Shown in pieces: positions 1 to 64,000 of a DNA stretch of 64,000 bases. The notes beneath the pieces are model-generated. The model had not been told where the DNA came from, made no database searches, and saw only the letters and a program-made list of their open reading frames with translations. The translations under genes were made by a program, and so were the position numbers. This DNA comes from Mesaphorura yosii (taxonomy: Eukaryota; Arthropoda; Collembola; Poduromorpha; Tullbergiidae): NCBI GenBank assembly GCA_009869945.1, contig WIXG01000251.1, forward strand, positions 52,780-116,779, read 5' to 3'. Position 1 is the stretch's first letter. Each line of letters opens with the position of its first letter.

Positions 1-63
1 GCTTCGAGTTCGCCTTCTTGCGAAACAGGATCTTTGATTGAGTCACACTTTCTGCATCTGAGA

Positions 64-836
64 TCAACGCTTGCCCTTCGGCTGCCTATAGACGGTGCTG
101 CTTGCAACATGTGCCATCAGAGAACTAGGGCTAGGACTATCAGAAGGCTTGAATCTTTTGATTCCCGCTGCAGACGCGCGTTTTGTGATATGCATATTTT
201 GAAAAAGTCTTTTTAGAACCTCGTGAGGGATGATATTTGGCTCCCCTCGTACAAATTCGTGTTTCACGGAATCCAGCAGTTCCAGAGATTGCGTTTTCCA
301 CCATCAAGGACACGCGACAGCCGCATGTGTTGGTCAAATCCTTCGCCTTTTCCAAAATTAGGAACCAAATGAAACAGTGCATTTATTCTATTAAGACAGA
401 GTCTCTTGAGGCTGGATTCTAAGAGCGTACCCATTTTGCAAGAGACTTTTTCCGTTTAGACTTTGACTTGTCTCGATCACGTTTCGTCATGATAAACCCC
501 GCATCAACTTTCCGGCGTAGGATTTTCCCTTGTGTCGTCGTTGTTGGCGTAGGCTTGGCCCTCGCAGTCTCGGCACTGCCTTGGGAAGGAAGCAGCAAAC
601 CGACATCCATGTAGTCCACCGTCGGAAAATTGGAAGACACTTCAGCGGATTGAATTACACTAGCCGCCGATATTATTGTCTGATTGTCAAGGTTCACGTA
701 AACATGTTCACGAGACTCGTCATCAGGCTCCTCAAACTCGACAGTGTCGACCGTCGAAACGCTGCTGTCGCCGCCGAGGTCATCCACTCCTGCCCAGTTG
801 TAAATCTCTTCAAACACAGCTTCAGAGTTTGCGTGT
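64..836 (-). pseudogene. Unrecognised broken gene, two exon-like blocks
   Basis: I do not recognise the family. Block one (836-431) follows a pyrimidine-rich acceptor and encodes about 135 residues. It begins near an acidic, Trp-containing stretch (EEIYNWAGVDD), has a Thr/Pro run, and ends in a Lys/Arg-rich segment (KRDRDKSKSKRKK) before a possible GTACGC donor. Block two (about 345-64) reads FDQHMRLSRVLDGGK in one frame. It then continues convincingly one frame over, from TQSLELLDSVKHEF through IIPHEVLKRLFQNMH to a stop at 64. The shift lies in the AAAA run near position 306, and the phases of the two blocks also disagree. The basic tail would suit a nuclear protein, but that is a guess. It is either a decayed gene or a gene with sequencing indels. 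Confidence 0.35.
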
Positions 837-981
837 CTGGTTTGATTAGAGGAAACTTAGCAACAAAATCCGGCACTTCCGTTGTAAGAATGGGAACTTC
901 ATTTAGTCAGGTGGCGGTATCGAGAAAGGGGACGGGACAGAGTCCATGAACCCCAACCAATCTGTAACCCTGCATAAATGT

Positions 982-1451
982 TCAATTAGGAATGGATTTT
1001 TCCTCAGCGTCACGTCCGAGCAGTCGAATGTTTTCTTGTCGTCGCTCGACCAGCTCATTTAGCGTCCTCATTTGAGACATCAAATTCTGGTTCACACTGA
1101 GTGGCGAATTTTCGTCTTCCAGGAGCTGTGAACCGGGTCCTTGAAACGTGTGGATCTTCATCACTCCTGTGCAAACGATCAGCGTCAGTATAAGTAGATT
1201 CTATATTAGAGCGCGACATAACAAAAATACAACTTTTATTTGGCAACTTTGACTTACTTTCTAGTTTGAGCCTGTCGCCCCAGTTGAGCCCAAATACTTC
1301 CAGTTCGTTCTCAAGGGTTTTTTAACACATCGGTTAAGTCTTTGTGCATGGTCTCCAGAACTTGTGGGTCAAACTTTGAAAAATGGTTGGGAACCACTGG
1401 TAGCGCCGTTGGTACATTCGCTACGTCCACTTCTACTCTGTGAAGTTCCAT
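982..1451 (-). pseudogene. Small unrecognised two-exon gene with one frameshift
   Basis: Exon one (1451-1258) starts at an ATG (MELHRVEVDVANVP) and ends at a good GTAAGT donor. Exon two (1166-982) runs to a TGA-terminated end (EEKSIPN). The combined coding length of 379 nt is one base over a multiple of three. The excess sits in the GGGTTTTTT run (plus strand 1315-1323): removing one base turns KNP-stop into KNLENELEVFGLNW and keeps the frame through the intron. The repaired length would be about 125 residues. The second exon is rich in Leu, Glu, Arg and Gln and is probably helical. I see no known domain. A sequencing error in the homopolymer or a real lesion would look the same here. Confidence 0.35.
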
Positions 1452-2540
1452 TTTCTCTTCTGGTAGAAGGGCACTGAGCGGAAGGGAAAAGATCAGTTCC
1501 CACTTGAGTTATTTATACAAGCCCAGTTCAAGCAGCTAGTGACCTGAAGTAAATTTCTGGAGAAATCGTTCGTAAGCTCGTATTAAAGTATTAGTATAGA
1601 GTACGTGAAACTTTCCTACGAAACAGTAGATGTGATAACCCTTATCACATAGCACTCACAAACTCGCGAGAAACATCGCCGCCGTCGTACAGAAAACACA
1701 ACTACAGCTATAGGCAGCACGTCCAATTCGTTAGAAATGGCTTGTGCAAAGTGCAAATGAAAACACAAACATCCGATAATTAAATTCACACAAATCTTAA
1801 GGATGAACGAAACGCTTGCTTGACTGACTTCATCCACGATCCATTGCTGCTCCAGTCTATGCTGCAAGACGAGCATTGAAATAGAAATAGAGTTTCAGTA
1901 ATAGAACGCCAATGAATGTATCCAGCAGCTTTGCTAACAAACAAAACGTCATCTCGATACTCTGAACTTAGCCGACCTTTCTCAGATTCGCAAGGTCAGT
2001 GTTCAGATACTCAACATTTTTATTCGTAACGTCAACATGATGTCATGAATGTGGATTAAAACATGCCCAACAAGGAATAATTTTTAGCGCGTTGCACCGC
2101 GTGAAGTGGACGACTTAATTTTAAATAAAATTCTTGAATAAATCGAAGTTATTTGATTGTCGTGAACGATTCTATCCCCGAGTAACTCGGTGACACGGGC
2201 CCCTAGTTGGAATTTTATATGTAAGCGGAATTAAGCAAATTGAGCCCATTTGATATTAGTGAACCTTTCGTTATAGTTTTACCCATTCCACCTATCGAAA
2301 CCTGAGAGAACTGGTTATGGTACACACAATCACTAGCCAAAGCATGTGCACAATCAAATTCTCCAGCGTGGTCTTGTACTTGCACCGTAATCATAGTTGC
2401 TACAATTCAGCGGTTCCCATTTCTATTTACGGTTAATGAGTTACACTTTGACCAATAAACCATAATGAGGAATTGGCTTCTGACGTTTTTCTTGAAGAAC
2501 CATATTTTTTCCAGAATTTGGGACGAGTTAACCACTCGAT

Positions 2541-3684
2541 GTGGATAAGATGACGTCTCGGTTCAAAAGCGAGTACATTTCAAAGGTTACAACCACAGCG
2601 TTCCATCTGAAACCGATTCATTTCCGTACAAAAGTTATTCCTGACGAGAATGGAGAAGGCTTCAGGGTTGAGCACATCATCGAAACGAGACGGCAATTTG
2701 TACAACGTGTGATTACGGTTTCATGCCAAATCTTGGTACGTTGTATGTTATTTGGATATGGCTTCTGGTTTGATGTGATCCATCCTGAGCTGGACAAAGT
2801 TGAACGGTTCACATTTTATATTGTTGTCATCAGTGACATCATGGCAACCATTGTCATGTTGGTAATGAATTTCTTTGGGGAAATATACAGCGACTTAAGC
2901 GAGACAACTGTTATCGTAGAGCGATATCTGCGCAAGGTTCATGGGTTGCGTGAAAAGGACGGTGCAGAAAAGTATCTGAAGGCATTGATAATTGTCATGG
3001 CAAGCGTGATAGCCTGTGTGCCATTCATTACTATCAATCTGGTACAATTGGAGGTTCACTTCTATGGACAAGCCAAGACTCCATACGCCATCGGAGCCAT
3101 TGTGTTTGCGTTGGTTGCAATGTTTCTCATCGCTACAAATTGGTTGCTGGTCTTCTTGTGTTTACAAGGTGCCATCGTATACGTCAACTCCACACTACGA
3201 TGGCTCAACATGCTTCGTTGGGAACCGGACATGGAAACTGAGAAAAAGGACAACTTCATCCTCGCCTACCGTATGCATCAAATAATTCACATCAGAGTCA
3301 CACAGAACTCGAGTGCCATCATAGCAATAGCCGTCTGTGCGGACGCTGTGCTCATGATCATAATTTTGGTTGTAATGATTGGATTTCCATCCAAGCTCAG
3401 CTTGTACATGATTTGGGCATTTGGTTCAACTTTTCTGGTTGTTGGCTACAAAACTTCTTCTGGATTTGTCCACGTACTTGGCGGAATTCCCAAAATCATT
3501 TCTACGGAATGATTGGACTCTGACTCCGGTACAAGTTTGAGCTTTGAAGACGTGTTCACTACTGCAGCTCAAGATTGGTCCATTCTCAGTCATCTCGAGG
3601 GAAACATTTCTATTTCTGATGAGTGACATTGTTGTCTCACAGTCGGTTGGAATCCTGGTGGACTTGAAGCTAACAAGTGGTTAA
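2541..3684 (+). pseudogene. Gustatory-type 7TM chemoreceptor pseudogene (GR copy 1)
   Basis: This single-exon copy is closely related to the receptors at 10088-11239 and 16531-17760 (shared LRWLNMLRWEPDME, YRMHQIIHI and GAIVYVNSTLRWLN). The first ~290 residues are open and carry the expected hydrophobic helices. Three lesions then break the C-terminus. The first is a 5-bp deletion near 3437-3446 (GTTGTTGG where the paralogue has GTTGCAATGTTGG), which shifts the frame. The second is a 12-bp deletion at about 3484 (GGAATTCCC for GGAATGTTCAGCAGAATTCCC), removing CSAE. The third is CGA to TGA at 3538-3540. Beyond these the family C-terminus is still legible to 3684. A working product is unlikely because the last helix and conserved tail are lost. 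Confidence 0.85.
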
Positions 3685-4614
3685 TAGTTAAAGTCTCTGG
3701 TCTAGCCTAGTTACGAAATAAGTAGCATCTCGAATAATGTCATAATTTAATAATATGTAATTTGTAATCTAGTGGCAACTTTAGTGCAATCTATGGTAAT
3801 GTTCTTGGTCGTCATCAATTCATTTACTGCTGATTGCTTTCAATTGCAATGGGTTACTGAATCTCATTAAGGGAGCTTCATTCGAAGTATGCGCTTCCAT
3901 TCCATAATTATTTTTCTCATTTCTTCATCCCGGGCTACAAACACACACGAGCCAACAAGAAACGGGAATTACATTTTCCACTTTTAATGATCATTGATCA
4001 TGCAAGTTCACTCTTTTAAAGCGTGTTGCCAGTTCGGTTCGCTCAATTAGTCATAACTTTAAAATGCGCACCGGTTGTCCCAGGTTTGACGGCCTCATTT
4101 GTTTCCTGAGTTCGTCCTGCGTCTTTTAAGCGTGTCTCCGATGTCAAATATGTTTTTTCTTATCAACTCAAAACTGAGCCCATCTCAGGAGAACTGACGA
4201 ACCAGAACGTCCACTTGAAGATCCAATTTCTTAGGCATAATCACAAATATTCTTAAAATACTACCACAATCAAGTAAAGCAATGTAAGCCAGTGAGGTTG
4301 TAAAAAGAGCGGTTGATAATATTGTTCCCGCGACCGGTTACCGTGCTTTTAACTTCGTGTAAAATAGGTTTATCCACCCTCTGTAAGACGGAATCAAAAT
4401 ATCAGATTACGCTACAAGCAGGATTACTACCCCAGTTGCACGGCACTTCGACCAATCCCGGAACTGCGACCCCTCACAGCCTCGTCCGTGCTTCTATTCG
4501 GCCCCATTTTGCGGGCTGGAGCCTGCCTCAGCGTGCTTCTGCTTGTTGCAAAGATCTAGCGAAACAGGAAATGCATCGAGCAAATTTGATCCAAGATAAG
4601 ACTTCTACTGAACG
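3685..4614. other. Intergenic, no supported gene
   Basis: AT-rich sequence between the receptor pseudogene and the next plus-strand gene. Short open frames from 4313 onward have no supporting motif or splice context, although part of this stretch could hold the 5' end of the gene starting near 4615. Confidence 0.4.
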
Positions 4615-5122
4615 ATGGGGCTTGCAACGTCCTTCTCTGTCCTTCCCTCATGTCATAATCAATCAGACACGGGCATCGGAGCCAGAACCCCCGTCCTCGC
4701 TCTCACGACGGAACTCGCGAAGGAAACGCCGCAGCAGCGCCAGGCAGCCGAGGAGGGCGAGAATGAGAACCAAGAGGAGACGGAACCTCCTTCAATCAGA
4801 GGACTTGGCGTCATTCAGGCGGTAAAATACTTCAAATTTCAAATGCATGCTACCGATGATTACAAAGAATGAGCCTTAAACAGGCTGCAGACGCTTTCCT
4901 GGAGCAGACGCCCCTACCAGACGTAACAACTGTACAGGACTGGGCAATCGGAACCAGCTTTTCAATCTGACGCATCAAGTGAAGCAGGTCGGGAACTTTG
5001 TGGCGCGGCGGCTGGAGGCACCCGACGGTCTGGGCCAGGGTGTATGGAAATTGTTTGGGCTCAACCCGCCCCAGAACCTTCACGGTGGTGGAAATCGAAC
5101 GGGGTTTTTCGGGCTGGGATAA
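4615..5122 (+). pseudogene. Unrecognised two-exon gene with one frameshift
   Basis: Exon one (4615-4821) encodes a Glu/Gln-rich segment (ETPQQRQAAEEGENENQEE) ending RGLGVIQA at a GTAAAA donor. After a 62-bp intron, exon two (4884-5122) continues in phase as AADAFLEQTPLPDVTTVQDW. It then hits a stop unless one T is added to the TTTT run at 4959-4962. With that base the frame reads NLTHQVKQVGNFVARRLEAP and ends KLFGLNPPQNLHGGG...FFGLG at 5122. The total length is one base short of a multiple of three, which fits a single missing base. The start is uncertain and an upstream signal-peptide exon may be missing. The family is unknown. The 3' end converges with the receptor gene on the other strand. 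Confidence 0.4.
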
Positions 5123-5144
5123 TTCTAGATGCACTCATAATTAT

Positions 5145-7370
5145 TTACTCTATTAAAGAGTTGGGTGAACGAATTTTGCCCGGCATCATTGAGTCAGGGT
5201 CCGGGTATACTTCGGCTACTGTCATCAATTCAGACTGCGGCATGCGCCCCTCGGAAGTGGACGGGCTGAGTCGTGCCGCCAAGGGCTCCATCGTGGAGGT
5301 GTCTGCTTTTATGAAATCCAGATCTCGATTATTAGCCTTGGCAGAGTCGTAGGGTGTTCCGCACATGGAGGATCTGTCCTTGGGCCCAGTTGACGCACTT
5401 GGCTGTAAAATTTGCACACGCGACCCTCCCACGCATCGTTTCTGAGCCCAGGCGTAGGTCGACTCAGCCAACAGAGTCCCCAACGCAACGAGAAGCATGT
5501 ATCCTCCGATGAAGAAAATCCGCATGATTTCAAAGTCCATCGAGATCGGTCTCAACTCCACACCGCCGTCCGGATCGTGCCCATGCCAGTCCTCACCCTT
5601 GCGGACAGCCGCTGCTTGCATCTTCCTCTTGAGCGTCCTCACACGATCTCGCAACTCTTTGTCCTCCACGCGCAGCCAGAAGCTCCACAACCCGTGCTCG
5701 ACGACTTTCTGAGCGAGGGCAGCCGCCTGGTCGCACAGGTGCGCCACGAATATCATCCAGCCTGGTTTGACATCTTGGAACGGCTGTGGCAAGAGGTGAC
5801 ACACGGCCCCGGGGTTGTAAAGGTTGACCATTGCCGCCATGGGTTCAGCTTGCTTCCCTCGCATCTGGCATGAGAAGGTCAAAGCTGAATTAAGAGGAAG
5901 AGCGTGCAACATTAGCTGAAGAAGCGTTTACCATTCTTGCGCGGAGTTTCAGGGGTCGTAGAAGATCGTCCATCTCATACTCATTGGATGTGATGAGGAG
6001 CCCCGTCTTGATCAGCTCCAGAATGCCCTTCCTGTTGTAGTCCATCTTTTGCAGGCTCTGTCTGTCGGTTGGGTGCTTGTACAGGTGAATCTTGTACCCA
6101 GCCTCCAGAAACTCCTCCCGTACACGAGTGGCGGATCCGGGGCCAGCGCAAGCGTTGTCATATGGTTGGCATAGTAACCCGTGATCACGCTGCCTGCGAA
6201 GAGAAGCAAGAGATGATGTTTGGTGCGCACTTCGCCTTCGCCACGGAACAAATTCAGCGCGTTGTAGAATTCGAGGTTGAAACGCAGTCGCCCCGCCTCG
6301 GTCAGCTCCAGATTCGAGACAAATACGGCGAGGGCGCAGGCGAGCCCAACGAAGATCCAGAAGGAGGACGCGAACGCGGAGAGCCACTCAAACTGGTTCA
6401 GGATCCTTTGTTTGTCGTAGTCGAAGTACACGAGCAAACCTTCGCTGTCAATGAGGAGGAAGAGACGCAAGCCAACGTTGGGTTGGATGGTGAAGGTGTG
6501 AACCCCGTGTTCGCCGATGAGGAGACTCTTCGTCTTGTGGTCGCCCTTGATCATGTTGGCGATGTGGAGCGTCGCGTTCCACTCCTTCGCGATGAACTGC
6601 GTGACCTTCCGCCGCGCCGTGCACTCTTCTTTCGGATACAGGACAGACTCGGGGTCGTAACGCCTCCGGATTGGGTATCCTTCTTGTGGGCAGCCGGGCC
6701 GCAGGGGCATATCAGTGTGTATGGCGATGACGAGGCGACGGTGAAGATTCGGGCGGGGAAGCGGGAGTGGCAGGCGCAATCCAAGGCCGAGACCGAGCCC
6801 GTGGGCTTCGAGATCTGTTCGTGAATATCAAAACGCGGCCTGAACTCGTATCTCGCCTTCGTCAATGAGGAGCGCATACATTTGCATGTTGAACATGAAG
6901 TTGTAGTCGACGGGCCAGTCAATTCCTTCTGGAGTTGTGGCAGCGGCGATGATGACAACGAATGTGGAGCTCGGATCTCGGACCGAAATCATGCTCGCGT
7001 ACTGAACAGCTCCCGCTTCGCCTGCTCCGTCAAGCCCGGGCGCGGGTTGAACGAGCAGATGCACTTTGCAGAAGCGAGACTCCCAAAGCAGAAGATGTAG
7101 GGCGAGGCTGGCCTTCGCCTGGGGAGCTACTCTATCGGGAACCATCGGGCGGTGCATTGGTCTCCGGACGGAGTGGATTGTCCAGGATTGCGCGTACTGG
7201 TTGAAATGCAAGATATCCTGTGTGAGCTCCGCGTTGTAGAATTCGAGGACGTGAAAGGCGCAGTGCGACAGGCGCTCGAGGCGAAGGGGAACTCCTTCAG
7301 TTGCTCCGAAGATCGCGATCGCGGAAAGCACGGGTACAGAAATGCGCCACCACGAAATTCCGGAATCCAT
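5145..7370 (-). pseudogene. Ionotropic receptor (IR) with nonsense codon and frameshift
   Basis: Divergent ionotropic (glutamate-receptor-like) chemosensory channel, normally a dendritic ligand-gated cation channel. The start at 7370 gives a signal peptide (MDSGISWWRISVPVLSAI). An N-terminal extracellular region follows, then a ligand-binding-type segment, TM1 (WIFVGLACALAVFVSN), and the M3-like HHLLLLFAGSVITGYYANHM followed by TLALAPDPP (compare the SxLTSxLT-type M3 of IRs). Next comes the second lobe (LEAGYKIHLYKHPTDRQS) and a last TM (FFIGGYMLLVALGTLLAE). Exon A spans 7370-5932, with a 67-bp intron and exon B at 5864-5145. Two defects are present. An in-frame TGA lies at 6828-6830 (AAF-stop-YSRTDLEAH, same frame on both sides). 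A frame change near 6119-6130 separates PDPPLV from REEFLEAGYKI. The tail after the last TM is long (about 110 residues). Confidence 0.75.
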
Positions 7371-7679
7371 TCTTGAAAGCACATTTCCTTAGACTGAGTA
7401 AGAGCTTTAGGAAATGTGTGGCAGGCCGAATAGGAAAAGCTAGACTTGGACGGAAATGTAGCAGACATGACATGCACAGGAGCGGAAATTCTTCGAAATG
7501 GGCTTTCTTCCGCAGAAAAAGCTCGCTCTTGCACTCAAACTAATTAAGAAGTAAAAGTCAAGCGTCTAACCACTCAAATATGTACGAGCGGGCTTTGTGG
7601 TTGTGCACGAACTAATCCAAGATTACAGTCCGCTAAACGTGTCGATGTTTCAAAAGATGTATTGCTATTGTGAAGTCCA

Positions 7680-8273
7680 TCAGGGCGTGTCAAGGAAGAG
7701 AGCCGCTTGCATGTAAGCACAAAATTGCGAGACGCTATGCAGATCTTCTACTGCCACCTTGATGTGTACCGGAGCGACTCTTCTCAGTGTTGGAAGCAAA
7801 TGATCCCCAACATGTTGACAAATGTAGGCAGCGAATGCTGGCTCAGAACGCTGAACAAGCACAGTTCCCCCAGAGAAACCGGGTACGAGCGCACCATCTG
7901 CGAGACATTTGATGATGGTACTTTTACCTGCACCAGAAGCACCCATCAGTGCGACCAGGCGACCAGGTTCAATCTTCCCGTTGAGTTTATCCAAAATGAC
8001 TTTCCCTTTTGGCTTTAGAGTTGGACAATATTGACAGCATGTCTTACCGATTATTCGGAGGGTTGAACTGTCGTCGCCGTTGAAGCACAGATTTTCCCAC
8101 ACAAGTGGCATTGTTGAAATCGGAAGCCTTTGTCCAGGATCACACTCATAGTCAAAGTCAGAATGAGCCACAAAGGAGAAGGTGAATCGGAAGCTGAGGG
8201 TGAACATGTCAAGTGCTAAATTTCTCACGATACGAGTCGAGGAGATAAGAAACTCTCCAACATAATAATACAT
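7680..8273 (-). pseudogene. ABCG (White-type) transporter fragment
   Basis: Only the front of an ABCG half-transporter nucleotide-binding domain is present. Upstream residues include MPLVWENLCF, a typical segment before the NBD. The Walker A is complete (GASGAGKSTIIKCLA), followed by a Q-loop region (AAYICQHVGDHLLPTL). The expected continuation lies one frame over (EESLRYTSRWQ, near 7770-7785), so the copy has an indel directly after LLPTL. No ABC signature, Walker B or transmembrane domain is found in the next 300 bp, where the IR gene begins. Intact family members export lipids or pigment precursors. This truncated, shifted copy should be non-functional, though a GT donor inside it might hide an intron. 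Confidence 0.65.
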
Positions 8274-9316
8274 TTATAACATGATACATTCATGAACTTT
8301 GAGGTACTTTTTTGTCAATTTGTAAACTTTTTTCGATAAGTAAACAATTTTAGTGCAAATAGATTTTTGAGTTTTGTAATGATAATGATGATAGACTTAA
8401 GATGATTTGTTATAAACTATTTTTGACTGATACTAAAGTATGCATTAAAATTGTACAATAGGAAATGAGTTTATTATCATCGTTATCAGTGGCAAAAATG
8501 TGTGTGTTTTACTTTTGCGTAATGTGATATTCACTTTTTCTCTCCTCTGCAAGCAAGCACACATTCTTAATTGAATGATTCATTCTTTTCTTCCCAGGAA
8601 AATGTACAACTGCAGATAGTAAACTGGTATTTCTATCATGCACCTTTTATATGTTTAACATCAGAAAACTCCAGGAAAATGTAACCCATCATCACGATTC
8701 ATGGTATAATGTAAAACTTCTCCAGAACCAATTTAATTCCGAAAGGAAGGTATGCACTAAGGGGTGTCCTTTATGTGATGGATTATTCTTCTATGGACTA
8801 AGGCCTATTAATCGCAAAAATAAAAAATTGTGGCCCAAAGACAAACCTTTAGTCTTGAAAAAAAAGGAGAGAATGAGGCTGTGATCTGTGGTGACAAGCA
8901 GTGCAGAGGAGGCTGTATGTTAGGCACGTGTGAAACTTGGATGGAACTTGGAGCTGAGATTGGATTGAAGATTGGACGGCCGGTCGCCGCTGCTGCGTTG
9001 TTGGGGCAGCTTTGGAGTGTTCGGGACGGGTGCCATCTCCGCCTTCCTCGCATCAGTGTCTTCCCTGCATTGATCAAAGCAGAACAATTTTCTTCTAACT
9101 ACGAAAACAGACATGGACTGACCCACCACTTCATTATCGCAGAATGACAATGCGGGATCATGTGTCGCTTATAACCTCCAGGGTGTAAAATTCGCGAATG
9201 CGCTTTCAACTTAGCTTTATTGTTACATAATAAAGATTTGTTATATAATTGTGATTTATTCAGTGTATTTTGAATTCAGTTATTTTAGTGTGGAAAGAAG
9301 TACTGAGAAAGTAATC
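8274..9316. other. AT-rich intergenic stretch, nothing supported
   Basis: Strongly AT-rich to about 8650. Short open frames from 8651 to 9150 have poor composition and no motifs, and overlap each other on both strands. Confidence 0.45.
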
Positions 9317-9977
9317 ATGGCACAAGTGTTAAAAAATAATGGACATGGGAAACTTCTGCCCTGTCGAGGCTATTCGTATGAATTTGTAAAGACTAGGTTG
9401 GAGAAGAAAATATGGCCCTGCATTCAATGTCGGTACAAGGGTTGCTTGGGTTGCATCCACACTGCTGAGTTCATCCCAGAAAATGAAGGAACAGTAGAAG
9501 TTTTAAAGGAAACCGACAACCATAATCACACACCAGATCCAGCGTCTGGGAAGAAGAAAAGAATCTTGGCTAATGTTAAAGAGACGACAGCTACTTCAAC
9601 TGACTCAACCGCAGGAGTTATCGCGATGGGTATAGAAGGGACATCGATAGCATCAAGAGGTATTGACTGTTGGGAATTAACTTATCAACTTTCACTGCAT
9701 ACCTACTTGATTAGTCATTGCCCTCTTACCATTCCTTATGTTACTCATCCATTACGCAGGCAAGTTACCTAAACTGGACTCCATCAAACGAAGTGTTCGC
9801 TATGTAAGGCACGTGAAATAACAAAGCAACTCACCTTCGCCAAGCACACGTGCTGAATTAATCCTACCAGAACTGTCTAAACTCAAAAATGACGAGGAAT
9901 TTCTATTGTTTGACTCTGGCAACAACGATTAGTGCATTGTCATCCTTGATACCGACCAGACACTGGACGTTCTGTAA
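9317..9977 (+). pseudogene. FLYWCH zinc-finger / MULE transposase relic
   Basis: The ATG at 9317 opens a FLYWCH-type zinc finger: GYSYEFVKTRLEKKIWPCIQ, then C-x-x-C spacing, and a closing HNH (TDNHNHTPDP). FLYWCH domains occur at the N-terminus of many MULE-derived proteins. Exon one ends at 9659, and a 100-bp intron (9660-9759) joins to GKLPKLDSIKRSVRYVRHVK, then a stop at 9819-9821. The frame is readable past it (STRAELILPELSKLKNDEEF, LLFDSGNND) with two more stops (TAG in NND-stop-CIVILDTDQ, final TAA at 9977). The catalytic DDE core is absent. It could be a decayed transposase front or a decayed domesticated FLYWCH gene. It is a different lineage from the intact MULE at 11.7 kb. Confidence 0.6.
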
Positions 9978-10087
9978 GGTGCGCTCTTTTTCCTAAAAAT
10001 TGCAACCCTCAACTAAAGCACTAGTACAATTAAGTCAGCATTTAAAGCCAACTAATGATACTCTTAGTTCAGTTATGCCGCTGCGCT

Positions 10088-11239
10088 CTACGCAGATTGC
10101 TTCAATCCCACTAGAATATCAACTGCGTGTGACACAACAATGTCACTCATCAGAAATGGAAATGTTTCCCTCGAGATGACTGAGAATGGACCAATCTTGA
10201 GCTGTAGTAGTGAACACGTCTTCAAAGCTCGAACTTGTACCGGAGTCAGAGTCCAATCATTCCGTAGAAATGATTTTGGGAATTCTGCTGAACATTCCGC
10301 CAAGTATGTGGACAAATCCAGAAGAAGTTTTGTAGCCAACATTGCAACCAGAAAAGTACAACCAAAAGCCCACATGAAATGAAAGTTTAGTTGTGATGGA
10401 AATCCGATTAGTATGACAAAGATTATAGTCATGAGTATTGCATCCACGCAGAGGGCAAATGCAATGATGGTACTTGTACTCTGCGTGACTCTGATATGAA
10501 TGATTTGATGCATGCGGTAAGCAAAGGTGAATTTGTCCTTTTTCCAATTTTCCATGTCCGGTTCCCAACGAAGCTTGTTGAGCCATCGCAGTGTTGAGTT
10601 GACATACACAATCGCGCCTTGTACAAAGATGAAGACTATTACCCAGTTCACAAAGATGACAAACGTTTCAACTCCAGCAAATACAATGGCTCCGATCCCG
10701 TACGCTGTCTTCATCTTTGCATAGAAGTGAACCCTCAGTTGAACCAGGTTGAAAACAATGAGCGGGATGCAACCTGTGACACTGGCCATGGCAATTATCA
10801 TTCCCTTCAGATATTTCTCTGCACCATCCTTCTCGTTTCCGGTCAACCCATGAATCTTACGCAGTAGTCGTTCCATGGTCACAAATATTATGCTCAAGTC
10901 ACTAAACATTGACCCAAAGAATGTGAGTACGAGTAGACCAAATTTGGCCATGATCTCAATCATCACAACAAAATAAAATATGAAATGTTCAACTTTGTCC
11001 AGTTCAGGATTGTTCAAATCCGACCAGAATCCGTAGCCAAGAAGGGTACAGCGGTACGCGATGTGAAGTGAGACGACGAGCATCCGTTGTACAAAATGGG
11101 ATCTGTTTTCAATGATGTGTTCGACTCTGTGACCACCATCGTCATGAAGAACCACGTTTGTATGGAAATGGATCAGCCGGAGGTTGAATCCAATGGTTGT
11201 GGCCTTTGCAACAATCTGACAAGACAATTTGGATGTCAT
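10088..11239 (-). CDS. Gustatory-type 7TM chemoreceptor (GR copy 2)
   Basis: Intact single-exon receptor of 383 residues from the ATG at 11239, chosen because MTSKLSCQIVAK matches the start of the paralogues. An upstream in-frame ATG at 11281 would add 14 residues. Hydrophobic helices include FIFYFVVMIEIMAKFGLLV, GMIIAMASVTGCIPLIVFN, VIFVNWVIVFIFVQGAI and FALCVDAILMTIIFVI. The central loop LRWLNKLRWEPDMENWKKD and the C-terminal block TLTPVQVRALKT...SVISRETFPFLMSDIVV are the family hallmarks. Proteins of this shape are insect-type chemoreceptors (GR/OR superfamily) in sensory-neuron membranes. The ligand cannot be inferred. There is no intron at the position where copy 3 has one, which suggests intron loss here or gain there. 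Confidence 0.8.
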   Translation of the reverse strand: MTSKLSCQIVAKATTIGFNLRLIHFHTNVVLHDDGGHRVEHIIENRSHFVQRMLVVSLHIAYRCTLLGYGFWSDLNNPELDKVEHFIFYFVVMIEIMAKFGLLVLTFFGSMFSDLSIIFVTMERLLRKIHGLTGNEKDGAEKYLKGMIIAMASVTGCIPLIVFNLVQLRVHFYAKMKTAYGIGAIVFAGVETFVIFVNWVIVFIFVQGAIVYVNSTLRWLNKLRWEPDMENWKKDKFTFAYRMHQIIHIRVTQSTSTIIAFALCVDAILMTIIFVILIGFPSQLNFHFMWAFGCTFLVAMLATKLLLDLSTYLAECSAEFPKSFLRNDWTLTPVQVRALKTCSLLQLKIGPFSVISRETFPFLMSDIVVSHAVDILVGLKQSA

Positions 11240-11646
11240 GTCGCTTGTCCACCTTGAATATTCTTGGCACTTTCCACGCATTCGTGGAAAATGAAGCCTT
11301 CATGGCTATCCGAAATCCAATTTAGAGAAATTGAGACCGCACTCAGAATTGTAGAGTAATTTCGAAAGCCACTCGAGTAAAATGGTTACACTTAACCGAC
11401 AAATAACACACGCAAGCATTAGTCCCAAAATTGTACAGGAAAATGTGCAGCGTTTATTGCTCATTATTAAATGTTCGGTGCTGAGCAAACGCCGGCTCGT
11501 ATGTGAAATCGAAATAAAGTATTTATGCTAGCTGGACAGAAATGATGATTGCAGTAGACTTTATAGAATGCAACCAATCCGCAACTAACTGTTAACTATA
11601 TACGTAATTTACTACGGAGTTCAGGCTCTTTATTAGACTGTCTGCT

Positions 11647-11736
11647 TCAAGTCAACCAAATGTCCACAATTTGTGACACGACAATGTCACTCATCAGAAA
11701 TGTAAATGTTTCCCTCGAAATGACTGAAAACGGACC
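11647..11736 (-). pseudogene. Chemoreceptor C-terminal fragment beside the MULE
   Basis: About 90 bp read GPFSVISRE-FTFLMSDIVVSQ on the minus strand, matching the C-terminal tail of the GR family above. The fragment ends exactly where the transposon's 5' target duplication starts. The sequence on the far side of the element (13979 onward) shows at most weak similarity to the next part of the receptor, so the fragment was probably already degraded when the element inserted. Confidence 0.7.
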
Positions 11737-11745
11737 AATATTTAT

Positions 11746-11837
11746 GAGATAATATTATGCGCTCTGCTATTTTATTAAAAACCACCAGCTAAATGATTTT
11801 AGAGTCCAGCTGATGAATCGACCTGCTAATTTGTTTT
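11746..11837 (+). repeat. MULE left terminal inverted repeat
   Basis: Aligns without gaps to the reverse complement of 13876-13969 over the first ~70 bases, with a looser match to about base 92 (GCTAATTTG near the inner end). The outermost 8 bases are the least conserved. Confidence 0.85.
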
Positions 11838-11918
11838 CTCTATCTGCTATTAAAATAATACCGGCAGAGTTCAATTCGTGTTTTTTAGACTGACAGACAA
11901 CAATAATTTCTGTCAGAA

Positions 11919-13781
11919 ATGGCTGAAGCAATTCAAACGCTTAATTTTTCACGTGATTCGACCGAAAGTGATGTAGAAAAGGTGAAACCAGCAAAGAAAC
12001 GGAAGATTCTTCATTGGGAGAAGCTGGATACTTTTGGGACCAAACAAGCTGCTGAAGAATTTCTAAAGGAAAAGAAACAGTGGAATGTGCTCAAAAAATA
12101 CACAACAGCTGATGGAACTAATGTCCAGTACGTGTGCCGGCATTCTGCTGTCTGTTCCTGTCGAAGAAGAATTTTCATTCCTGCTGACTCCAGTGGAGTA
12201 ACAATTTTTGGTACAGGAAACGCACATGATCATGCGACAACTAAGGCTACCAAAGGTTTGCACCTTCCTCAGATAATCTTTTCCTGATAATGTAACACAG
12301 CTACTCTAACAATGGTTTACATTATTACAGGCCTGCCGGAGAATGTGAGACCCGAAATTATTGCACTGTACCAGTCAGGAGTACGGAAACCGAAACAAAT
12401 CATCGACGCCCTAAAGGCACGTGGATTCGCGGAGCCAGAGTACCAGCGCCTGACAAATTTTCTTGCTCTACACCGGAAGTCAGTGGCCATTCCAATACTG
12501 TCGCTGGGTGAACTTGAAGCTTATTGCTCTACAAAGTCTGTTGTTCCTGAAGACCAGAACACAGCTTTCGTTGTTGCCTCAACATTTGAAAGTTCAAGTA
12601 CTGCGTTTGGAATATTTGTATCCACTACTCGACTCCTCAGCATGATGAAGATGTCATCAGCAATACAAGCCGATGCCACTTACAAATTAAATTGGCACGG
12701 GTTTCCTACACTTGTAATCGGAACATCAGACATGGACCGGAAGTTCCACCCGGGTGGAATTGCGGTCACTACCTCAGAAACCACAACTGACTACGAGTTC
12801 CTATTCCGAGCAATTCATAAGGGAGTTGGTATTAACTACGCACCTCGCATCTTAATCGCGGATGCGTCAGACGCAATAACAAATGGCTTCCAAAATGTTT
12901 TTGGAAATGAAATTACAAGAATCTACTGTTGGGCACATGTAATACGAAACACGGACAAAAAATTATCGCTGATCAAGGACCCAAAAGCAAGAACTTCCGT
13001 GCGCGAAAGCATCATAGCCCTTCAATTAGCAAGGTCACCGGAAGAATTTGAGTTCGCCAGCATGCTGTTTTTGAAAAAGTACCACAAGCCTTCCACAAGT
13101 GATTTCATTGAATATTTTAAAGCAGAATGGTTGGACCATCGCTCTGGGTGGTATGAAGGCTTGGTCAATCGAGCACCTAGCACCAATAATGGGCTGGAGT
13201 CCACCAACAACTACATCAAAGCTAACGGGACCTTTCGGGAGCGTTTACCAATCGCAGATTTTATGAACTTTTTACTTCGTCAGTGCCAAATTTGGTCGGA
13301 GGAACGCGATGAAAGCAATGTCAACTGCAAAACATTTTCCATAACGCCAACCGTTACCTTAACCGTGCAAACCAGTGCACATAATTGGGTCGAAAGCAAG
13401 CCAGATGTCAAATACCGTCGCCAAAGTGACACATGCACACATTTTTACGTTTCTGCGTCAGGGCAGCCGAATTTAAAAGAGGATGACATTGAAAAGTACC
13501 AGAGGTCAACCTCATGGCAATCAAATCGGTCTTGGAAATATTTTGACACCTACAAGTCAGGAATGAGCAGGCTTCACCTTGTAGAGTTTTTCCACAACAA
13601 CTGGCTCGGATCAACATGTACCTGCCCAGCTTACTTAAAGACATATTTGTGTAAACATATTGTTGGCTTGGCTGTAAGACAGAATCTCTTTGAACTAAGA
13701 CCAGAGGCCAAGAATATTCCGTTGGGGGTGAAACGAAAAAGAGGAAGACCCTCAAAGTCAACAGGTGCCTTTAGTTTTTGA
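11919..13781 (+). CDS. MULE transposase (zinc finger, DDE, SWIM, AT-hook)
   Basis: Cut-and-paste transposase of the Mutator superfamily, about 595 residues. Exon one (11919-12255) and exon two (12331-13781) join in phase across a 75-bp GT...AG intron (ATTKATK|GLPENVRPEI). The N-terminal ~110 residues form a WRKY/GCM-type or FLYWCH-like zinc finger (YVCRHSAVCSC, ending HDHATT). The DDE core shows the first Asp in QADATYKLNWHGFPTLVIG, the second in ILIADASDAITNG, followed by the MULE-typical YCWAHVIRN, and the Glu in TNNGLESTNNYIK. A SWIM zinc finger follows (CTCPAYLKTYLCKHIVGL, CxC...CxH), then a basic AT-hook tail (KRKRGRPSKS). All key residues are present and there is no internal stop, so activity is plausible. 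Nested in the TIR-bounded element. Confidence 0.88.
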
Positions 13782-13875
13782 CTTATTTTGACGTTATTTC
13801 CTTGAAAATGTTCAATATATACTTGCAGGTGGTTGTACGAATTTTGCAGACCTGATTTAATAAAAATGTAACTTG

Positions 13876-13969
13876 AAAAACTAAATTAGCTGAAGAAATC
13901 ATCAGCTGGACTCTAAGATCATTTCGCTGGTGGGTTTTAATAAAATAGCAGAGCCCATAATTCGGTCCC
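13876..13969 (-). repeat. MULE right terminal inverted repeat
   Basis: Reverse complement begins GGGACCGAATTATGGGCTCT and mirrors the left repeat. It is followed directly by the second AATATTTAT copy. Confidence 0.85.
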
Positions 13970-14152
13970 AATATTTATCTGAAGAGGCGGCACAGGTTTA
14001 GGCTGGAACTAGAGTGCAGGACCGGATGGAGACCCGAATTTCTTCTGCAAGTTCTGTATGGAGGCAAGTGAGCTGCGACTATGATCAAAATTTTATTACT
14101 TTATTGGTTTATGTCATGATTTATCGAATATTGGTTGTAATGAGACACACAT

Positions 14153-14350
14153 TTATTTTTCTAAACTTTTCATAAACCAAGCTGCAGCCTCGTCGACGCT
14201 GTCTTTCCCGTCTGCGATTATATCCGCCACGCTTGAAATCCTCGAAGGAATTCTTCCCTTCTTCGAAGGGCGATGAACCTGGAAAATGGTGAACGGGGCC
14301 TCACACTCGGTCTTGTAGAAGAGTCCGTCACGTTCTTTGGGATTGGTCAT
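14153..14350 (-). CDS. Small unrecognised open frame or last exon
   Basis: 65 residues from an ATG (MTNPKERDGLFYKTECEAPF) to a stop, ending DSVDEAAAWFMKSLEK. Composition is protein-like, and a C-terminal helix is likely. The upstream sequence (CCTGTGCCTGAAG) could be a splice acceptor, so it may be the last exon of the TPR gene immediately upstream on the same strand, or an independent small gene. No homologue recognised. Confidence 0.3.
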   Translation of the reverse strand: MTNPKERDGLFYKTECEAPFTIFQVHRPSKKGRIPSRISSVADIIADGKDSVDEAAAWFMKSLEK

Positions 14351-14518
14351 ACTTCAGGCACAGGAACATGTAGACTTATTTGGATACAAAGCGTAGTGAA
14401 TGTTAGAATGAAAAAAGCGAATGTGAAATTAGCGGCAATTTTATTTAGTGTTCGCAGGATTACGTAAAATACGTGAAACACACCCCATATTTTTCGAAGC
14501 TAGAAATTGAAATCTAAC

Positions 14519-15413
14519 CTAGCGTAACAAATTCAACTTGTGGGTACTTTCTCTAATTTCTATCCGTGTGTAATCTTGAAACAGTTGATCCACAGGGCTC
14601 ACACTCAACAAATTTCCTTCAAGTTCCTTGGCAATCACCAGTGCCTCCTCCTAATTTTCCATCTCACGATATTGGCGTGCAAGCTCAAACTTTGCTTCAA
14701 GAGTGTACTCATGCATCTCATCCATGTTCACGCGGAGTGTTTGGAACCGTTCCAGCAGGCCGGCTGAGAGTTCTCCCGGTTTTTCTTCCTCATCCCAAGT
14801 TCTGCGTATCGCGCGAGCCTGAAATATTTTACTCGCATACACGTGTGGATGCTTCGATCCCAGCACACTCTATTGATCTTTGATTATTTCCTCGTACATT
14901 TTCAACGCAACCGGTGCTTGCCCAAGTGTCTGCAATGACATGGCTTTGTCCCACATTAATTGGAACGTGATGGGATGCTTTGGGGAGGCAATGCGCATTT
15001 TGTAGGCCCAGTGCAGTATCGGCCTCTGCGTAACGATTCAGTTGCATCAATATGCGCGCTTTTGTCGCCAGATTTGTGACGTTTTGATCCCACGCTCCTT
15101 CCCCAGGGGTTTCCGAAATGACTTCGTTTATAACATCCAGAGCCCTCCCATGTTGACCCACTCTGTCCAGTGCCGTGGCAAAGCTGGATTTTGTTTTGAG
15201 GGTGTCCGCATGCTGATGACCGAATGTCAGCTCGTGTTGGTCCAGAAGGAATGCGAACAAATCGACTGCAAACTCAGGTTCTCTTTTTTCAACAAGGTAG
15301 AGCCAACAGATTCTGTCGAGTGTCTCCAGTGCAAATGGGTGGGTTAAACCACGCGCCGTGCACTGCTTTTCATAAAGATGAAGCAGTGCTTCAAGTGATG
15401 ACCCACAATTCAA
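14519..15413 (-). pseudogene. TPR / kinesin-light-chain-like repeat protein, broken
   Basis: Contains tetratricopeptide units of the TPR_10/TPR_12 style seen in kinesin light chains and related scaffold proteins: LTHPFALETLDRICWLYLVE, FGHQHADTLKTKSSFATALD, ASPKHPITFQLMWDKAMSLQ, LGSKHPHVYASKIFQARAI and EYTLEAKFELARQYREMEN. The units follow each other at about 40-residue spacing. The gene is broken by a frame change near 15020 (YAEADT in one frame, LHWAYKMRIASPKH in the next). Two TAG codons also interrupt repeat units: one before SVLGSKHPHVY, one after REMEN, with coding sense continuing as EEALVIAKELEGNLL to 14519. The 5' end is not defined. Either a pseudogene or a badly sequenced gene; three independent lesions favour decay. 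Confidence 0.6.
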
Positions 15414-15496
15414 GAATTACATTTTGAAGTCTAGATCCGCAAATTGCTGACTACCTGCTTCATATTCAAACTGATTTTGTGGCACCGGAAGATTCT

Positions 15497-15549
15497 CCCC
15501 CTGGTTGATTTCCCCCCTTGTGGAGTCCCCCCCCTGGTAGATTTCCCCC
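15497..15549 (-). repeat. G-run tandem duplication with G-quadruplex potential
   Basis: The plus strand carries four C-runs of 5, 6, 8 and 5 separated by 9-10 bases. The unit CCCCCTGGTTGATTTCCCCC recurs with one change after 33 bases. The minus strand therefore has four G-runs that could fold as a long-loop G-quadruplex. It lies outside any supported gene. Confidence 0.5.
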
Positions 15550-15629
15550 GGAAGATTCCCGGGAGATATGTTTGGGAGATTGACAACCGCCACATCATTA
15601 AATAACACTTTACAAGAAGAAAGCATTAC

Positions 15630-16530
15630 ACTTGCAAGATAATCATGGCAATTGCGGATCAGAAAAGAGAGTTTGGAAAATTCGCTGGCCAGTGCACGTG
15701 AACTTATTTCGCGGTTGACAATGAAGAAGGCGGCCCTTCAAGAACAAGCAGCTGTACTCAGGCGTGTCTTGGCTTCGAAGGCAACAAAAGTAAGATGTTC
15801 GCGGCTGGTCCCTAATTGAGCTCTTTTCTAAAGCTTATCCTTGTGCAATTTAGCACAATGCCAAAGCATAAGAGGTTGCACGCCCCACCGGAGGCATTGA
15901 GACGAAGGCTGACTTGGACACGCCAAATTACCAACACAGTAGAAAATCGAAAAGGCGAAAAGGGGAGGAATGTTCAATATTGCGAATTTATAATGAACAA
16001 GAGAAGCATCTTCAAAGCCGAACATAATCAAAATTTGAAGAAATGAAATAGCTCGACGAAAATGTGGAACAGTTGCATGTGACTCCCAATCAATGTTCGC
16101 TTTCCTCATTCCAACAAAATATTCATGAAGATTCTTTTTGTAAACCTCTTCCAGATCGGAGAAAGACCATATAAAAAGTGCTGTGTATATGTACATACTT
16201 CATGACCGAAAGAAAATGCAGAGAGAGACTTCATGACCTTGAAGAGAAACCTCACACGAAATTGAAGGTGGGGCAACTTGCGAATCATAAAGCTATGTTC
16301 ATTTCATAGATCAAGATCAGCAGTTCCCTAATGCCTGGGAGGTTTTAAAGCATCCGAGTTGGAATTAAGAGAGAAATTTTGACTAATAGTCTTCCAAGGC
16401 AAGAGATGAAATGTCGAGTGAATGAGATGAGTTAAGCTAATTAGAACGACAGAATCTGGACATCGGAGTTGTAATCTAAATACTCATTTCTACTACATAC
16501 ATTCAGGTTGTAGTTCCAAGACAGGTACTC
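15630..16530. other. Intergenic, nothing firmly supported
   Basis: A helical-looking open segment on the plus strand at about 15670-15790 (RELISRLTMKKAALQEQAAV) ends at a GTAAGA, so it could be an isolated exon. I cannot connect it to a start or to other exons. The rest shows no gene. Confidence 0.3.
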
Positions 16531-17760
16531 TTAGGTTGTTTGCTCTAACCCAACCAGAATATCCACAGTTTGTGACACGACAATATCACTCATCAAAAAT
16601 GGAAATGTTTCCCTCGAGATGACTGCGAATGAACCAATATGAAGTTTTAGTGGTGGAGATACCTTCAAAGCCCGAACTTGCACTGGAGTCAGGTTCCAAT
16701 CATTATGAAGAAACGATTTTGGAAATTCAGCTGAACATTCTGTCAAGTAGTTGCCCAAATCCAAGATGAGTTTCGTAGCCAACATTCCAATCATGAAAGT
16801 AGCACCAAATACAAACATGAAAGTCACGTCGAGTTTTGATGGGTATCCAATCAATAGAACCAAGATTGTGATCATGAGCACAGAAACACTGCATAGAGCT
16901 AATGCTACTATGATGTCTGTACTTTGTGTAGCTGCGATATGAACAATTTGATGCATACGATAGGCAAAGACGAATTTGTCCTTTTTCCCACTTTCCATTT
17001 CTGGTTCCCAACGAAGCATATTGAGAAGTCGTAGTGTTGAATTGACATAGATGATTGCACCTTGTACAAAGTAGAAAACCATTATCCAATCTATTGTGGT
17101 GCTAAACGTTGCACCCACAGCCCACAAAATGCCTCCTATCCCATATGGCATCTTGATTTGACCAAATACGTGTACGTTGAGTTGAACCAGTTGAAAGCTG
17201 ATGAATGGTACAAAGGATTGCACGCTGACTATAACAGATACCATTGTCTTCAAATACTTTTCAACGCCATCCTTTTTCTTTCCATTTAGGCCATGAATGT
17301 TTCCTATGGATTCATACGAAAATAAATTTTGGTCAGGTCAAAGTGAATGGTCAAGGCCAAGAGTCGATTAATACTTACGCTGATGGAATTCCATCCGAAC
17401 AAATGTTTGGACTAGATCGCTAAATATGCGTCCAAAAATATTACAGACGAGCAGAACAAACGTGCCCATGACTTGTACTATTACAACAACGTAAAATATG
17501 AATCTTGACACTGGCTGCAGTTCTCCGGCATGAGCGAAATCATACCAGATTCCATACCCTATGAAAGAACTTCGCCAAAAAATTTGGAATAAAACAGCCA
17601 GAACGCGTAGAATAAATTGACCCGTCGTTTCAAATACAAATTCAATTCTAAAGCCTACTTTCTTCTCTGGTACCACTTTTGTATGGAAATGAAGGAGTCT
17701 CATTTTAAAAGCTATGGATGTAAGTTTTGCAACAAATTGACTTGTCACTTTGGATGTCAT
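16531..17760 (-). CDS. Gustatory-type 7TM chemoreceptor (GR copy 3)
   Basis: Intact two-exon receptor of 384 residues. Exon one (17760-17379) starts MTSKVTSQFVAKLTSIAF. A 75-bp intron with a GTAAGT donor (17378-17304) joins FHQR|NIHGLNGKKKDGVEKY. Exon two (17303-16531) carries SVIVSVQSFVPFISFQLVQL, the conserved loop LRLLNMLRWEPEMESGKKD, helices LALCSVSVLMITILVLLIGY and FMFVFGATFMIGMLATKL, and the family tail (CSAEFPKSFLHNDWNLTPVQ, then ISRETFPFLMSDIVVSQ). Length matches copy 2 (383). A seven-helix, insect-type chemoreceptor topology is inferred from hydrophobicity only. It is the most divergent of the three, especially in the N-terminal loops, and ligand and expression cannot be inferred. 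Confidence 0.8.
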
Positions 17761-18284
17761 TTTTGCTGCCTGCTTCCTTAGTTGCTAAGAGTAGAAGGTC
17801 TAGCGACCGACTCGAGAAGAATCTTTGAAACACTGCGGATTTTTCCGGTCTTATCCACCGATCGTGACCATTTCTTATTTATAATATTTATAATAATTTT
17901 CTCTACGATCCACGCAAGGCATGAGCAAATTTCTATTAATGATTCATAGGGTGACTGGCGTTGAAAGACGAAATAGCGCCGGTAATAAATTTATAATTGA
18001 GAGTGATGCATTCATAATAAACACGTGGACAGTGTTCGGACCTATGAACCAATGGAAAACATAATCAAGGCCAAGACCAATGTGAAAAAGTTTTAAAGTT
18101 CCAGTCCGCGTGTCAGATTGGTCGTTTGAAAAAAAAATATGCTCGAAGTTTAAATTACTTTGCCTCCAAGTGTTATTAAAACGCGATGAAAGACAAAAGC
18201 ACACTTTAAATATTTATACACGTTATACAGGTATGTCCAGACAGTACTTAAGGTTAAACACAAGTAAACGTTTCTCTAGATCCG

Positions 18285-18385
18285 GCCTCAAATGGACCAA
18301 TCTTGAGATGCAGTGATGGAGATGTCTTCAAAGCTCGAAGTTGTACCGGAGTCAGTGTTCAATTATTCTGTATAAAGGATTTTGA
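18285..18385 (-). pseudogene. Chemoreceptor C-terminal fragment
   Basis: The minus strand reads SFIQNN-stop-TLTPVQLRALKT...LHLKIGPF, matching the NDWTLTPVQVRALKT block of the local GR family. Both flanks lose similarity at once, so it is an isolated fragment with a TGG-equivalent codon lost. Confidence 0.65.
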
Positions 18386-19231
18386 GCAAAGCGTCAGCAG
18401 CATAGGCGCTTGCAAGTATCGAACTTGAGCTTTGCGTCGTAGCGGCAAATATAAACAGGGTTTTGGCGGTACTTGATAGAAATTTTGTAAAGCGAAACTC
18501 ATGTAGTTATAAAAAAAAAAAGATGAATGGACAATTTCTCGTTAATTTGACCCAAAATAGTTCGTTTTAGGAATATTTTTATAGTCTAGTTTTTTATAGT
18601 TTTATGTCTGTTTGACTTGTATTCCTCAATTGAATAAAATAGCATTTTCAACGCTTTTATGGACTTTCTCATCCCACTTGCCATCTCTACCTTTGTAGTA
18701 CTTCGTTGGACTGCGATTCAAGTTGCCGGCCACTTTGTATGCGAAACTATTTTTTGCTTGACCTCATATGCCGTACTGTACAAAGTTTGGCAATGTTTCA
18801 CTTCCTGGAGCACACGTGTAGTGTCAAATTTTCAAACACAACGTTCGTACGTGTTTGAAAGTAGGCAGGAAAAAATGACAATACTTTGCAAAGAGTCGAC
18901 ACTTTGAAGAGAGAAGCCAGATGACAATTCGCACCTTGAGCTAGACCGTTGACCTCTACCTGTGGTAACATACTAATTCAACTCAGCACAAGTGCGATTT
19001 GAGAAGAGAATCAGATAGCTTTTGATTTGATGACCAGCTTCACCCACGAAACCGCTTGCATCGCTTCGCAAGAACCAAGTCTTCCCTTATAATTATCTTG
19101 TACACATGCTTATATAATAACATGATGAGCATATCAGCCTGGATCCATCACTAATTAATTTTGGCAGCAATTGGCAAGAAGTGTGGTATTGGTTTCAAAA
19201 TTTTCAAGTACTTCAGAACGCTGACTTTTTT
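18386..19231. other. Intergenic, nothing supported
   Basis: AT-rich, with a poly-A run near 18510. The open frame at 18659-18907 has no family features or splice context. Confidence 0.45.
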
Positions 19232-22200
19232 TTATTGATTTGTAAAGAAATTTCGTAATTGCGTGAAGGTCGGCCGTTTCTCAGGATTCTCATGCCAGCA
19301 TTCTTTGAGCTTCGAGTATCTGTAATTGATAGACAAAGTTGCATAGCCTGTTTACAAGTGAGTGCTTACTAGTTGCTTACATTTTATTCGTAGCACGGTG
19401 CTTCTCCGTAATTCGCATACCACGTCGTAAGAGATCAGCGAATTGAGCAACTTCTTTGAACTCCAGTCCAGTATAAGGCAGTTCTCCAAGTGAAAAGATT
19501 TCCCATGCCAGTACGCCATAAGCCCAGACGTCCGAGTGTGTTGAGAAACGACCCTCAAAGCATTCCACAGCCATCCATCGAAAGGGAAGTTTCATATCTA
19601 GTGTTTGTTGCTCGTACGTGAGGCGACCATAAAGCTGGCGTGAGAGACCAAAGTCAGAAACCTTGGCTCGAAGTGAGCCTCGAGTGAGCAGGACGTTCCT
19701 CGCAGCCAGATCCCGGTGTACGACGCCACGCTGTGATAGAAATTCCATCCCAGCAGCAACTTCCGCACACCAACGCAAAAGTTCTGAGAATCCAAAGCTG
19801 AAGAACTGCACATAGTGAGCGGATTTTGTTTGCCCTGGACTGATTCTTTTATCTTTGGCCTTTGTCTTCACTCTGTCAACGTAATAACACTTTTTCCTCT
19901 CGAAGAACTGCTCCAGTGACCCTTCCTCGCAAAACTCCATGAGAATGTATAACTTTCCATACGCAGCATCCTTAATGCAAGCTCCGACGAGGCGCACAAG
20001 ATTCTCATGCTGAAGGTTCGTCATGATCTTCACTTCACGGAGTAAACCGAGCAGAATGGCTTCAGGGCAACCTTTACGGGGGACTTTGATGCCTACGGGC
20101 AGCGGGGGCTCTTCAGGGGATGGCTGCCAGGTCCCTGCGTAGACTCGACCGTACTCACCTTCACCAAGTTTCCGCTTTTTGTCAATCGTGAACGTTCTTC
20201 GGTTGATCTTGAAGCTCTCAGCAAATGGTTTCTGCTCAATGACAGCCACCCATGAAGAGGAAGGTCGGCAGGAATCTTCCTCTGCATGAATCACAAGTTT
20301 CAGCTCAACTTCATTGACTTGACTCAAGTCGGCGTCAGCCCTCTGCCGTGGTGGCTCGACCTGTGCATTTTGCTCTTTTGCTGAGCCTACAATGTCTGTC
20401 CCGTACAGAATCTTGTCCATCTCGATTTGATCAACAATCCGCTTGCGCTAAATCATACCAAAAGGCTCGTTAGCTTTCATGATCAATTAAAGGGAGAGAA
20501 TTATTGACTTACAGGAAAACCCAAACAGCGCATAAGGACAATAAGCCCCATGAGGAGCACCAGGAGCACTCCTGCCCCCGCAGCCACAAAAGTCCAAGTT
20601 AGATTGCCTCTCCAAGGCACCCTTGGAGGGAGCGACACGCTAAAATCCATTACAGCATCATCACCGACCTCATTGCCAGCCTTACAAGTGTAGATCCCTT
20701 CCAGTTCCTTTGTAAACATATCAAACTGCAGCACGGAAGTCAGGTCCGGGACAACGTGAACTGGTCCTGACTCTGACGCTTTGATTCTGTACTCTGTGCC
20801 ATCGACATTACTCCGTCTAAACCACACCACACTTGGGATTGGCAAGCCAAGTACTTGACATTCAATTGTTTTGGGTATTTCATCATCAGCAAAGTGAATC
20901 CCAGTCTGTTGGTTTAGAATTACTGGTTGGGCTGACTCTACAACGTTCAGTGGCAGACCAGCAGCGATCCATGCAGATTCTCTACCAGTTTTTGGAGCTA
21001 TGCAAAGAATGCGGTTCACCTTCGTTGTTGTAATAACCAATTCCGTTGTCTCAGCATAAAAGTCTGCAATGCTCGGGGAATACTCGTCGAAGACGGTTCT
21101 AGCTTTTGCAGGTGAGTCATGAGTATTGTTGGCACCGGACCCAAGTAAGAACCGCACACGACCAGCAGACCAAAATGGGTGAAGTACACATGAAAAATTG
21201 TATGTCAGCCGCGTGTAGTACACGTCGTTGGGTTGGCCACGTGTGTTTGGTCCTGCTACGAGTGAAAACATTTCCCGCTGGAGATCCGCTTGCCAAAAAT
21301 CGTCTTCCTTGTATTGGTATGAATTTTTGCCATTTAAGCTGGTCCATCTCAGCTGCGTGTATGCGTAAGGTCCTGCAGTGCATCGGTAGAGAGCGCCTGG
21401 GCTTGGAGCTGGCGCTTCTTGGCAGGATTTAGTCCCTTGAGCTTCCACAAGGCACTCAGTCCCTTCAGATACAAGTGAGCCACATTGGTTGGTCTCTGAC
21501 TCGAGGCACCATTCTAACAGACGGCACTGAGCTGGATTATGACATCGAATTACACGCAGCCTTGCGTCAGTGTGTACCAAAGAGAAGCATTGAAGTATGG
21601 GAGCCTCTTCCGCTTCGCTAAGGCCGTGCATTCTCTGAAGCTCTGGGTAATACGCAGAACCAGGCTGGCGGAAAGGTTCCATGAGTAGTTTCAAATGGCC
21701 ACGATCAGTTTGTAGTGGTCCCGCGTCTAAAATGAACAAGAGCTCGTTTCAATTTGAAATTGAGTTAAATTCGGGACTTACTATGTCCTTTGATGTTCCA
21801 CGTGTACAAAACCTCTCCTGTAGCTCCATTCAAACATTCTACCTCAAGCGTATCGAAAATCCGCAGTGTGGTCTCGTAGGTAGCCTGAATATGAGCACGC
21901 ACGCCATCTCGCGTCTGCTTCAGAGTGTAATTGGATGCTGTCAGGTTCCAGCTGTGTTGTATTGGTGTTGGGGTGGTTGAAGAAAAAAACTCAAGGAAAT
22001 CCAACCAGCCCGAAATGTAATCTACATCAGGTAGATTTGTGTGTAGGACGCCTCGCAGCTGTACTTTAGGGGCCGAGGCACTGCATTCCAGTCGGAAGGG
22101 AATAGAGTTATCTTCCTTGCTGGTGAAGAGACGCAAAGGACCGCTAGAGGGCATTGTCGGCGTTGCAACGATATCTGGTGAGTCTTCAATGCGAAATTCG

Positions 22201-23141
22201 GCACAGTTTGTCATCAAGGAAAGGGAAGAACAATTGACTTGTGCTGGACAGCACAGAAAAGTGCCAAGGGACATTTCCGGTTGATATTGAAGTCCACGCA
22301 TTGGGTCATACTCCAATTCTGGGCGGTATCCACATGGATCCGACTTCCGATAAAGTACAGGGTCCGACTCGTCGTCTGGTCTAGTCAGCGTCAAGCATGG
22401 GATCAGTAGCGGATCTTCATGAGCTCGAAGGCTCACGGGAGTTGGTGTCGGAGTCCAAATGCCTACAGGTTTTCTAAACTCCTTGTACTTGTAGAGTGCC
22501 AGTATTGTGATTGGTGTGTCTGCCGTCCAAGTCTCTAACCTTCCGCCATGGTCTCCTTCCAAGACTCCCTCCACCGTGTACCTCACGCTTGTCTGAGTTT
22601 CAAGTTGGATGCTCATAAAGTACTCTGACTTGACCCCGGCGGAATCCAGCGGAGTGTAACTTCGTTGTGTGGGTACATGAGTGTCTCCGTACACGGGCGG
22701 TGACCCTCGTCTATGCTCGCTATCCAAGTACTCAAATTGAATACGGATCAAGTTGCTGGAACGGCACTGAATGCTTGGCGTGCGTGTGGTCTCCGACTCA
22801 GAGCGCGAAATCAATTTGATGAACGTGTTGCCCACACAAAAAGCGACGACCGGAGCGTCAAGGGCAACTATAACGCTACACGAGAGGAATAATTGCCTCG
22901 TAGAAGAATTTATTTTCCGGATATTGCTCGTGAGCGTCAACACTCCAGCATGAGTGCTGTTGGATTCCACGGCTTCGCAAATGTGTTTTGGCTCCTTCAG
23001 GATTGTTGCGGTTCCATTCTGAGTTTGAGTTCGAGCCGAGTCACCGCCACCAGTGAGGGCGAGCACTGCGAAGACTGCAAAGACAATCACCATGTCCAGC
23101 TTCGTGGTGAAAACAAAAATGACTCTTTGATTTGTGTCCAT
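19232..23141 (-). CDS. Single-pass receptor tyrosine kinase
   Basis: Four exons (23141-21782, 21726-20513, 20447-19381, 19319-19232) joined by introns of 55, 65 and 61 bp, about 1,242 residues. A signal peptide (MVIVFAVFAVLALTGG) precedes a ~1,000-residue ectodomain with many N-glycosylation sites. Most of it matches no domain I recognise. The membrane-proximal part is an I-set Ig domain (TIECQVLGLPIPSVVWFRR, ending EGIYTCKAGNEVG). A TM helix follows (AGAGVLLVLLMGLIVLM). The kinase has the Gly loop LGEGEYGRVYAG, Lys in PVGIKVPRK, an insert before LLRWCAEVAAGMEFL, HRDLAARN, DFGLSR, FRWMAVECF and SDVWAYGVLAWEIFSLG. The last exon supplies CWHENPEKRPTF. All catalytic residues are present. The Ig-TM-kinase order with kinase insert recalls the PDGFR/VEGFR class, but the assignment is not firm. 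Confidence 0.88.
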
Positions 23142-23816
23142 TTGCTGTTTTTGCAAAAGTAAACTACACAAAGACGACAAGAAAGGTCAAGATCAGCAAC
23201 TTGGCCTCAAGTCTGAACTCTAAATATTTTTTACTCTAATCTTGGATTGTGCGGAGTGAAATGAATACTTGAGCTCACGGTTTGGGTGTGTGTAGTAGTG
23301 CAGTCTCATATCAGTACAACATCCTGAGACTCTTTGACTAACTGAATACAAAATGAATGTATAGCAAGAAATGTACAACGAACTTGATCGTAAACAAGCA
23401 TTGGGATGAAAAATCGCACACGAGTTCCAGCTCCAGAAGGAAAAGCTCTATAGATTTTGCAGTGTGCAGTTTTTGTTGACTCCTTTTGTTGTTCACGAGC
23501 TTCGCAATCGGTCATGCAAACATCAATGAGGAAAAAGTCCGTCATCGGTTCGAGTCGCAGTCTCCTATGAATCCTGTGTCAGTGAAGGCGATGGTTGACG
23601 ATCAAGATCGAAGACCTGAGCTAAGTTTGCAGCTGACACTCGAAGTGCAAGCACGGAGAAGCTCGGCAGCGAGAGCAATGGTATCCATCATCTTAAATAT
23701 TGGCCTCTCATTTAATTCTGTACTAATCTAGTAGCGCGAACAACGGTTCGAACTGTCACACATTTGATTCTTGATTTAATCACAATTCAATCAATGCTGG
23801 GCGAATAAAGGCTACC

Positions 23817-26031
23817 TCAGTCTCCTGAAATGAAAATTTCCTCCATCCATGTTTTAAATGCCCCGACACGTGTAAAAATCGTGTACTTGGACGGATCACA
23901 GCTGGTCCGATCATCATCGTGCTCTCCGTGACTTACAATCCCTTGAATATAGTACAGACGGGGTTCATCTTGTTCCTGGAACAAGAGTCCACCTCCACTA
24001 TCACCGTTGCACACTGTCGTGCCTTTGGAACCAGCACAAAATTGTGATACTGACGGGAAAAGATTGCTAACTTCCTGGCACTCGCGTGGACTCACGATCG
24101 AAAGCCTTGTCATCCTTAGCGTGGGTGAGATCTTTGATGATGAATCCACTCCGAATCCAAGCACTGTCCCGATTCGGCCAACAGTTGTCTGCGCACGTTC
24201 AATGAGCTCATTTTGTTGTCCCGACGCGGGCACACAGATAGGATACACGTGCGTAGAAAGCCTCACATTGCGAGCCAGCTTAAGTACGGCAATATCAGCT
24301 TCAAATGTTCGTGGGTCGTAATTTTCGTGCACATGGATCGAGGACAAGGTCAGCGCTTGTGAATTTGTCCCGTTTTTACCGGAGTTTCGCCTGTGCTCGG
24401 ACGAATAAGGCAAAAGGACGACCTGGAAGGCTTCTGCAACTTCGGCGTATGGTGTGCCATGATATGTTACACAATGTGCAGCAGTGAGCAATGCATTGGA
24501 AGAGATAAGCGTAGCTCCACAAATGTAGTTTGGATCTTGGCGCCGGTCTTTGCCTTTGTATTTGAAAAGAGCTGCATTCCATGGCCAGTCAGAGTGAGCA
24601 CGGACACGAGTTCCGTTCACGATACGTGTGCCGTATGCAACTTTAGGAGCACCACAGTTGCGGGAACATTCGAACTTTGTACTGGATGGTGTCCATGCTC
24701 CATTCTGGTCACAAGTCCGAACTTCGACGACGGTGGGATTCGAAGCTCTATGATTTGGCGCACATTTTGTACGCGCTGTCGTTCCAGGAGCGGACGGACG
24801 TGCACAACTTGTGGTTTTGTTGGAGTTTAGTGGTGTGCAAAGGTAGCGGAGGCTTTCAGTTTGTGGAATTGGCGGGCACAGCGATCGCAGAGGTTTGGCT
24901 TCAGGCGGAGGCTCCTCTTCTCCGAGAGCAACAGCTTTCGATTCGAACGTAAATTTAGGTGCAGACGATTTTCGAACGCTACAGAAGGTCTCAGCTTCAT
25001 CTGCGCCATCTGATGCCGCTTTGCAATCCAATTTCCCATCGCATAGGCGGAAAATTTGAATGGTTTGCCCAGAGAAGCATGTGAAGACAGTTTTACCGCC
25101 ATTCCTGTACCATAAATTCGTATTGAGAGCCTGAAATGGTACTCAGGTCGATTTTGGGGGCTTCACCTCATGGTTGAATCTATCCAATTTAATTCATTAC
25201 TGTCTAATGGGTCCACAAAATCCTTCAATCCAAATTGACACCGGACAGCAGTATCATGCACAAGTCCAACAAGATACCAGCGCCCTTCGCGCCAGACTCC
25301 AAACATACTTCCAGGAATGAATTGGTCATTGTTGGCCTCCAATTTTCCGCACTGATCTCTATCTTGGATTTGGGCCCGTGTCGCCGTCCCGGTTGGTCCT
25401 TCCCAAGTCCACGAGTCATTCAATGGTTTCTTAATGACACGATGGTCCAAATTAGAGCGGAAACCAGACAAGAGTTTGGGCTGCTTGTGAAAATTTCGGT
25501 TTGCGGCCGTGTCTTCCAAGCAAATTGGTCGAACACGTGTCGAGAATTTGAGTTCGGTCTTGAGTTGGATGATGGCTAAGCCTTTACTTCGTGGGTAAAT
25601 GTACTGGGGTTCATGAAACTGTGTGAATTTGTCGGTTGTGAAGTTTTTACTGCTTCTGAGTCCAACTCCGATACGAAAGTGTGTGGGATTCGCGGATGGC
25701 AAGCTGCTCGTGGTCAGGATGGTGTAAGGGCCAACAATAATACCACCAGCGACAGGCCGGCCGTCGTCTTCTTCGACGTATAAGATGAGTGCTGTCCATG
25801 GACTGGTGATCCGTTCATCACCATGAATGTTGTGTCCAGTCTTTCCGCATTCTAATGAGCCTGTGCACGGAAAATGGATTAGTAAAGTGCTGGGCAAATT
25901 GGGATGGATTAATTAATACATTTATTACTTGCCCCACCAATTTCTCCCGATGTGAATATGACCAACAAAACTGCACTAAAACAGTACCGACATTTTTCTG
26001 ATTTGCTGCTGCGACACTTAAACCTTTCCAT
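23817..26031 (-). CDS. Modular serine protease with N-terminal inactive protease domain
   Basis: Three exons (26031-25929, 25860-25167, 25104-23817) join in phase with introns of 68 and 62 bp to give about 694 residues. The signal peptide region is CFSAVLLVIFTSGEIGG. Residues ~40-265 are a trypsin-fold homologue without the triad: TTSSLPS replaces TAAHC and PGSMFGVW replaces GDSGGP. Then come an LDLa repeat (FTCFSGQTIQIFRLCDGKLD), a CCP/sushi-like Cys region, and an active S1 domain with His in LLTAAHC, Asp in EADIAVLKL and Ser in CNGDSGGG. The residue at the S1-pocket position is Thr (KGTTVCNGD), not Asp, so trypsin-like cleavage is unlikely. LDLa-CCP-S1 matches insect ModSP, the initiator of the Toll/melanization cascade. 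If the middle intron is wrong, these are two adjacent genes, but then the second lacks a signal peptide. Confidence 0.75.
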
Positions 26032-27137
26032 AATTCTTTCGACACATTTTGAAATTCTCAGTGTCGTAGTACAACTTTAATAATACATTTGCAAGTAAAC
26101 TGAAAATGCATCGCATTCGAGTGCATTAATTATAAATTACGCCGTCTTTTTCTTGGTATATAATAACTAGTTTGTTACTACGACTTGTAAAACCTGTCGT
26201 CCATGAAACGGAGATGAAAAAGAAGCTCGACTCTGATCTCTTGAGTAACGTGATCGTGATCTCGTCAATACTCACACATGAAATAGAGTGTTTTATAATA
26301 TCGCTGTCGTTATTTGGAGGTGGAAGCAGAAATTCCGACATCCAACAATTTTCCATTCTTTGACAGTACTTGTAATCGGATTTAGATTCCGAGTCTAAAT
26401 CGGAGTCTGGACTGTCAGAATGGTTTCGATCGGGGGTTCGTCGGGTATTATATTTGTAAAATCCACCCACACTGACGCGGGGCGGGCTGAGGTGTTGTCA
26501 TCCGTCTCCGTCCTTGTATTCCCCGCCCTTTGCTCTCTGCCCAGCTACTTGTATTCAAATATGGACGTGGTTATCACATTTAGCGCTTACTGTCCGTAGC
26601 GATAAACCGCGCTGTCCGCGCACTTGGCTTCGCGAATCACGTCACAATTACAAAGTGTACAAAGTGCGATCCGTGTATGTGTTCCTAGTTACGGAGCACA
26701 GCGAAGGACAAGTGCTCGAGCCAAGTGTTTTGTTTGTTTACACGCGCGAGCTGCTGAGAGCTAGACGAAAACTGTACGAATAAACAGGCACAACTGCATA
26801 CTACACGTGCGCTGTAGCAAACGTGCGGTGACGAAATTGAGATGACCTGACCATCATTCATTCCTTCAGTGGTCAGGTCGTCAAAAATTGGCCAACTACG
26901 AATCGAAAACGATTACAATTACAATTATAACATATTCTTGTGCAATGATGTGATGGTTTGTGTCATTAATTGATGGTGGGAGGGCAAAGAGGAGCAGGGC
27001 AGATGACTGTACCGCACCGCACCTCGGGTAGGGCAGTGAAATAAAAAGCCGGACGGTCGCCCTACTTGGAATCGTTCTGAATTGAAATTCCGCAGTGCTA
27101 CATCCTGATCGGTGAAAACAAAACTCTGCGTGTGACA
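26032..27137. other. Divergent intergenic region
   Basis: Lies between the 5' ends of the protease and kelch genes, so it should hold both promoters. An ATAAAAAG near 27042, about 95 bp before the kelch ATG, could be a TATA-like box. No open frame with family features. Confidence 0.4.
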
Positions 27138-28160
27138 ATGGACAAGACCAAGAGCACAATTCTCACTTTACCTCTTTGCCTTTTCAGGGGCAACCTTCTG
27201 CTCTTGCTGGCGATGACGAACCAAGAGGCTTTGCCCCTGCGGCTCGTCGGAACCGGCTCCCAGCTCCCGGGAAACCTTCATAGCACAACGTCAGTCTACG
27301 ACGAGGCCACACACGCAATCTACATTCTTGGCGGATTCCGGAATGAAGACCCGGAGCCGACCGACCAAGTTCTGCGGTACTCGCTCGAGACGGGAGCCGT
27401 CGACGTCGTCGGGCGATTTCGACCTTCGCACAGCGGGGTGGCGGTCATGCACGGCGGAGACATCGTGCACTTTGGGGGCTACCACCAGGGGGCGCTTTCG
27501 GTCGTGTACCGGATTTCTCCGCAGACGGGCTGGCCGACGCCTGTCGCGACGCTGCCCGTCCCGCTCTATAACTCAGCGCTCGCCTGGGATGCGGGCGTTG
27601 GCGGCAGCGGGCCCGGGGTCGCCTACCTCTTCGGGGGGCTCGGGCCCTTTGAAGAGTACTCTGACCGCGTGCTGCGGTACAACGCGAGCACGGACACAGT
27701 CGACCAAGTCTCGGCACTCCAGCAAGGAAGGCACAAGGCTGCGGCCGTGTGGGCAGCGGGGGGCGCGTACCTATTCGGGGGACAGCGAGGCTCATCGTTC
27801 AGGGACGTTTTCCGGATGGACCCATGGGCTGGGAATTTCTCGCTGATGCAGCTGCCAACGCCCCTACCCCCGCCAGGGCTGGAGGGCCCCTGCGCTCTGT
27901 TCGAACGCAGTAACGGACAAATTTACGTGGTCGACTGGGGCAACCCAGCCACGCCCGTCCTGCGCTTCAACCCCATTCAGGACTGGGATTTTGAGTTGAT
28001 CCCCGTGGAAGGCTGGCCAGGCGGCGTTGGTCTGCGCCATTTCAGCTGCGCGCACGTCCCCGCACTTCGCCGGGTGTACATCATCGGCGGGTGGGACTTC
28101 CAGGCGAACGTGGGCAGGACCGAAATTTCGTACATCAACCTGGGCACCCCCAGTCCCTGA
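27138..28160 (+). CDS. Secreted kelch-repeat beta-propeller protein
   Basis: Intact intronless gene of about 340 residues. A hydrophobic N-terminus (STILTLPLCLFRGNLLLLLA) suggests secretion. Kelch units with the double-Gly signature follow: ATHAIYILGGFRN, GDIVHFGGYHQG, GVAYLFGGLGPFEEYSDRVL, GGAYLFGGQRGSSFRDVFRM, GQIYVVDWGN and ALRRVYIIGGWDFQ. Six units fit a beta-propeller. There is no BTB, BACK or catalytic domain, so it is a bare propeller that may bind partners outside the cell or act as a storage or shell protein. The third-position GC content is clearly higher than in its neighbours. Two decayed paralogues lie at 30.8-32.7 kb on the opposite strand. ATTAAA lies about 10 bp after the stop and may be the poly(A) signal. 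Confidence 0.85.
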   Translation: MDKTKSTILTLPLCLFRGNLLLLLAMTNQEALPLRLVGTGSQLPGNLHSTTSVYDEATHAIYILGGFRNEDPEPTDQVLRYSLETGAVDVVGRFRPSHSGVAVMHGGDIVHFGGYHQGALSVVYRISPQTGWPTPVATLPVPLYNSALAWDAGVGGSGPGVAYLFGGLGPFEEYSDRVLRYNASTDTVDQVSALQQGRHKAAAVWAAGGAYLFGGQRGSSFRDVFRMDPWAGNFSLMQLPTPLPPPGLEGPCALFERSNGQIYVVDWGNPATPVLRFNPIQDWDFELIPVEGWPGGVGLRHFSCAHVPALRRVYIIGGWDFQANVGRTEISYINLGTPSP

Positions 28161-28296
28161 ACTTTTGCCATTAAAAGCCTCGCATACGATTTTGTGGAAA
28201 CTACATGTCTGTATGTCTCAATCAATAGATTTATCTGAAGTTATTTTCACAGTATTAGCATTCACTTCTTTTTTTTCATCGGCTGATGCGTGACGC

Positions 28297-28331
28297 GAAA
28301 TCTATCTCACCTATAGATTTTTCACTTCGAT
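28297..28331 (+). repeat. 35-bp dispersed repeat, copy 1
   Basis: Begins GAAATCTATCTCACCTATAG and ends TTTTTCACTTCGAT. Identical over 35 bases to 30675-30709 in the same orientation. The sequence is a near-palindrome: GAAATCTAT pairs with ATAGATTTTTC around a short loop. Confidence 0.8.
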
Positions 28332-28437
28332 CCAGATAATTTTTCTCTCTTATGGAAAATTAACATTCTGATCAATTTACACGTAAAAAATGTTAGGAAC
28401 TCGAGGTTAGAACTAATCTCTTTGTCCTTATTTTTAT

Positions 28438-30051
28438 TTAACATGAAATATGAAATATAAATCTAAACAACTTCCCAAATATCCAACACGTTAAAACTAA
28501 TCCAATTTGCACTGCCAAAAAGATGGAAATCCAGACATCAAGCAACCTTTTTTCATACCAACTGCAAGATCTCATCATTGAGCTCAAGTGAGATGTATTT
28601 CGATGTCGAAGAACGTACTCAACCCACCATACAGCTGTCTCCAGCGCTGGGAATGGCCGATCCCTGAATTGTTTAGATGCCCGTTCCGCTGCTGCTCGGA
28701 TCCGATTTCGACTTCGATTCGAACACACTTCTTGAATTGCGCCCTCTAATTCTGATTGCGTAAATGATTTGATATTTAATTTAATACCAAATCCATTCCA
28801 TACAGCTACATTTGCATTGTACTCCTGATCAGACATGACCGGAAGTACGATGAGTGGAATTCCAAAGTGTACAGCTTCGTTGAGGCTATTCATTCCACCA
28901 TGTACAATTGCGCCTTTTATGGACGGATGTGCAAAAAGGACACGTTGAGGTAACCAACTAGAGTAGTAAACATTTCCTGAAATTCGCAGCATATTTTTGG
29001 CACGATGATCAAGATCCAATTTCCATACAAATTGTAAATTCGCGAGACTCTTCATTGCACCCAGAAATTTCTGCTTAAAATTTGGCCCAAATTTTGAACT
29101 ACGAAGTTCACTACCAAAGCTGACGTACACAAAGCCATCATACCGGTGAGAATCTTCAAGAAACAGTCGCAAATCTTCCGGAAGTGGGTCAGGATCACCC
29201 ACGTCGTCGTCCTCGTGGCCGCCGTCGTCCATGAGCATGCCTCCTACAGGGATGAATGCAGGCGGAAGTGAACGTGCGTAATCTGTCCCCAAGTATGTGT
29301 TCATGAGTACAAGGCTTGTGCCCCCATGAAGGTCAGCAAGTGAGGGCCTGTCTTCCAGGTCCAGCTCTTCTTGGAGGATCTCCTCCAGAGCTGGATTATA
29401 CCAACGCCAACGATAATACGTGTACTTCAACTGGACCAGAGTTGAGGTGATCTTTTGATAAATCGTCAACGGTCGCGTGGTGTCATAGGCAGAGACCAGG
29501 TCTGAAATGGCAGCCGTCTCAAGCGGTAGTCCGTACGTATCCGGATGAAATGTGGATAGTGTCGTGCTGGAATATCCAATGTATGGCGCCTTGTATTTAT
29601 AATATGCGAGTCCAACTGCACAACCATCATTCAGCCACATGTCAAAGATAACAAGATCAAATCGCGTACGGTGGATCAAAGCGGATGTTTCGCGGCTGGT
29701 CAACACGTATTTGCAAATTTGTATACTTTTATAACGTCTAAATAATTGTTGTTGCTCCATTGTTAAGTTTTTTGCCAACAATTTTGGCAATTTTGGCACG
29801 GTCACAATTGTCAGATTGTTGAGGACGAGATCAGTTTTTGAGATTCGAGCCTTCAATTTTACTGGAATCAAGATCGTCACATTGTGTCCTCTATTTCGAA
29901 CCAAGGAATTAATTAATGGTGACACAGAGTGCAGGTGACTGAAACCTGTTTTTGCAAAATAAAAGAGAATATTTGTACACGATACGAGTACCGGAAGTTG
30001 GCCAATTATCAGTAGAATGGGCAAAATGTAGCCGCACTTGACCAAGTGCAT
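28438..30051 (-). CDS. UDP-glycosyltransferase (UGT)
   Basis: Intact single-exon UGT of 537 residues, the usual family length. It transfers a sugar from a UDP-sugar to small lipophilic acceptors at the ER lumen, mainly in detoxification. The N-terminal signal is LPILLIIGQLPVLVSC, followed by the acceptor half (TNILFYFAKTGFSHLHSVSP). The donor half has the UGT signature: FVYVSFGSEL, then YYSSWLPQRVLFAHPSIKGA and IVHGGMNSLNEAVHFGIPLI, and VMSDQEYNANVAVWNGFGIK. A C-terminal TM (ISIFLAVQIGLVLTCWIF) anchors it, but the cytosolic tail after it has no obvious KK motif. A His-Asp-rich linker (GGHEDDDVGDPDP) sits before the donor domain. The gene lies between the two copies of the 35-bp repeat. Confidence 0.95.
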   Translation of the reverse strand: MHLVKCGYILPILLIIGQLPVLVSCTNILFYFAKTGFSHLHSVSPLINSLVRNRGHNVTILIPVKLKARISKTDLVLNNLTIVTVPKLPKLLAKNLTMEQQQLFRRYKSIQICKYVLTSRETSALIHRTRFDLVIFDMWLNDGCAVGLAYYKYKAPYIGYSSTTLSTFHPDTYGLPLETAAISDLVSAYDTTRPLTIYQKITSTLVQLKYTYYRWRWYNPALEEILQEELDLEDRPSLADLHGGTSLVLMNTYLGTDYARSLPPAFIPVGGMLMDDGGHEDDDVGDPDPLPEDLRLFLEDSHRYDGFVYVSFGSELRSSKFGPNFKQKFLGAMKSLANLQFVWKLDLDHRAKNMLRISGNVYYSSWLPQRVLFAHPSIKGAIVHGGMNSLNEAVHFGIPLIVLPVMSDQEYNANVAVWNGFGIKLNIKSFTQSELEGAIQEVCSNRSRNRIRAAAERASKQFRDRPFPALETAVWWVEYVLRHRNTSHLSSMMRSCSWYEKRLLDVWISIFLAVQIGLVLTCWIFGKLFRFIFHISC

Positions 30052-30674
30052 CTTGCTGTTATCGTTGTTGCGGGTCTACATGAACTGAAAGCACATTCAC
30101 AGTTTTGCAGGTGTCAATCTAATTTCATCTGTACCTCATTTGCATAACAAGTCAAATCTGCACCATGCTATTGCTATAACTGTCTGACATAAATCTCAAT
30201 TTCTTATTTATTAAACATGTGTGTGTGTCCGTAATTTGCAGCATAAATTCTTAATGTAATTTTATATGCAATTCCATCATTATTTGGGAGCAATCCTGAT
30301 CCACAACGAAAGACTATTGTGAGGACTTGGAATGAAACTTGCAATAATCATCTGATCACCAATAAATGTATGCATGCGCCGCAGATTCTTGAATTGAATA
30401 CAAGTTTGTTTAGAATGCACTTCCCAAGACACTCCGAGAGACAAGATTTCATACATGATGATGGAATTTTGTTCATGTCCTTGTCATAATAAATTTGTAC
30501 GACATACTAAACTGGGACACAACGTCATACTTTGACAGATATTCATTCCTTTCCTCGTCCTGATCCCGTTTACATCTCCAATACTGAAAGATAGCTTCAT
30601 TTGTGACCACATTTCTGGTGCTCCTCCAGTTGTACTCGACGGCACAAGCTGTACGTAATTATGGCCATAGTAGT
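30052..30674. other. 5' flank of the UGT gene
   Basis: AT-rich, no gene seen. Should contain the UGT promoter. Confidence 0.4.
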
Positions 30675-30709
30675 GAAATCTATCTCACCTATAGATTTTT
30701 CACTTCGAT
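30675..30709 (+). repeat. 35-bp dispersed repeat, copy 2
   Basis: Exact second copy of 28297-28331. Here the match to a hairpin is one base longer because GTGAAATC pairs with GATTTTTCAC. Confidence 0.8.
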
Positions 30710-30769
30710 GCAATTCATATGATTTATTACCACAGTATACAGAAATCACAAAACACAATGAAGTACCAA

Positions 30770-31269
30770 TTACAAGTAAATGTACATAACGACCTGATTG
30801 TTGAGAGGATTGTCCCCTCCGAAGATGTACAGTCGTCGGAGTTTTGTCACGTGCGCACAGTGGAAAAAGTAGACCAGGTCAGTCAATCACGGTGAGATCG
30901 TCGACTTGATTCTGGACAGGTTCGAATCGCAGGAGGAGCTGCTACCTGTTCCGTCTGCTAGAATGCAGAGCGTACGTCTGCTCGGTCGCCTCGTCGAACA
31001 CTGCCGACGGGAACTCCAGTTCGCCAGCCGGAAGCTGCGCGGGCAGGGCAGACAAATTACCGGAAGGGTCGAAGATTTAGGATTCGCTCGTGTTGACTGC
31101 TGTCTCCGAGGATGTAGATTGGATTGTCCCCGTCGTATACGACGATCCGGTACAAGACTGGGAACGGGGGTCGCCAGGGGGTTATTGTGGAATTGGAGGG
31201 CTTGTTGCGTGGTGGCAGGAGGAGCCACAGCCGATGAAACCAAAAGGCACCAGCTACAACGTTCATCAT
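30770..31269 (-). pseudogene. Decayed secreted kelch paralogue 1
   Basis: Pieces of the kelch gene family are readable in order. An N-terminal hydrophobic stretch (GAFWFHRLWLLLPP) and VVYDGDNPIYILG are followed, in another frame, by AVFDEATEQTYALHSS, then a TAG. The C-terminal unit FHCAHVTKLRRLYIFGGDN lies in a third frame, ending VVMYIYL at 30770. The middle units are missing, so there is an internal deletion as well as frameshifts and nonsense codons. Closest local relative: the intact gene at 27138-28160 (FSCAHVPALRRVYIIGG). Confidence 0.7.
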
Positions 31270-31329
31270 GCTCACCGTCATCATCGCACGTTTACCATGC
31301 ACGCACACGCTGGCTGCCGCTTTCATGAA

Positions 31330-31787
31330 CTACTTGAAATGCACCTGAACACTGCAAATTCCCGACCGCACCTGAACTCTTGGGTTTTGTTTGGGCTTGG
31401 CTTGAGGAATGACCTCAATCAGACAAATTCACAACAACACCGACCGGCCACGTCAGCGAATGTACTGGGGGACATAATTAACTAATCAATTTTAATGCTG
31501 CGCATAATCTGTGTGTAAAGGTTTACATTCGTTCAGAATTCTAACTTTGCCATGTGTTTTGTCGAATTCCCGCTTTTGTTCAGTGTTTGGCTTGATGAAT
31601 GAATATACAAAGGCTTTTGGGAGCCATTTCATGATCAATTGCTTTGCTTGTACCTGTAGGAAATGAAGTTTATTTTTTCAAATCTTTGGAAATGATAAAC
31701 ATAAAAGAAGGATACGGAAATTTCTTTGTCTTCAATAGTTTGTAATAATATTCTTATTCTATTTAACATTTATATTCTTATAATAAT
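31330..31787. other. Intergenic between two decayed kelch copies
   Basis: Low-complexity AT-rich DNA, no gene seen. Confidence 0.45.
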
Positions 31788-32680
31788 TTAATGGCTTCCA
31801 ATCGTAGGCAATTCGATATACGCAATCTCCCGCCGGTAGCTACCGTCCTGCGCCCACCCGCCGAGGATGTACACCCGGCCCAGACGGGGCTCGTATGCGT
31901 AGGCGAAATTCCGGAGCGCGTAAGGTCAGCCGTGCACAGCGAGCTGTTCGGTGCGGTTCAGGGCGGGGTCGAAGCGCAGGGCGCCGGTGTAGCCAATCAC
32001 GTAGACGCCCCCACTGCTCTCATCGAACACGGCGCAGGGGCGCTCTAAGCCGTACCTGGTCAGCTCCACAGGCAGCCGCGTCAAGTTCCCCGGCGGGGAC
32101 GGGTCGAGGCGGAAGACGTCCCTGAAGGAGCCAGTGGGTGGTCCGTACACGCCAAAGACGTAAGCCACGCACCTCTGACTGTCCCACACTGCCTCCAGCT
32201 TTTCCCTGCGCTGAGGGTACCTGTTCGGCGAAGTGTGTTGTCGCGTTGTACCGAAAAACGGAGTCGTTCATTGCCCAGGCTGACCCCATCTAGGGCCCTC
32301 GCCCCCCCCCCCAACACGTAGATGACTCCGCCCCTGGTACTGGCGTCCCAGATGACCCCCTGGTACCACAGCCCCAGGGGGAGCTCCCCGACGGGGTACG
32401 ACTTCCCTTCTGCGTGAATGGCTTACACTGTGTCCAGCGGCCCTTCGCTCGTGTCCTTCCCTATGTACACTCCATACCCGCCAAAGGGCAGGATGTCGTC
32501 TCCCCCGCTCGAGCACGACAGTCTCCCGGCTGAAAGTGCCCCTGTACTCGTCGACCTCCTCGACAACACTCGTCCCCAGCGTGTGCTTCAATATTTTGTT
32601 GGTTGGATGTGGGATCGAGGCGGGCTGACCGCCAAGCACGTAGATTGCGTCATCTCCGTCGTTTTAAACCACCTCTGCGT
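31788..32680 (-). pseudogene. Decayed secreted kelch paralogue 2
   Basis: Covers most of the propeller: DAIYVLGGQPASIPHPTNKI, GDDILPFGGYGVYIGK, TRGGVIYVLGG, NDSVFRYNATTHFAEQV, RCVAYVFGVYGPPTGSFRDV, ERPCAVFDESSGGVYVIGY and LGRVYILGGWAQDGSYRRE. At least three frame changes are needed, one at an 11-base C-run (32302-32312). In-frame stops include TAA after LDTV and a TGA at 31926-31928, where the intact paralogue has Trp (HG-stop-PYAL against EGWPGG). Less truncated than paralogue 1. The high GC of the intact gene is retained. Confidence 0.75.
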
Positions 32681-33130
32681 CAAGCAGGCCGATCGGAAGA
32701 ATAAAGAAGTCTTCTTTATTCTTTTCGCAAGTTGTAAACTTGCCTGTTTATGCTACCGTTACAATCAACATTTTCATTATTCAACAAAAAACTGGTTTGT
32801 GTATCAAAAGTGTCTTGATACTGATTGAAATTATCCTTTGATTTGGTTTATGACGAGCCAGTGAGTCTAAAAAAACACATAATGTCGTGGTTCATAATGC
32901 TGGTTCACGAATCCAGTTACTGCTCCGTCCAGTTTTCATCTGCGAAAAGAAACAGTTCCATAATTTGTAATGATGAGAATGGAAAGATCTTGAATTATCT
33001 TTGTTCTTGTTCGTACTATCTTTTTGTTCCGGATCAATTTATTCTTCTTCCTGTTTCTGTTGTTCTTGCGGCAGCTGAAGATGAAGGTAAAGTTGTGAAA
33101 CTCGTACTCGTGTCTTCACAGAATTCATCT

Positions 33131-33611
33131 TTCCTTGCCTAAGTACAGATTTTTCGGAGCATGCTGATCCAGAACTCGAAACATGTCCACATATCGGCCT
33201 CGAAGATAAAGAAATTTCTGCCTGCTTCACGCGTGTATTCCAAAAAGATCTTCCTCCGTACCTCGCCAAATGAATTCCACAACTTGGAATCAATTCCATA
33301 GATCCAGTCATAGCGCCCAATGTCAGTTTCACTTTTCTAAATATTGGAATCATAAGGCTTTATGGCACAAGCATATGCACTCTCACGTCCATTTTGGCTG
33401 TTAAGTCCATCAGAGCCTATAGTCACAAGCTTTTTGTAATTACAATCTCGCTATACACTTTCACAGGGTTTGAGTCCATCGTAAACTGGTTCATGAGGAC
33501 ATTTTCCTTGCAGTTGTTTCAGTAAGTCATAAGACCAGGGTTTCTTGACATCTTTTCCACTCTTTTCACAACGTTCCAAGAGTATGGCAAGTGATTCTTG
33601 GAGATTTTGTG
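33131..33611 (+). pseudogene. Decayed takeout/JHBP tandem copy
   Basis: Lies just upstream of the intact JHBP gene and is clearly its duplicate: DPELETCPHIGLEDKEISAC, FTRVFQKDLPPYLAK, a TGA where the intact copy has Gly, then IPQLGINSIDPVIAPNVSF and FTFLNIGII. Roughly 80 residues of the middle are absent. The end (FESIVNWFMRTFSLQLF) stops early, but nucleotide similarity resumes at GTGATTCTTGGAGATTTTG near 33592-33610. No usable first exon was found. Confidence 0.75.
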
Positions 33612-33882
33612 TGAGTTCTATAATAAAAGACATGAAGTACAAGGCCGACAGGTAGTCAACAAGACGCAATATTTTGCTCAGGCCCTCTTTGCGCTGGTTA
33701 ATACGCACATTGTGCTCTAATTTCATCTTTCATCTCGCGTGTAATGAATTATTATGGGCGGGCATACCGACATTGTACCAGGAAACTGGTTTATGAGGTC
33801 TTGTGAAGTGCAGTGCACAAATGCTGAAGACAAAGCAAATAAGCTTCTCGTTAGACAAGTTCCAGAGTGCAGATCGTAAAGA

Positions 33883-34727
33883 ATGCCGAGTTTCGCTGTT
33901 TACTTGCTGTCTACATTTTGTGCAATAGCATCGGTCAATGGACAAGAATTTCATGGAGGTAAAACCCGTACAGATTTTCATATAATTTGGAAAAAAAAAC
34001 TCGATGTCCAAGCCATCGTGCTTTGTTTGCAGAATTTGAAGAACGCGAACTCGAAGCATGTCCACGACTCGGATTGGATGACAAACAATTGAGTGCCTGT
34101 TTTACGCGTGTTTTTAAACATGATCTCTTGCCTTACTTGCGTGGTGGTATTCCTGAACTCGGAGTTCACTCCATCGACCCTGTAACCGTGCCCAAGACTA
34201 CATTCGTCTTTCTAAATATTGGAATCGTACGTTGGATCGTGCATGTTCAAAATCTCGTCATTTCTGGTTCAGCCAACATGTCCAGATCCGATATTGAACT
34301 GGACACACGATCTAGGACAATTACTGGCTACTTGACATTCCCAAAAATCGAAGGCAAATCGACCAAGACGAACGTCGAAGGTCATGTTTTTGGTATTCCA
34401 ATGTCATGGTTTACACAAGAAGGCACCATTACGTTTCGAATCGATGAGCTGTCAACCGTGTCCACTTTTGGTTTGACTGAAGATTTCAAATTGCAGCATC
34501 TCGACTTTGAAATCAAAGATTTCCTAGCCCAAGCGCAAGATATTACTCGCCCAGCATGGATTGACACTGTTGTGAATTGGTTCATGAGACAATTTCCATT
34601 GGCACTCTTTCATCGCGTAATTAGGCCAGGATTCTTGGAAATATTTACAAATATCATTACAACGTTCATGGATCCAAAGGCTTGGCATGTGATTGTTGGA
34701 GATTTTGACTTTTCTGAAAATAAATGA
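33883..34727 (+). CDS. Takeout / juvenile-hormone-binding-protein-like
   Basis: Two exons (33883-33958, 34033-34727) with a 74-bp intron give 256 residues, the usual JHBP length. The signal peptide MPSFAVYLLSTFCAIASVNG is followed by the family start ERELEACPRLGLDDKQLSAC, where the paired cysteines form the conserved N-terminal disulfide. Next come GGIPELGVHSIDPVTVPK and a long beta-rich region (DIELDTRSRTITGYLTFPKI). It ends VVNWFMRQFPLALFHRVIRP, then WHVIVGDFDF. Family members are secreted carriers of hydrophobic ligands, including juvenile hormone-like terpenoids, but the ligand here is unknown. An AATAAA overlaps the stop codon, so the poly(A) signal may be partly coding. Confidence 0.88.
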
Positions 34728-34789
34728 TAAACTTTTTTTAAACAAGCACACTTTCAAAATGGAGCGAAATGGATTGATTTGTTTTCGGT

Positions 34790-35677
34790 GAAAGAGTATT
34801 TCCGTGAAAAAAGACTGGAGTCGATCGAGAACGCCACTAGATCATCATCTTTGGACAATGGCCTCAGCAAACTGATAAGTTCCTGTTCTGATGGGAAAGG
34901 ACAATCACTTCGAGATGGATTTCGTTGGGTGAGTCACTTCTAAAAGAGACGAAGGTCACTTTCTTTGCAAATAACTTAACAGGTCAACATACGTGTACAA
35001 CAAGATAACATTTATAAATCTCTTCTGCTTGGCCGCAGGCAAGGGACTAGCCTCGAGACCGATATTATGATCTACCACGAAGAGAAGATGACAGACCTGG
35101 GAAGGGCGAAGGCGCTAAAGCGGTTCATAAAGAATGAGTTGCTGATGGAGTACACTGGACTTCTATACACGAGGGAACAGTTTGAGAGATTTGAGAATTT
35201 GGCCGAGCATCGGCGCTATGCTTCCCAGCTGAGCAGTGGTGATGTAATATCTGCTCTCAAGATGGGGAACGACGCACGCTACATAACCATCGCTGCACCA
35301 GAGCCAATCTTATCGCCGTCCGTGATTATGTCGATTCCTACGGTTTTGCCAACAATAGGATCGACCCTGGAGAAGTACTCACGTTCAACTACAGAGAATA
35401 TATGGGCCCGGACTTCGCTTGTGTGTGTGACTCGCTGACGCATGTATCGCCAGGAAGAAGCCCGCAGCCACCGCCGACTTCAGCAGACATGAAACCAGTG
35501 GAGCGATTTCAATGGGTAGGATTGGAGCAAAGAGGGGCCACGATTTTTCTAAGCCGCAGAAAAACTCAACTTTCTCCACCAACCAAACCTAATCGAACAA
35601 AAATTTGTTCGCGAACAAAACGCGACTTCGCATCGACTGAGTACGGGGCTTTACTCCTAAAATATGCACGAAATTAG
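34790..35677 (+). pseudogene. SET-domain protein with frameshift
   Basis: Exon one ends GFRW at 34928. A 54-bp intron leads to exon two (34983-35677), which reads GRRQGTSLETDIMIYHEEKM, ALKRFIKNELLMEYTGLLYT and SALKMGNDARYI. One frame over near 35285 it continues HRCTRANLIAVRDYVDSYGF, IDPGEVLTFNYREYMG and FACVC. Together these match the SET fold: ELLMEYTG start, the ARYI-x-H-x-C motif for NHS/C, GEVLTFNY, and a post-SET-like CVC. SET proteins are usually lysine methyltransferases. The Asn of the NH motif would fall at the broken site. A basic tail ends at 35677. The start codon was not found. One lesion only, so a sequencing error is possible. Confidence 0.55.
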
Positions 35678-35700
35678 AAATTGTGCAGCTAATAAAATAA

Positions 35701-38384
35701 TTATTGTTGTATTTGCTTCAAATAGTAAAGTGCCAATTTCTTATTCGGGTTCATCTTCTTCGTTTTCTTCCGTTGCTGCTTCTGCAACCAATTCTCGAAC
35801 CGTTTCTTGCCTGGAACCAGCTGCTGGCCTCTACCTCGTTCCCTGACAACATACCCGGGCCCTTCTTCCTCCAGAAGCCCGGCACCGTCCTCAAATATGG
35901 TTTTCCACTTCTCATACACGTGCTTGGCTTTAGTCAGGCTATCCCCACTCGCCCGTGCGGGGAAAAGGCTGCTCGGGGAGTGAGTGAAAGGAATCTCGAC
36001 TTCGGCCAGCACCCTCCGCCTGTACTTCTTTTCATTGAACGGCTTGCCTGACGCCCGCACTAGCGAGTGCTTCAATTCGTGAAGAAAAAGAGCCCAACGC
36101 GGTCGCACGTAATGCTTGATCAGTCCAGACCACTGCTTGGCGGCGTAGTCGACGATTTCGCCGGTCGGGCCCCAAAGCGTGATTTGGTTCAGTGCATTGA
36201 ATCGAAGGAGGTCACGCTCATCTTCGATTTTGGTCTCCGCCTCGTTCCCAGTCGCGTTCGCGTGTCCCGCCCAGGACTCCGCCGCCTTTACCCAAGTCCC
36301 AGTCATGAATGCAGGGTGGGTCGCGAGAAGTGAGTCGAGGTCGTCCAGCACGTCGAAGAGCTGGCGCGACCGGAGTTCCAGCTCAGTGATATTTCGTCTG
36401 ACGTGGTACGCCCTCATCACTTGGACATACACGAACTCAGTGGTGTGCTGCAGGAATTGGCGGCCAATGTCGACCAGATCGTAGCGGAACAATGAGGAAG
36501 ATGAATTTCCTGCTGCCTCGCTTGGCATTGTTGCTGTGACTGCAAGGAAATCGCCCAACACATCCGAAATATCTTTCAGCTTGTACCAATGATCTTCGGT
36601 TCGGTTCAGCCCGGGCCTCCCGCCGAGAATTGTGTGAGCGTTGCTCCTGATCCACGGGTAAGCGTTGTATACACCTGACTCGAGCGTGAGCCATGCGCGC
36701 TGGAGAAGCGCCGTGACATTCGCCGTACTGCTGCTGAGACCGTACCGCCTTCTTGCATAATTTTTCACCCACGCTCGCGTGTCCTGCATTCCGCTGGACG
36801 CAATCGCGGCATCCGACATGAAATCGTACATGACGTAATTCTGCTGGATGCCCTCGGGCGCCATGCCCAGCCCCACCATGCTACCGCTGCCGGGTCGTGA
36901 AGCATTGCGAGCGATCGGAATTCCGACGTTGATCAGCTCCATCGTCCCAAACAAGACGGGGGCGCCTCCAAAATTCTGCAACATGCACCAAATGAAAGAG
37001 TGGCCATAAAATGAGTCGAAGCGCACGTAGGCCGGGTTGACGTCGGCTATTAAGTCGAGAAGGAGTAGGTTTCCCTAAAAAGTCAAGCCAAAAGTCGAGA
37101 AATAGAGACAGTGCTAAAAAAAAGTATTCTTTGCGGATTTACCACGTCCACTCCGCTCAGATACGCCCGCACGTTCTCCGTCGTCCAAAATTTCCGGTCA
37201 TAGTTGAACACCCACGCCTGCATCACCCAAACGACCGGACCCTCGTCCCGCATCGCTTCGTACGTCGCCGCAGCCACCGACCGCAGGTACTCCGTCCCAT
37301 TCTGACTCGGCCTGTTCTCGTTGAACGTGTCACAGCTGTAGACTCGAACCGAATCCGATTCGGTACGTAACTCCGTGCCGAGCTCGCGCAACTCACGCTC
37401 GAGCTCCCACCTGAATACTCTGCTGACCTTCGCGAAGAGCGGGTCGGTGGGCTCCAGAAACCAGGGTGAATACGTCACATTGAAGTGCGACCAACTTCCT
37501 CGCTGTGCCACGGTTGCATTCGGGAATCGCGTGCGTACTGCTTCGGGCACCGACCCAGAAAACGCTGGCAGGATGGGCGTCATGCCAAACTGGCGCATGC
37601 GGGCCACAACGCGGCGGAGGTGATCCACCTTGACTTGCGCGTACGTAGCAGGCAGCGGTCCGCCCCAGCGGCGGAGGTTGCCCATGCGCCACCAGGCGAG
37701 GAATGCGGGCCCAGTGAAGAAATGGTCGACTTCATCTGCAGTGAACCCAAACCCACGCCATACGCGTGACCAAATCGCTTCCTGACCCAGCGACACGAGC
37801 GGAAGATTAACGCCCTGCATGGCCATCCAGTCGATTTCTCGTTCATAGCGAGCCCAGCCCCACCAGACCATCGAATAGGATTCTGTGCATGCGTTCAGGT
37901 AGTAGCGGAATCGGTCCAGAAGCGGCACGGGCATGGGTACAGGCACTGGCGCTGGAGGAGGCAACGGTTTCGGGAGCGAGTCGAGGCCCTGCTGCCCTTC
38001 CCAGGCCACCTGCACGTTGCACATGTGCTTCATGTAGTGGTTGAACGCGTACGCGGCCGCGTAGCCCGATGTGGCGGTGATGAGCACTCGACTCTGGGTC
38101 GAGTCGTACCCGATGACGAATGCGTCTTGGTAGCCTGCTGGGGCGATGCTTGAATTAATGCGCACTTTGAATTCAGCGTGCCGATCCGGTAGCAGGCGAG
38201 CGATCAGGCCTTCCACGGCGCGCTGCTGGACGGCGGACGGTGTGGATGTGGCGAGCTTCTGCAGGGCACCGCCATGTCCAACGTGATTTTGATCTGAAGT
38301 GACTGTCGCCTTTGCACAGCAGCAGCAGACGATGAGAAGGCCGATGCCGATGTTAATGGTGATGCTTGTTAAGCGTTTTCTCAT
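35701..38384 (-). CDS. NAGLU: Alpha-N-acetylglucosaminidase (GH89, lysosomal)
   Basis: Two exons (38384-37143, 37074-35701) with a 68-bp intron give about 871 residues. The human enzyme has 743. It removes terminal alpha-linked GlcNAc during heparan sulfate breakdown in lysosomes. The N-terminal signal region is ITINIGIGLLIVCCCCAKAT. Family landmarks are YYLNACTESYSMVWWGWARY, EREIDWMAMQGVNLPL, GPAFLAWWRMGNLRRWGGPL, FNENRPS (holding the Glu equivalent to the acid/base residue), WCMLQNFGGAPVLFG and GLGMAPEGIQQN. A Pro/Val-rich linker (LPKPLPPPAPVPVPMPVPL) lies before the catalytic barrel. The C-terminal helical domain is extended by a Lys/Gln-rich tail (KKRFENWLQKQQRKKTKK) unlike the vertebrate enzyme. 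Confidence 0.92.
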
Positions 38385-38860
38385 CCTTGACCGGTCGAAC
38401 GAGATGAACAGACGTGAACTGGACTGACTGGGGACTGGCGAAAATGAATTTTTTATGGAATGATAGGAATCCGAGGACCAGCTTGAACAAAATATGGCAA
38501 GTGCAGAAGAGGATGCAGTTCTTATCTAATCTGAGGCATTTCCTCTTTTGAAAGTTTTGGTCGGGTCTATTTTGACTGGAGTCAATTATCCTGAATTATG
38601 AAGGCAACTATCCTCATGAAATGTAAACGCAGTTGCATAGCTTGCTTTCAGTTCTTAATCAAATTCAAATCAATTCACGCCACGCAATAATACATGAATC
38701 GTCTCGTCTGAATTTGTTACTACACAATCAAAAATGGTCTCCTTTATTTAAAGTCTTAAATTAAGTGACAAGTAGCAAGAAAACTTGAGCCTTATGGGTT
38801 TAAAAATTAATGACGCTGTCATCCGACGACTCACCTCACCTATCGGAAGTGTAAGTGTAC

Positions 38861-39211
38861 TTAATTCTCTGAAAGAATGTTCAAGTACGACTGCATTGCG
38901 TTCTCCATTTGATGCTCACGGCGCAGTTGTCGAGTGTGGTCAATGGTGGTCTGCATTTTGGGTGGCGGGAGCGGAGGACGTGGAGAATCCGGCGGCGGCT
39001 GTGGAACCTCGGCTCCGTCAGCGGCATCGTCACGGCCACGACCCGGCTTGCCTTCTTCTCCAACTGGCCCCTTACCATTCAAGACTTTTAAGGCGCCGTT
39101 TTCCGAGAGGTTGGCCATGGCCAGGCTGACGTTGGCGTAGAACGTTGAACGAGAAGAAGCAGCCATTTGCGACTTGCGCTGGCGCTTGCACTCTCCGAAG
39201 CAATTTCCCAT
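38861..39211 (-). CDS. Small protein with N-terminal lipidation motif
   Basis: 116 residues starting MGNCFGECKRQRKSQ. Gly2 with nearby Cys4 and Cys8 and a basic stretch is the pattern of dual N-myristoylation and palmitoylation, so the protein is probably at a membrane face. A Pro-rich centre (QPPPDSPRPPLPPP) and a C-terminal likely helix (RREHQMENAMQSYLNILSEN) follow. I do not recognise the family. An in-frame ATG two codons upstream would destroy the lipidation motif, so I chose the ATG at 39211. Overlapping plus-strand frames are taken as shadows. Lies head-on to nothing obvious; the next 700 bp are empty. Confidence 0.5.
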   Translation of the reverse strand: MGNCFGECKRQRKSQMAASSRSTFYANVSLAMANLSENGALKVLNGKGPVGEEGKPGRGRDDAADGAEVPQPPPDSPRPPLPPPKMQTTIDHTRQLRREHQMENAMQSYLNILSEN

Positions 39212-39936
39212 CTGCAAATACAGAATCGACCGTGATCGTGATTTTAATTAGTGATTAGTCGATGATAACTAAGCACACGCGCAATTCATCAATGCAATTA
39301 TCCAATTAATTATTTTGCAAGTCAGTGTTACCTTTTTGCCTTTGCGTATCGCTGAACAATGCAGCTGCACGGGTTTTGTTTCTGCATCTGCTAGGCAGCT
39401 CGGCGCTTCTAGAAGCTTCGAAGGTGAGGAAAGCACTGACTGAAAGAGAGAACGTCGTAAGAAGGTCCAGGCAGCGAGGCAGCCGTCATGTCAACACCAC
39501 GCATCACGGAATTTTACGAAGGCCAAAGCGTAGCATTGACATTGCTCAACTCAGGAATTCAATCGCAGTTGCGCCATATTTCTTATGTTTTACCACTTGC
39601 GAGTTACGAGTACGACGTGTTTACGTTTTACGACGGTTTTATTGCTCAACGAAAGTACTTAAGGAATGTAGTTCGACTTTGGGTACTTTCTAGAATTTAC
39701 ATACATTGTGTATTGCGGTGTTGTTTATATAGAAATTCTTCAAGCCTCGCCTTCTGCTGTTTCTGCGCTGCAGTTGTGTTGCTTTTGCTGATAATGCCAT
39801 GATTCATTTATTAATTCGGAATTCTAGTCTAGCCGACAAATTACTAAATTTAATGATTAAATAATTCACAGCGAGTGCCCAAATCGCCTTGTCTTGTATT
39901 TTGTCCCGGCCCGTCATTGTCCCGCCCTGCTCCTGT
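39212..39936. other. Intergenic, nothing supported
   Basis: Plus-strand open frames at 39325-39802 have no motif and poor composition. Confidence 0.4.
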
Positions 39937-41168
39937 CTACGTCTCGACTGTCCAGTAGCTCTTCAAGCCCGGGATCGGCTGTCCGTCGATGATCGTGCTG
40001 CCACGAACCACGATTCCCACAGACCCATCAGGCAGCTCAGCCAGCACATGCTTCTCATATACCCGGTCCAGATGCAGTTCGATGGAGATGACGTCATCGT
40101 CGTGGGCAACGAGCGTGAACTGAACGAAGTCTGAGAGGCGGAAGCGTTGGCTGACGCCGTACGGGTTCGGGTCGTATCCTTGTGGCCGGGCGAAACCACG
40201 GACGGTCAGCATTCCGCCGCTGCCGGTCGAGCAATTGAGAGCCGGGCTAGAGCACACTGTCGCTGTCGTTTGTCGCAGCTCAAAGGTGTACAAATTCGCG
40301 CCCTGTACGGTCATCGACGGGTTACGCTTGGGAAGGCTGGGCATTTTGACCGGCTTGAATTCCCAGCTCGTAACATTATTGTTGTTGTTGTTGTTCATTC
40401 CGGCGTTGATGGCCTGATCGGACAGCGTGAACGTGTTCAGGCCGTTGTTGACGAAATCCGAGTTGGAATTCAGCGCCAAATACTTGCCAGTCACATTATT
40501 CTTCAGTCTGATCTGTTTCCCCTGCATCGCAATCTGCTGCACGGCCTTTGGAACGTCGCGGAGCAGCGGCGAGTCTTGCCCGAGCCCGAATTGCTCTTTG
40601 ATGTTGATCAGAGCGTCAAAAATGAGGTCGCTGTCAAAGACGAGGTCATTTTCCTTGAGTTCGTCGACGAGGAACGCGTAAATCGTCTCGGGCTGCGAGG
40701 TAGCCTGCAGGAAGTCGAGCACAGCGCGGAAAGGTGTGTAGAAGCCAGCCAACGAGTAGGAGTTGCACTTGTAAAAGGCGATGTAATCTCGTAGGACGCG
40801 CTGGAGTGTTTCTGCCGTGGTGAATGGGGTTGGGTTGGCGGCCTGGATGCTGGAGGTGGCACCATGTGGAATGTCAAGACAAAGAATCTCAGTCCAGTAC
40901 TTCTTTGCCGGCTTCAGAAGCCCGGCTCGCAGAGCGGCCAGGAGATTAGCCGAAGCCTGAGACCGATACAGTTCACGGCGGAAGGGGTCGGAAAGTGTTT
41001 CCCCTGAGAATCCGATGCCACTGCGATAAAAATTCGGCATTCGGACACGTTCTTACGAAACGTGTACATTTTCAAGTGGACCTACCATTTTTCTTGACCA
41101 GCGCCAACAACGGCCGACCAAACGCAGCAGCTGGAAAAAATTAACGCAAGGTGTAAGAATGACTTCAT
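39937..41168 (-). CDS. Secreted protein, possible C-terminal beta-trefoil
   Basis: Two exons (41168-41086, 41020-39937) with a 65-bp intron give 388 residues. The signal peptide is MKSFLHLALIFSSCCVWSAV. A helical region follows to about residue 180 (YRSQASANLLAALRAGLLKP, DELKENDLVFDSDLIFDALI). The second half begins QIRLKNNVTGKYLALNSNSD, the kind of strand that opens ricin- or fascin-like beta-trefoil units. It continues with a poly-Asn run (NNNNNNN) and beta-strand-like segments to a terminal SYWTVET. I do not recognise a named family. The trefoil idea rests on one motif and needs structure prediction. The exon-two acceptor was chosen because the nearer AG would give an immediate stop. Confidence 0.65.
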
Positions 41169-41727
41169 GCTCTGTGGGTCAGTTAGGGAATAATTGCGAG
41201 AGAACGGAGAAACATTTCCTTTAAATGGGTGCAAAAATTCACGAAAGCAATCGCTCTCGCTCAGGCTTCGGGCGAAGGTCAATTTCAAGAGCGGGGTTCC
41301 GGAGTCCGAACCACTCATTTCCCATTGTAGAAGACCTGTCCGCGGTCACGGCCGATAAAAATCGTGCCAGTTCAAGTGTGCACGTCCCTCACGACACGAG
41401 CAGTTTTGTAAGTCAGCAGCTGAAATTTCCAATTTTTGCAACTGGAAATGAATGAATCAGCTTATAAATTGGAAAGAAAATCGTGCCACACGTTGTCACT
41501 GAACACTGATCAACGTATTGAATTCAGGCGTCGTCACGCCTCTCTCGCTCAATTGTGCAATATCACGCTGGAAAGCACATTCCAAACTCACAATACTCAA
41601 ATATTCACAAAGCGACGTTTTATTAACTTAACCGTACAAGGCACACGTACTCGAGTACAAGCTGATGTGTATCAAGTGGAATGGATCTAACAGGTACTGG
41701 TATTGGCGCACTAATCGAATCCACCGC
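41169..41727. other. Intergenic, nothing supported
   Basis: Lies between the 5' end of the secreted protein and the 3' end of the next minus-strand gene. No gene seen. Confidence 0.4.
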
Positions 41728-42559
41728 TTACTTATTAGCATTACTCTTCTGAACTTGCATGCCGTTGTTAAAGTAGAATCCTGGAGGTGGCACCGGGTCC
41801 GCTGTTGCTTGGCCTTGGACCGGGTACACACCGCCTGGAGCGCCCGGGCCTGCTCCGGTCCCTGCCGGTGGTGCCTGGTACTGGTGGTTATGCACGATGC
41901 TCACTCCGGGCTGTCCAGGTGGGTAAAAGTAGCCTGGCTGCTGTTGCGGGACGATCACTTGAGCTGAAATTAAGAACAGGGTTAATAATTACTCAAGCTT
42001 AAGCTGGGCTCCGAAATTAGAAAGTACAAACTTACCTTGGTACACTTCACCCCGTGTCCGTGTCCTGCGTCCAATGAAACAACAGCACGCACAGCAGTAG
42101 CAGACGAGTACCGTAATCCCGATGAAGAAGAACAGAATACTGACCACGATTATTACTATGACGGCCGTGCTGCAAATGGATAGCAAGTAACAAGGCGATT
42201 AATTGTATTCATTCGATCTAGAATTAGAGCCCAACCCAACACTAGAAACTAATCTTGTCTTACCCTTACCTGATATCTTCGTCGCAGTCGCATCCGTAAT
42301 ATCCGCAGTTATTGCAGTTGTAGTCTTTGGCTCCAATTTTGTCCTCACCTTCACCGCCAGCAGCGTCGGTGTCCTTTGCCAGTGCTCCACTTTGGACCGG
42401 CTCTACTTGGGCTCGAAAATTTTCAGCGACTGCAGCAGTTTCGGGGCGCGTTCTTATCATCTCCGACACAATCGTGCCGTTGACAGCCGTCGCCGACAAA
42501 GTGCAGGTGCTGGCAAGGAAAAGGGTCAGAAGGGGCAACGCCGAACGAATTGGTGCCAT
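41728..42559 (-). CDS. Cys-rich single-pass membrane protein A (CYYR1/Shisa-like)
   Basis: Three exons (42559-42270, 42169-42036, 41963-41728) give 219 residues. A signal peptide (SALPLLTLFLASTCTLSA) precedes a short luminal domain ending in a Cys/Tyr cluster (DYNCNNCGYYGCDCDED). The TM helix is VIVIIVVSILFFFIGITVLV, directly followed by CYCCACCCFIGRRTRTR, a likely palmitoylated and basic juxtamembrane stretch. The cytosolic tail is rich in Pro, Gly and Tyr (PPGYFY-type units, VSIVHNHQYQAPP). Topology recalls Shisa and CYYR1 adaptors, but I cannot claim homology by eye. First of a tandem trio. Confidence 0.75.
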
Positions 42560-43005
42560 TGCCACAAAATACGAGTGGGGAGCCAAATTAGTTAATCAAA
42601 ATAGCCGAACTGAGGTAGGTACGCCACGCTACAAAGTTGCAAATGCAAATGGTGAACTTGTACACTAATTATAAATCAATCGTCAATCTGGCAGTGGACA
42701 TCGCACAAGCCTTATCTTATCAGGTATCGACAAAGACTAAACTTGAGCTTGTAATGTAAGGCTTTACAGATCACGGCACGGCTGCGTTGTCCTTCACCCT
42801 CCCCGTGCCATGTCGTTTAGGTCCAGCGAAGTGAATGAGTTATGCAATGGTAGACGTCAGAGAATGAATCACTCGGACTGCCATTTGCGTAACCAGAAAT
42901 CAATTCACTATGAAACGCAAACGCAATTATTTAATTAACGAAACGAACAAGCATTTGACTGACGAATGACACAGAAGTTTGGTAACTCAACGCGTAATCA
43001 ATAAA

Positions 43006-43639
43006 TTAGTAACGAGTTGTGTCAGCCTTCGTCACCTGAAACCCGTTATTGTAGTAGACTCCAGGCTGAGATGGTGCTGAAGGGTAGGCACCGGCTCCAG
43101 CTCCTGCTTGATGATTGTGGACGATGGAGACGCCTGGTGGAGCGGGCTGGGCACCATAAAAGTAGCCTGGCGGCGGTTGCGGTTGGTTAGAATGGACGAC
43201 TTGCGCTGTGAAACAGTTGGCAAGGTAAAAATAGTCTACGCCCAGTTATTTGGGGGTTTTGTCGCTTACCCGTGTACACTTCACCAGTTCTCCGTTGCCT
43301 CCTGCCTTTGAAGCAACAGCAGGCGCAGATGTAGCAGAAGAGGATGGCGATCGCGACGAAGAATAGCAGGGAACTGAGCACGATTCCAATCACGGCGCCT
43401 GTGCTCAAGTCGGGCTTTCGGCAAACGCTGTAGCAATAACCCCTGTAGCAGTCGCAGTAGTAGTATCTGTCCCGAGTCTTGATCGCCTCCTCCGAGTTCT
43501 CGTCCGAGGCCAGGCTCTGGAGGATTGGATGGTCAAGAGTTTCTTTCGCCTCGGCTGCGCTCGCAACGTCAAAGATGAAGGCGCAGCCGAAGGTGAAGGC
43601 GAAGAAAATGGCCGGGAAAATGGACCGGGAAAGAGCCAT
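43006..43639 (-). CDS. Cys-rich single-pass membrane protein B (tandem paralogue)
   Basis: Two exons (43639-43270, 43205-43006) give 189 residues. The signal peptide is FPAIFFAFTFGCAFIFDVAS, followed by a luminal Cys/Tyr cluster (YYYCDCYRGYCYSVCRKPD). The TM is VIGIVLSSLLFFVAIAILFC, then CYICACCCFKGRRQRRTGEV. The tail shares PPGYFYGAQPAPPGVSIVHN and a GVYYNNGFQV end with paralogue A (PPGFYFNNGMQV). The last intron is at the same place and phase as in A (GEVY|..AQV), but the intron before the TM in A is missing here. Clear tandem duplication. Confidence 0.78.
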
Positions 43640-43984
43640 GATGGGGCAAGAGCAAGAATTTGCAAATGAACTGTGCGATAAGTGAATGATGTACAAAACT
43701 GAGTCGCATCTGCGAATACGCGAATGAGTGCTAGAGTGATGCAGGGAAAGAACTAGCGAACCAACGCAAAGCTTAATTTCCCTTGGAATCCTTTCTGCGC
43801 TTTAGTTTATTGCTTATTTTATCAGTAAACAGTAAGAGCTCAGTTGCCAGTTTCATGTCATGTACGTAGGATAAAGTTGGACATGCAATTACAAGCTTAT
43901 CTGACTGATGGACGCCTGGGCTGAGTTGGAAAATAAAAAAAACTTTTATTATCTACTGCGTTGAATAAACAAGCCCGTCGGGAT

Positions 43985-44500
43985 TCGGATGTCACGACGC
44001 TGATGCGGTCACCGCATCAGCGCCGGCCCGGTCTGCTTCCTGCCACCACTTTTCGTCTCGACGTAGGGTCGCCTGGAATAACACATCCTTCGCACGAGCA
44101 TGATCACGCCATGAGAACGAGGAGGATGCCCAACCCCATGAGTGACATAGTTATTATCATCGCCTCCCTGCCAATGCCAATCGACTAAGTTAATTCAAGG
44201 AACAATTAACCTTGTGGCTTGGCGGAGGCAATTTTATTCATGCACTAACGCCAGACCGTAAGTGCCACACTTGTACACTTTGCAGTCGCATTCGCCATTG
44301 TGGTAGGGCGCTTCGGTTTCGGTTTCTGTTTCGGTATACTCTTCCTTTTCGTTGGTGGCGGCACCGGCGCCATTGAAATTGACGTCGAAATTGATGTACG
44401 CAGATGAAACCGATTGAGCCCAAGCCAAACGAAGAATCACAAACAGCGCTCAAGACAAAGTTGAAGGCGTTTTTTGCTGCAGCTGCGACCGGAACTTCAT
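43985..44500 (-). pseudogene. Third Cys-rich membrane paralogue, probably decayed
   Basis: Starts MKFRSQLQQKTPSTLS, then a TGA at 44450-44452, then ALFVILRLAWAQSVSS in the same frame, so the stop sits inside what should be a signal peptide. An acidic stretch (EKEEYTETETETEAPY) and a luminal Cys cluster (NGECDCKVYKCGTYG) match the position of those in A and B. A possible intron leads to a TM-like MIITMSLMGLGILLVLMA, a second TGA (44104-44106) and SCSCEGC. The tail shows no PPGYFY units. Placing Trp at both TGA sites would restore sense. It is either a pseudogene or a different small gene misread here. Confidence 0.4.
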
Positions 44501-44850
44501 GGCACAATTTTTACTTATCCATTGTAATTTAATTTAATTGTAATCAGGAACAGCACGTTCAATTATCGAACTATCTTATTTCCGACGGAATCTCTTCAGG
44601 CTAGCGGCAAATGCTGTGACTGTGAAAGTACGGCACGGACACCTTTATAAGTGCGCTTACCGCTCGCTGCGTGCTTTAAAAATAAAAGAGGAGCTAGGAA
44701 CAATTAGGCAACTTGACACTCGACAACTTTTAATTAACGAAATTAACCTTATTTCTCATGAATTCGCAGTTGCGTACAAAAATTGGGAATGGGCAGGCAA
44801 GCGCGTGCGCGTATTTGTGGCCGTGTCTGTGGCTATAATCATCGTTATTG

Positions 44851-45462
44851 TTATCCGACGAGATATTTCCGACCGTAGAGCTGCACCTTCTTGTCGAATG
44901 ACGAACAAATGATTCGCGTATCACGAACGTAAAACGGGTTCATGGAATACTGCAATACAATCAGAATCGAACCAATTGTCCAAGATTAGTCACCTTTTAA
45001 TAAAATTATGCGAGCTTGAGTCTCTGATCTAATTTACCTTAATGTACATTTCGTACAGCTCCGTGAAGAAATTCTTGATTCCATCATCATTCTTAAGGTC
45101 ATGCAGCATCACAAATCGAATCTGCGAGGCCGTGACGAATGCAGAGATGAACCAGTCATTGAATTTGTCGACAATCTTCAGGTACATGTTGTTGGTCTTC
45201 CAAATGTGTTCGTCGATGAGGTCGAGGGAGGCGTGTGCGATAAACTGGTTAAGATAGGAGTGATCTTCTTTCTAGAGGACCAAGAAAGAATTAATCAGGC
45301 ACCACATCACAGCTAAGTGAAGTTGTAAGTCCTGATCTAGATTAATGCAATGTAATTACGGTGTCTTACCTTTGGCTCTTTTGATGGTGGCGAGAATTCC
45401 ATCTCAAACAGAGGCGTGTCGTGGTGGCCGACAATTACAAAATAGTAGTTTCCAGTTGACAT
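44851..45462 (-). CDS. TRAPPC2: TRAPP complex subunit 2 (sedlin)
   Basis: Three short exons (45462-45370, 45271-45038, 44949-44851) give 141 residues, matching the ~140 of the human protein. Exon one reads [18 protein letters not shown], exon two [20 protein letters not shown] and [20 protein letters not shown] then [20 protein letters not shown], and exon three [20 protein letters not shown]. These follow the sedlin sequence along its whole length (longin fold). It is a core TRAPP subunit acting in ER-to-Golgi tethering and Rab1 activation. Introns are 98 and 88 bp. No single open frame reveals it because the exons are short. High confidence in identity and splice sites. Confidence 0.95.
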
Positions 45463-48400
45463 GATCAGTTGATCAGCAGCACGGACACGCACGTCCGACT
45501 GGAGGACTTGGAATCACTTCAAGCTGGCTTCACACTCGAACTTCAGCCCAAACCGCCGCAATCTGCTCAAAATCAGCCAAATTGCTTCCACAAACTGTGT
45601 AGTTTGCTTGTCCAAGCACCGAGCACAATCAATCGAGGCGTTAATCAATGATTTTCTGGCTCAATTTGCAGTTTATTACTCGAAAATCTACAAAATTCGT
45701 AGCAGAGTCTCGACAAGCCGAGTTGTTGAATGTAATTCTGTGAGATTCAAAGCTTCCCAGTCCGCCTTGCTTCGCCTCCACTTGTAATAAACTTGTTTCA
45801 ACACAATAAGAGAGCGTTATTAAAGGTGAGCTACTTCTCTGCTTGGTTTCTTCATTTGGTATACCTTCGCCTGCGAGCTCACATCGCTACTTCGCTCGCA
45901 ATCTCAACACAAGCATTTTTGGTGTCACTGTCTATTTTATTTTTGTTACAAAATCCCACCTGTGACGGTGACCTGTCAAACGCAAAATTGCTTATCCTGC
46001 CCTGACTGCTATTGTCATTGTCACACTTCAATTAAATTAACTGTGTTGTGTTTTGTGCATTTGGTAGTGAATTTATCACTTTAGTGGACCCTTTCTTGAA
46101 TGGATTCGAGATTCCCGAAGATGATTGACGAATTTGGCTGAATTCTGGTGTGGAGTGTCAAAAAGTGATCCGAAGAATCAAGAGTAAGCGACAACGACGA
46201 TGAGACAGTGACTGATAAGCCAGAATTGCGTGTCCTCGTGTAGTGAAAATGTCAGAAGAGCCGGACGAAGATTTCGTGCATTATAACAAGATTTGTAACC
46301 AGTTCCCAAAGTGCAATGACTGATAAGCGAAAGCTAAAAGCTAAGAACTCCGAATTCTGAGTCCGAATAATTCTGGCGTACTGCCGCACAATGCACCGAA
46401 TAAAATTCGACAAATCAGTGGATTCGGACTCGATTTAAGGTACGACAGCTTAAGTGCTTAAAGCTTGATGTTTAATCCCTTGGACAGGAAGTAGCGTAAC
46501 TTCCATCACAGTTTGACTTGCTTTTGCTGCATTGAGCATTCGGGCGTGGTGGCTGGCGTGGACAAATGGAGCATCGAGTATGGCATGTGAATTGCGAATT
46601 AATTAAGTAAATATACGATTAGCGTGCCTGAGACCGATATCTGCATTTCTTCCCACGAAAGAAGACTAAACAAGACCCAGGCCGTCAATTTGACGTGACG
46701 TGACATTGGTACATCGTGTTACTGTTACTGTTCGGGCTCAAAGACATGGCATGCACGCATGGCCACAACGGACCCACCATTCCACTTGGTAGTCGTGGTA
46801 GTTTGGTCTTCGTCTTGATCTTCAATCAAGTTTCACTTGATTTGATTGTTTTTGGTCGTAGCGGAATGGCCATGGCAAAATTAAAAGTTAAAACTTGAAT
46901 CGCAACTTTTCCTTACATTACACAGTCCCTACGTGGAAATTAATTACACGGCAATCGCCGCTGCCAAGTGCCAGATGCCAAATTGTGTTTGATTAGCGAA
47001 AGAAGCAGGCGAGGAAGGAACAAGGAGTAAGGCTATAATTTCTGTTGATTAAGCAGTTAAGCCACGTAATGTTTTGATTTGGGTGCTGGCTGGCTGTTTT
47101 ATGCGATTTATGATCCAATTGCCGCACTGCACTAATGCAGCCATCACCATCACCCATGCAGCAGAAATGCAGGCATTTGCATTTTGGATGAACGCGTGGG
47201 TGTGGGCATCAAATTCTTGGGGACTTAAAAGGAATTTCCCCATCGCCCATTCGCGATCCGTCACTTTTGGTCAAAATATTTACGTATTTACATTTTAACA
47301 TTTTCATTTCACGTTTCGTGTGGCGATTTCTTTCTTTTCCTTTGAAGAAGCGGCAGCGCCCAAAGTATGTCAAATTCTTCCACAGAGATGATGGCCTTCA
47401 GGTCCAGAGTCCCGAGTCCAAGTCCAACTTTCGGCCCATTTGCCATTCATTGTAGCCTGTGGCCTTGGCGGCTCACGGCTGTAGTATTTAAGGTTGAAAG
47501 CACACATATTTTAGGCACAAGGCTAATAGGCAGTTGGCAGTTTAAGCAGGCAAGCAAACTTTATTCTTTGTCGTGGTTTTGGTTTGCGTTTTGGTCTTTC
47601 ATCTCTCAAGCGTAAACTCAACTTCCGTCTTGGTCGTGATCGAAGTTGTGGTCTTCATGTGTCAGTGCCATGCGTGATGCAGGTGTGTGTGTTTTATGGA
47701 CTCGGGCTGCTGCTGCTGCTTGGCTTGGCTGTGTCCACCTGCTCATGTCCATTTCCTGGTCTGGACTTGTCAGACATCACCACGACCGTCTATGCAAGGC
47801 AAGGATCAGTTAATCTTCTCTTGTTAACAATGTCTATACTGCCAACACTGCACAGACGCGGAATGAAGTAACAATGAATGAACACGGCATCAGCATCGAC
47901 ACAAACATATTAGCATTGCAATTGCAATTCCATTTTCGTGATTTTCGTGGCAGGAAAGAAAAACTCGTCGTCGTCACTCGTCTGCCTGCGAGAGCCATAC
48001 ATGGACTTCCTCTCTCGCCTTTGCGCAGTACTCATTGTGCTGGCTGTTAAAACTTTTTTTTTTTTACTGAAAATGGACCCTTTTGTCTCAGCACCAGCAC
48101 GTACGTGCTTCTTGCGTAATCGCAGCCAGCCGGCCCAAAGCCAAACCCAAACCGAGTCAAAGCCAAATTTCACTTTCTCAAGCAGCACAGCACAGATTTA
48201 GAAATGTGGATCGTGAGAATCGTAAAAACAAAGACTTGCTTCATTTATCGGCTGGCATGTGAAATGTGAATGTGACTTGTTCTGTTCTGTTCTGTTCTTG
48301 GTTTTGTCTTTTGTCGCTTGTGTTTTTGTGCCATGCCTTGACATCGTAAACGACAAGGCTCTACAAGCGATGCATTGGCGATGGCAAAAGCAAAGACTAC

Positions 48401-50675
48401 GACAACGACAAATGCAATGTGAATGCGACCACGAGCATGAGAAAGTTGTGATGTGAGCTACAAGCGACAGCGACAAGCATTTACTGATACCGCATTGACA
48501 AGTAATTAAGGCCAGACCAGATTCCTTTGCTATTTGCCTCGACGTCTGACGTGTCACGTGTCTCTCGGGTGCATTTTATGCATTATTCTTGTAATATTCT
48601 TGTTTACCTGTCCTGCGACTGAAAATTCTACAAATGGCGAATTGCAATCTGCAACTGTACTGTCCCTTCGTTTACAAATCTACGAATTTACGCTGTAAAA
48701 ATGATGTAATAAGCACGAACCACCGTACAACTGCGTTGTGGAGTTGTGGTTAGCCACAAATACACGCAGCCTCATCCGCCCGTCCGTTTTGGCATCTTGT
48801 TCCGTTGTTTGCAAAATTGCACCATTACCATTTCACGTCTCGTAAGTATGCATGGGAAATGCGTGCGAAATGCGAAAAGACAGACAAGACAAAAGAGCAA
48901 TAATCAAAAAAGGGTCGGACGAATAACTAAAGACCGAAATGAAGCAGGCGGAGATCTTGATTTTGGTCCATTTTATGACCGACTAGGCTCAAGACACTTC
49001 TGAAAGTATTAAAGCACAGGCGCAGAGATCATTGTGTTTGCGTTTCGTTTGCCAGGTTGCGAATTGCCGCAAGCCAGTCGTTCATAATTCATAAGCCTGA
49101 GCCCGAGCGTAGCTGCAGCGTGGAGTGTTACAAATCGGCAAATGCTTTATTTGTATTTTCTCGTGGTGTGCTGTAATTGTGCTCTTAAGAGTATTTACAT
49201 CTCATAAAACGATAAAACACGCAAAAGCATTAGCATTTAGCATGGGCATGGGTTTAAGCATTTGAGACGGTGCTCTTAACGAGTTACAGTTATAATGAAT
49301 GTGGCTGGGTTGTTGGGCAATATGGAAAACGAATCTTATATCTTTTACGATTTAACGCTGCTGCTGCTGGGCTGAGACTTGCATACGAATGGTGCTTAAA
49401 CGCTTCACATGTGGTCTCGACCGTCTCGGCATTCCAAACTCTTTTCTTCCCTTTCACGTTTATCTTTGCCTTTTCCTATTGTGTAACAATGCCAGCCGGC
49501 TGTGTGATGAAGAGGATGATGATGAGAACATTTTCTTGCATGCAGTGTGCTCGGTTTGCTGATTTGCCGACAAGTAATTCGGCTTTTGTAATCTGAAGAG
49601 CCAGGCGAAGTCGTAAATTGAATTTTTGCATTTGCATTTTGCATTGTCTTGTCGGTTCTAAGCGGAGATTTGCTTAACCTTGGAACTTGAACGTGAATGG
49701 GCAGAGAATTTTGAGTTTTGAGTCTCGACTCGATTATTTACAGTTCCAAGTTGATTTGCTTGCTTTGAGCCTGCGTCAGAATTTTACATTTTGCAATTTT
49801 GCATTGCAAGACAAGAATTGGTTTTAATTCCGCCATGACTCGGTCTGATTTTCATTTATATAGTGATTTTCTAATCAAATAAGCCAAAACCTCGTTCAGG
49901 GTGCAGAAAATTCGTGCAAACTCGGCGTCAAGTCTTCTTGTGAGTTTTGTCGATGGGTGGCTTGGTTACCTAACCGGCTGCTTGGTGAAACGTGAAATGC
50001 AATCCGCGAATTTGAATTTGACATTTGGCAGCCGTTCAAGCTAAAAGCTAATGACTGTCATGAGGGAAAGTCGTTTCGTCGTTAAGCATCGCATTCGCGA
50101 GCCAAGCGTGACATGAATATTGGCATTGGCTTCTAATTGGATTAAGGGGCAAGTCTGAGTGACAAATGCGAATGTCGGAGTCGCTAATCCAATTATCCAA
50201 TTAACTTGCACTTCTGCAACTTCTGCTGCTTCTTTATCAAAGTTCATCGAAACCGTTGATTTGATCTTGCTTGGTTCTTCACATAAAGGCGAAGATTTCG
50301 CTTAAAATTAAATGGCGTGCAGCACCGATGCAACGATGCAAGTTAGATGAAATTCTTATAAGCTTTGGCTTCGTGTATTGCGGATTGCGGTTTTGGCTGT
50401 CAATCTCTTGACAAGTTAATTAAATGATGATCACATCGCTTTGCGATTGCTATTTGCTTGTTAATACCTCATTCAATGCTCATTAAGTTATCAAGCAATT
50501 CAAGCAAGAATGCGCTGCGCCGCGCGCGGACGCAGTATGTAATTTTCTTGGACAAAGCTTGCGAGTCGCGAGTTCTCATTCTTCCTGTTCATTGATGCGG
50601 TTTTCTTGATGTATGATTCAGCAAGAATTGCAAGAAATCGTTAAATATTTTAATCCTTTTATTTTTCGTTTACAG
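45463..50675. other. Long non-coding region upstream of RASSF8-like gene
   Basis: About 5.2 kb without a supportable coding exon. It lies between the TRAPPC2 start and the last non-coding 5' exon of the RASSF8-like gene. It probably holds that gene's first exon(s) and a long 5' intron with regulatory DNA. TTGCAATT/TTTGCATT-type words recur often, mainly at 49.6-49.85 kb and 50.2-50.5 kb, along with TTAATTAA/ATTAATTAAGT words. All open frames here are short and featureless. Confidence 0.4.
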
Positions 50676-53600
50676 GTTAACTCGCACAACTGGAAAGACT
50701 CTTCGACGGCATGGATTGCCGCTAAGCTGAAAGCCAAGAGCGCCAAGAAGAAAGGAAATAAGTGGAGAACGCTTCAATGTGAAATGGGCTAGAGAAATTT
50801 GCAAAATTCGACGAATTGATCTGAGAAAATGGAGCTGAAGGTCTGGGTGGAAGGAATTCAGCGCATCGTCTGCGGTGTCGGCGACGGAACGACCTGCCAG
50901 GTAAGAATCGCGAGTTGCAAGCGAATCTGCAATTTTCCGAAATCCGCTAATTTATTGGTTCTGTTTCTCGTCTGCTCTGAGCAGCAGCTCAATTGTCGAT
51001 TACCAAGATTTAATTACGTGCGTTGTAATCAGAGCGCGACGCGTACGCGTACCTGCGCTTTTGTTTTTGCAATTTTGCTAATTCATTTCGCAATTCGTGC
51101 TTGTGTAAACGATTTTAATAATTTCTCGAGTCGTCGGCCATGCCGGGGAATAAATGAACTGTTTTTCGTTGTTCTGTCCACATTGCATGTAAATATAAAT
51201 ATTTACAGCGGTACAATAAAACGCTGACACGTTTATGCACTTGGCTTGGCACTTCAAACGGTTGAATTGTCAACAAGCGATGAGAATGGCAGGCAGAGAT
51301 GAACAGTTAACCATCACAATTTGCGAATTGCGAGCTGCAAACAATTTACGATACGAAGACAATGTTGACAAGTGCCAAGCGCAGTTTTGCGCTGCGTTAG
51401 TTTTGGTTTTGTGACAATTTGTACAGTTATCGCTCGTTGATTTTGGCGATAAACGCCCGTGAAGCAGCCATGATTTGAGGAAAAAGATGTAAAAATGCAA
51501 ATTGCAAGTAATTCCGGAATTAATGACTCATAAAGTGCAAAGAAAAGATGAGATCATGCCAGAGAGCAGGGCGAGATGAGTTTGAGTTTATATTTAGACT
51601 CAAAAATCGCACTATCGAATCGTGGGCGATGTTTAAAATCTGTATCTCATCACTCATTCATTCTAAATCTAATCTGCGATCTGCATCTCGAATCTTCAAG
51701 CCTTTTTACTTTACACGGTTTGCACCTTAAATTCTAAATCTACGTTTCTGATCTGATCTGCAGGATGTCGTCTTCGCTTTGGCGCACGCGACTGGGAAAA
51801 CGGGCCGATTCACGCTCGTCGAACGCTGGAGAAACAACGACCGCCTGCTCGCGCCCAGCGAACAGCCGCTGAAGGTAAATTTCCGATTCCGACACGAAAA
51901 GCCGAAAGGCTTCAAGTTTTGTGTTCTTGCATTGCACTTGTCGACTGTCGACGGTATTGCAATTAAGTAGTGGTCATTTTGGTGTGGTGTTAATTCCTTC
52001 CTCCTTCTCTTTCTTATCCAACTTGCAATTTTCTGGATTCTTTACCGGTAGAGGTGAGGGAAAATCCTGTTGCCATCTTTCAATCTTTTTCGGCGCACTT
52101 TTCCTTGTATCTTTTCCTGTGCTGTGCTTTTGGCTGAGACCACATTGATTAAATTTTTCGTCTCGCTGCAGGTTCTGACCAAATGGGGCGAGCGCTCCAA
52201 CGACGTCCAGTTCATCCTCCAGTGGGCTCCGCTTGAATCTCCCGGCGGCGCCGGCGCAGCATCAGGAAATAGAAGTACAATCAAACTCGGTTCCCGAGCT
52301 TCCCCTGACGACCTCCTGCAACTGCCACGCAGGCCATCCTCACAGACGCAAACGCAGTCACAAAGCCAAAGCCCGTCGAACTCACTTTCCGGAAGCGGAA
52401 ACGGAACTCCGATTCCCACAAACCTCAGTGTAAACTCCCGACGGCCCCCGTCCCAATCGCAACTCAGCAGTGCAAATATAAATGGACTCGGATCTGAAAA
52501 ACTTAACAGTGAAGGTTCGCGACTTATAAACGGATTAACAAAGACTGCCCCCAACTTAACGCCAGCCTCGACCACTCCAACAATTGGCCCGCCACCTTAT
52601 CGCGAGCCACCTCCGATCACGAAACAGCAGCCGCCTGGCAAGGAATTGCCTCCTTACCGCGAGCCTCCACCGCCCAACCTCAGTTCACACCCACGAACAG
52701 GGTCTCGAGGTGATCGCGACCACGACTCCGTCCCCTCACCGTCACCAGTCTCAAGCCTGAATTCGTACCCGGGCAGCATAAGTGGCAGCAGTTTAGTGAA
52801 TTCGAATACGAATACCGGTGTCAGTGGCTTCTCCTTCTCGAGAGACGCAAGTGCGAACAACGGCCTGAGTTCTGTGAATGGGTTTAGAAATAGAAGCACA
52901 GCTTTAAGAGATCAAGTACCGACATCGACGACGACGACTGAAATGGCGTCCAGAAAGGCAAGGCCCGGCCCACTGACCGTGAATTATTGCATTGTGCATT
53001 CTAATTAATCATTAAATTTTAATTTTGTAAAGGAATTTGGCGATCCCACCACAAATGGCGACTCATCGTCTTCATCTTCCTCTCTGAATGGAGTGCCGAA
53101 TAATTCGATGGTGTCGGCGTCGGTCACGACGGCTTCCCCGAATCCAATGTATCGTGATCTCGTCCGACTCATTAACCTGCAGCGAGAAAAATTGACTGCA
53201 CAGCAAGCTGAGTTAACTCAGGTGAGTAAAGCGATAAGTTCGAATCGAAATCGAAGTGGTGGTGGACGGAAAAATTAACGAGTGTCTGTCTGTCTGCATT
53301 TTCTGCAGTACGATGCGGAAATAATGTACTGGGAATCCAAGGCGAAGGAGCAACAGAAGCAGATGGACCTCATCACCAAAGAGATCACAAGGCTGGAGGG
53401 GGTCAGCACGCAGCACGAAAGCCAAATGCTGTCTCTCTCCCACATCGAGCAAGAAAATCACCTCCTTGCTGGCGAAGCGGAGCGGATGCGTTCCGAGCTC
53501 AGCGGTCTCAAGTCCGAATTTAGTCAATGTGAACAGGATCTGGAAGCTTACCAGGGCCGGATCCGGGCATTAACCAGCGAAGTGGAGACAAGCCTAGCGC

Positions 53601-54019
53601 AGGCGGCCGCACGCGACGAAGAAAGGCGGCGGCACGACGCCGCGGCAGCAGCCGAAGTTGATCGGCTGCGAAAGGAGCTTGAAACCGCGAGACGAGACAC
53701 AGACGCCGTGCAGGACTTGTCGGGGAATCTCGAGCAGGAGGTCGCGAGCATCGAGTCGGTACTGGCGGAGAAGAGGAAGCAGATGGAGCAGCTCGTGAAC
53801 GCCATGAAAGAAGCCAACCTCCAGTCGCTTGCCATTCTTCCGCTGCCGTCAGCGACTGCCTCCGCCCAACACGCGCATCCGGACGAGACAAACGACTTAC
53901 AGGCGGCGGCTCACGACTCACATTGTAGATCGGGCAGCACACGCCGCATTGTCGGATCACCTCGACAGCTTGAGAATGCAGCTCCGACCAGCAAAAACCC
54001 ACACGGGGTTTGGGTGTAA
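50676..54019 (+). CDS. RASSF8: RASSF7/8-family Ras-association protein
   Basis: A 5' UTR segment (50676-50828) follows an acceptor. The coding exons are 50829-50900, 51764-51874, 52172-52978, 53033-53221 and 53309-54019, giving about 629 residues. The N-terminal RA domain starts MELKVWVEGIQRIVCGVGDG, continues DVVFALAHATGKTGRFTLVE and RWRNNDRLLAPSEQP, and ends LTKWGERSNDVQFILQW, as in RASSF7/RASSF8. A long Ser/Pro-rich linker carries PPPY and LPPY motifs (GPPPYREPPP, ELPPYREPPP), possible WW-domain ligands. The C-terminal half is coiled coil (WESKAKEQQKQMDLITKEIT, VDRLRKELETARRDTDA). N-terminal RASSFs act in cell adhesion, junction and mitotic control. The exon-three end is a non-optimal GTGAAT donor; reading through adds ten residues and a stop. 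Confidence 0.9.
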
Positions 54020-54638
54020 CGCAAATGTAATGCAAGACGGAGCCACGAGCCATTGTGATTGCCATAAATTATATGATTGCGACGATGTCGATGACGAAGA
54101 CGAGACGAGAATGCAACCACGCGCACGCGTAATTCTAATTGTGTTCCTTATTTAATTGTAATTAGTGTACAGCGTAATATGTAAAGTGTGCGTTTGGCAG
54201 GGAATTCTTTGTATCTTATCACAAATCCGCGATCCACACTTCGCCCTTATGAAATCAATGCAAATGTGCAATTGTAACTCGACCTTGTGTAAATTCACTC
54301 ATTATTTTAGTGTTCTTGTACATATTAAGGAAACAGTGGGTAGGTTTTGCCCGTTGAGTTGTTATTTGTTGTTAGAAACTACCGACGACGACGAGCGACA
54401 TAAATCATAATGCAAGCAACTGAAACCTCGTTAATAATTAAGGCACGCATTGGCTTTTGGCTGTTGGCATTTGTATCAAAGTCTTGAATTTTGATATTTA
54501 TGGAGAGTTAATAAAAGTTGTCACCATCATTGAATCACCGACTTGACCAAGTTTTCATTTATGCTTGCCCAAAGCTCTTTTATTTTTCAGCATCTCAATG
54601 ACAAATAGAATTAATACAACTAATTATCTATGATTTCT

Positions 54639-55495
54639 TCAAAGGTTCAAATCCTCGTCCGCTCCTGCATTGTTCAGGCGCATTGGCCAGATGCCCGTGC
54701 GATCCGAGTAGCAGCCGGCGGTCACGCCAGGGCTCCGAAGCTCATACATCGTGTACTTGAAGACGACCCAAATGCAGACGCATTGCACGACGGAGAAGAT
54801 GAGGAACGGGAACGGAGTGATGCTGGCCCTGGCTCCGGTCGTTCCGCTTCCGACGCCGATGCTGCTGTTGGCCATGAGCACGATTGACAGGATGAGCAAG
54901 AGCGCGAGGAGCACGTAGTTCAAGACGAGGGCGAGCTTCCCGACGCAGTAATTCCGCTGTAATAGGAGTTAGAAGTTAATTTTTTAAAAATTCACATTAA
55001 ACAAGGGCGTGGCCTTCGATTTTCATGTTACCTGATGAACTGCAATCAAAAACTCAAGCCCGACGAGGAAAGTGAGCAGAATGGGTGGGTAGTAAATCAT
55101 GGAGGCTGCCCATTCATCTGCGGACACAGTCAACATGCGTGCAAGAAGATTGTTAAGATAGAAAGTGATAATGCCGGTAATGATAGCAAGGTATTTGGTT
55201 TACTTACTTAGCACCAGCCCCTGAAGAGCCGTCATGAGCACCGATCTGTTCACATTCACGTTCGCCTCGGCCTCGGGATGAATTTGGCTCAGATTGAACT
55301 CGGCTTCATTCAAATGCGGATTTAGACTCATGCGGTTGGTGACGAGAAATCCGAGTGGTCCAACGAGCTGGGAGGGTCGGATCAATCAAAAATCTGCTAA
55401 ATGATAGTACGCTGCGGATGACTACTCACAAAATCAAAGATTCCGACGACCCAGGCCACAAATCGGAGATCCAGCGTCTTGAAGACGTTCGCCAT
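54639..55495 (-). CDS. Four-transmembrane protein, uncharacterised
   Basis: Four exons (55495-55430, 55367-55208, 55117-55032, 54956-54639) give 209 residues. TM1 is split by an intron (FVAWVVGIFDF|LVGPLGFLV). An outside or luminal loop carries NPHLNEAEFNLSQIHPEAEA. TM2-TM3 lie in MIYYPPILLTFLVGLEFLIA and LVLNYVLLALLLILSIVLMA, and TM4 in FPFLIFSVVQCVCIWVVFKY. A short tail ends GADEDLNL. The layout resembles the small insect tetraspan families with a single conserved loop (not true tetraspanins: no CCG motif). Function unknown. Introns of 62, 90 and 75 bp have good consensus sites and consistent phases. Confidence 0.75.
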
Positions 55496-56716
55496 CGTAA
55501 GCTTTCAAAATAGATGTACTGATTAGGCGAATTACTGGTCGGTCGACGACGATCTTAGATTTGGCTTTGGGAAGGCGAAGAAACGACGATGAAGGTAAAG
55601 GCACAGCAATTACTGATCGTTCACTTCTCGTTCTCGCTCGACGTCGACTAGACGCGACTGCGCTGACTCACAATTACGTGGAAGCCCATTAAACTTGGTA
55701 CTGTTGCGGCAGCGGTGGTATTTGTTATTGGAGCTAGGGCAGGGTGAGTAATACGAAATGACTAATTACTGCCTACAATCACTGTCATGCACGCGTGCTT
55801 GTGCCATGCTTGTCGAGGTCACACTTGGAACGGTACTTAAATTTGATTCTATTCATACACACGGCGACGGTCGGATTACTTCTGAGACGAGGTCTTATGA
55901 GTTATGAGTAATAATTTGCGGGCATAGTGCGTAAATATGTATTCCGAGCGAGGTAAAGGTAAAATCCAAGTCAATATTCAAGTCAGTGGGTGCTCTCTTA
56001 GAATAAATTCAAGTATGATGTCATTAAGCAAGCCATAACTCTCAACTCGTAACTCGTAAGTCAGTGAAGAGTGAAGACGAAAATGTGCTAATTACTAATT
56101 ACACTTGCACTTGTAACTTGATTATCATGCAGCACTGCCTGCATTGAACTAGGCCAACGTTGGAGGCGATGAGGCGCTAATTTCTGGAGCCTCTGCGCAA
56201 AACTGAGCAAAGTATGGAGACGACAGCGAGGAAAGGTCACGGAGGTCGACCTGGCGATAGGCGATAATTGACCCAGGAATTAATCCAATGCAATGCCAAG
56301 GTGGGACTGAAGCTGAAACTGAACCCGGTTGGAAGTCGGCAAGGCGAGCAGTCAAGTCAAATGCAGCAGATGAAAGATGAAAGTCGAAGCAAAACAAAGG
56401 CCGAGATGAAGTACGTCACGATGAGCACGAATCCAATTTCAAAGTTAGCCCAACCCAATGCCAAATGCCAATCAGGGCATAAGATTTCGATTACAGGCCA
56501 TATGCAATAAAATTTTTCGTCATTTTCTTACAGGTGAGGTAGCTAATTACTGCATTGTTGTATACTTGTATGACAATCACCTTTTAGTTTAGCTAGTGGC
56601 CGTGCCCGAAAGCCAAAAGCCAATTAGTGGCCACTCCAATCATTAAATTAAGTAGTCCAAGGTCCGGTTCGGGTCTATCTCGTTTAACTGTGAGTGTATC
56701 AAGGTATCAACCGATA
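55496..56716. other. Divergent promoter region, no gene
   Basis: Separates the 5' ends of the four-TM gene (minus) and the SCYL2 gene (plus), so both promoters and 5' UTRs should lie here. The open frame at 56627 extends the SCYL2 first exon upstream but carries no family sequence. Confidence 0.4.
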
Positions 56717-59485
56717 ATGGATTCGGTGATCAATAAACTGCGAAATACTGTCACAACAGTCACCAGCACAGTCCAGCAGCTTTCTGTCGTCCTACCCGGC
56801 AATCCAGTGACCAGGGAGTACGAAATCAATCAGCCTCAGATTGCCAGTGCTGGCCCAGGTGAGTGGAAAATTCATTGAATTCTACTGGCATGGCTTAATG
56901 ATCCAAGCAACAACAAATCACGGATAACAATTCTGCTACTTGCTACAGGTTTACTATGGAAAGTCTACTCTGGTTTCAAGAAGAGTACCAAGCAAGAGGC
57001 GTCGATCTTCATTTTCGAGAAGAAGCAGCTGGACAAATGGAGTCGGAAGGACCGGGACGCGATGGTGGATTTGCTAAAGAAAGGAGTGCAGCAGTTGACG
57101 AAGCTGAAACACCCGAGAATACTCACGGTGCAGTACGCGTTGGAGGAGTCTCGCGATAGCCTCGCATTTGCATCCGAGCCAGTCGTGGCCGGTTTGGCCA
57201 ATGTGCTGGATGTGAACGGCAGCGGGGACGGGCTGGCGATGGCGAAGAAGTACGACCTGCACGAGATGGAGATCAAACACGGCCTGCTGCAGATCTGCGA
57301 AGGGTTGACGTTCCTGCATCGAGACGCGAGGATGCTGCATGGTAACATTTGCCCCGAATCAATCATAATCAGCGAGCAAGGGTCGTGGAAAATTTTTGGC
57401 CTCGACTTCTGCAACGCCGCCGGTGCTCCGGGCGCGGGTGTCGAAGGCCCGAGCTGGACGTGCAGGGAATACGAGGCGGATGGTCAGGAGTTAACTCAGC
57501 AGAACCTTGATTACATGGCGCCCGAATACTCAAGCAGTTGCACGTGCTCTCCTGCCAGTGACATGTTCTCTTTGGGGCTCCTGGCCTACACTGCATTCAA
57601 CAAAGGTCACAAACTGATTCACTGCAACGGGAATTGGCACAAGCATAAGCAGTATTTGATCAGGGTAATTTGTTGTCCAATTTGATTGCCTTTCTAGTAA
57701 AAATATCCGCAATTTGATTCATGCTGAATTTACTTACAGTTCGAGACTTTGACTGAAAGTGAGCTGAAGTGTATTCCAACCGAAATGCGCTACTTTGAAC
57801 GCCGGCTCCTCAACTCGGACCCAAGCCAGCGACCAGACAGCCATGAATTCTCGCAGTTGGAGTGTCTTCGAGACGAGGGCGTGCGTACACTCATTTTTCT
57901 GGACAGCATGTTCCAGATGGATAACCTGCAGAAGAGTAAATTCTACAAGGGGCTGGGAGAAATCCTGCCCAAACTCCCGCAACGAATTCGACTCCAGCGG
58001 GTCGTTCCTTCACTCGCCCAGGAGTTTGTGAACCCCACGATGGTACCGTTCGTCCTTCCCAACGTGCTGCGCATCGCCGAGTGGTCGACTGGAGAAGAGT
58101 ACGTGCGCTACGTGCTCCCTCACTTGCGAGTGGTGCTCCGACTTCGAGAGCCCGTCCAGATCCTCTTCATTTTCATGAAGTACATGGAGCTGCTCCTACA
58201 AAAGACTCCGCCAGACATCACCAAGTCGGACGTGCTACCTCTCATTTACGATTCGCTCGAGTCTGACTCGGCCCAAGTGCAGGAACTCTGCCTGTCCATC
58301 ATTCCAGGCTTCGCCGCCCTCATCGACTTTCCCGCCATGAAAAACTCGCTCCTGCCCCGCATCAAGAAACTCTGCCTCCACACGCAAAGCCTGTCTGTTC
58401 GCGTTAACTGCCTCGTCTGCCTCGGCAAGATTCTCGACCACCTCGACAAGTGGCTCGTCATCGACGTCGTCTTGCCTTTCCTCACGGAAATCCCCAGCCG
58501 AGAGCCCGCCGTGGTGATGGGCATCGTCGGCATCCTCAGGCTTGCTGCGACGCACAAGAAACTCGGGCTCACGCGGGATATCATTGCCGCCCGCGTGCTC
58601 CCGTTCCTGTTTCCGCTGACGATTGAGAACGGGCTGACCCTCCAGCAGTTCAGCACCATCATGACATTCGTGTACGAGCTAATTAAGTCGGTGGAGACGG
58701 AGCAGCGGGCAAAGCTCGAGGAGGTCGGCGCCATTGCGAGGGAGCAGCAGCAAAATAAGTCTGAATTCGTGTCCAGCAATTCGAAGGCGCCAGTGTCAAC
58801 GTCCACATCGGAGCTCGATGATTTCTTCGCGGAGGTGTCGGGCGCCAACGCGAGCTCAAAATCGCCTACGCCTAATCGTTCGCCTTCGATCCCGAAATCC
58901 AATTCGATGGGCTTCGGTGGCAGTCTCGGTGTCGGTGCTAGTCAATGCGTGCCTGTTTCCGGAGCCGGGCTGGCTCCTGCTTTGGCGCCGCCACCATCGG
59001 CTTCGTCAGTGATGCACCAAAGTCGGAGCTCCAATTCTCTCAGCAGCAGCAGCACCAGCCCGAATGCGCGAATGAATTCGAACCCTGCGAATTCGTCGAG
59101 GGACCTGACAAGCACGTTAATCAATTCCAATCTGAATCAAATGAGCCTTGGCGGTGGCGGAGTGTCCCCACGCCCTTCGGCATCCGCGGGTGGAGCGCCG
59201 GCGTCCACGCAGCAGTTTCCCATGCAGTGGCCTCTCGCAAGATTTCCCGCTCATGGCGCTGGCGTTGGAGGAATGCCTACGTCATTAAGCATGGGCAGTA
59301 TGGCGATGGCGCAAACACCAAATTACAATTTTGCTCCATCAGCCGCCTTTGCACCTCCGCCCACGCTGTCTTCACGCACAAACATGAACGGAGCCGCCGG
59401 TGGGAATACGAATGCCAGTGCGAATGCCAACGCGCAAAAGATGCTTTCGAAGCAGGAGATCGACGACTTCTTAAACTTTAAGTAA
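56717..59485 (+). CDS. SCYL2: SCY1-like pseudokinase 2 (CVAK104)
   Basis: Three exons (56717-56858, 56949-57664, 57740-59485) with introns of 90 and 75 bp give about 867 residues (human about 929). It starts MDSVINKLRNTVTTVTSTVQ, continues NPVTREYEINQPQIASAGPG|LLWKVYSG, then KQEASIFIFEKKQLDKWSRK. The pseudokinase shows HGNICPESIIISEQGSWKIF and GLDFCNA in place of HRDxxxxN and DFG, so catalysis is doubtful. HEAT-like repeats follow (FVNPTMVPFVLPNVLRIAEW, ITKSDVLPLIYDSLESDSAQ, LPRIKKLCLHTQSLSVRVNC). The disordered Ser/Asn/Ala-rich tail ends KQEIDDFLNFK. SCYL2 binds clathrin and AP-2 and works in endosome-trans-Golgi traffic. The alternative start further upstream has no family support. Confidence 0.93.
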
Positions 59486-59701
59486 ACCAATCAATGCGCG
59501 CTCTTATCAATCAACAAAAAAGCTAGTATCCTTTGCTTTAATTTTCTGTGCTCCTCTTCGCCCTAAAAATTTATACGCATTGATTTAATAAACTCGATTA
59601 AATTTCAAATTCACATTACAACACATGTAAAATGCATTCTTGATTGCCGAGTAGGAATTTTTCGTCATCCATTTTCGTATCAGGCACAGACCGCCAGGAG
59701 A

Positions 59702-59911
59702 TTAGCACTTGGCGTTGCAGTCATCGCGTTCGGTCCAGCACTGGTCTGCGGTCTCAGCCGGGCCTCCAATGCAGGCGTTGAAGGTCCCACTGCAGTCGTG
59801 GTAGCAGGACCGACGACCGCTGCCCTTATTCCCGTATCCGTGCGCTTCCTCCGCGGCGAAGGCCGCCAGCAGAAGAGCCACGACGACCAGAATCCAGAAG
59901 AATCGCATCAT
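59702..59911 (-). CDS. Small secreted Cys-rich peptide
   Basis: 69-residue precursor. The signal peptide MMRFFWILVVVALLLAAFAA is followed by a ~45-residue mature region containing six cysteines (SCYHDCSGTFNACIG, DQCWTERDDCNAKC), paired as three C-x3-C or C-x4-C units. Three disulfides are likely. Such peptides may be antimicrobial, neuropeptide-like or of other function; I do not recognise it. ATG chosen at 59911; the second Met works equally well. GC content exceeds that of the flanks, which supports coding. Confidence 0.65.
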   Translation of the reverse strand: MMRFFWILVVVALLLAAFAAEEAHGYGNKGSGRRSCYHDCSGTFNACIGGPAETADQCWTERDDCNAKC

Positions 59912-60449
59912 GTGCCTGAAAATACGAACAGATTAGAAGCTAGTCAGCTAAAAACTCACTAATAAGTTCATACTTGAAATTTGGTGCTTCGTGCTCTCGA
60001 TCTTGAATGCCTTCGCCGTTCTTGCTTAGCTCCCTGAAAACTTACACGCTTTCCTCTTTCGCATTAGCCGTCTTGAGTTTTCATGTTTTTCAAGGACACC
60101 AATCTCGGTTTAGGTTTAGTTCTCTGGACTCGATATTAGATATTAGATTACGGAACAACTTCAAATCAGTCAATTAGCATTTAGCAATTGGTCAGAAAGG
60201 CTGTGAGGGCAGCACAGTCTTATCAACAGCCTTGTGGTTTTTTATTTTATTACCATTTCATTGCCTGTATTCCAAACACAAACCACAACGTTATCTGAAG
60301 ACTTGCTTGCATGCTAGACTGTCTGTTCTTCTTTCTGCTGAAAGCTGACCACGAAGGTCTTCAGAATAGAATAGAGCTACGCGGGTTGGCTGGCGCTACA
60401 ATTCAAATACCAACTGATAAATCGAGTTTTAGTTTGGACCTCTGTAAAA
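59912..60449. other. Intergenic, nothing supported
   Basis: Between the Cys-rich peptide and the next plus-strand gene. No gene seen. Confidence 0.4.
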
Positions 60450-60918
60450 ATGCTTAAAAAAATTATACAATTTGAGCTTCGGATGATCAAACGGATGGTC
60501 ATCCCCTTGATGATTGGTGGAGTCGGCAGCTTACGTAAGGCAAACACTTTTTCAAATTGTTTAGTCAAAACAAACCTTTGCTACGGCCGAAGCCTTGCTT
60601 TGATGTTGAATTTGTTGAAATATTTCAGTGTACGGCCTCAACTGCCTGCGACAAGCCCCGCCAAACTCCTTGAAAGAAGGCGAGGGCGCGACGACGCCTG
60701 GCAAGAGTGTCAGCTACCTCGGCGGCCTGATTAAGCTGGACAACGTGCAGAGTGAAGGGACTTCGGAAGGCAACTTCAAGGCGGCGGGGGCCGCAACAGG
60801 ATTCTCAAAGTCGTGGTCCTGGAGGGCGTCCACGTCCACGGCGGACTCTGGCGAGGAGACCGAACAGAGCACAAGCACGTCTAACTCAGCAAGCTGGAGC
60901 GGGAAAGCGGAAATTTGA
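60450..60918 (+). CDS. Small membrane-anchored Ser-rich protein
   Basis: Two exons (60450-60534, 60629-60918) with a 94-bp intron give 124 residues. The N-terminus (FELRMIKRMVIPLMIGGVGS, then LLYGLNCLRQ) has one hydrophobic helix flanked by basic residues, typical of a signal anchor or a small mitochondrial membrane protein. The rest is Gly/Ser/Thr/Glu-rich (GKSVSYLGGLIKLDNVQ, then STSTADSGEETEQSTSTSNS) and probably disordered. No family recognised. The splice is supported by a TTTCAG acceptor and matching phase. Without it the frame stops soon after 60540. Confidence 0.6.
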
Positions 60919-61046
60919 ACATTGGGGATTTGAATTTGACATCGCATCGGCGAAATAAAAAAAACTGCATTAGTGATTCATTTCGCATACTACGATTTAT
61001 TGAACAAATCAACGGCTTCAGAGTGGTTTGGAACTATTTTTAGTTT

Positions 61047-61656
61047 TCACAGTTCTTCGATCAACGTGCGGCGCTGGTGCTTCTTTGACGAGTCACCGTC
61101 TCCATTTTTGTCTCTGCTGCCAGGCAATTTGAGCTCCTTCAGCGCAAATGGTGACGAATCCTCGTCGTTTTGAGCGTCTGCATTCTGCGCGCAAGTAAAA
61201 TGCCGTGGTTTTTGAGTGTTGGTTTAATTACCTGCCATCATTTGGATTGAATTGACTTACAACGATCGAAGTCAGCAGTGAAGACATCTTGAAACTGTCG
61301 TCTGTCAATGAATCGGACTCCAGAAGAGGTGTGGAAGCAAGAACCGACTCAGACTCGTTCGTTTTGATGGTTTTGGATTTGGAAGTGCTGGAATTTTGGG
61401 CTGCATCAACATTTTTAACTTTCGCGGGCCTGCCTGAGCCTGAAACCTGCGTGGCAGAAGCCGAACTCCCACCCAGATTTCCGATTTGACTCGAGATCGT
61501 TGTCTTCGTTGTGCCTGCGCTTCCAGCAGCTCCGAGCATCTTGGCTCCTTCGACCAGCTGCTTCTGGATGAACTTCTGATACCCATCCGGGTCGTTTTCA
61601 CTCATTTCGTCCAGCGCCTTCCAAATCGCCTGAGCCTGGTCCAAGAACGATGCCAT
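61047..61656 (-). CDS. PIH1D2-like N-terminal region without PIH1 domain
   Basis: Two exons (61656-61261, 61184-61047) with a 76-bp intron give 177 residues. The start MASFLDQAQAIWKALDEMSE, then NDPDGYQKFIQKQLVEGAKM resembles the N-terminus of PIH1D2 (DPEGYEKFIQQQLKEG type). PIH1 proteins help assemble R2TP-HSP90 clients, including dynein arms. Here the sequence departs into a Ser/Thr/Gly/Lys-rich disordered stretch (TSKSKTIKTNESESVLAS). It ends in an acidic/basic tail (DGDSSKKHQRRTLIEEL). The PIH1 domain itself is missing, so it is a short relative or only shares the N-terminal motif. The ATG at 61656 was chosen over the upstream non-ATG extension. Confidence 0.65.
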
Positions 61657-62475
61657 GTCGCTAATATCGTCTGTTACTGTCACCAGTCAGAAGTTACTAA
61701 TTTCGATTGCAGACTAGACTTGACTGAACTACATAAATAGAAATCAGTATAAATTCTAGCCGCAGACACGTGTGATTACTTCAAAAAATTAATTCGTTCT
61801 TTATTTCAGTCGCCACTTTCCGTCGAGTAATTGATTTTTCATCAAAAAATGCATGATTTTGGTTTTATTGATCAAACTGATCAAACTCCAAGCCCAAACC
61901 ACACACACAAGAAACAAGATAAAAATCAGAGCCACGTACGCGCACGTAAAACGAAAATAGGTTCCCACGACGAGAAAGAGAGCCATGCCACTTCAGGCCG
62001 GGCCATGCCACGCAGGCGTACGCGACTTCACAATCGCAATTCAGTCACGCTTTTACTTGGTCAACTGTAACTGCGGATCCTTTGTCTTGTAAATTCTTTG
62101 TCTTAAGCCTGAACCTCGCCTGGTGCCTGTGTTTAGAAATTGCCGTCTTTGTCTATTCGGCTTTCGTCTCTCGTGCCTTTGCGTACGCAGACAATTTTCC
62201 CACGACCGAAGGACCAAATTGCCAAATGACACACGATTACACATTCACACATGATCAGAATCCAATTATCTCGTTTCTTGCATACTCTCTCGTATGATTA
62301 TGGCTTCCTGGTTTAGTTCGATGTCGATTTGTGTGTTGGTTCCTCGTCTCTAACCAAAAACTGTCACCTCAGCCACTCTTTGTCTCAGTTGCAATCAGTA
62401 TTTGGTTGAATTCACTCATTCGCTGCTGAATACCTCGAATCCTGAGCCTTTAGCCTTCTAAGGTGCAAAAGCAAA
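61657..62475. other. Divergent intergenic region
   Basis: Between the 5' ends of the PIH1D2-like and His-rich genes. No gene seen. Confidence 0.4.
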
Positions 62476-63105
62476 ATGAAAGTAAGCCATTCATAACTGC
62501 AAAAACTCCTGAATCGTTTGCCTTATCAGTGTTTTCTTGGTCCCCAGCGCCAGCGGCTGTTTCTCGTCCCCGTCGCCCTGCTGCAATTGCTGGCATTTGC
62601 CTCTCTTTGCGGGGGTTACCCACGGCCACGCCCTCAGCCCCAATTCAGATTTGGGCTGCCACTTCCGCTCGCACCGCTTGGCTTTTCTCCAGGAATTCGA
62701 CCAGCGGGCTACCACCCGATTCCGACTCCTCACCACCACGACCTGCAGTCAGCAGCGGGGCACGACGACCACGACCACCACGAAGAAGGCCCGTATCACG
62801 AAGAAGAACCGTACCATGACGAGCACCCGCACGAGGAGGAGTACGGGCAAGGAGGTGGGCGTGAAGGTGGCGGGCATGGACAACGAAATGCTCAGCAAAG
62901 AGAAGGCGAAGGCGGGCATGGCCCCAGTCACGGCGCCGGTGAAGGCGAAGGTGGCCGCAGAACTCATCGTGGTGGCTACGACGCAGCTGGTCAGGACCTC
63001 GGCTACGGAGAAGGCTACGGCTACGGGGGCCACGACGAATACTGCGAACACTGCAGCCACTGCAATGGATGCGGGCACGAGCCACCCCGGCGCGATGTTT
63101 ACTAA
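62476..63105 (+). CDS. Secreted His/Gly/Glu-rich protein
   Basis: A two-codon first exon (ATG AAA, 62476-62481) is followed by a 66-bp intron and exon two (62548-63105), giving 187 residues. Joined, the signal peptide reads MKRQRLFLVPVALLQLLAFA. The mature protein is low complexity: Pro-rich start (YPRPRPQPQFRFGLPLPLAP), a His/Asp/Glu block (HHHDLQSAAGHDDHDHHEEG), repeated EEPYHDEHPHEEEYG, then Gly/Glu/Arg repeats. It ends with a His/Cys cluster (YCEHCSHCNGCGHEPPRRD). The composition suggests metal (Zn, Cu) binding, or a cuticle or mucus component. Without the mini-exon the frame has no good signal start. No named family. Confidence 0.65.
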
Positions 63106-64000
63106 CAGCAAGTTCTGTCCATTTCAATTTTCAACCAGCGTGCTTTTGGGCCACCATTTTTTATTTTTGTGATTAATAAGCCTTAGTCCACTAAAAAAAA
63201 TCCGTCAAAAACAAACTCCAAAACTTGAATCACTAGGATCCCGGAGCCGGGTGAAGTCTGACACACGATTTTTCAACATTTCCCTGGCAGTGCTATCGAG
63301 TCTTAGTGTTCCCATAAAATAGCCCTATTTGCATAGAAAACAACCGTGGGAGACCCGTCTCGAAATTCCATCCCAGCTTCGAGCTATGAGTGTTCAAAGC
63401 CTGACTCGATAAATTTGACAGCTCATAACAAATGCTTGCATACGAATTTCATGTTAGGGTTAAGTGAGCTCTTGACATGTGATTAATACGTACGAAATGA
63501 GATGGGTTGGTATGCTGTACAAAACTACCTGTAGTAATTAAAAAATACGAGTTCCAAAATTAATAGTTCATCGATCATGAATATTAAGGAGTTGTATATT
63601 GAGTTCTGTGATGCGAAATCCCTTCACCATTACTCCTTAACAACAATTCCGGCTAAGTCAATGCCGTATCTAAAGAAATAATCTTCTTGTGCTCGGAATT
63701 ACTTGCGAGGGTACATTCACCCCCTGGTCAGCCTCAAGAATTGGGTCGTTGGATAAAAATGACATCGTCACTTTAGCAGCGCTGAAGTGGGGAAAAAATC
63801 TGAATTAACTCACAAATGCAGTTCGAGCATGGAAACAGTAAGAGGATCTCCAGCCCAGAAACCATGAAACGAGTTCAACGAGGCGGTGGATCCAGATTTC
63901 AGCGTTAGAAAATCTCATTCTTAGTCGGCAGAGTTCAACCTGCCGCCTAGGACGCTGAGACTGACATGTTCACAAATCCTGACGCGAACGCTTTAGCAGC
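63106..64000. other. Intergenic to window end, nothing supported
   Basis: AT-rich, no open frame with family features on either strand. A gene cut off by the window edge cannot be excluded. Confidence 0.4.

Follow-up and report, generated by a model that had tools for sequence, protein, structure and literature searches.

A structurally complete, single-copy MULE with a predicted intron in its transposase gene in an arthropod genome

The window analysed here, a 64,000-nucleotide stretch of a Mesaphorura yosii contig, very probably contains a structurally complete arthropod MULE that is present as a single copy, that lies between 9-bp target site duplications (TSDs) at the tail of a receptor relic, and that retains its reading frame, catalytic residues and intron intact; its function is predicted from that of its family. 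The element occupies window positions 11746-13969 (2,224 bp) and is flanked on both sides by a perfect 9-bp repeat, AATATTTAT (Table 1). By the example of its family, the spliced 595-residue DDE transposase would bind the terminal inverted repeats (TIRs) of ~90 bp through its zinc fingers and AT-hook, would excise the element, and would reinsert it with a 9-bp staggered cut. An initial annotation had described a structurally complete MULE in an arthropod genome, and the TIRs, the TSD, the domains and the frame all bear this out. It had also called the element probably autonomous, which is plausible because everything needed is present, although the assembly has only this copy and no TIR-sharing derivative was found there.

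Borders and insertion site

Aligned without gaps from their termini, the left and right TIRs are identical at 75 of 92 positions and mismatched at 17, with agreement at 9 of the outermost 14, in keeping with the initial reading of TIRs of about 92 bp with mismatches at their outer ends. The inverted arms at 11754-11840 and 13875-13961 (87 nt) share 85% identity, and the TIR local alignment scores 113, where 1000 single-base shuffles reach 36 at most. The literal direct repeat around the element is 11 bp long (CCAATATTTAT), but an 11-bp TSD was dropped in favour of the perfect 9-bp duplication annotated initially, which is the best reading because the left CC is native host sequence in the paralogues of the target and because the sister families have 9-bp TSDs and ends that begin with G. 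The probability that two shuffled 45-bp flanks have a 9-mer in common at any place is 0.004. Perfect 9-bp TSDs flank members of three sister families, C271 (ATTTATTTC), C749 (GACTTTAAT) and C1049 (CTTTTATAA), which have the same build as the window MULE; these and C175, whose TSD matches at 9 of 10 positions as judged by eye, are 2.17-2.31 kb long. No TSD was seen at C283, which is internally short (1,177 bp). The MULE superfamily is characterised by long TIRs and TSDs of 8-11 bp, and the window element has both (~92 bp and 9 bp, respectively).

Table 1. Features of the window MULE and its insertion site (window coordinates)
Feature	Position	Strand	Remarks
Host target: C-terminal piece of gustatory-receptor-like relic	11633..11745	-	82-84% identity to paralogues 16531-16640, 10098-10198, 3571-3670
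Left TSD, AATATTTAT	11737..11745		Uninterrupted single counterpart at paralogous gustatory-receptor-like sites
Left TIR, starts GAGATAATATTATG	11746..11840	+	
Transposase exon 1 (112 codons + 1 nt)	11919..12255	+	C553 homologue, 54% aa identity
N-terminal zinc-finger-like C73-x5-C79...H103-x-H105, FLYWCH-like	12135..12233	+	Motif; no Pfam match here
Phase-1 intron, 75 bp, GTTTGC...TTACAG, splits Gly codon	12256..12330	+	C553: 59-bp GT-AG intron, same codon and phase
Transposase exon 2, including stop codon	12331..13781	+	
Catalytic D227 codon	12672..12674	+	
Catalytic D290 codon	12861..12863	+	
Catalytic E402 codon	13197..13199	+	
SWIM zinc finger CTCPAYLKTYLCKH, residues 542-555	13617..13658	+	PF04434, E 1.6e-4, 21.5 bits vs cut-off 19.6
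AT-hook-like KRKRGRPSK, residues 580-588	13731..13757	+	Pfam 11.9 bits, below cut-off 17.4
AATAAA, possible polyadenylation signal of transposase gene	13859..13864	+	
Right TIR, starts (reverse strand) GGGACCGAATTATG	13875..13969	-	
Right TSD, AATATTTAT	13970..13978		

Searched against the genome, the left flank matches itself, three places on the same contig and one elsewhere. The three same-contig matches are the C-terminal ends of the paralogues listed in Table 1, which we predict to encode gustatory receptors. Homology to these paralogues reaches or crosses the left 9-mer and ceases at the start of the element; two of the three align through the 9-mer and six further bases, and the third stops within the 9-mer. 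The similarity of the right flank to the paralogues is not significant (scores as high arise in 413 and 889 of 2000 shuffles), so the paralogous site backs the left border and a target present in one copy, and a two-sided empty site is not claimed. The gustatory-receptor-like gene set of the window lies on both strands, at 2541-3670, 10088-11281 and 16531-17760, and Pfam gave no match in the three gustatory-receptor-like ORFs scanned. A 173-aa ORF at window 9251-9772 has a FLYWCH finger (Pfam 2.7e-6); at the protein level the genome contains 32 further matches to it, 16 of which have stops, so that it is probably a fragment of a different repeat family.

The transposase

The spliced two-exon frame encodes 595 residues without an internal stop, and the initial annotation of a transposase with intact DDE residues and SWIM finger is sustained by the unbroken frame, by D227, D290 and E402, and by the Pfam matches. 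The three acidic residues are separated by 62 and 111 residues, and a CxxH motif (CWAH, C312-x2-H315) is present, all of these having been assigned by motif and by alignment with relatives and not by structure. The MULE domain PF10551 is matched over positions 2-99 of the 99-residue profile (E 3.4e-11; 43.9 bits versus a cut-off of 27.6). The AT-hook, also annotated as intact, holds as a motif, as KRKRGRP is present and either it or a near variant is found again in other MULE families, but its Pfam score is under the cut-off. The initial annotation did not mention the FLYWCH-like N-terminal finger (Table 1). A FLYWCH finger gave no Pfam match in the window copy, and among the N-terminal pieces of four relatives scanned there is a single match (C305; E 0.0015, 19.1 bits), below the cut-off of 23.6. 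Comparison of the transposase with viral contigs gave six pattern matches and no relatives, and a profile search against PDB gave no matches.

Copy number, sister families and alternative readings

At the DNA level the window MULE is a single copy in the 93-Mb assembly, copy counts of this type being lower bounds. A query with its 94-bp left end returns that end and the right end of the same element; the full-length element matches itself, its TIRs and, in C100, one 181-bp stretch at 69% identity; and a 26-bp TIR pattern, with as many as three mismatches allowed, has one site in the genome. The initial annotation had proposed a search for near-identical copies and for non-autonomous derivatives sharing the TIR, and neither was found in the assembly. 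A collapsed repeat is unlikely, because the window copy is unbroken inside its 116,779-bp contig, whereas the multi-copy C1049 family breaks contigs. In the same search C271, which has an unbroken spliced frame of 601 aa, is likewise a single copy at high identity, with C749 as its best other match (68-71%). With exon 2 as the query there are 66 protein-level matches, including the window copy itself; 34 have stops, and nearly all of the 66 are fragments. The tree branch of the window copy is 0.10 long, whereas those of its four nearest relatives, of which three have stops and one is a fragment, measure 0.43-0.68; the alignment behind the tree was anchored on the query, however, and such an alignment can make the branch of the window copy too short.

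The sister family C1049 (C1049:9492-11731) has an unbroken spliced frame of 593 aa and at least three insertions, its further copies being assembled as ends only. Its left end is repeated at 100% identity at C785:1-103 (103 bp) and C929:15321-15421 (101 bp), which are contig ends with different flanks, and its right end is present at C893:16787-16908 with one mismatch in 122. We regard C893 as the other side of the C1049 insertion because it carries the partner TSD, the left flank being in C1049 and the right flank in C893 with identity at 9 of 9 positions. Of the four contigs, three are broken 101-122 bp into the element and the fourth stops 2 bp beyond it. The family has thus multiplied recently, and it is the clearest sign of recent mobility that we met. 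Although the left ends are identical between sites, the left and right TIRs of C1049 itself share only 88% identity over 50 bp, so the mismatch between ends is inherited there; a left/right TIR mismatch, which is often read as age, can pass to identical young copies. By analogy such mismatches cannot date the window copy, and its imperfect end symmetry, a trait that sister families have as well, is not by itself a sign of age.

Could the window MULE nonetheless be an old, silent insertion, with TIRs that have drifted apart and a frame that survives by luck? The TIR mismatch of 17 in 92 and the single copy without derivatives would fit such a history, and the identity of a 9-bp TSD is on its own weak evidence of youth, but we consider it unlikely. 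If the TIR mismatches reflected neutral decay since insertion, the coding sequence should have gathered ~8.3 stops, and it has none (P of none 2.4e-4, indels uncounted). The identical C1049 left ends at three sites (101-103 bp), set beside that family's mismatched TIRs, also count against it, as do the stops in the 34 protein-level matches, although at least those of C1049 and C271 fall in an intron. Age was therefore not taken from the TIR mismatch, since the young C1049 copies are mismatched too and the window frame lacks the expected stops, and the initial suggestion that the element had possibly been inactive for some time, which was drawn from its outer-end mismatches, is not supported, the more so as outer ends look side-specific across families. 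It is highly improbable that the transposase has been domesticated as a host gene kept by selection. A single copy with an unbroken 595-aa frame would suit a host gene, and so would a dN of ~0.32 against saturated dS with C553, which is also expected of a transposon lineage; dS is saturated in seven of the eight relatives compared and 2.8 in the other, and dN/dS is uninformative. Domestication would be recognised by loss of the TIRs and TSD and by conservation among orthologues, but both TIRs and a perfect TSD are retained, the copy sits at a receptor relic, and other families of this genome show the same structure as transposons.

The remaining alternative, which is very unlikely, concerns the intron and reads the coding region not as one spliced protein but as two unspliced ORFs of 122 aa and 489 aa, the second starting at a separate ATG (12312). 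The in-frame exon-2 ATG does lie inside the proposed intron, two-ORF MULEs are described in six arthropod species (PMC13359780), and the window donor site GTTTGC looks weak in our judgement. However, the nearest relative, C553, has an intron at the identical codon and phase (Table 1), which upholds the 75-bp intron proposed initially, and in C305 the two parts read straight through, joined by a single Gly codon; C1049, C271, C231 and C175 are likewise continuous there. The position, residue 113, is readable in six of 14 relatives, of which C553 has the intron and the other five are without it. Although 22 GT/AG pairs leave an open frame, the pair that delimits 12256-12330 is the one that agrees with the relatives, and aa identity with C553, 54% in exon 1, is 55-60% in exon 2. 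A single spliced transposase is thus the reading that we retain.

Introns and ends across families, and known animal MULEs

Transposase introns occupy four positions among the MULE families of this genome, at residues 113 (window, C553), 163 (C305), 208 (C305, C887, C231) and 421 (C1049, C271, C658, C283). Each intron is 59-75 bp long and GT-AG, its removal yields a homologous continuous protein, and none of the four positions is seen to have an intron outside one clade. At three of the positions the intron is in phase 1 and interrupts a Gly codon; at 208 it is in phase 2 and interrupts an Arg codon. Position 163 is readable in nine relatives, one of which has an intron (C305, 72 bp); C887 is unreadable there because its match begins at this point, behind an acceptor-like TTTTTCACAG, and it may share the C305 intron. 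Position 208 is also readable in nine relatives, with introns in three by direct splicing (C887, 63 bp; C305, 65 bp; C231, 68 bp), the automatic script having shown only C887 and missed C305 and C231, whose protein matches ran into the intron. At position 421, readable in ten relatives, introns are present in C1049 (60 bp), C271 (65 bp) and C658 (66 bp) and absent in six, and C749 has 7 nt extra; C283, unreadable by the script, has a 70-bp intron on direct splicing.

In the tree, a branch with support of 100 has the window copy and C553 on the same side, C305 and C887 group with 98, C231 joins them with only 65, and the five families of the 421 clade have support of 100. A history of four gains needs fewer events than one of losses from a four-intron ancestor; for plant CACTA transposases, intron loss has been favoured (PMC4158355). 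The MULE families may have diverged in other hosts. We offer only tentatively, and with some doubt, the proposal that the MULE transposases of one compact arthropod genome gained spliceosomal introns repeatedly and in different places, and that the element ends carry side-specific outer sequences. If true, the lineage would be a small natural record of intron gain within a transposon. The differing intron positions make gain versus loss in transposases testable in one genome.

The ends themselves are suggestive of side specificity across families. Over the outer 12 bases of six two-ended elements, comparisons of right ends with right ends have a mean of 8.67, left with left 6.4, and own left with own right 6.5, and the true left/right labelling is the best of 32, for a small set that is not independent and whose ends were set by eye. 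C283 was counted despite its lack of a TSD and its length, and C553 (one end) and C658, C887, C455, C305, C231, C479, C259 and C100 (termini unclear or not found) were left out. The left end of C553 is a counter-example, as it resembles right ends more.

Among described animal MULEs, Muta1 of Aedes aegypti has two exons and transposes in yeast, mutation of D, D or E abolishing its activity, and Muta5 has three predicted exons (PMC5225508). The initial statement that intact animal MULEs with an intron are much less documented than plant ones stands as to their number, but Muta1 and Muta5 show that they are not new. Muta1 resembles the window MULE in its two-exon transposase (504 aa), long TIRs, 8-9-bp TSDs, and DDE and CxxH residues, but it is 3,198 bp long with eight near-identical copies and more than 300 putative derivatives, whereas the 2,224-bp window element is a single copy with none found. 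It also differs in having 145-bp TIRs with subterminal tandem repeats, and it is among 13 families with a predicted FLYWCH finger, whereas the window element has a SWIM finger and an AT-hook-like motif (PMC5225508). Muta6 of Aedes aegypti, compared by its description, is alike in its C-terminal SWIM finger and in being the sole family of 14 without derivative elements (PMC5225508).

Chen et al. (2026, PMC13359780) report 305 arthropod MULE types with intact TIRs and a complete transposase, and the word "intron" is absent from the main text of that article. The window MULE is like these types in its TIRs (~92 bp; 20-95 bp in most species) and its D-D spacing (62; generally 60-76), and at 2.2 kb it is within their length range of 1.4-10 kb, although below the commonest lengths of 2.5-5 kb. 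It is unlike them in its D-E spacing of 111 residues, as against 120-135 in eight of 12 clades with alignment gaps counted, and its single-copy family lies outside the 5-88 copies per species given there (PMC13359780). Phantom, Ghost and Spectre are MULE groups found in arthropods and were compared by description (Dupeyron et al. 2019, PMC6446971); SWIM is listed for Ghost and for some Phantom elements (Phantom being group 20 of that study), and the Phantom TSD is 8-10 bp. No description of the window MULE was recognised in the literature searched. The kind, an animal MULE that contains an intron, is already known and this single-copy element is new, bringing one more clearly bounded member with an intron to the sparsely studied animal MULEs.

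An arthropod host is supported by TTAGG arrays in the genome (40 overlapping placements, and none for the reversed control) together with a JHBP-domain gene. Within contigs C900, C936, C1051 and C1061, short TTAGG arrays occur at several internal sites and look as though other sequence had broken them up. A 61-bp inverted repeat with 93% identity (L046, oriented 41-101 and 307-367) lies just upstream of the C305 transposase, and the window itself contains a 46-nt inverted pair, also at 93% identity, at 8794-8839 and 63145-63190, the two members of which are 54 kb apart and are probably copies of a dispersed repeat.
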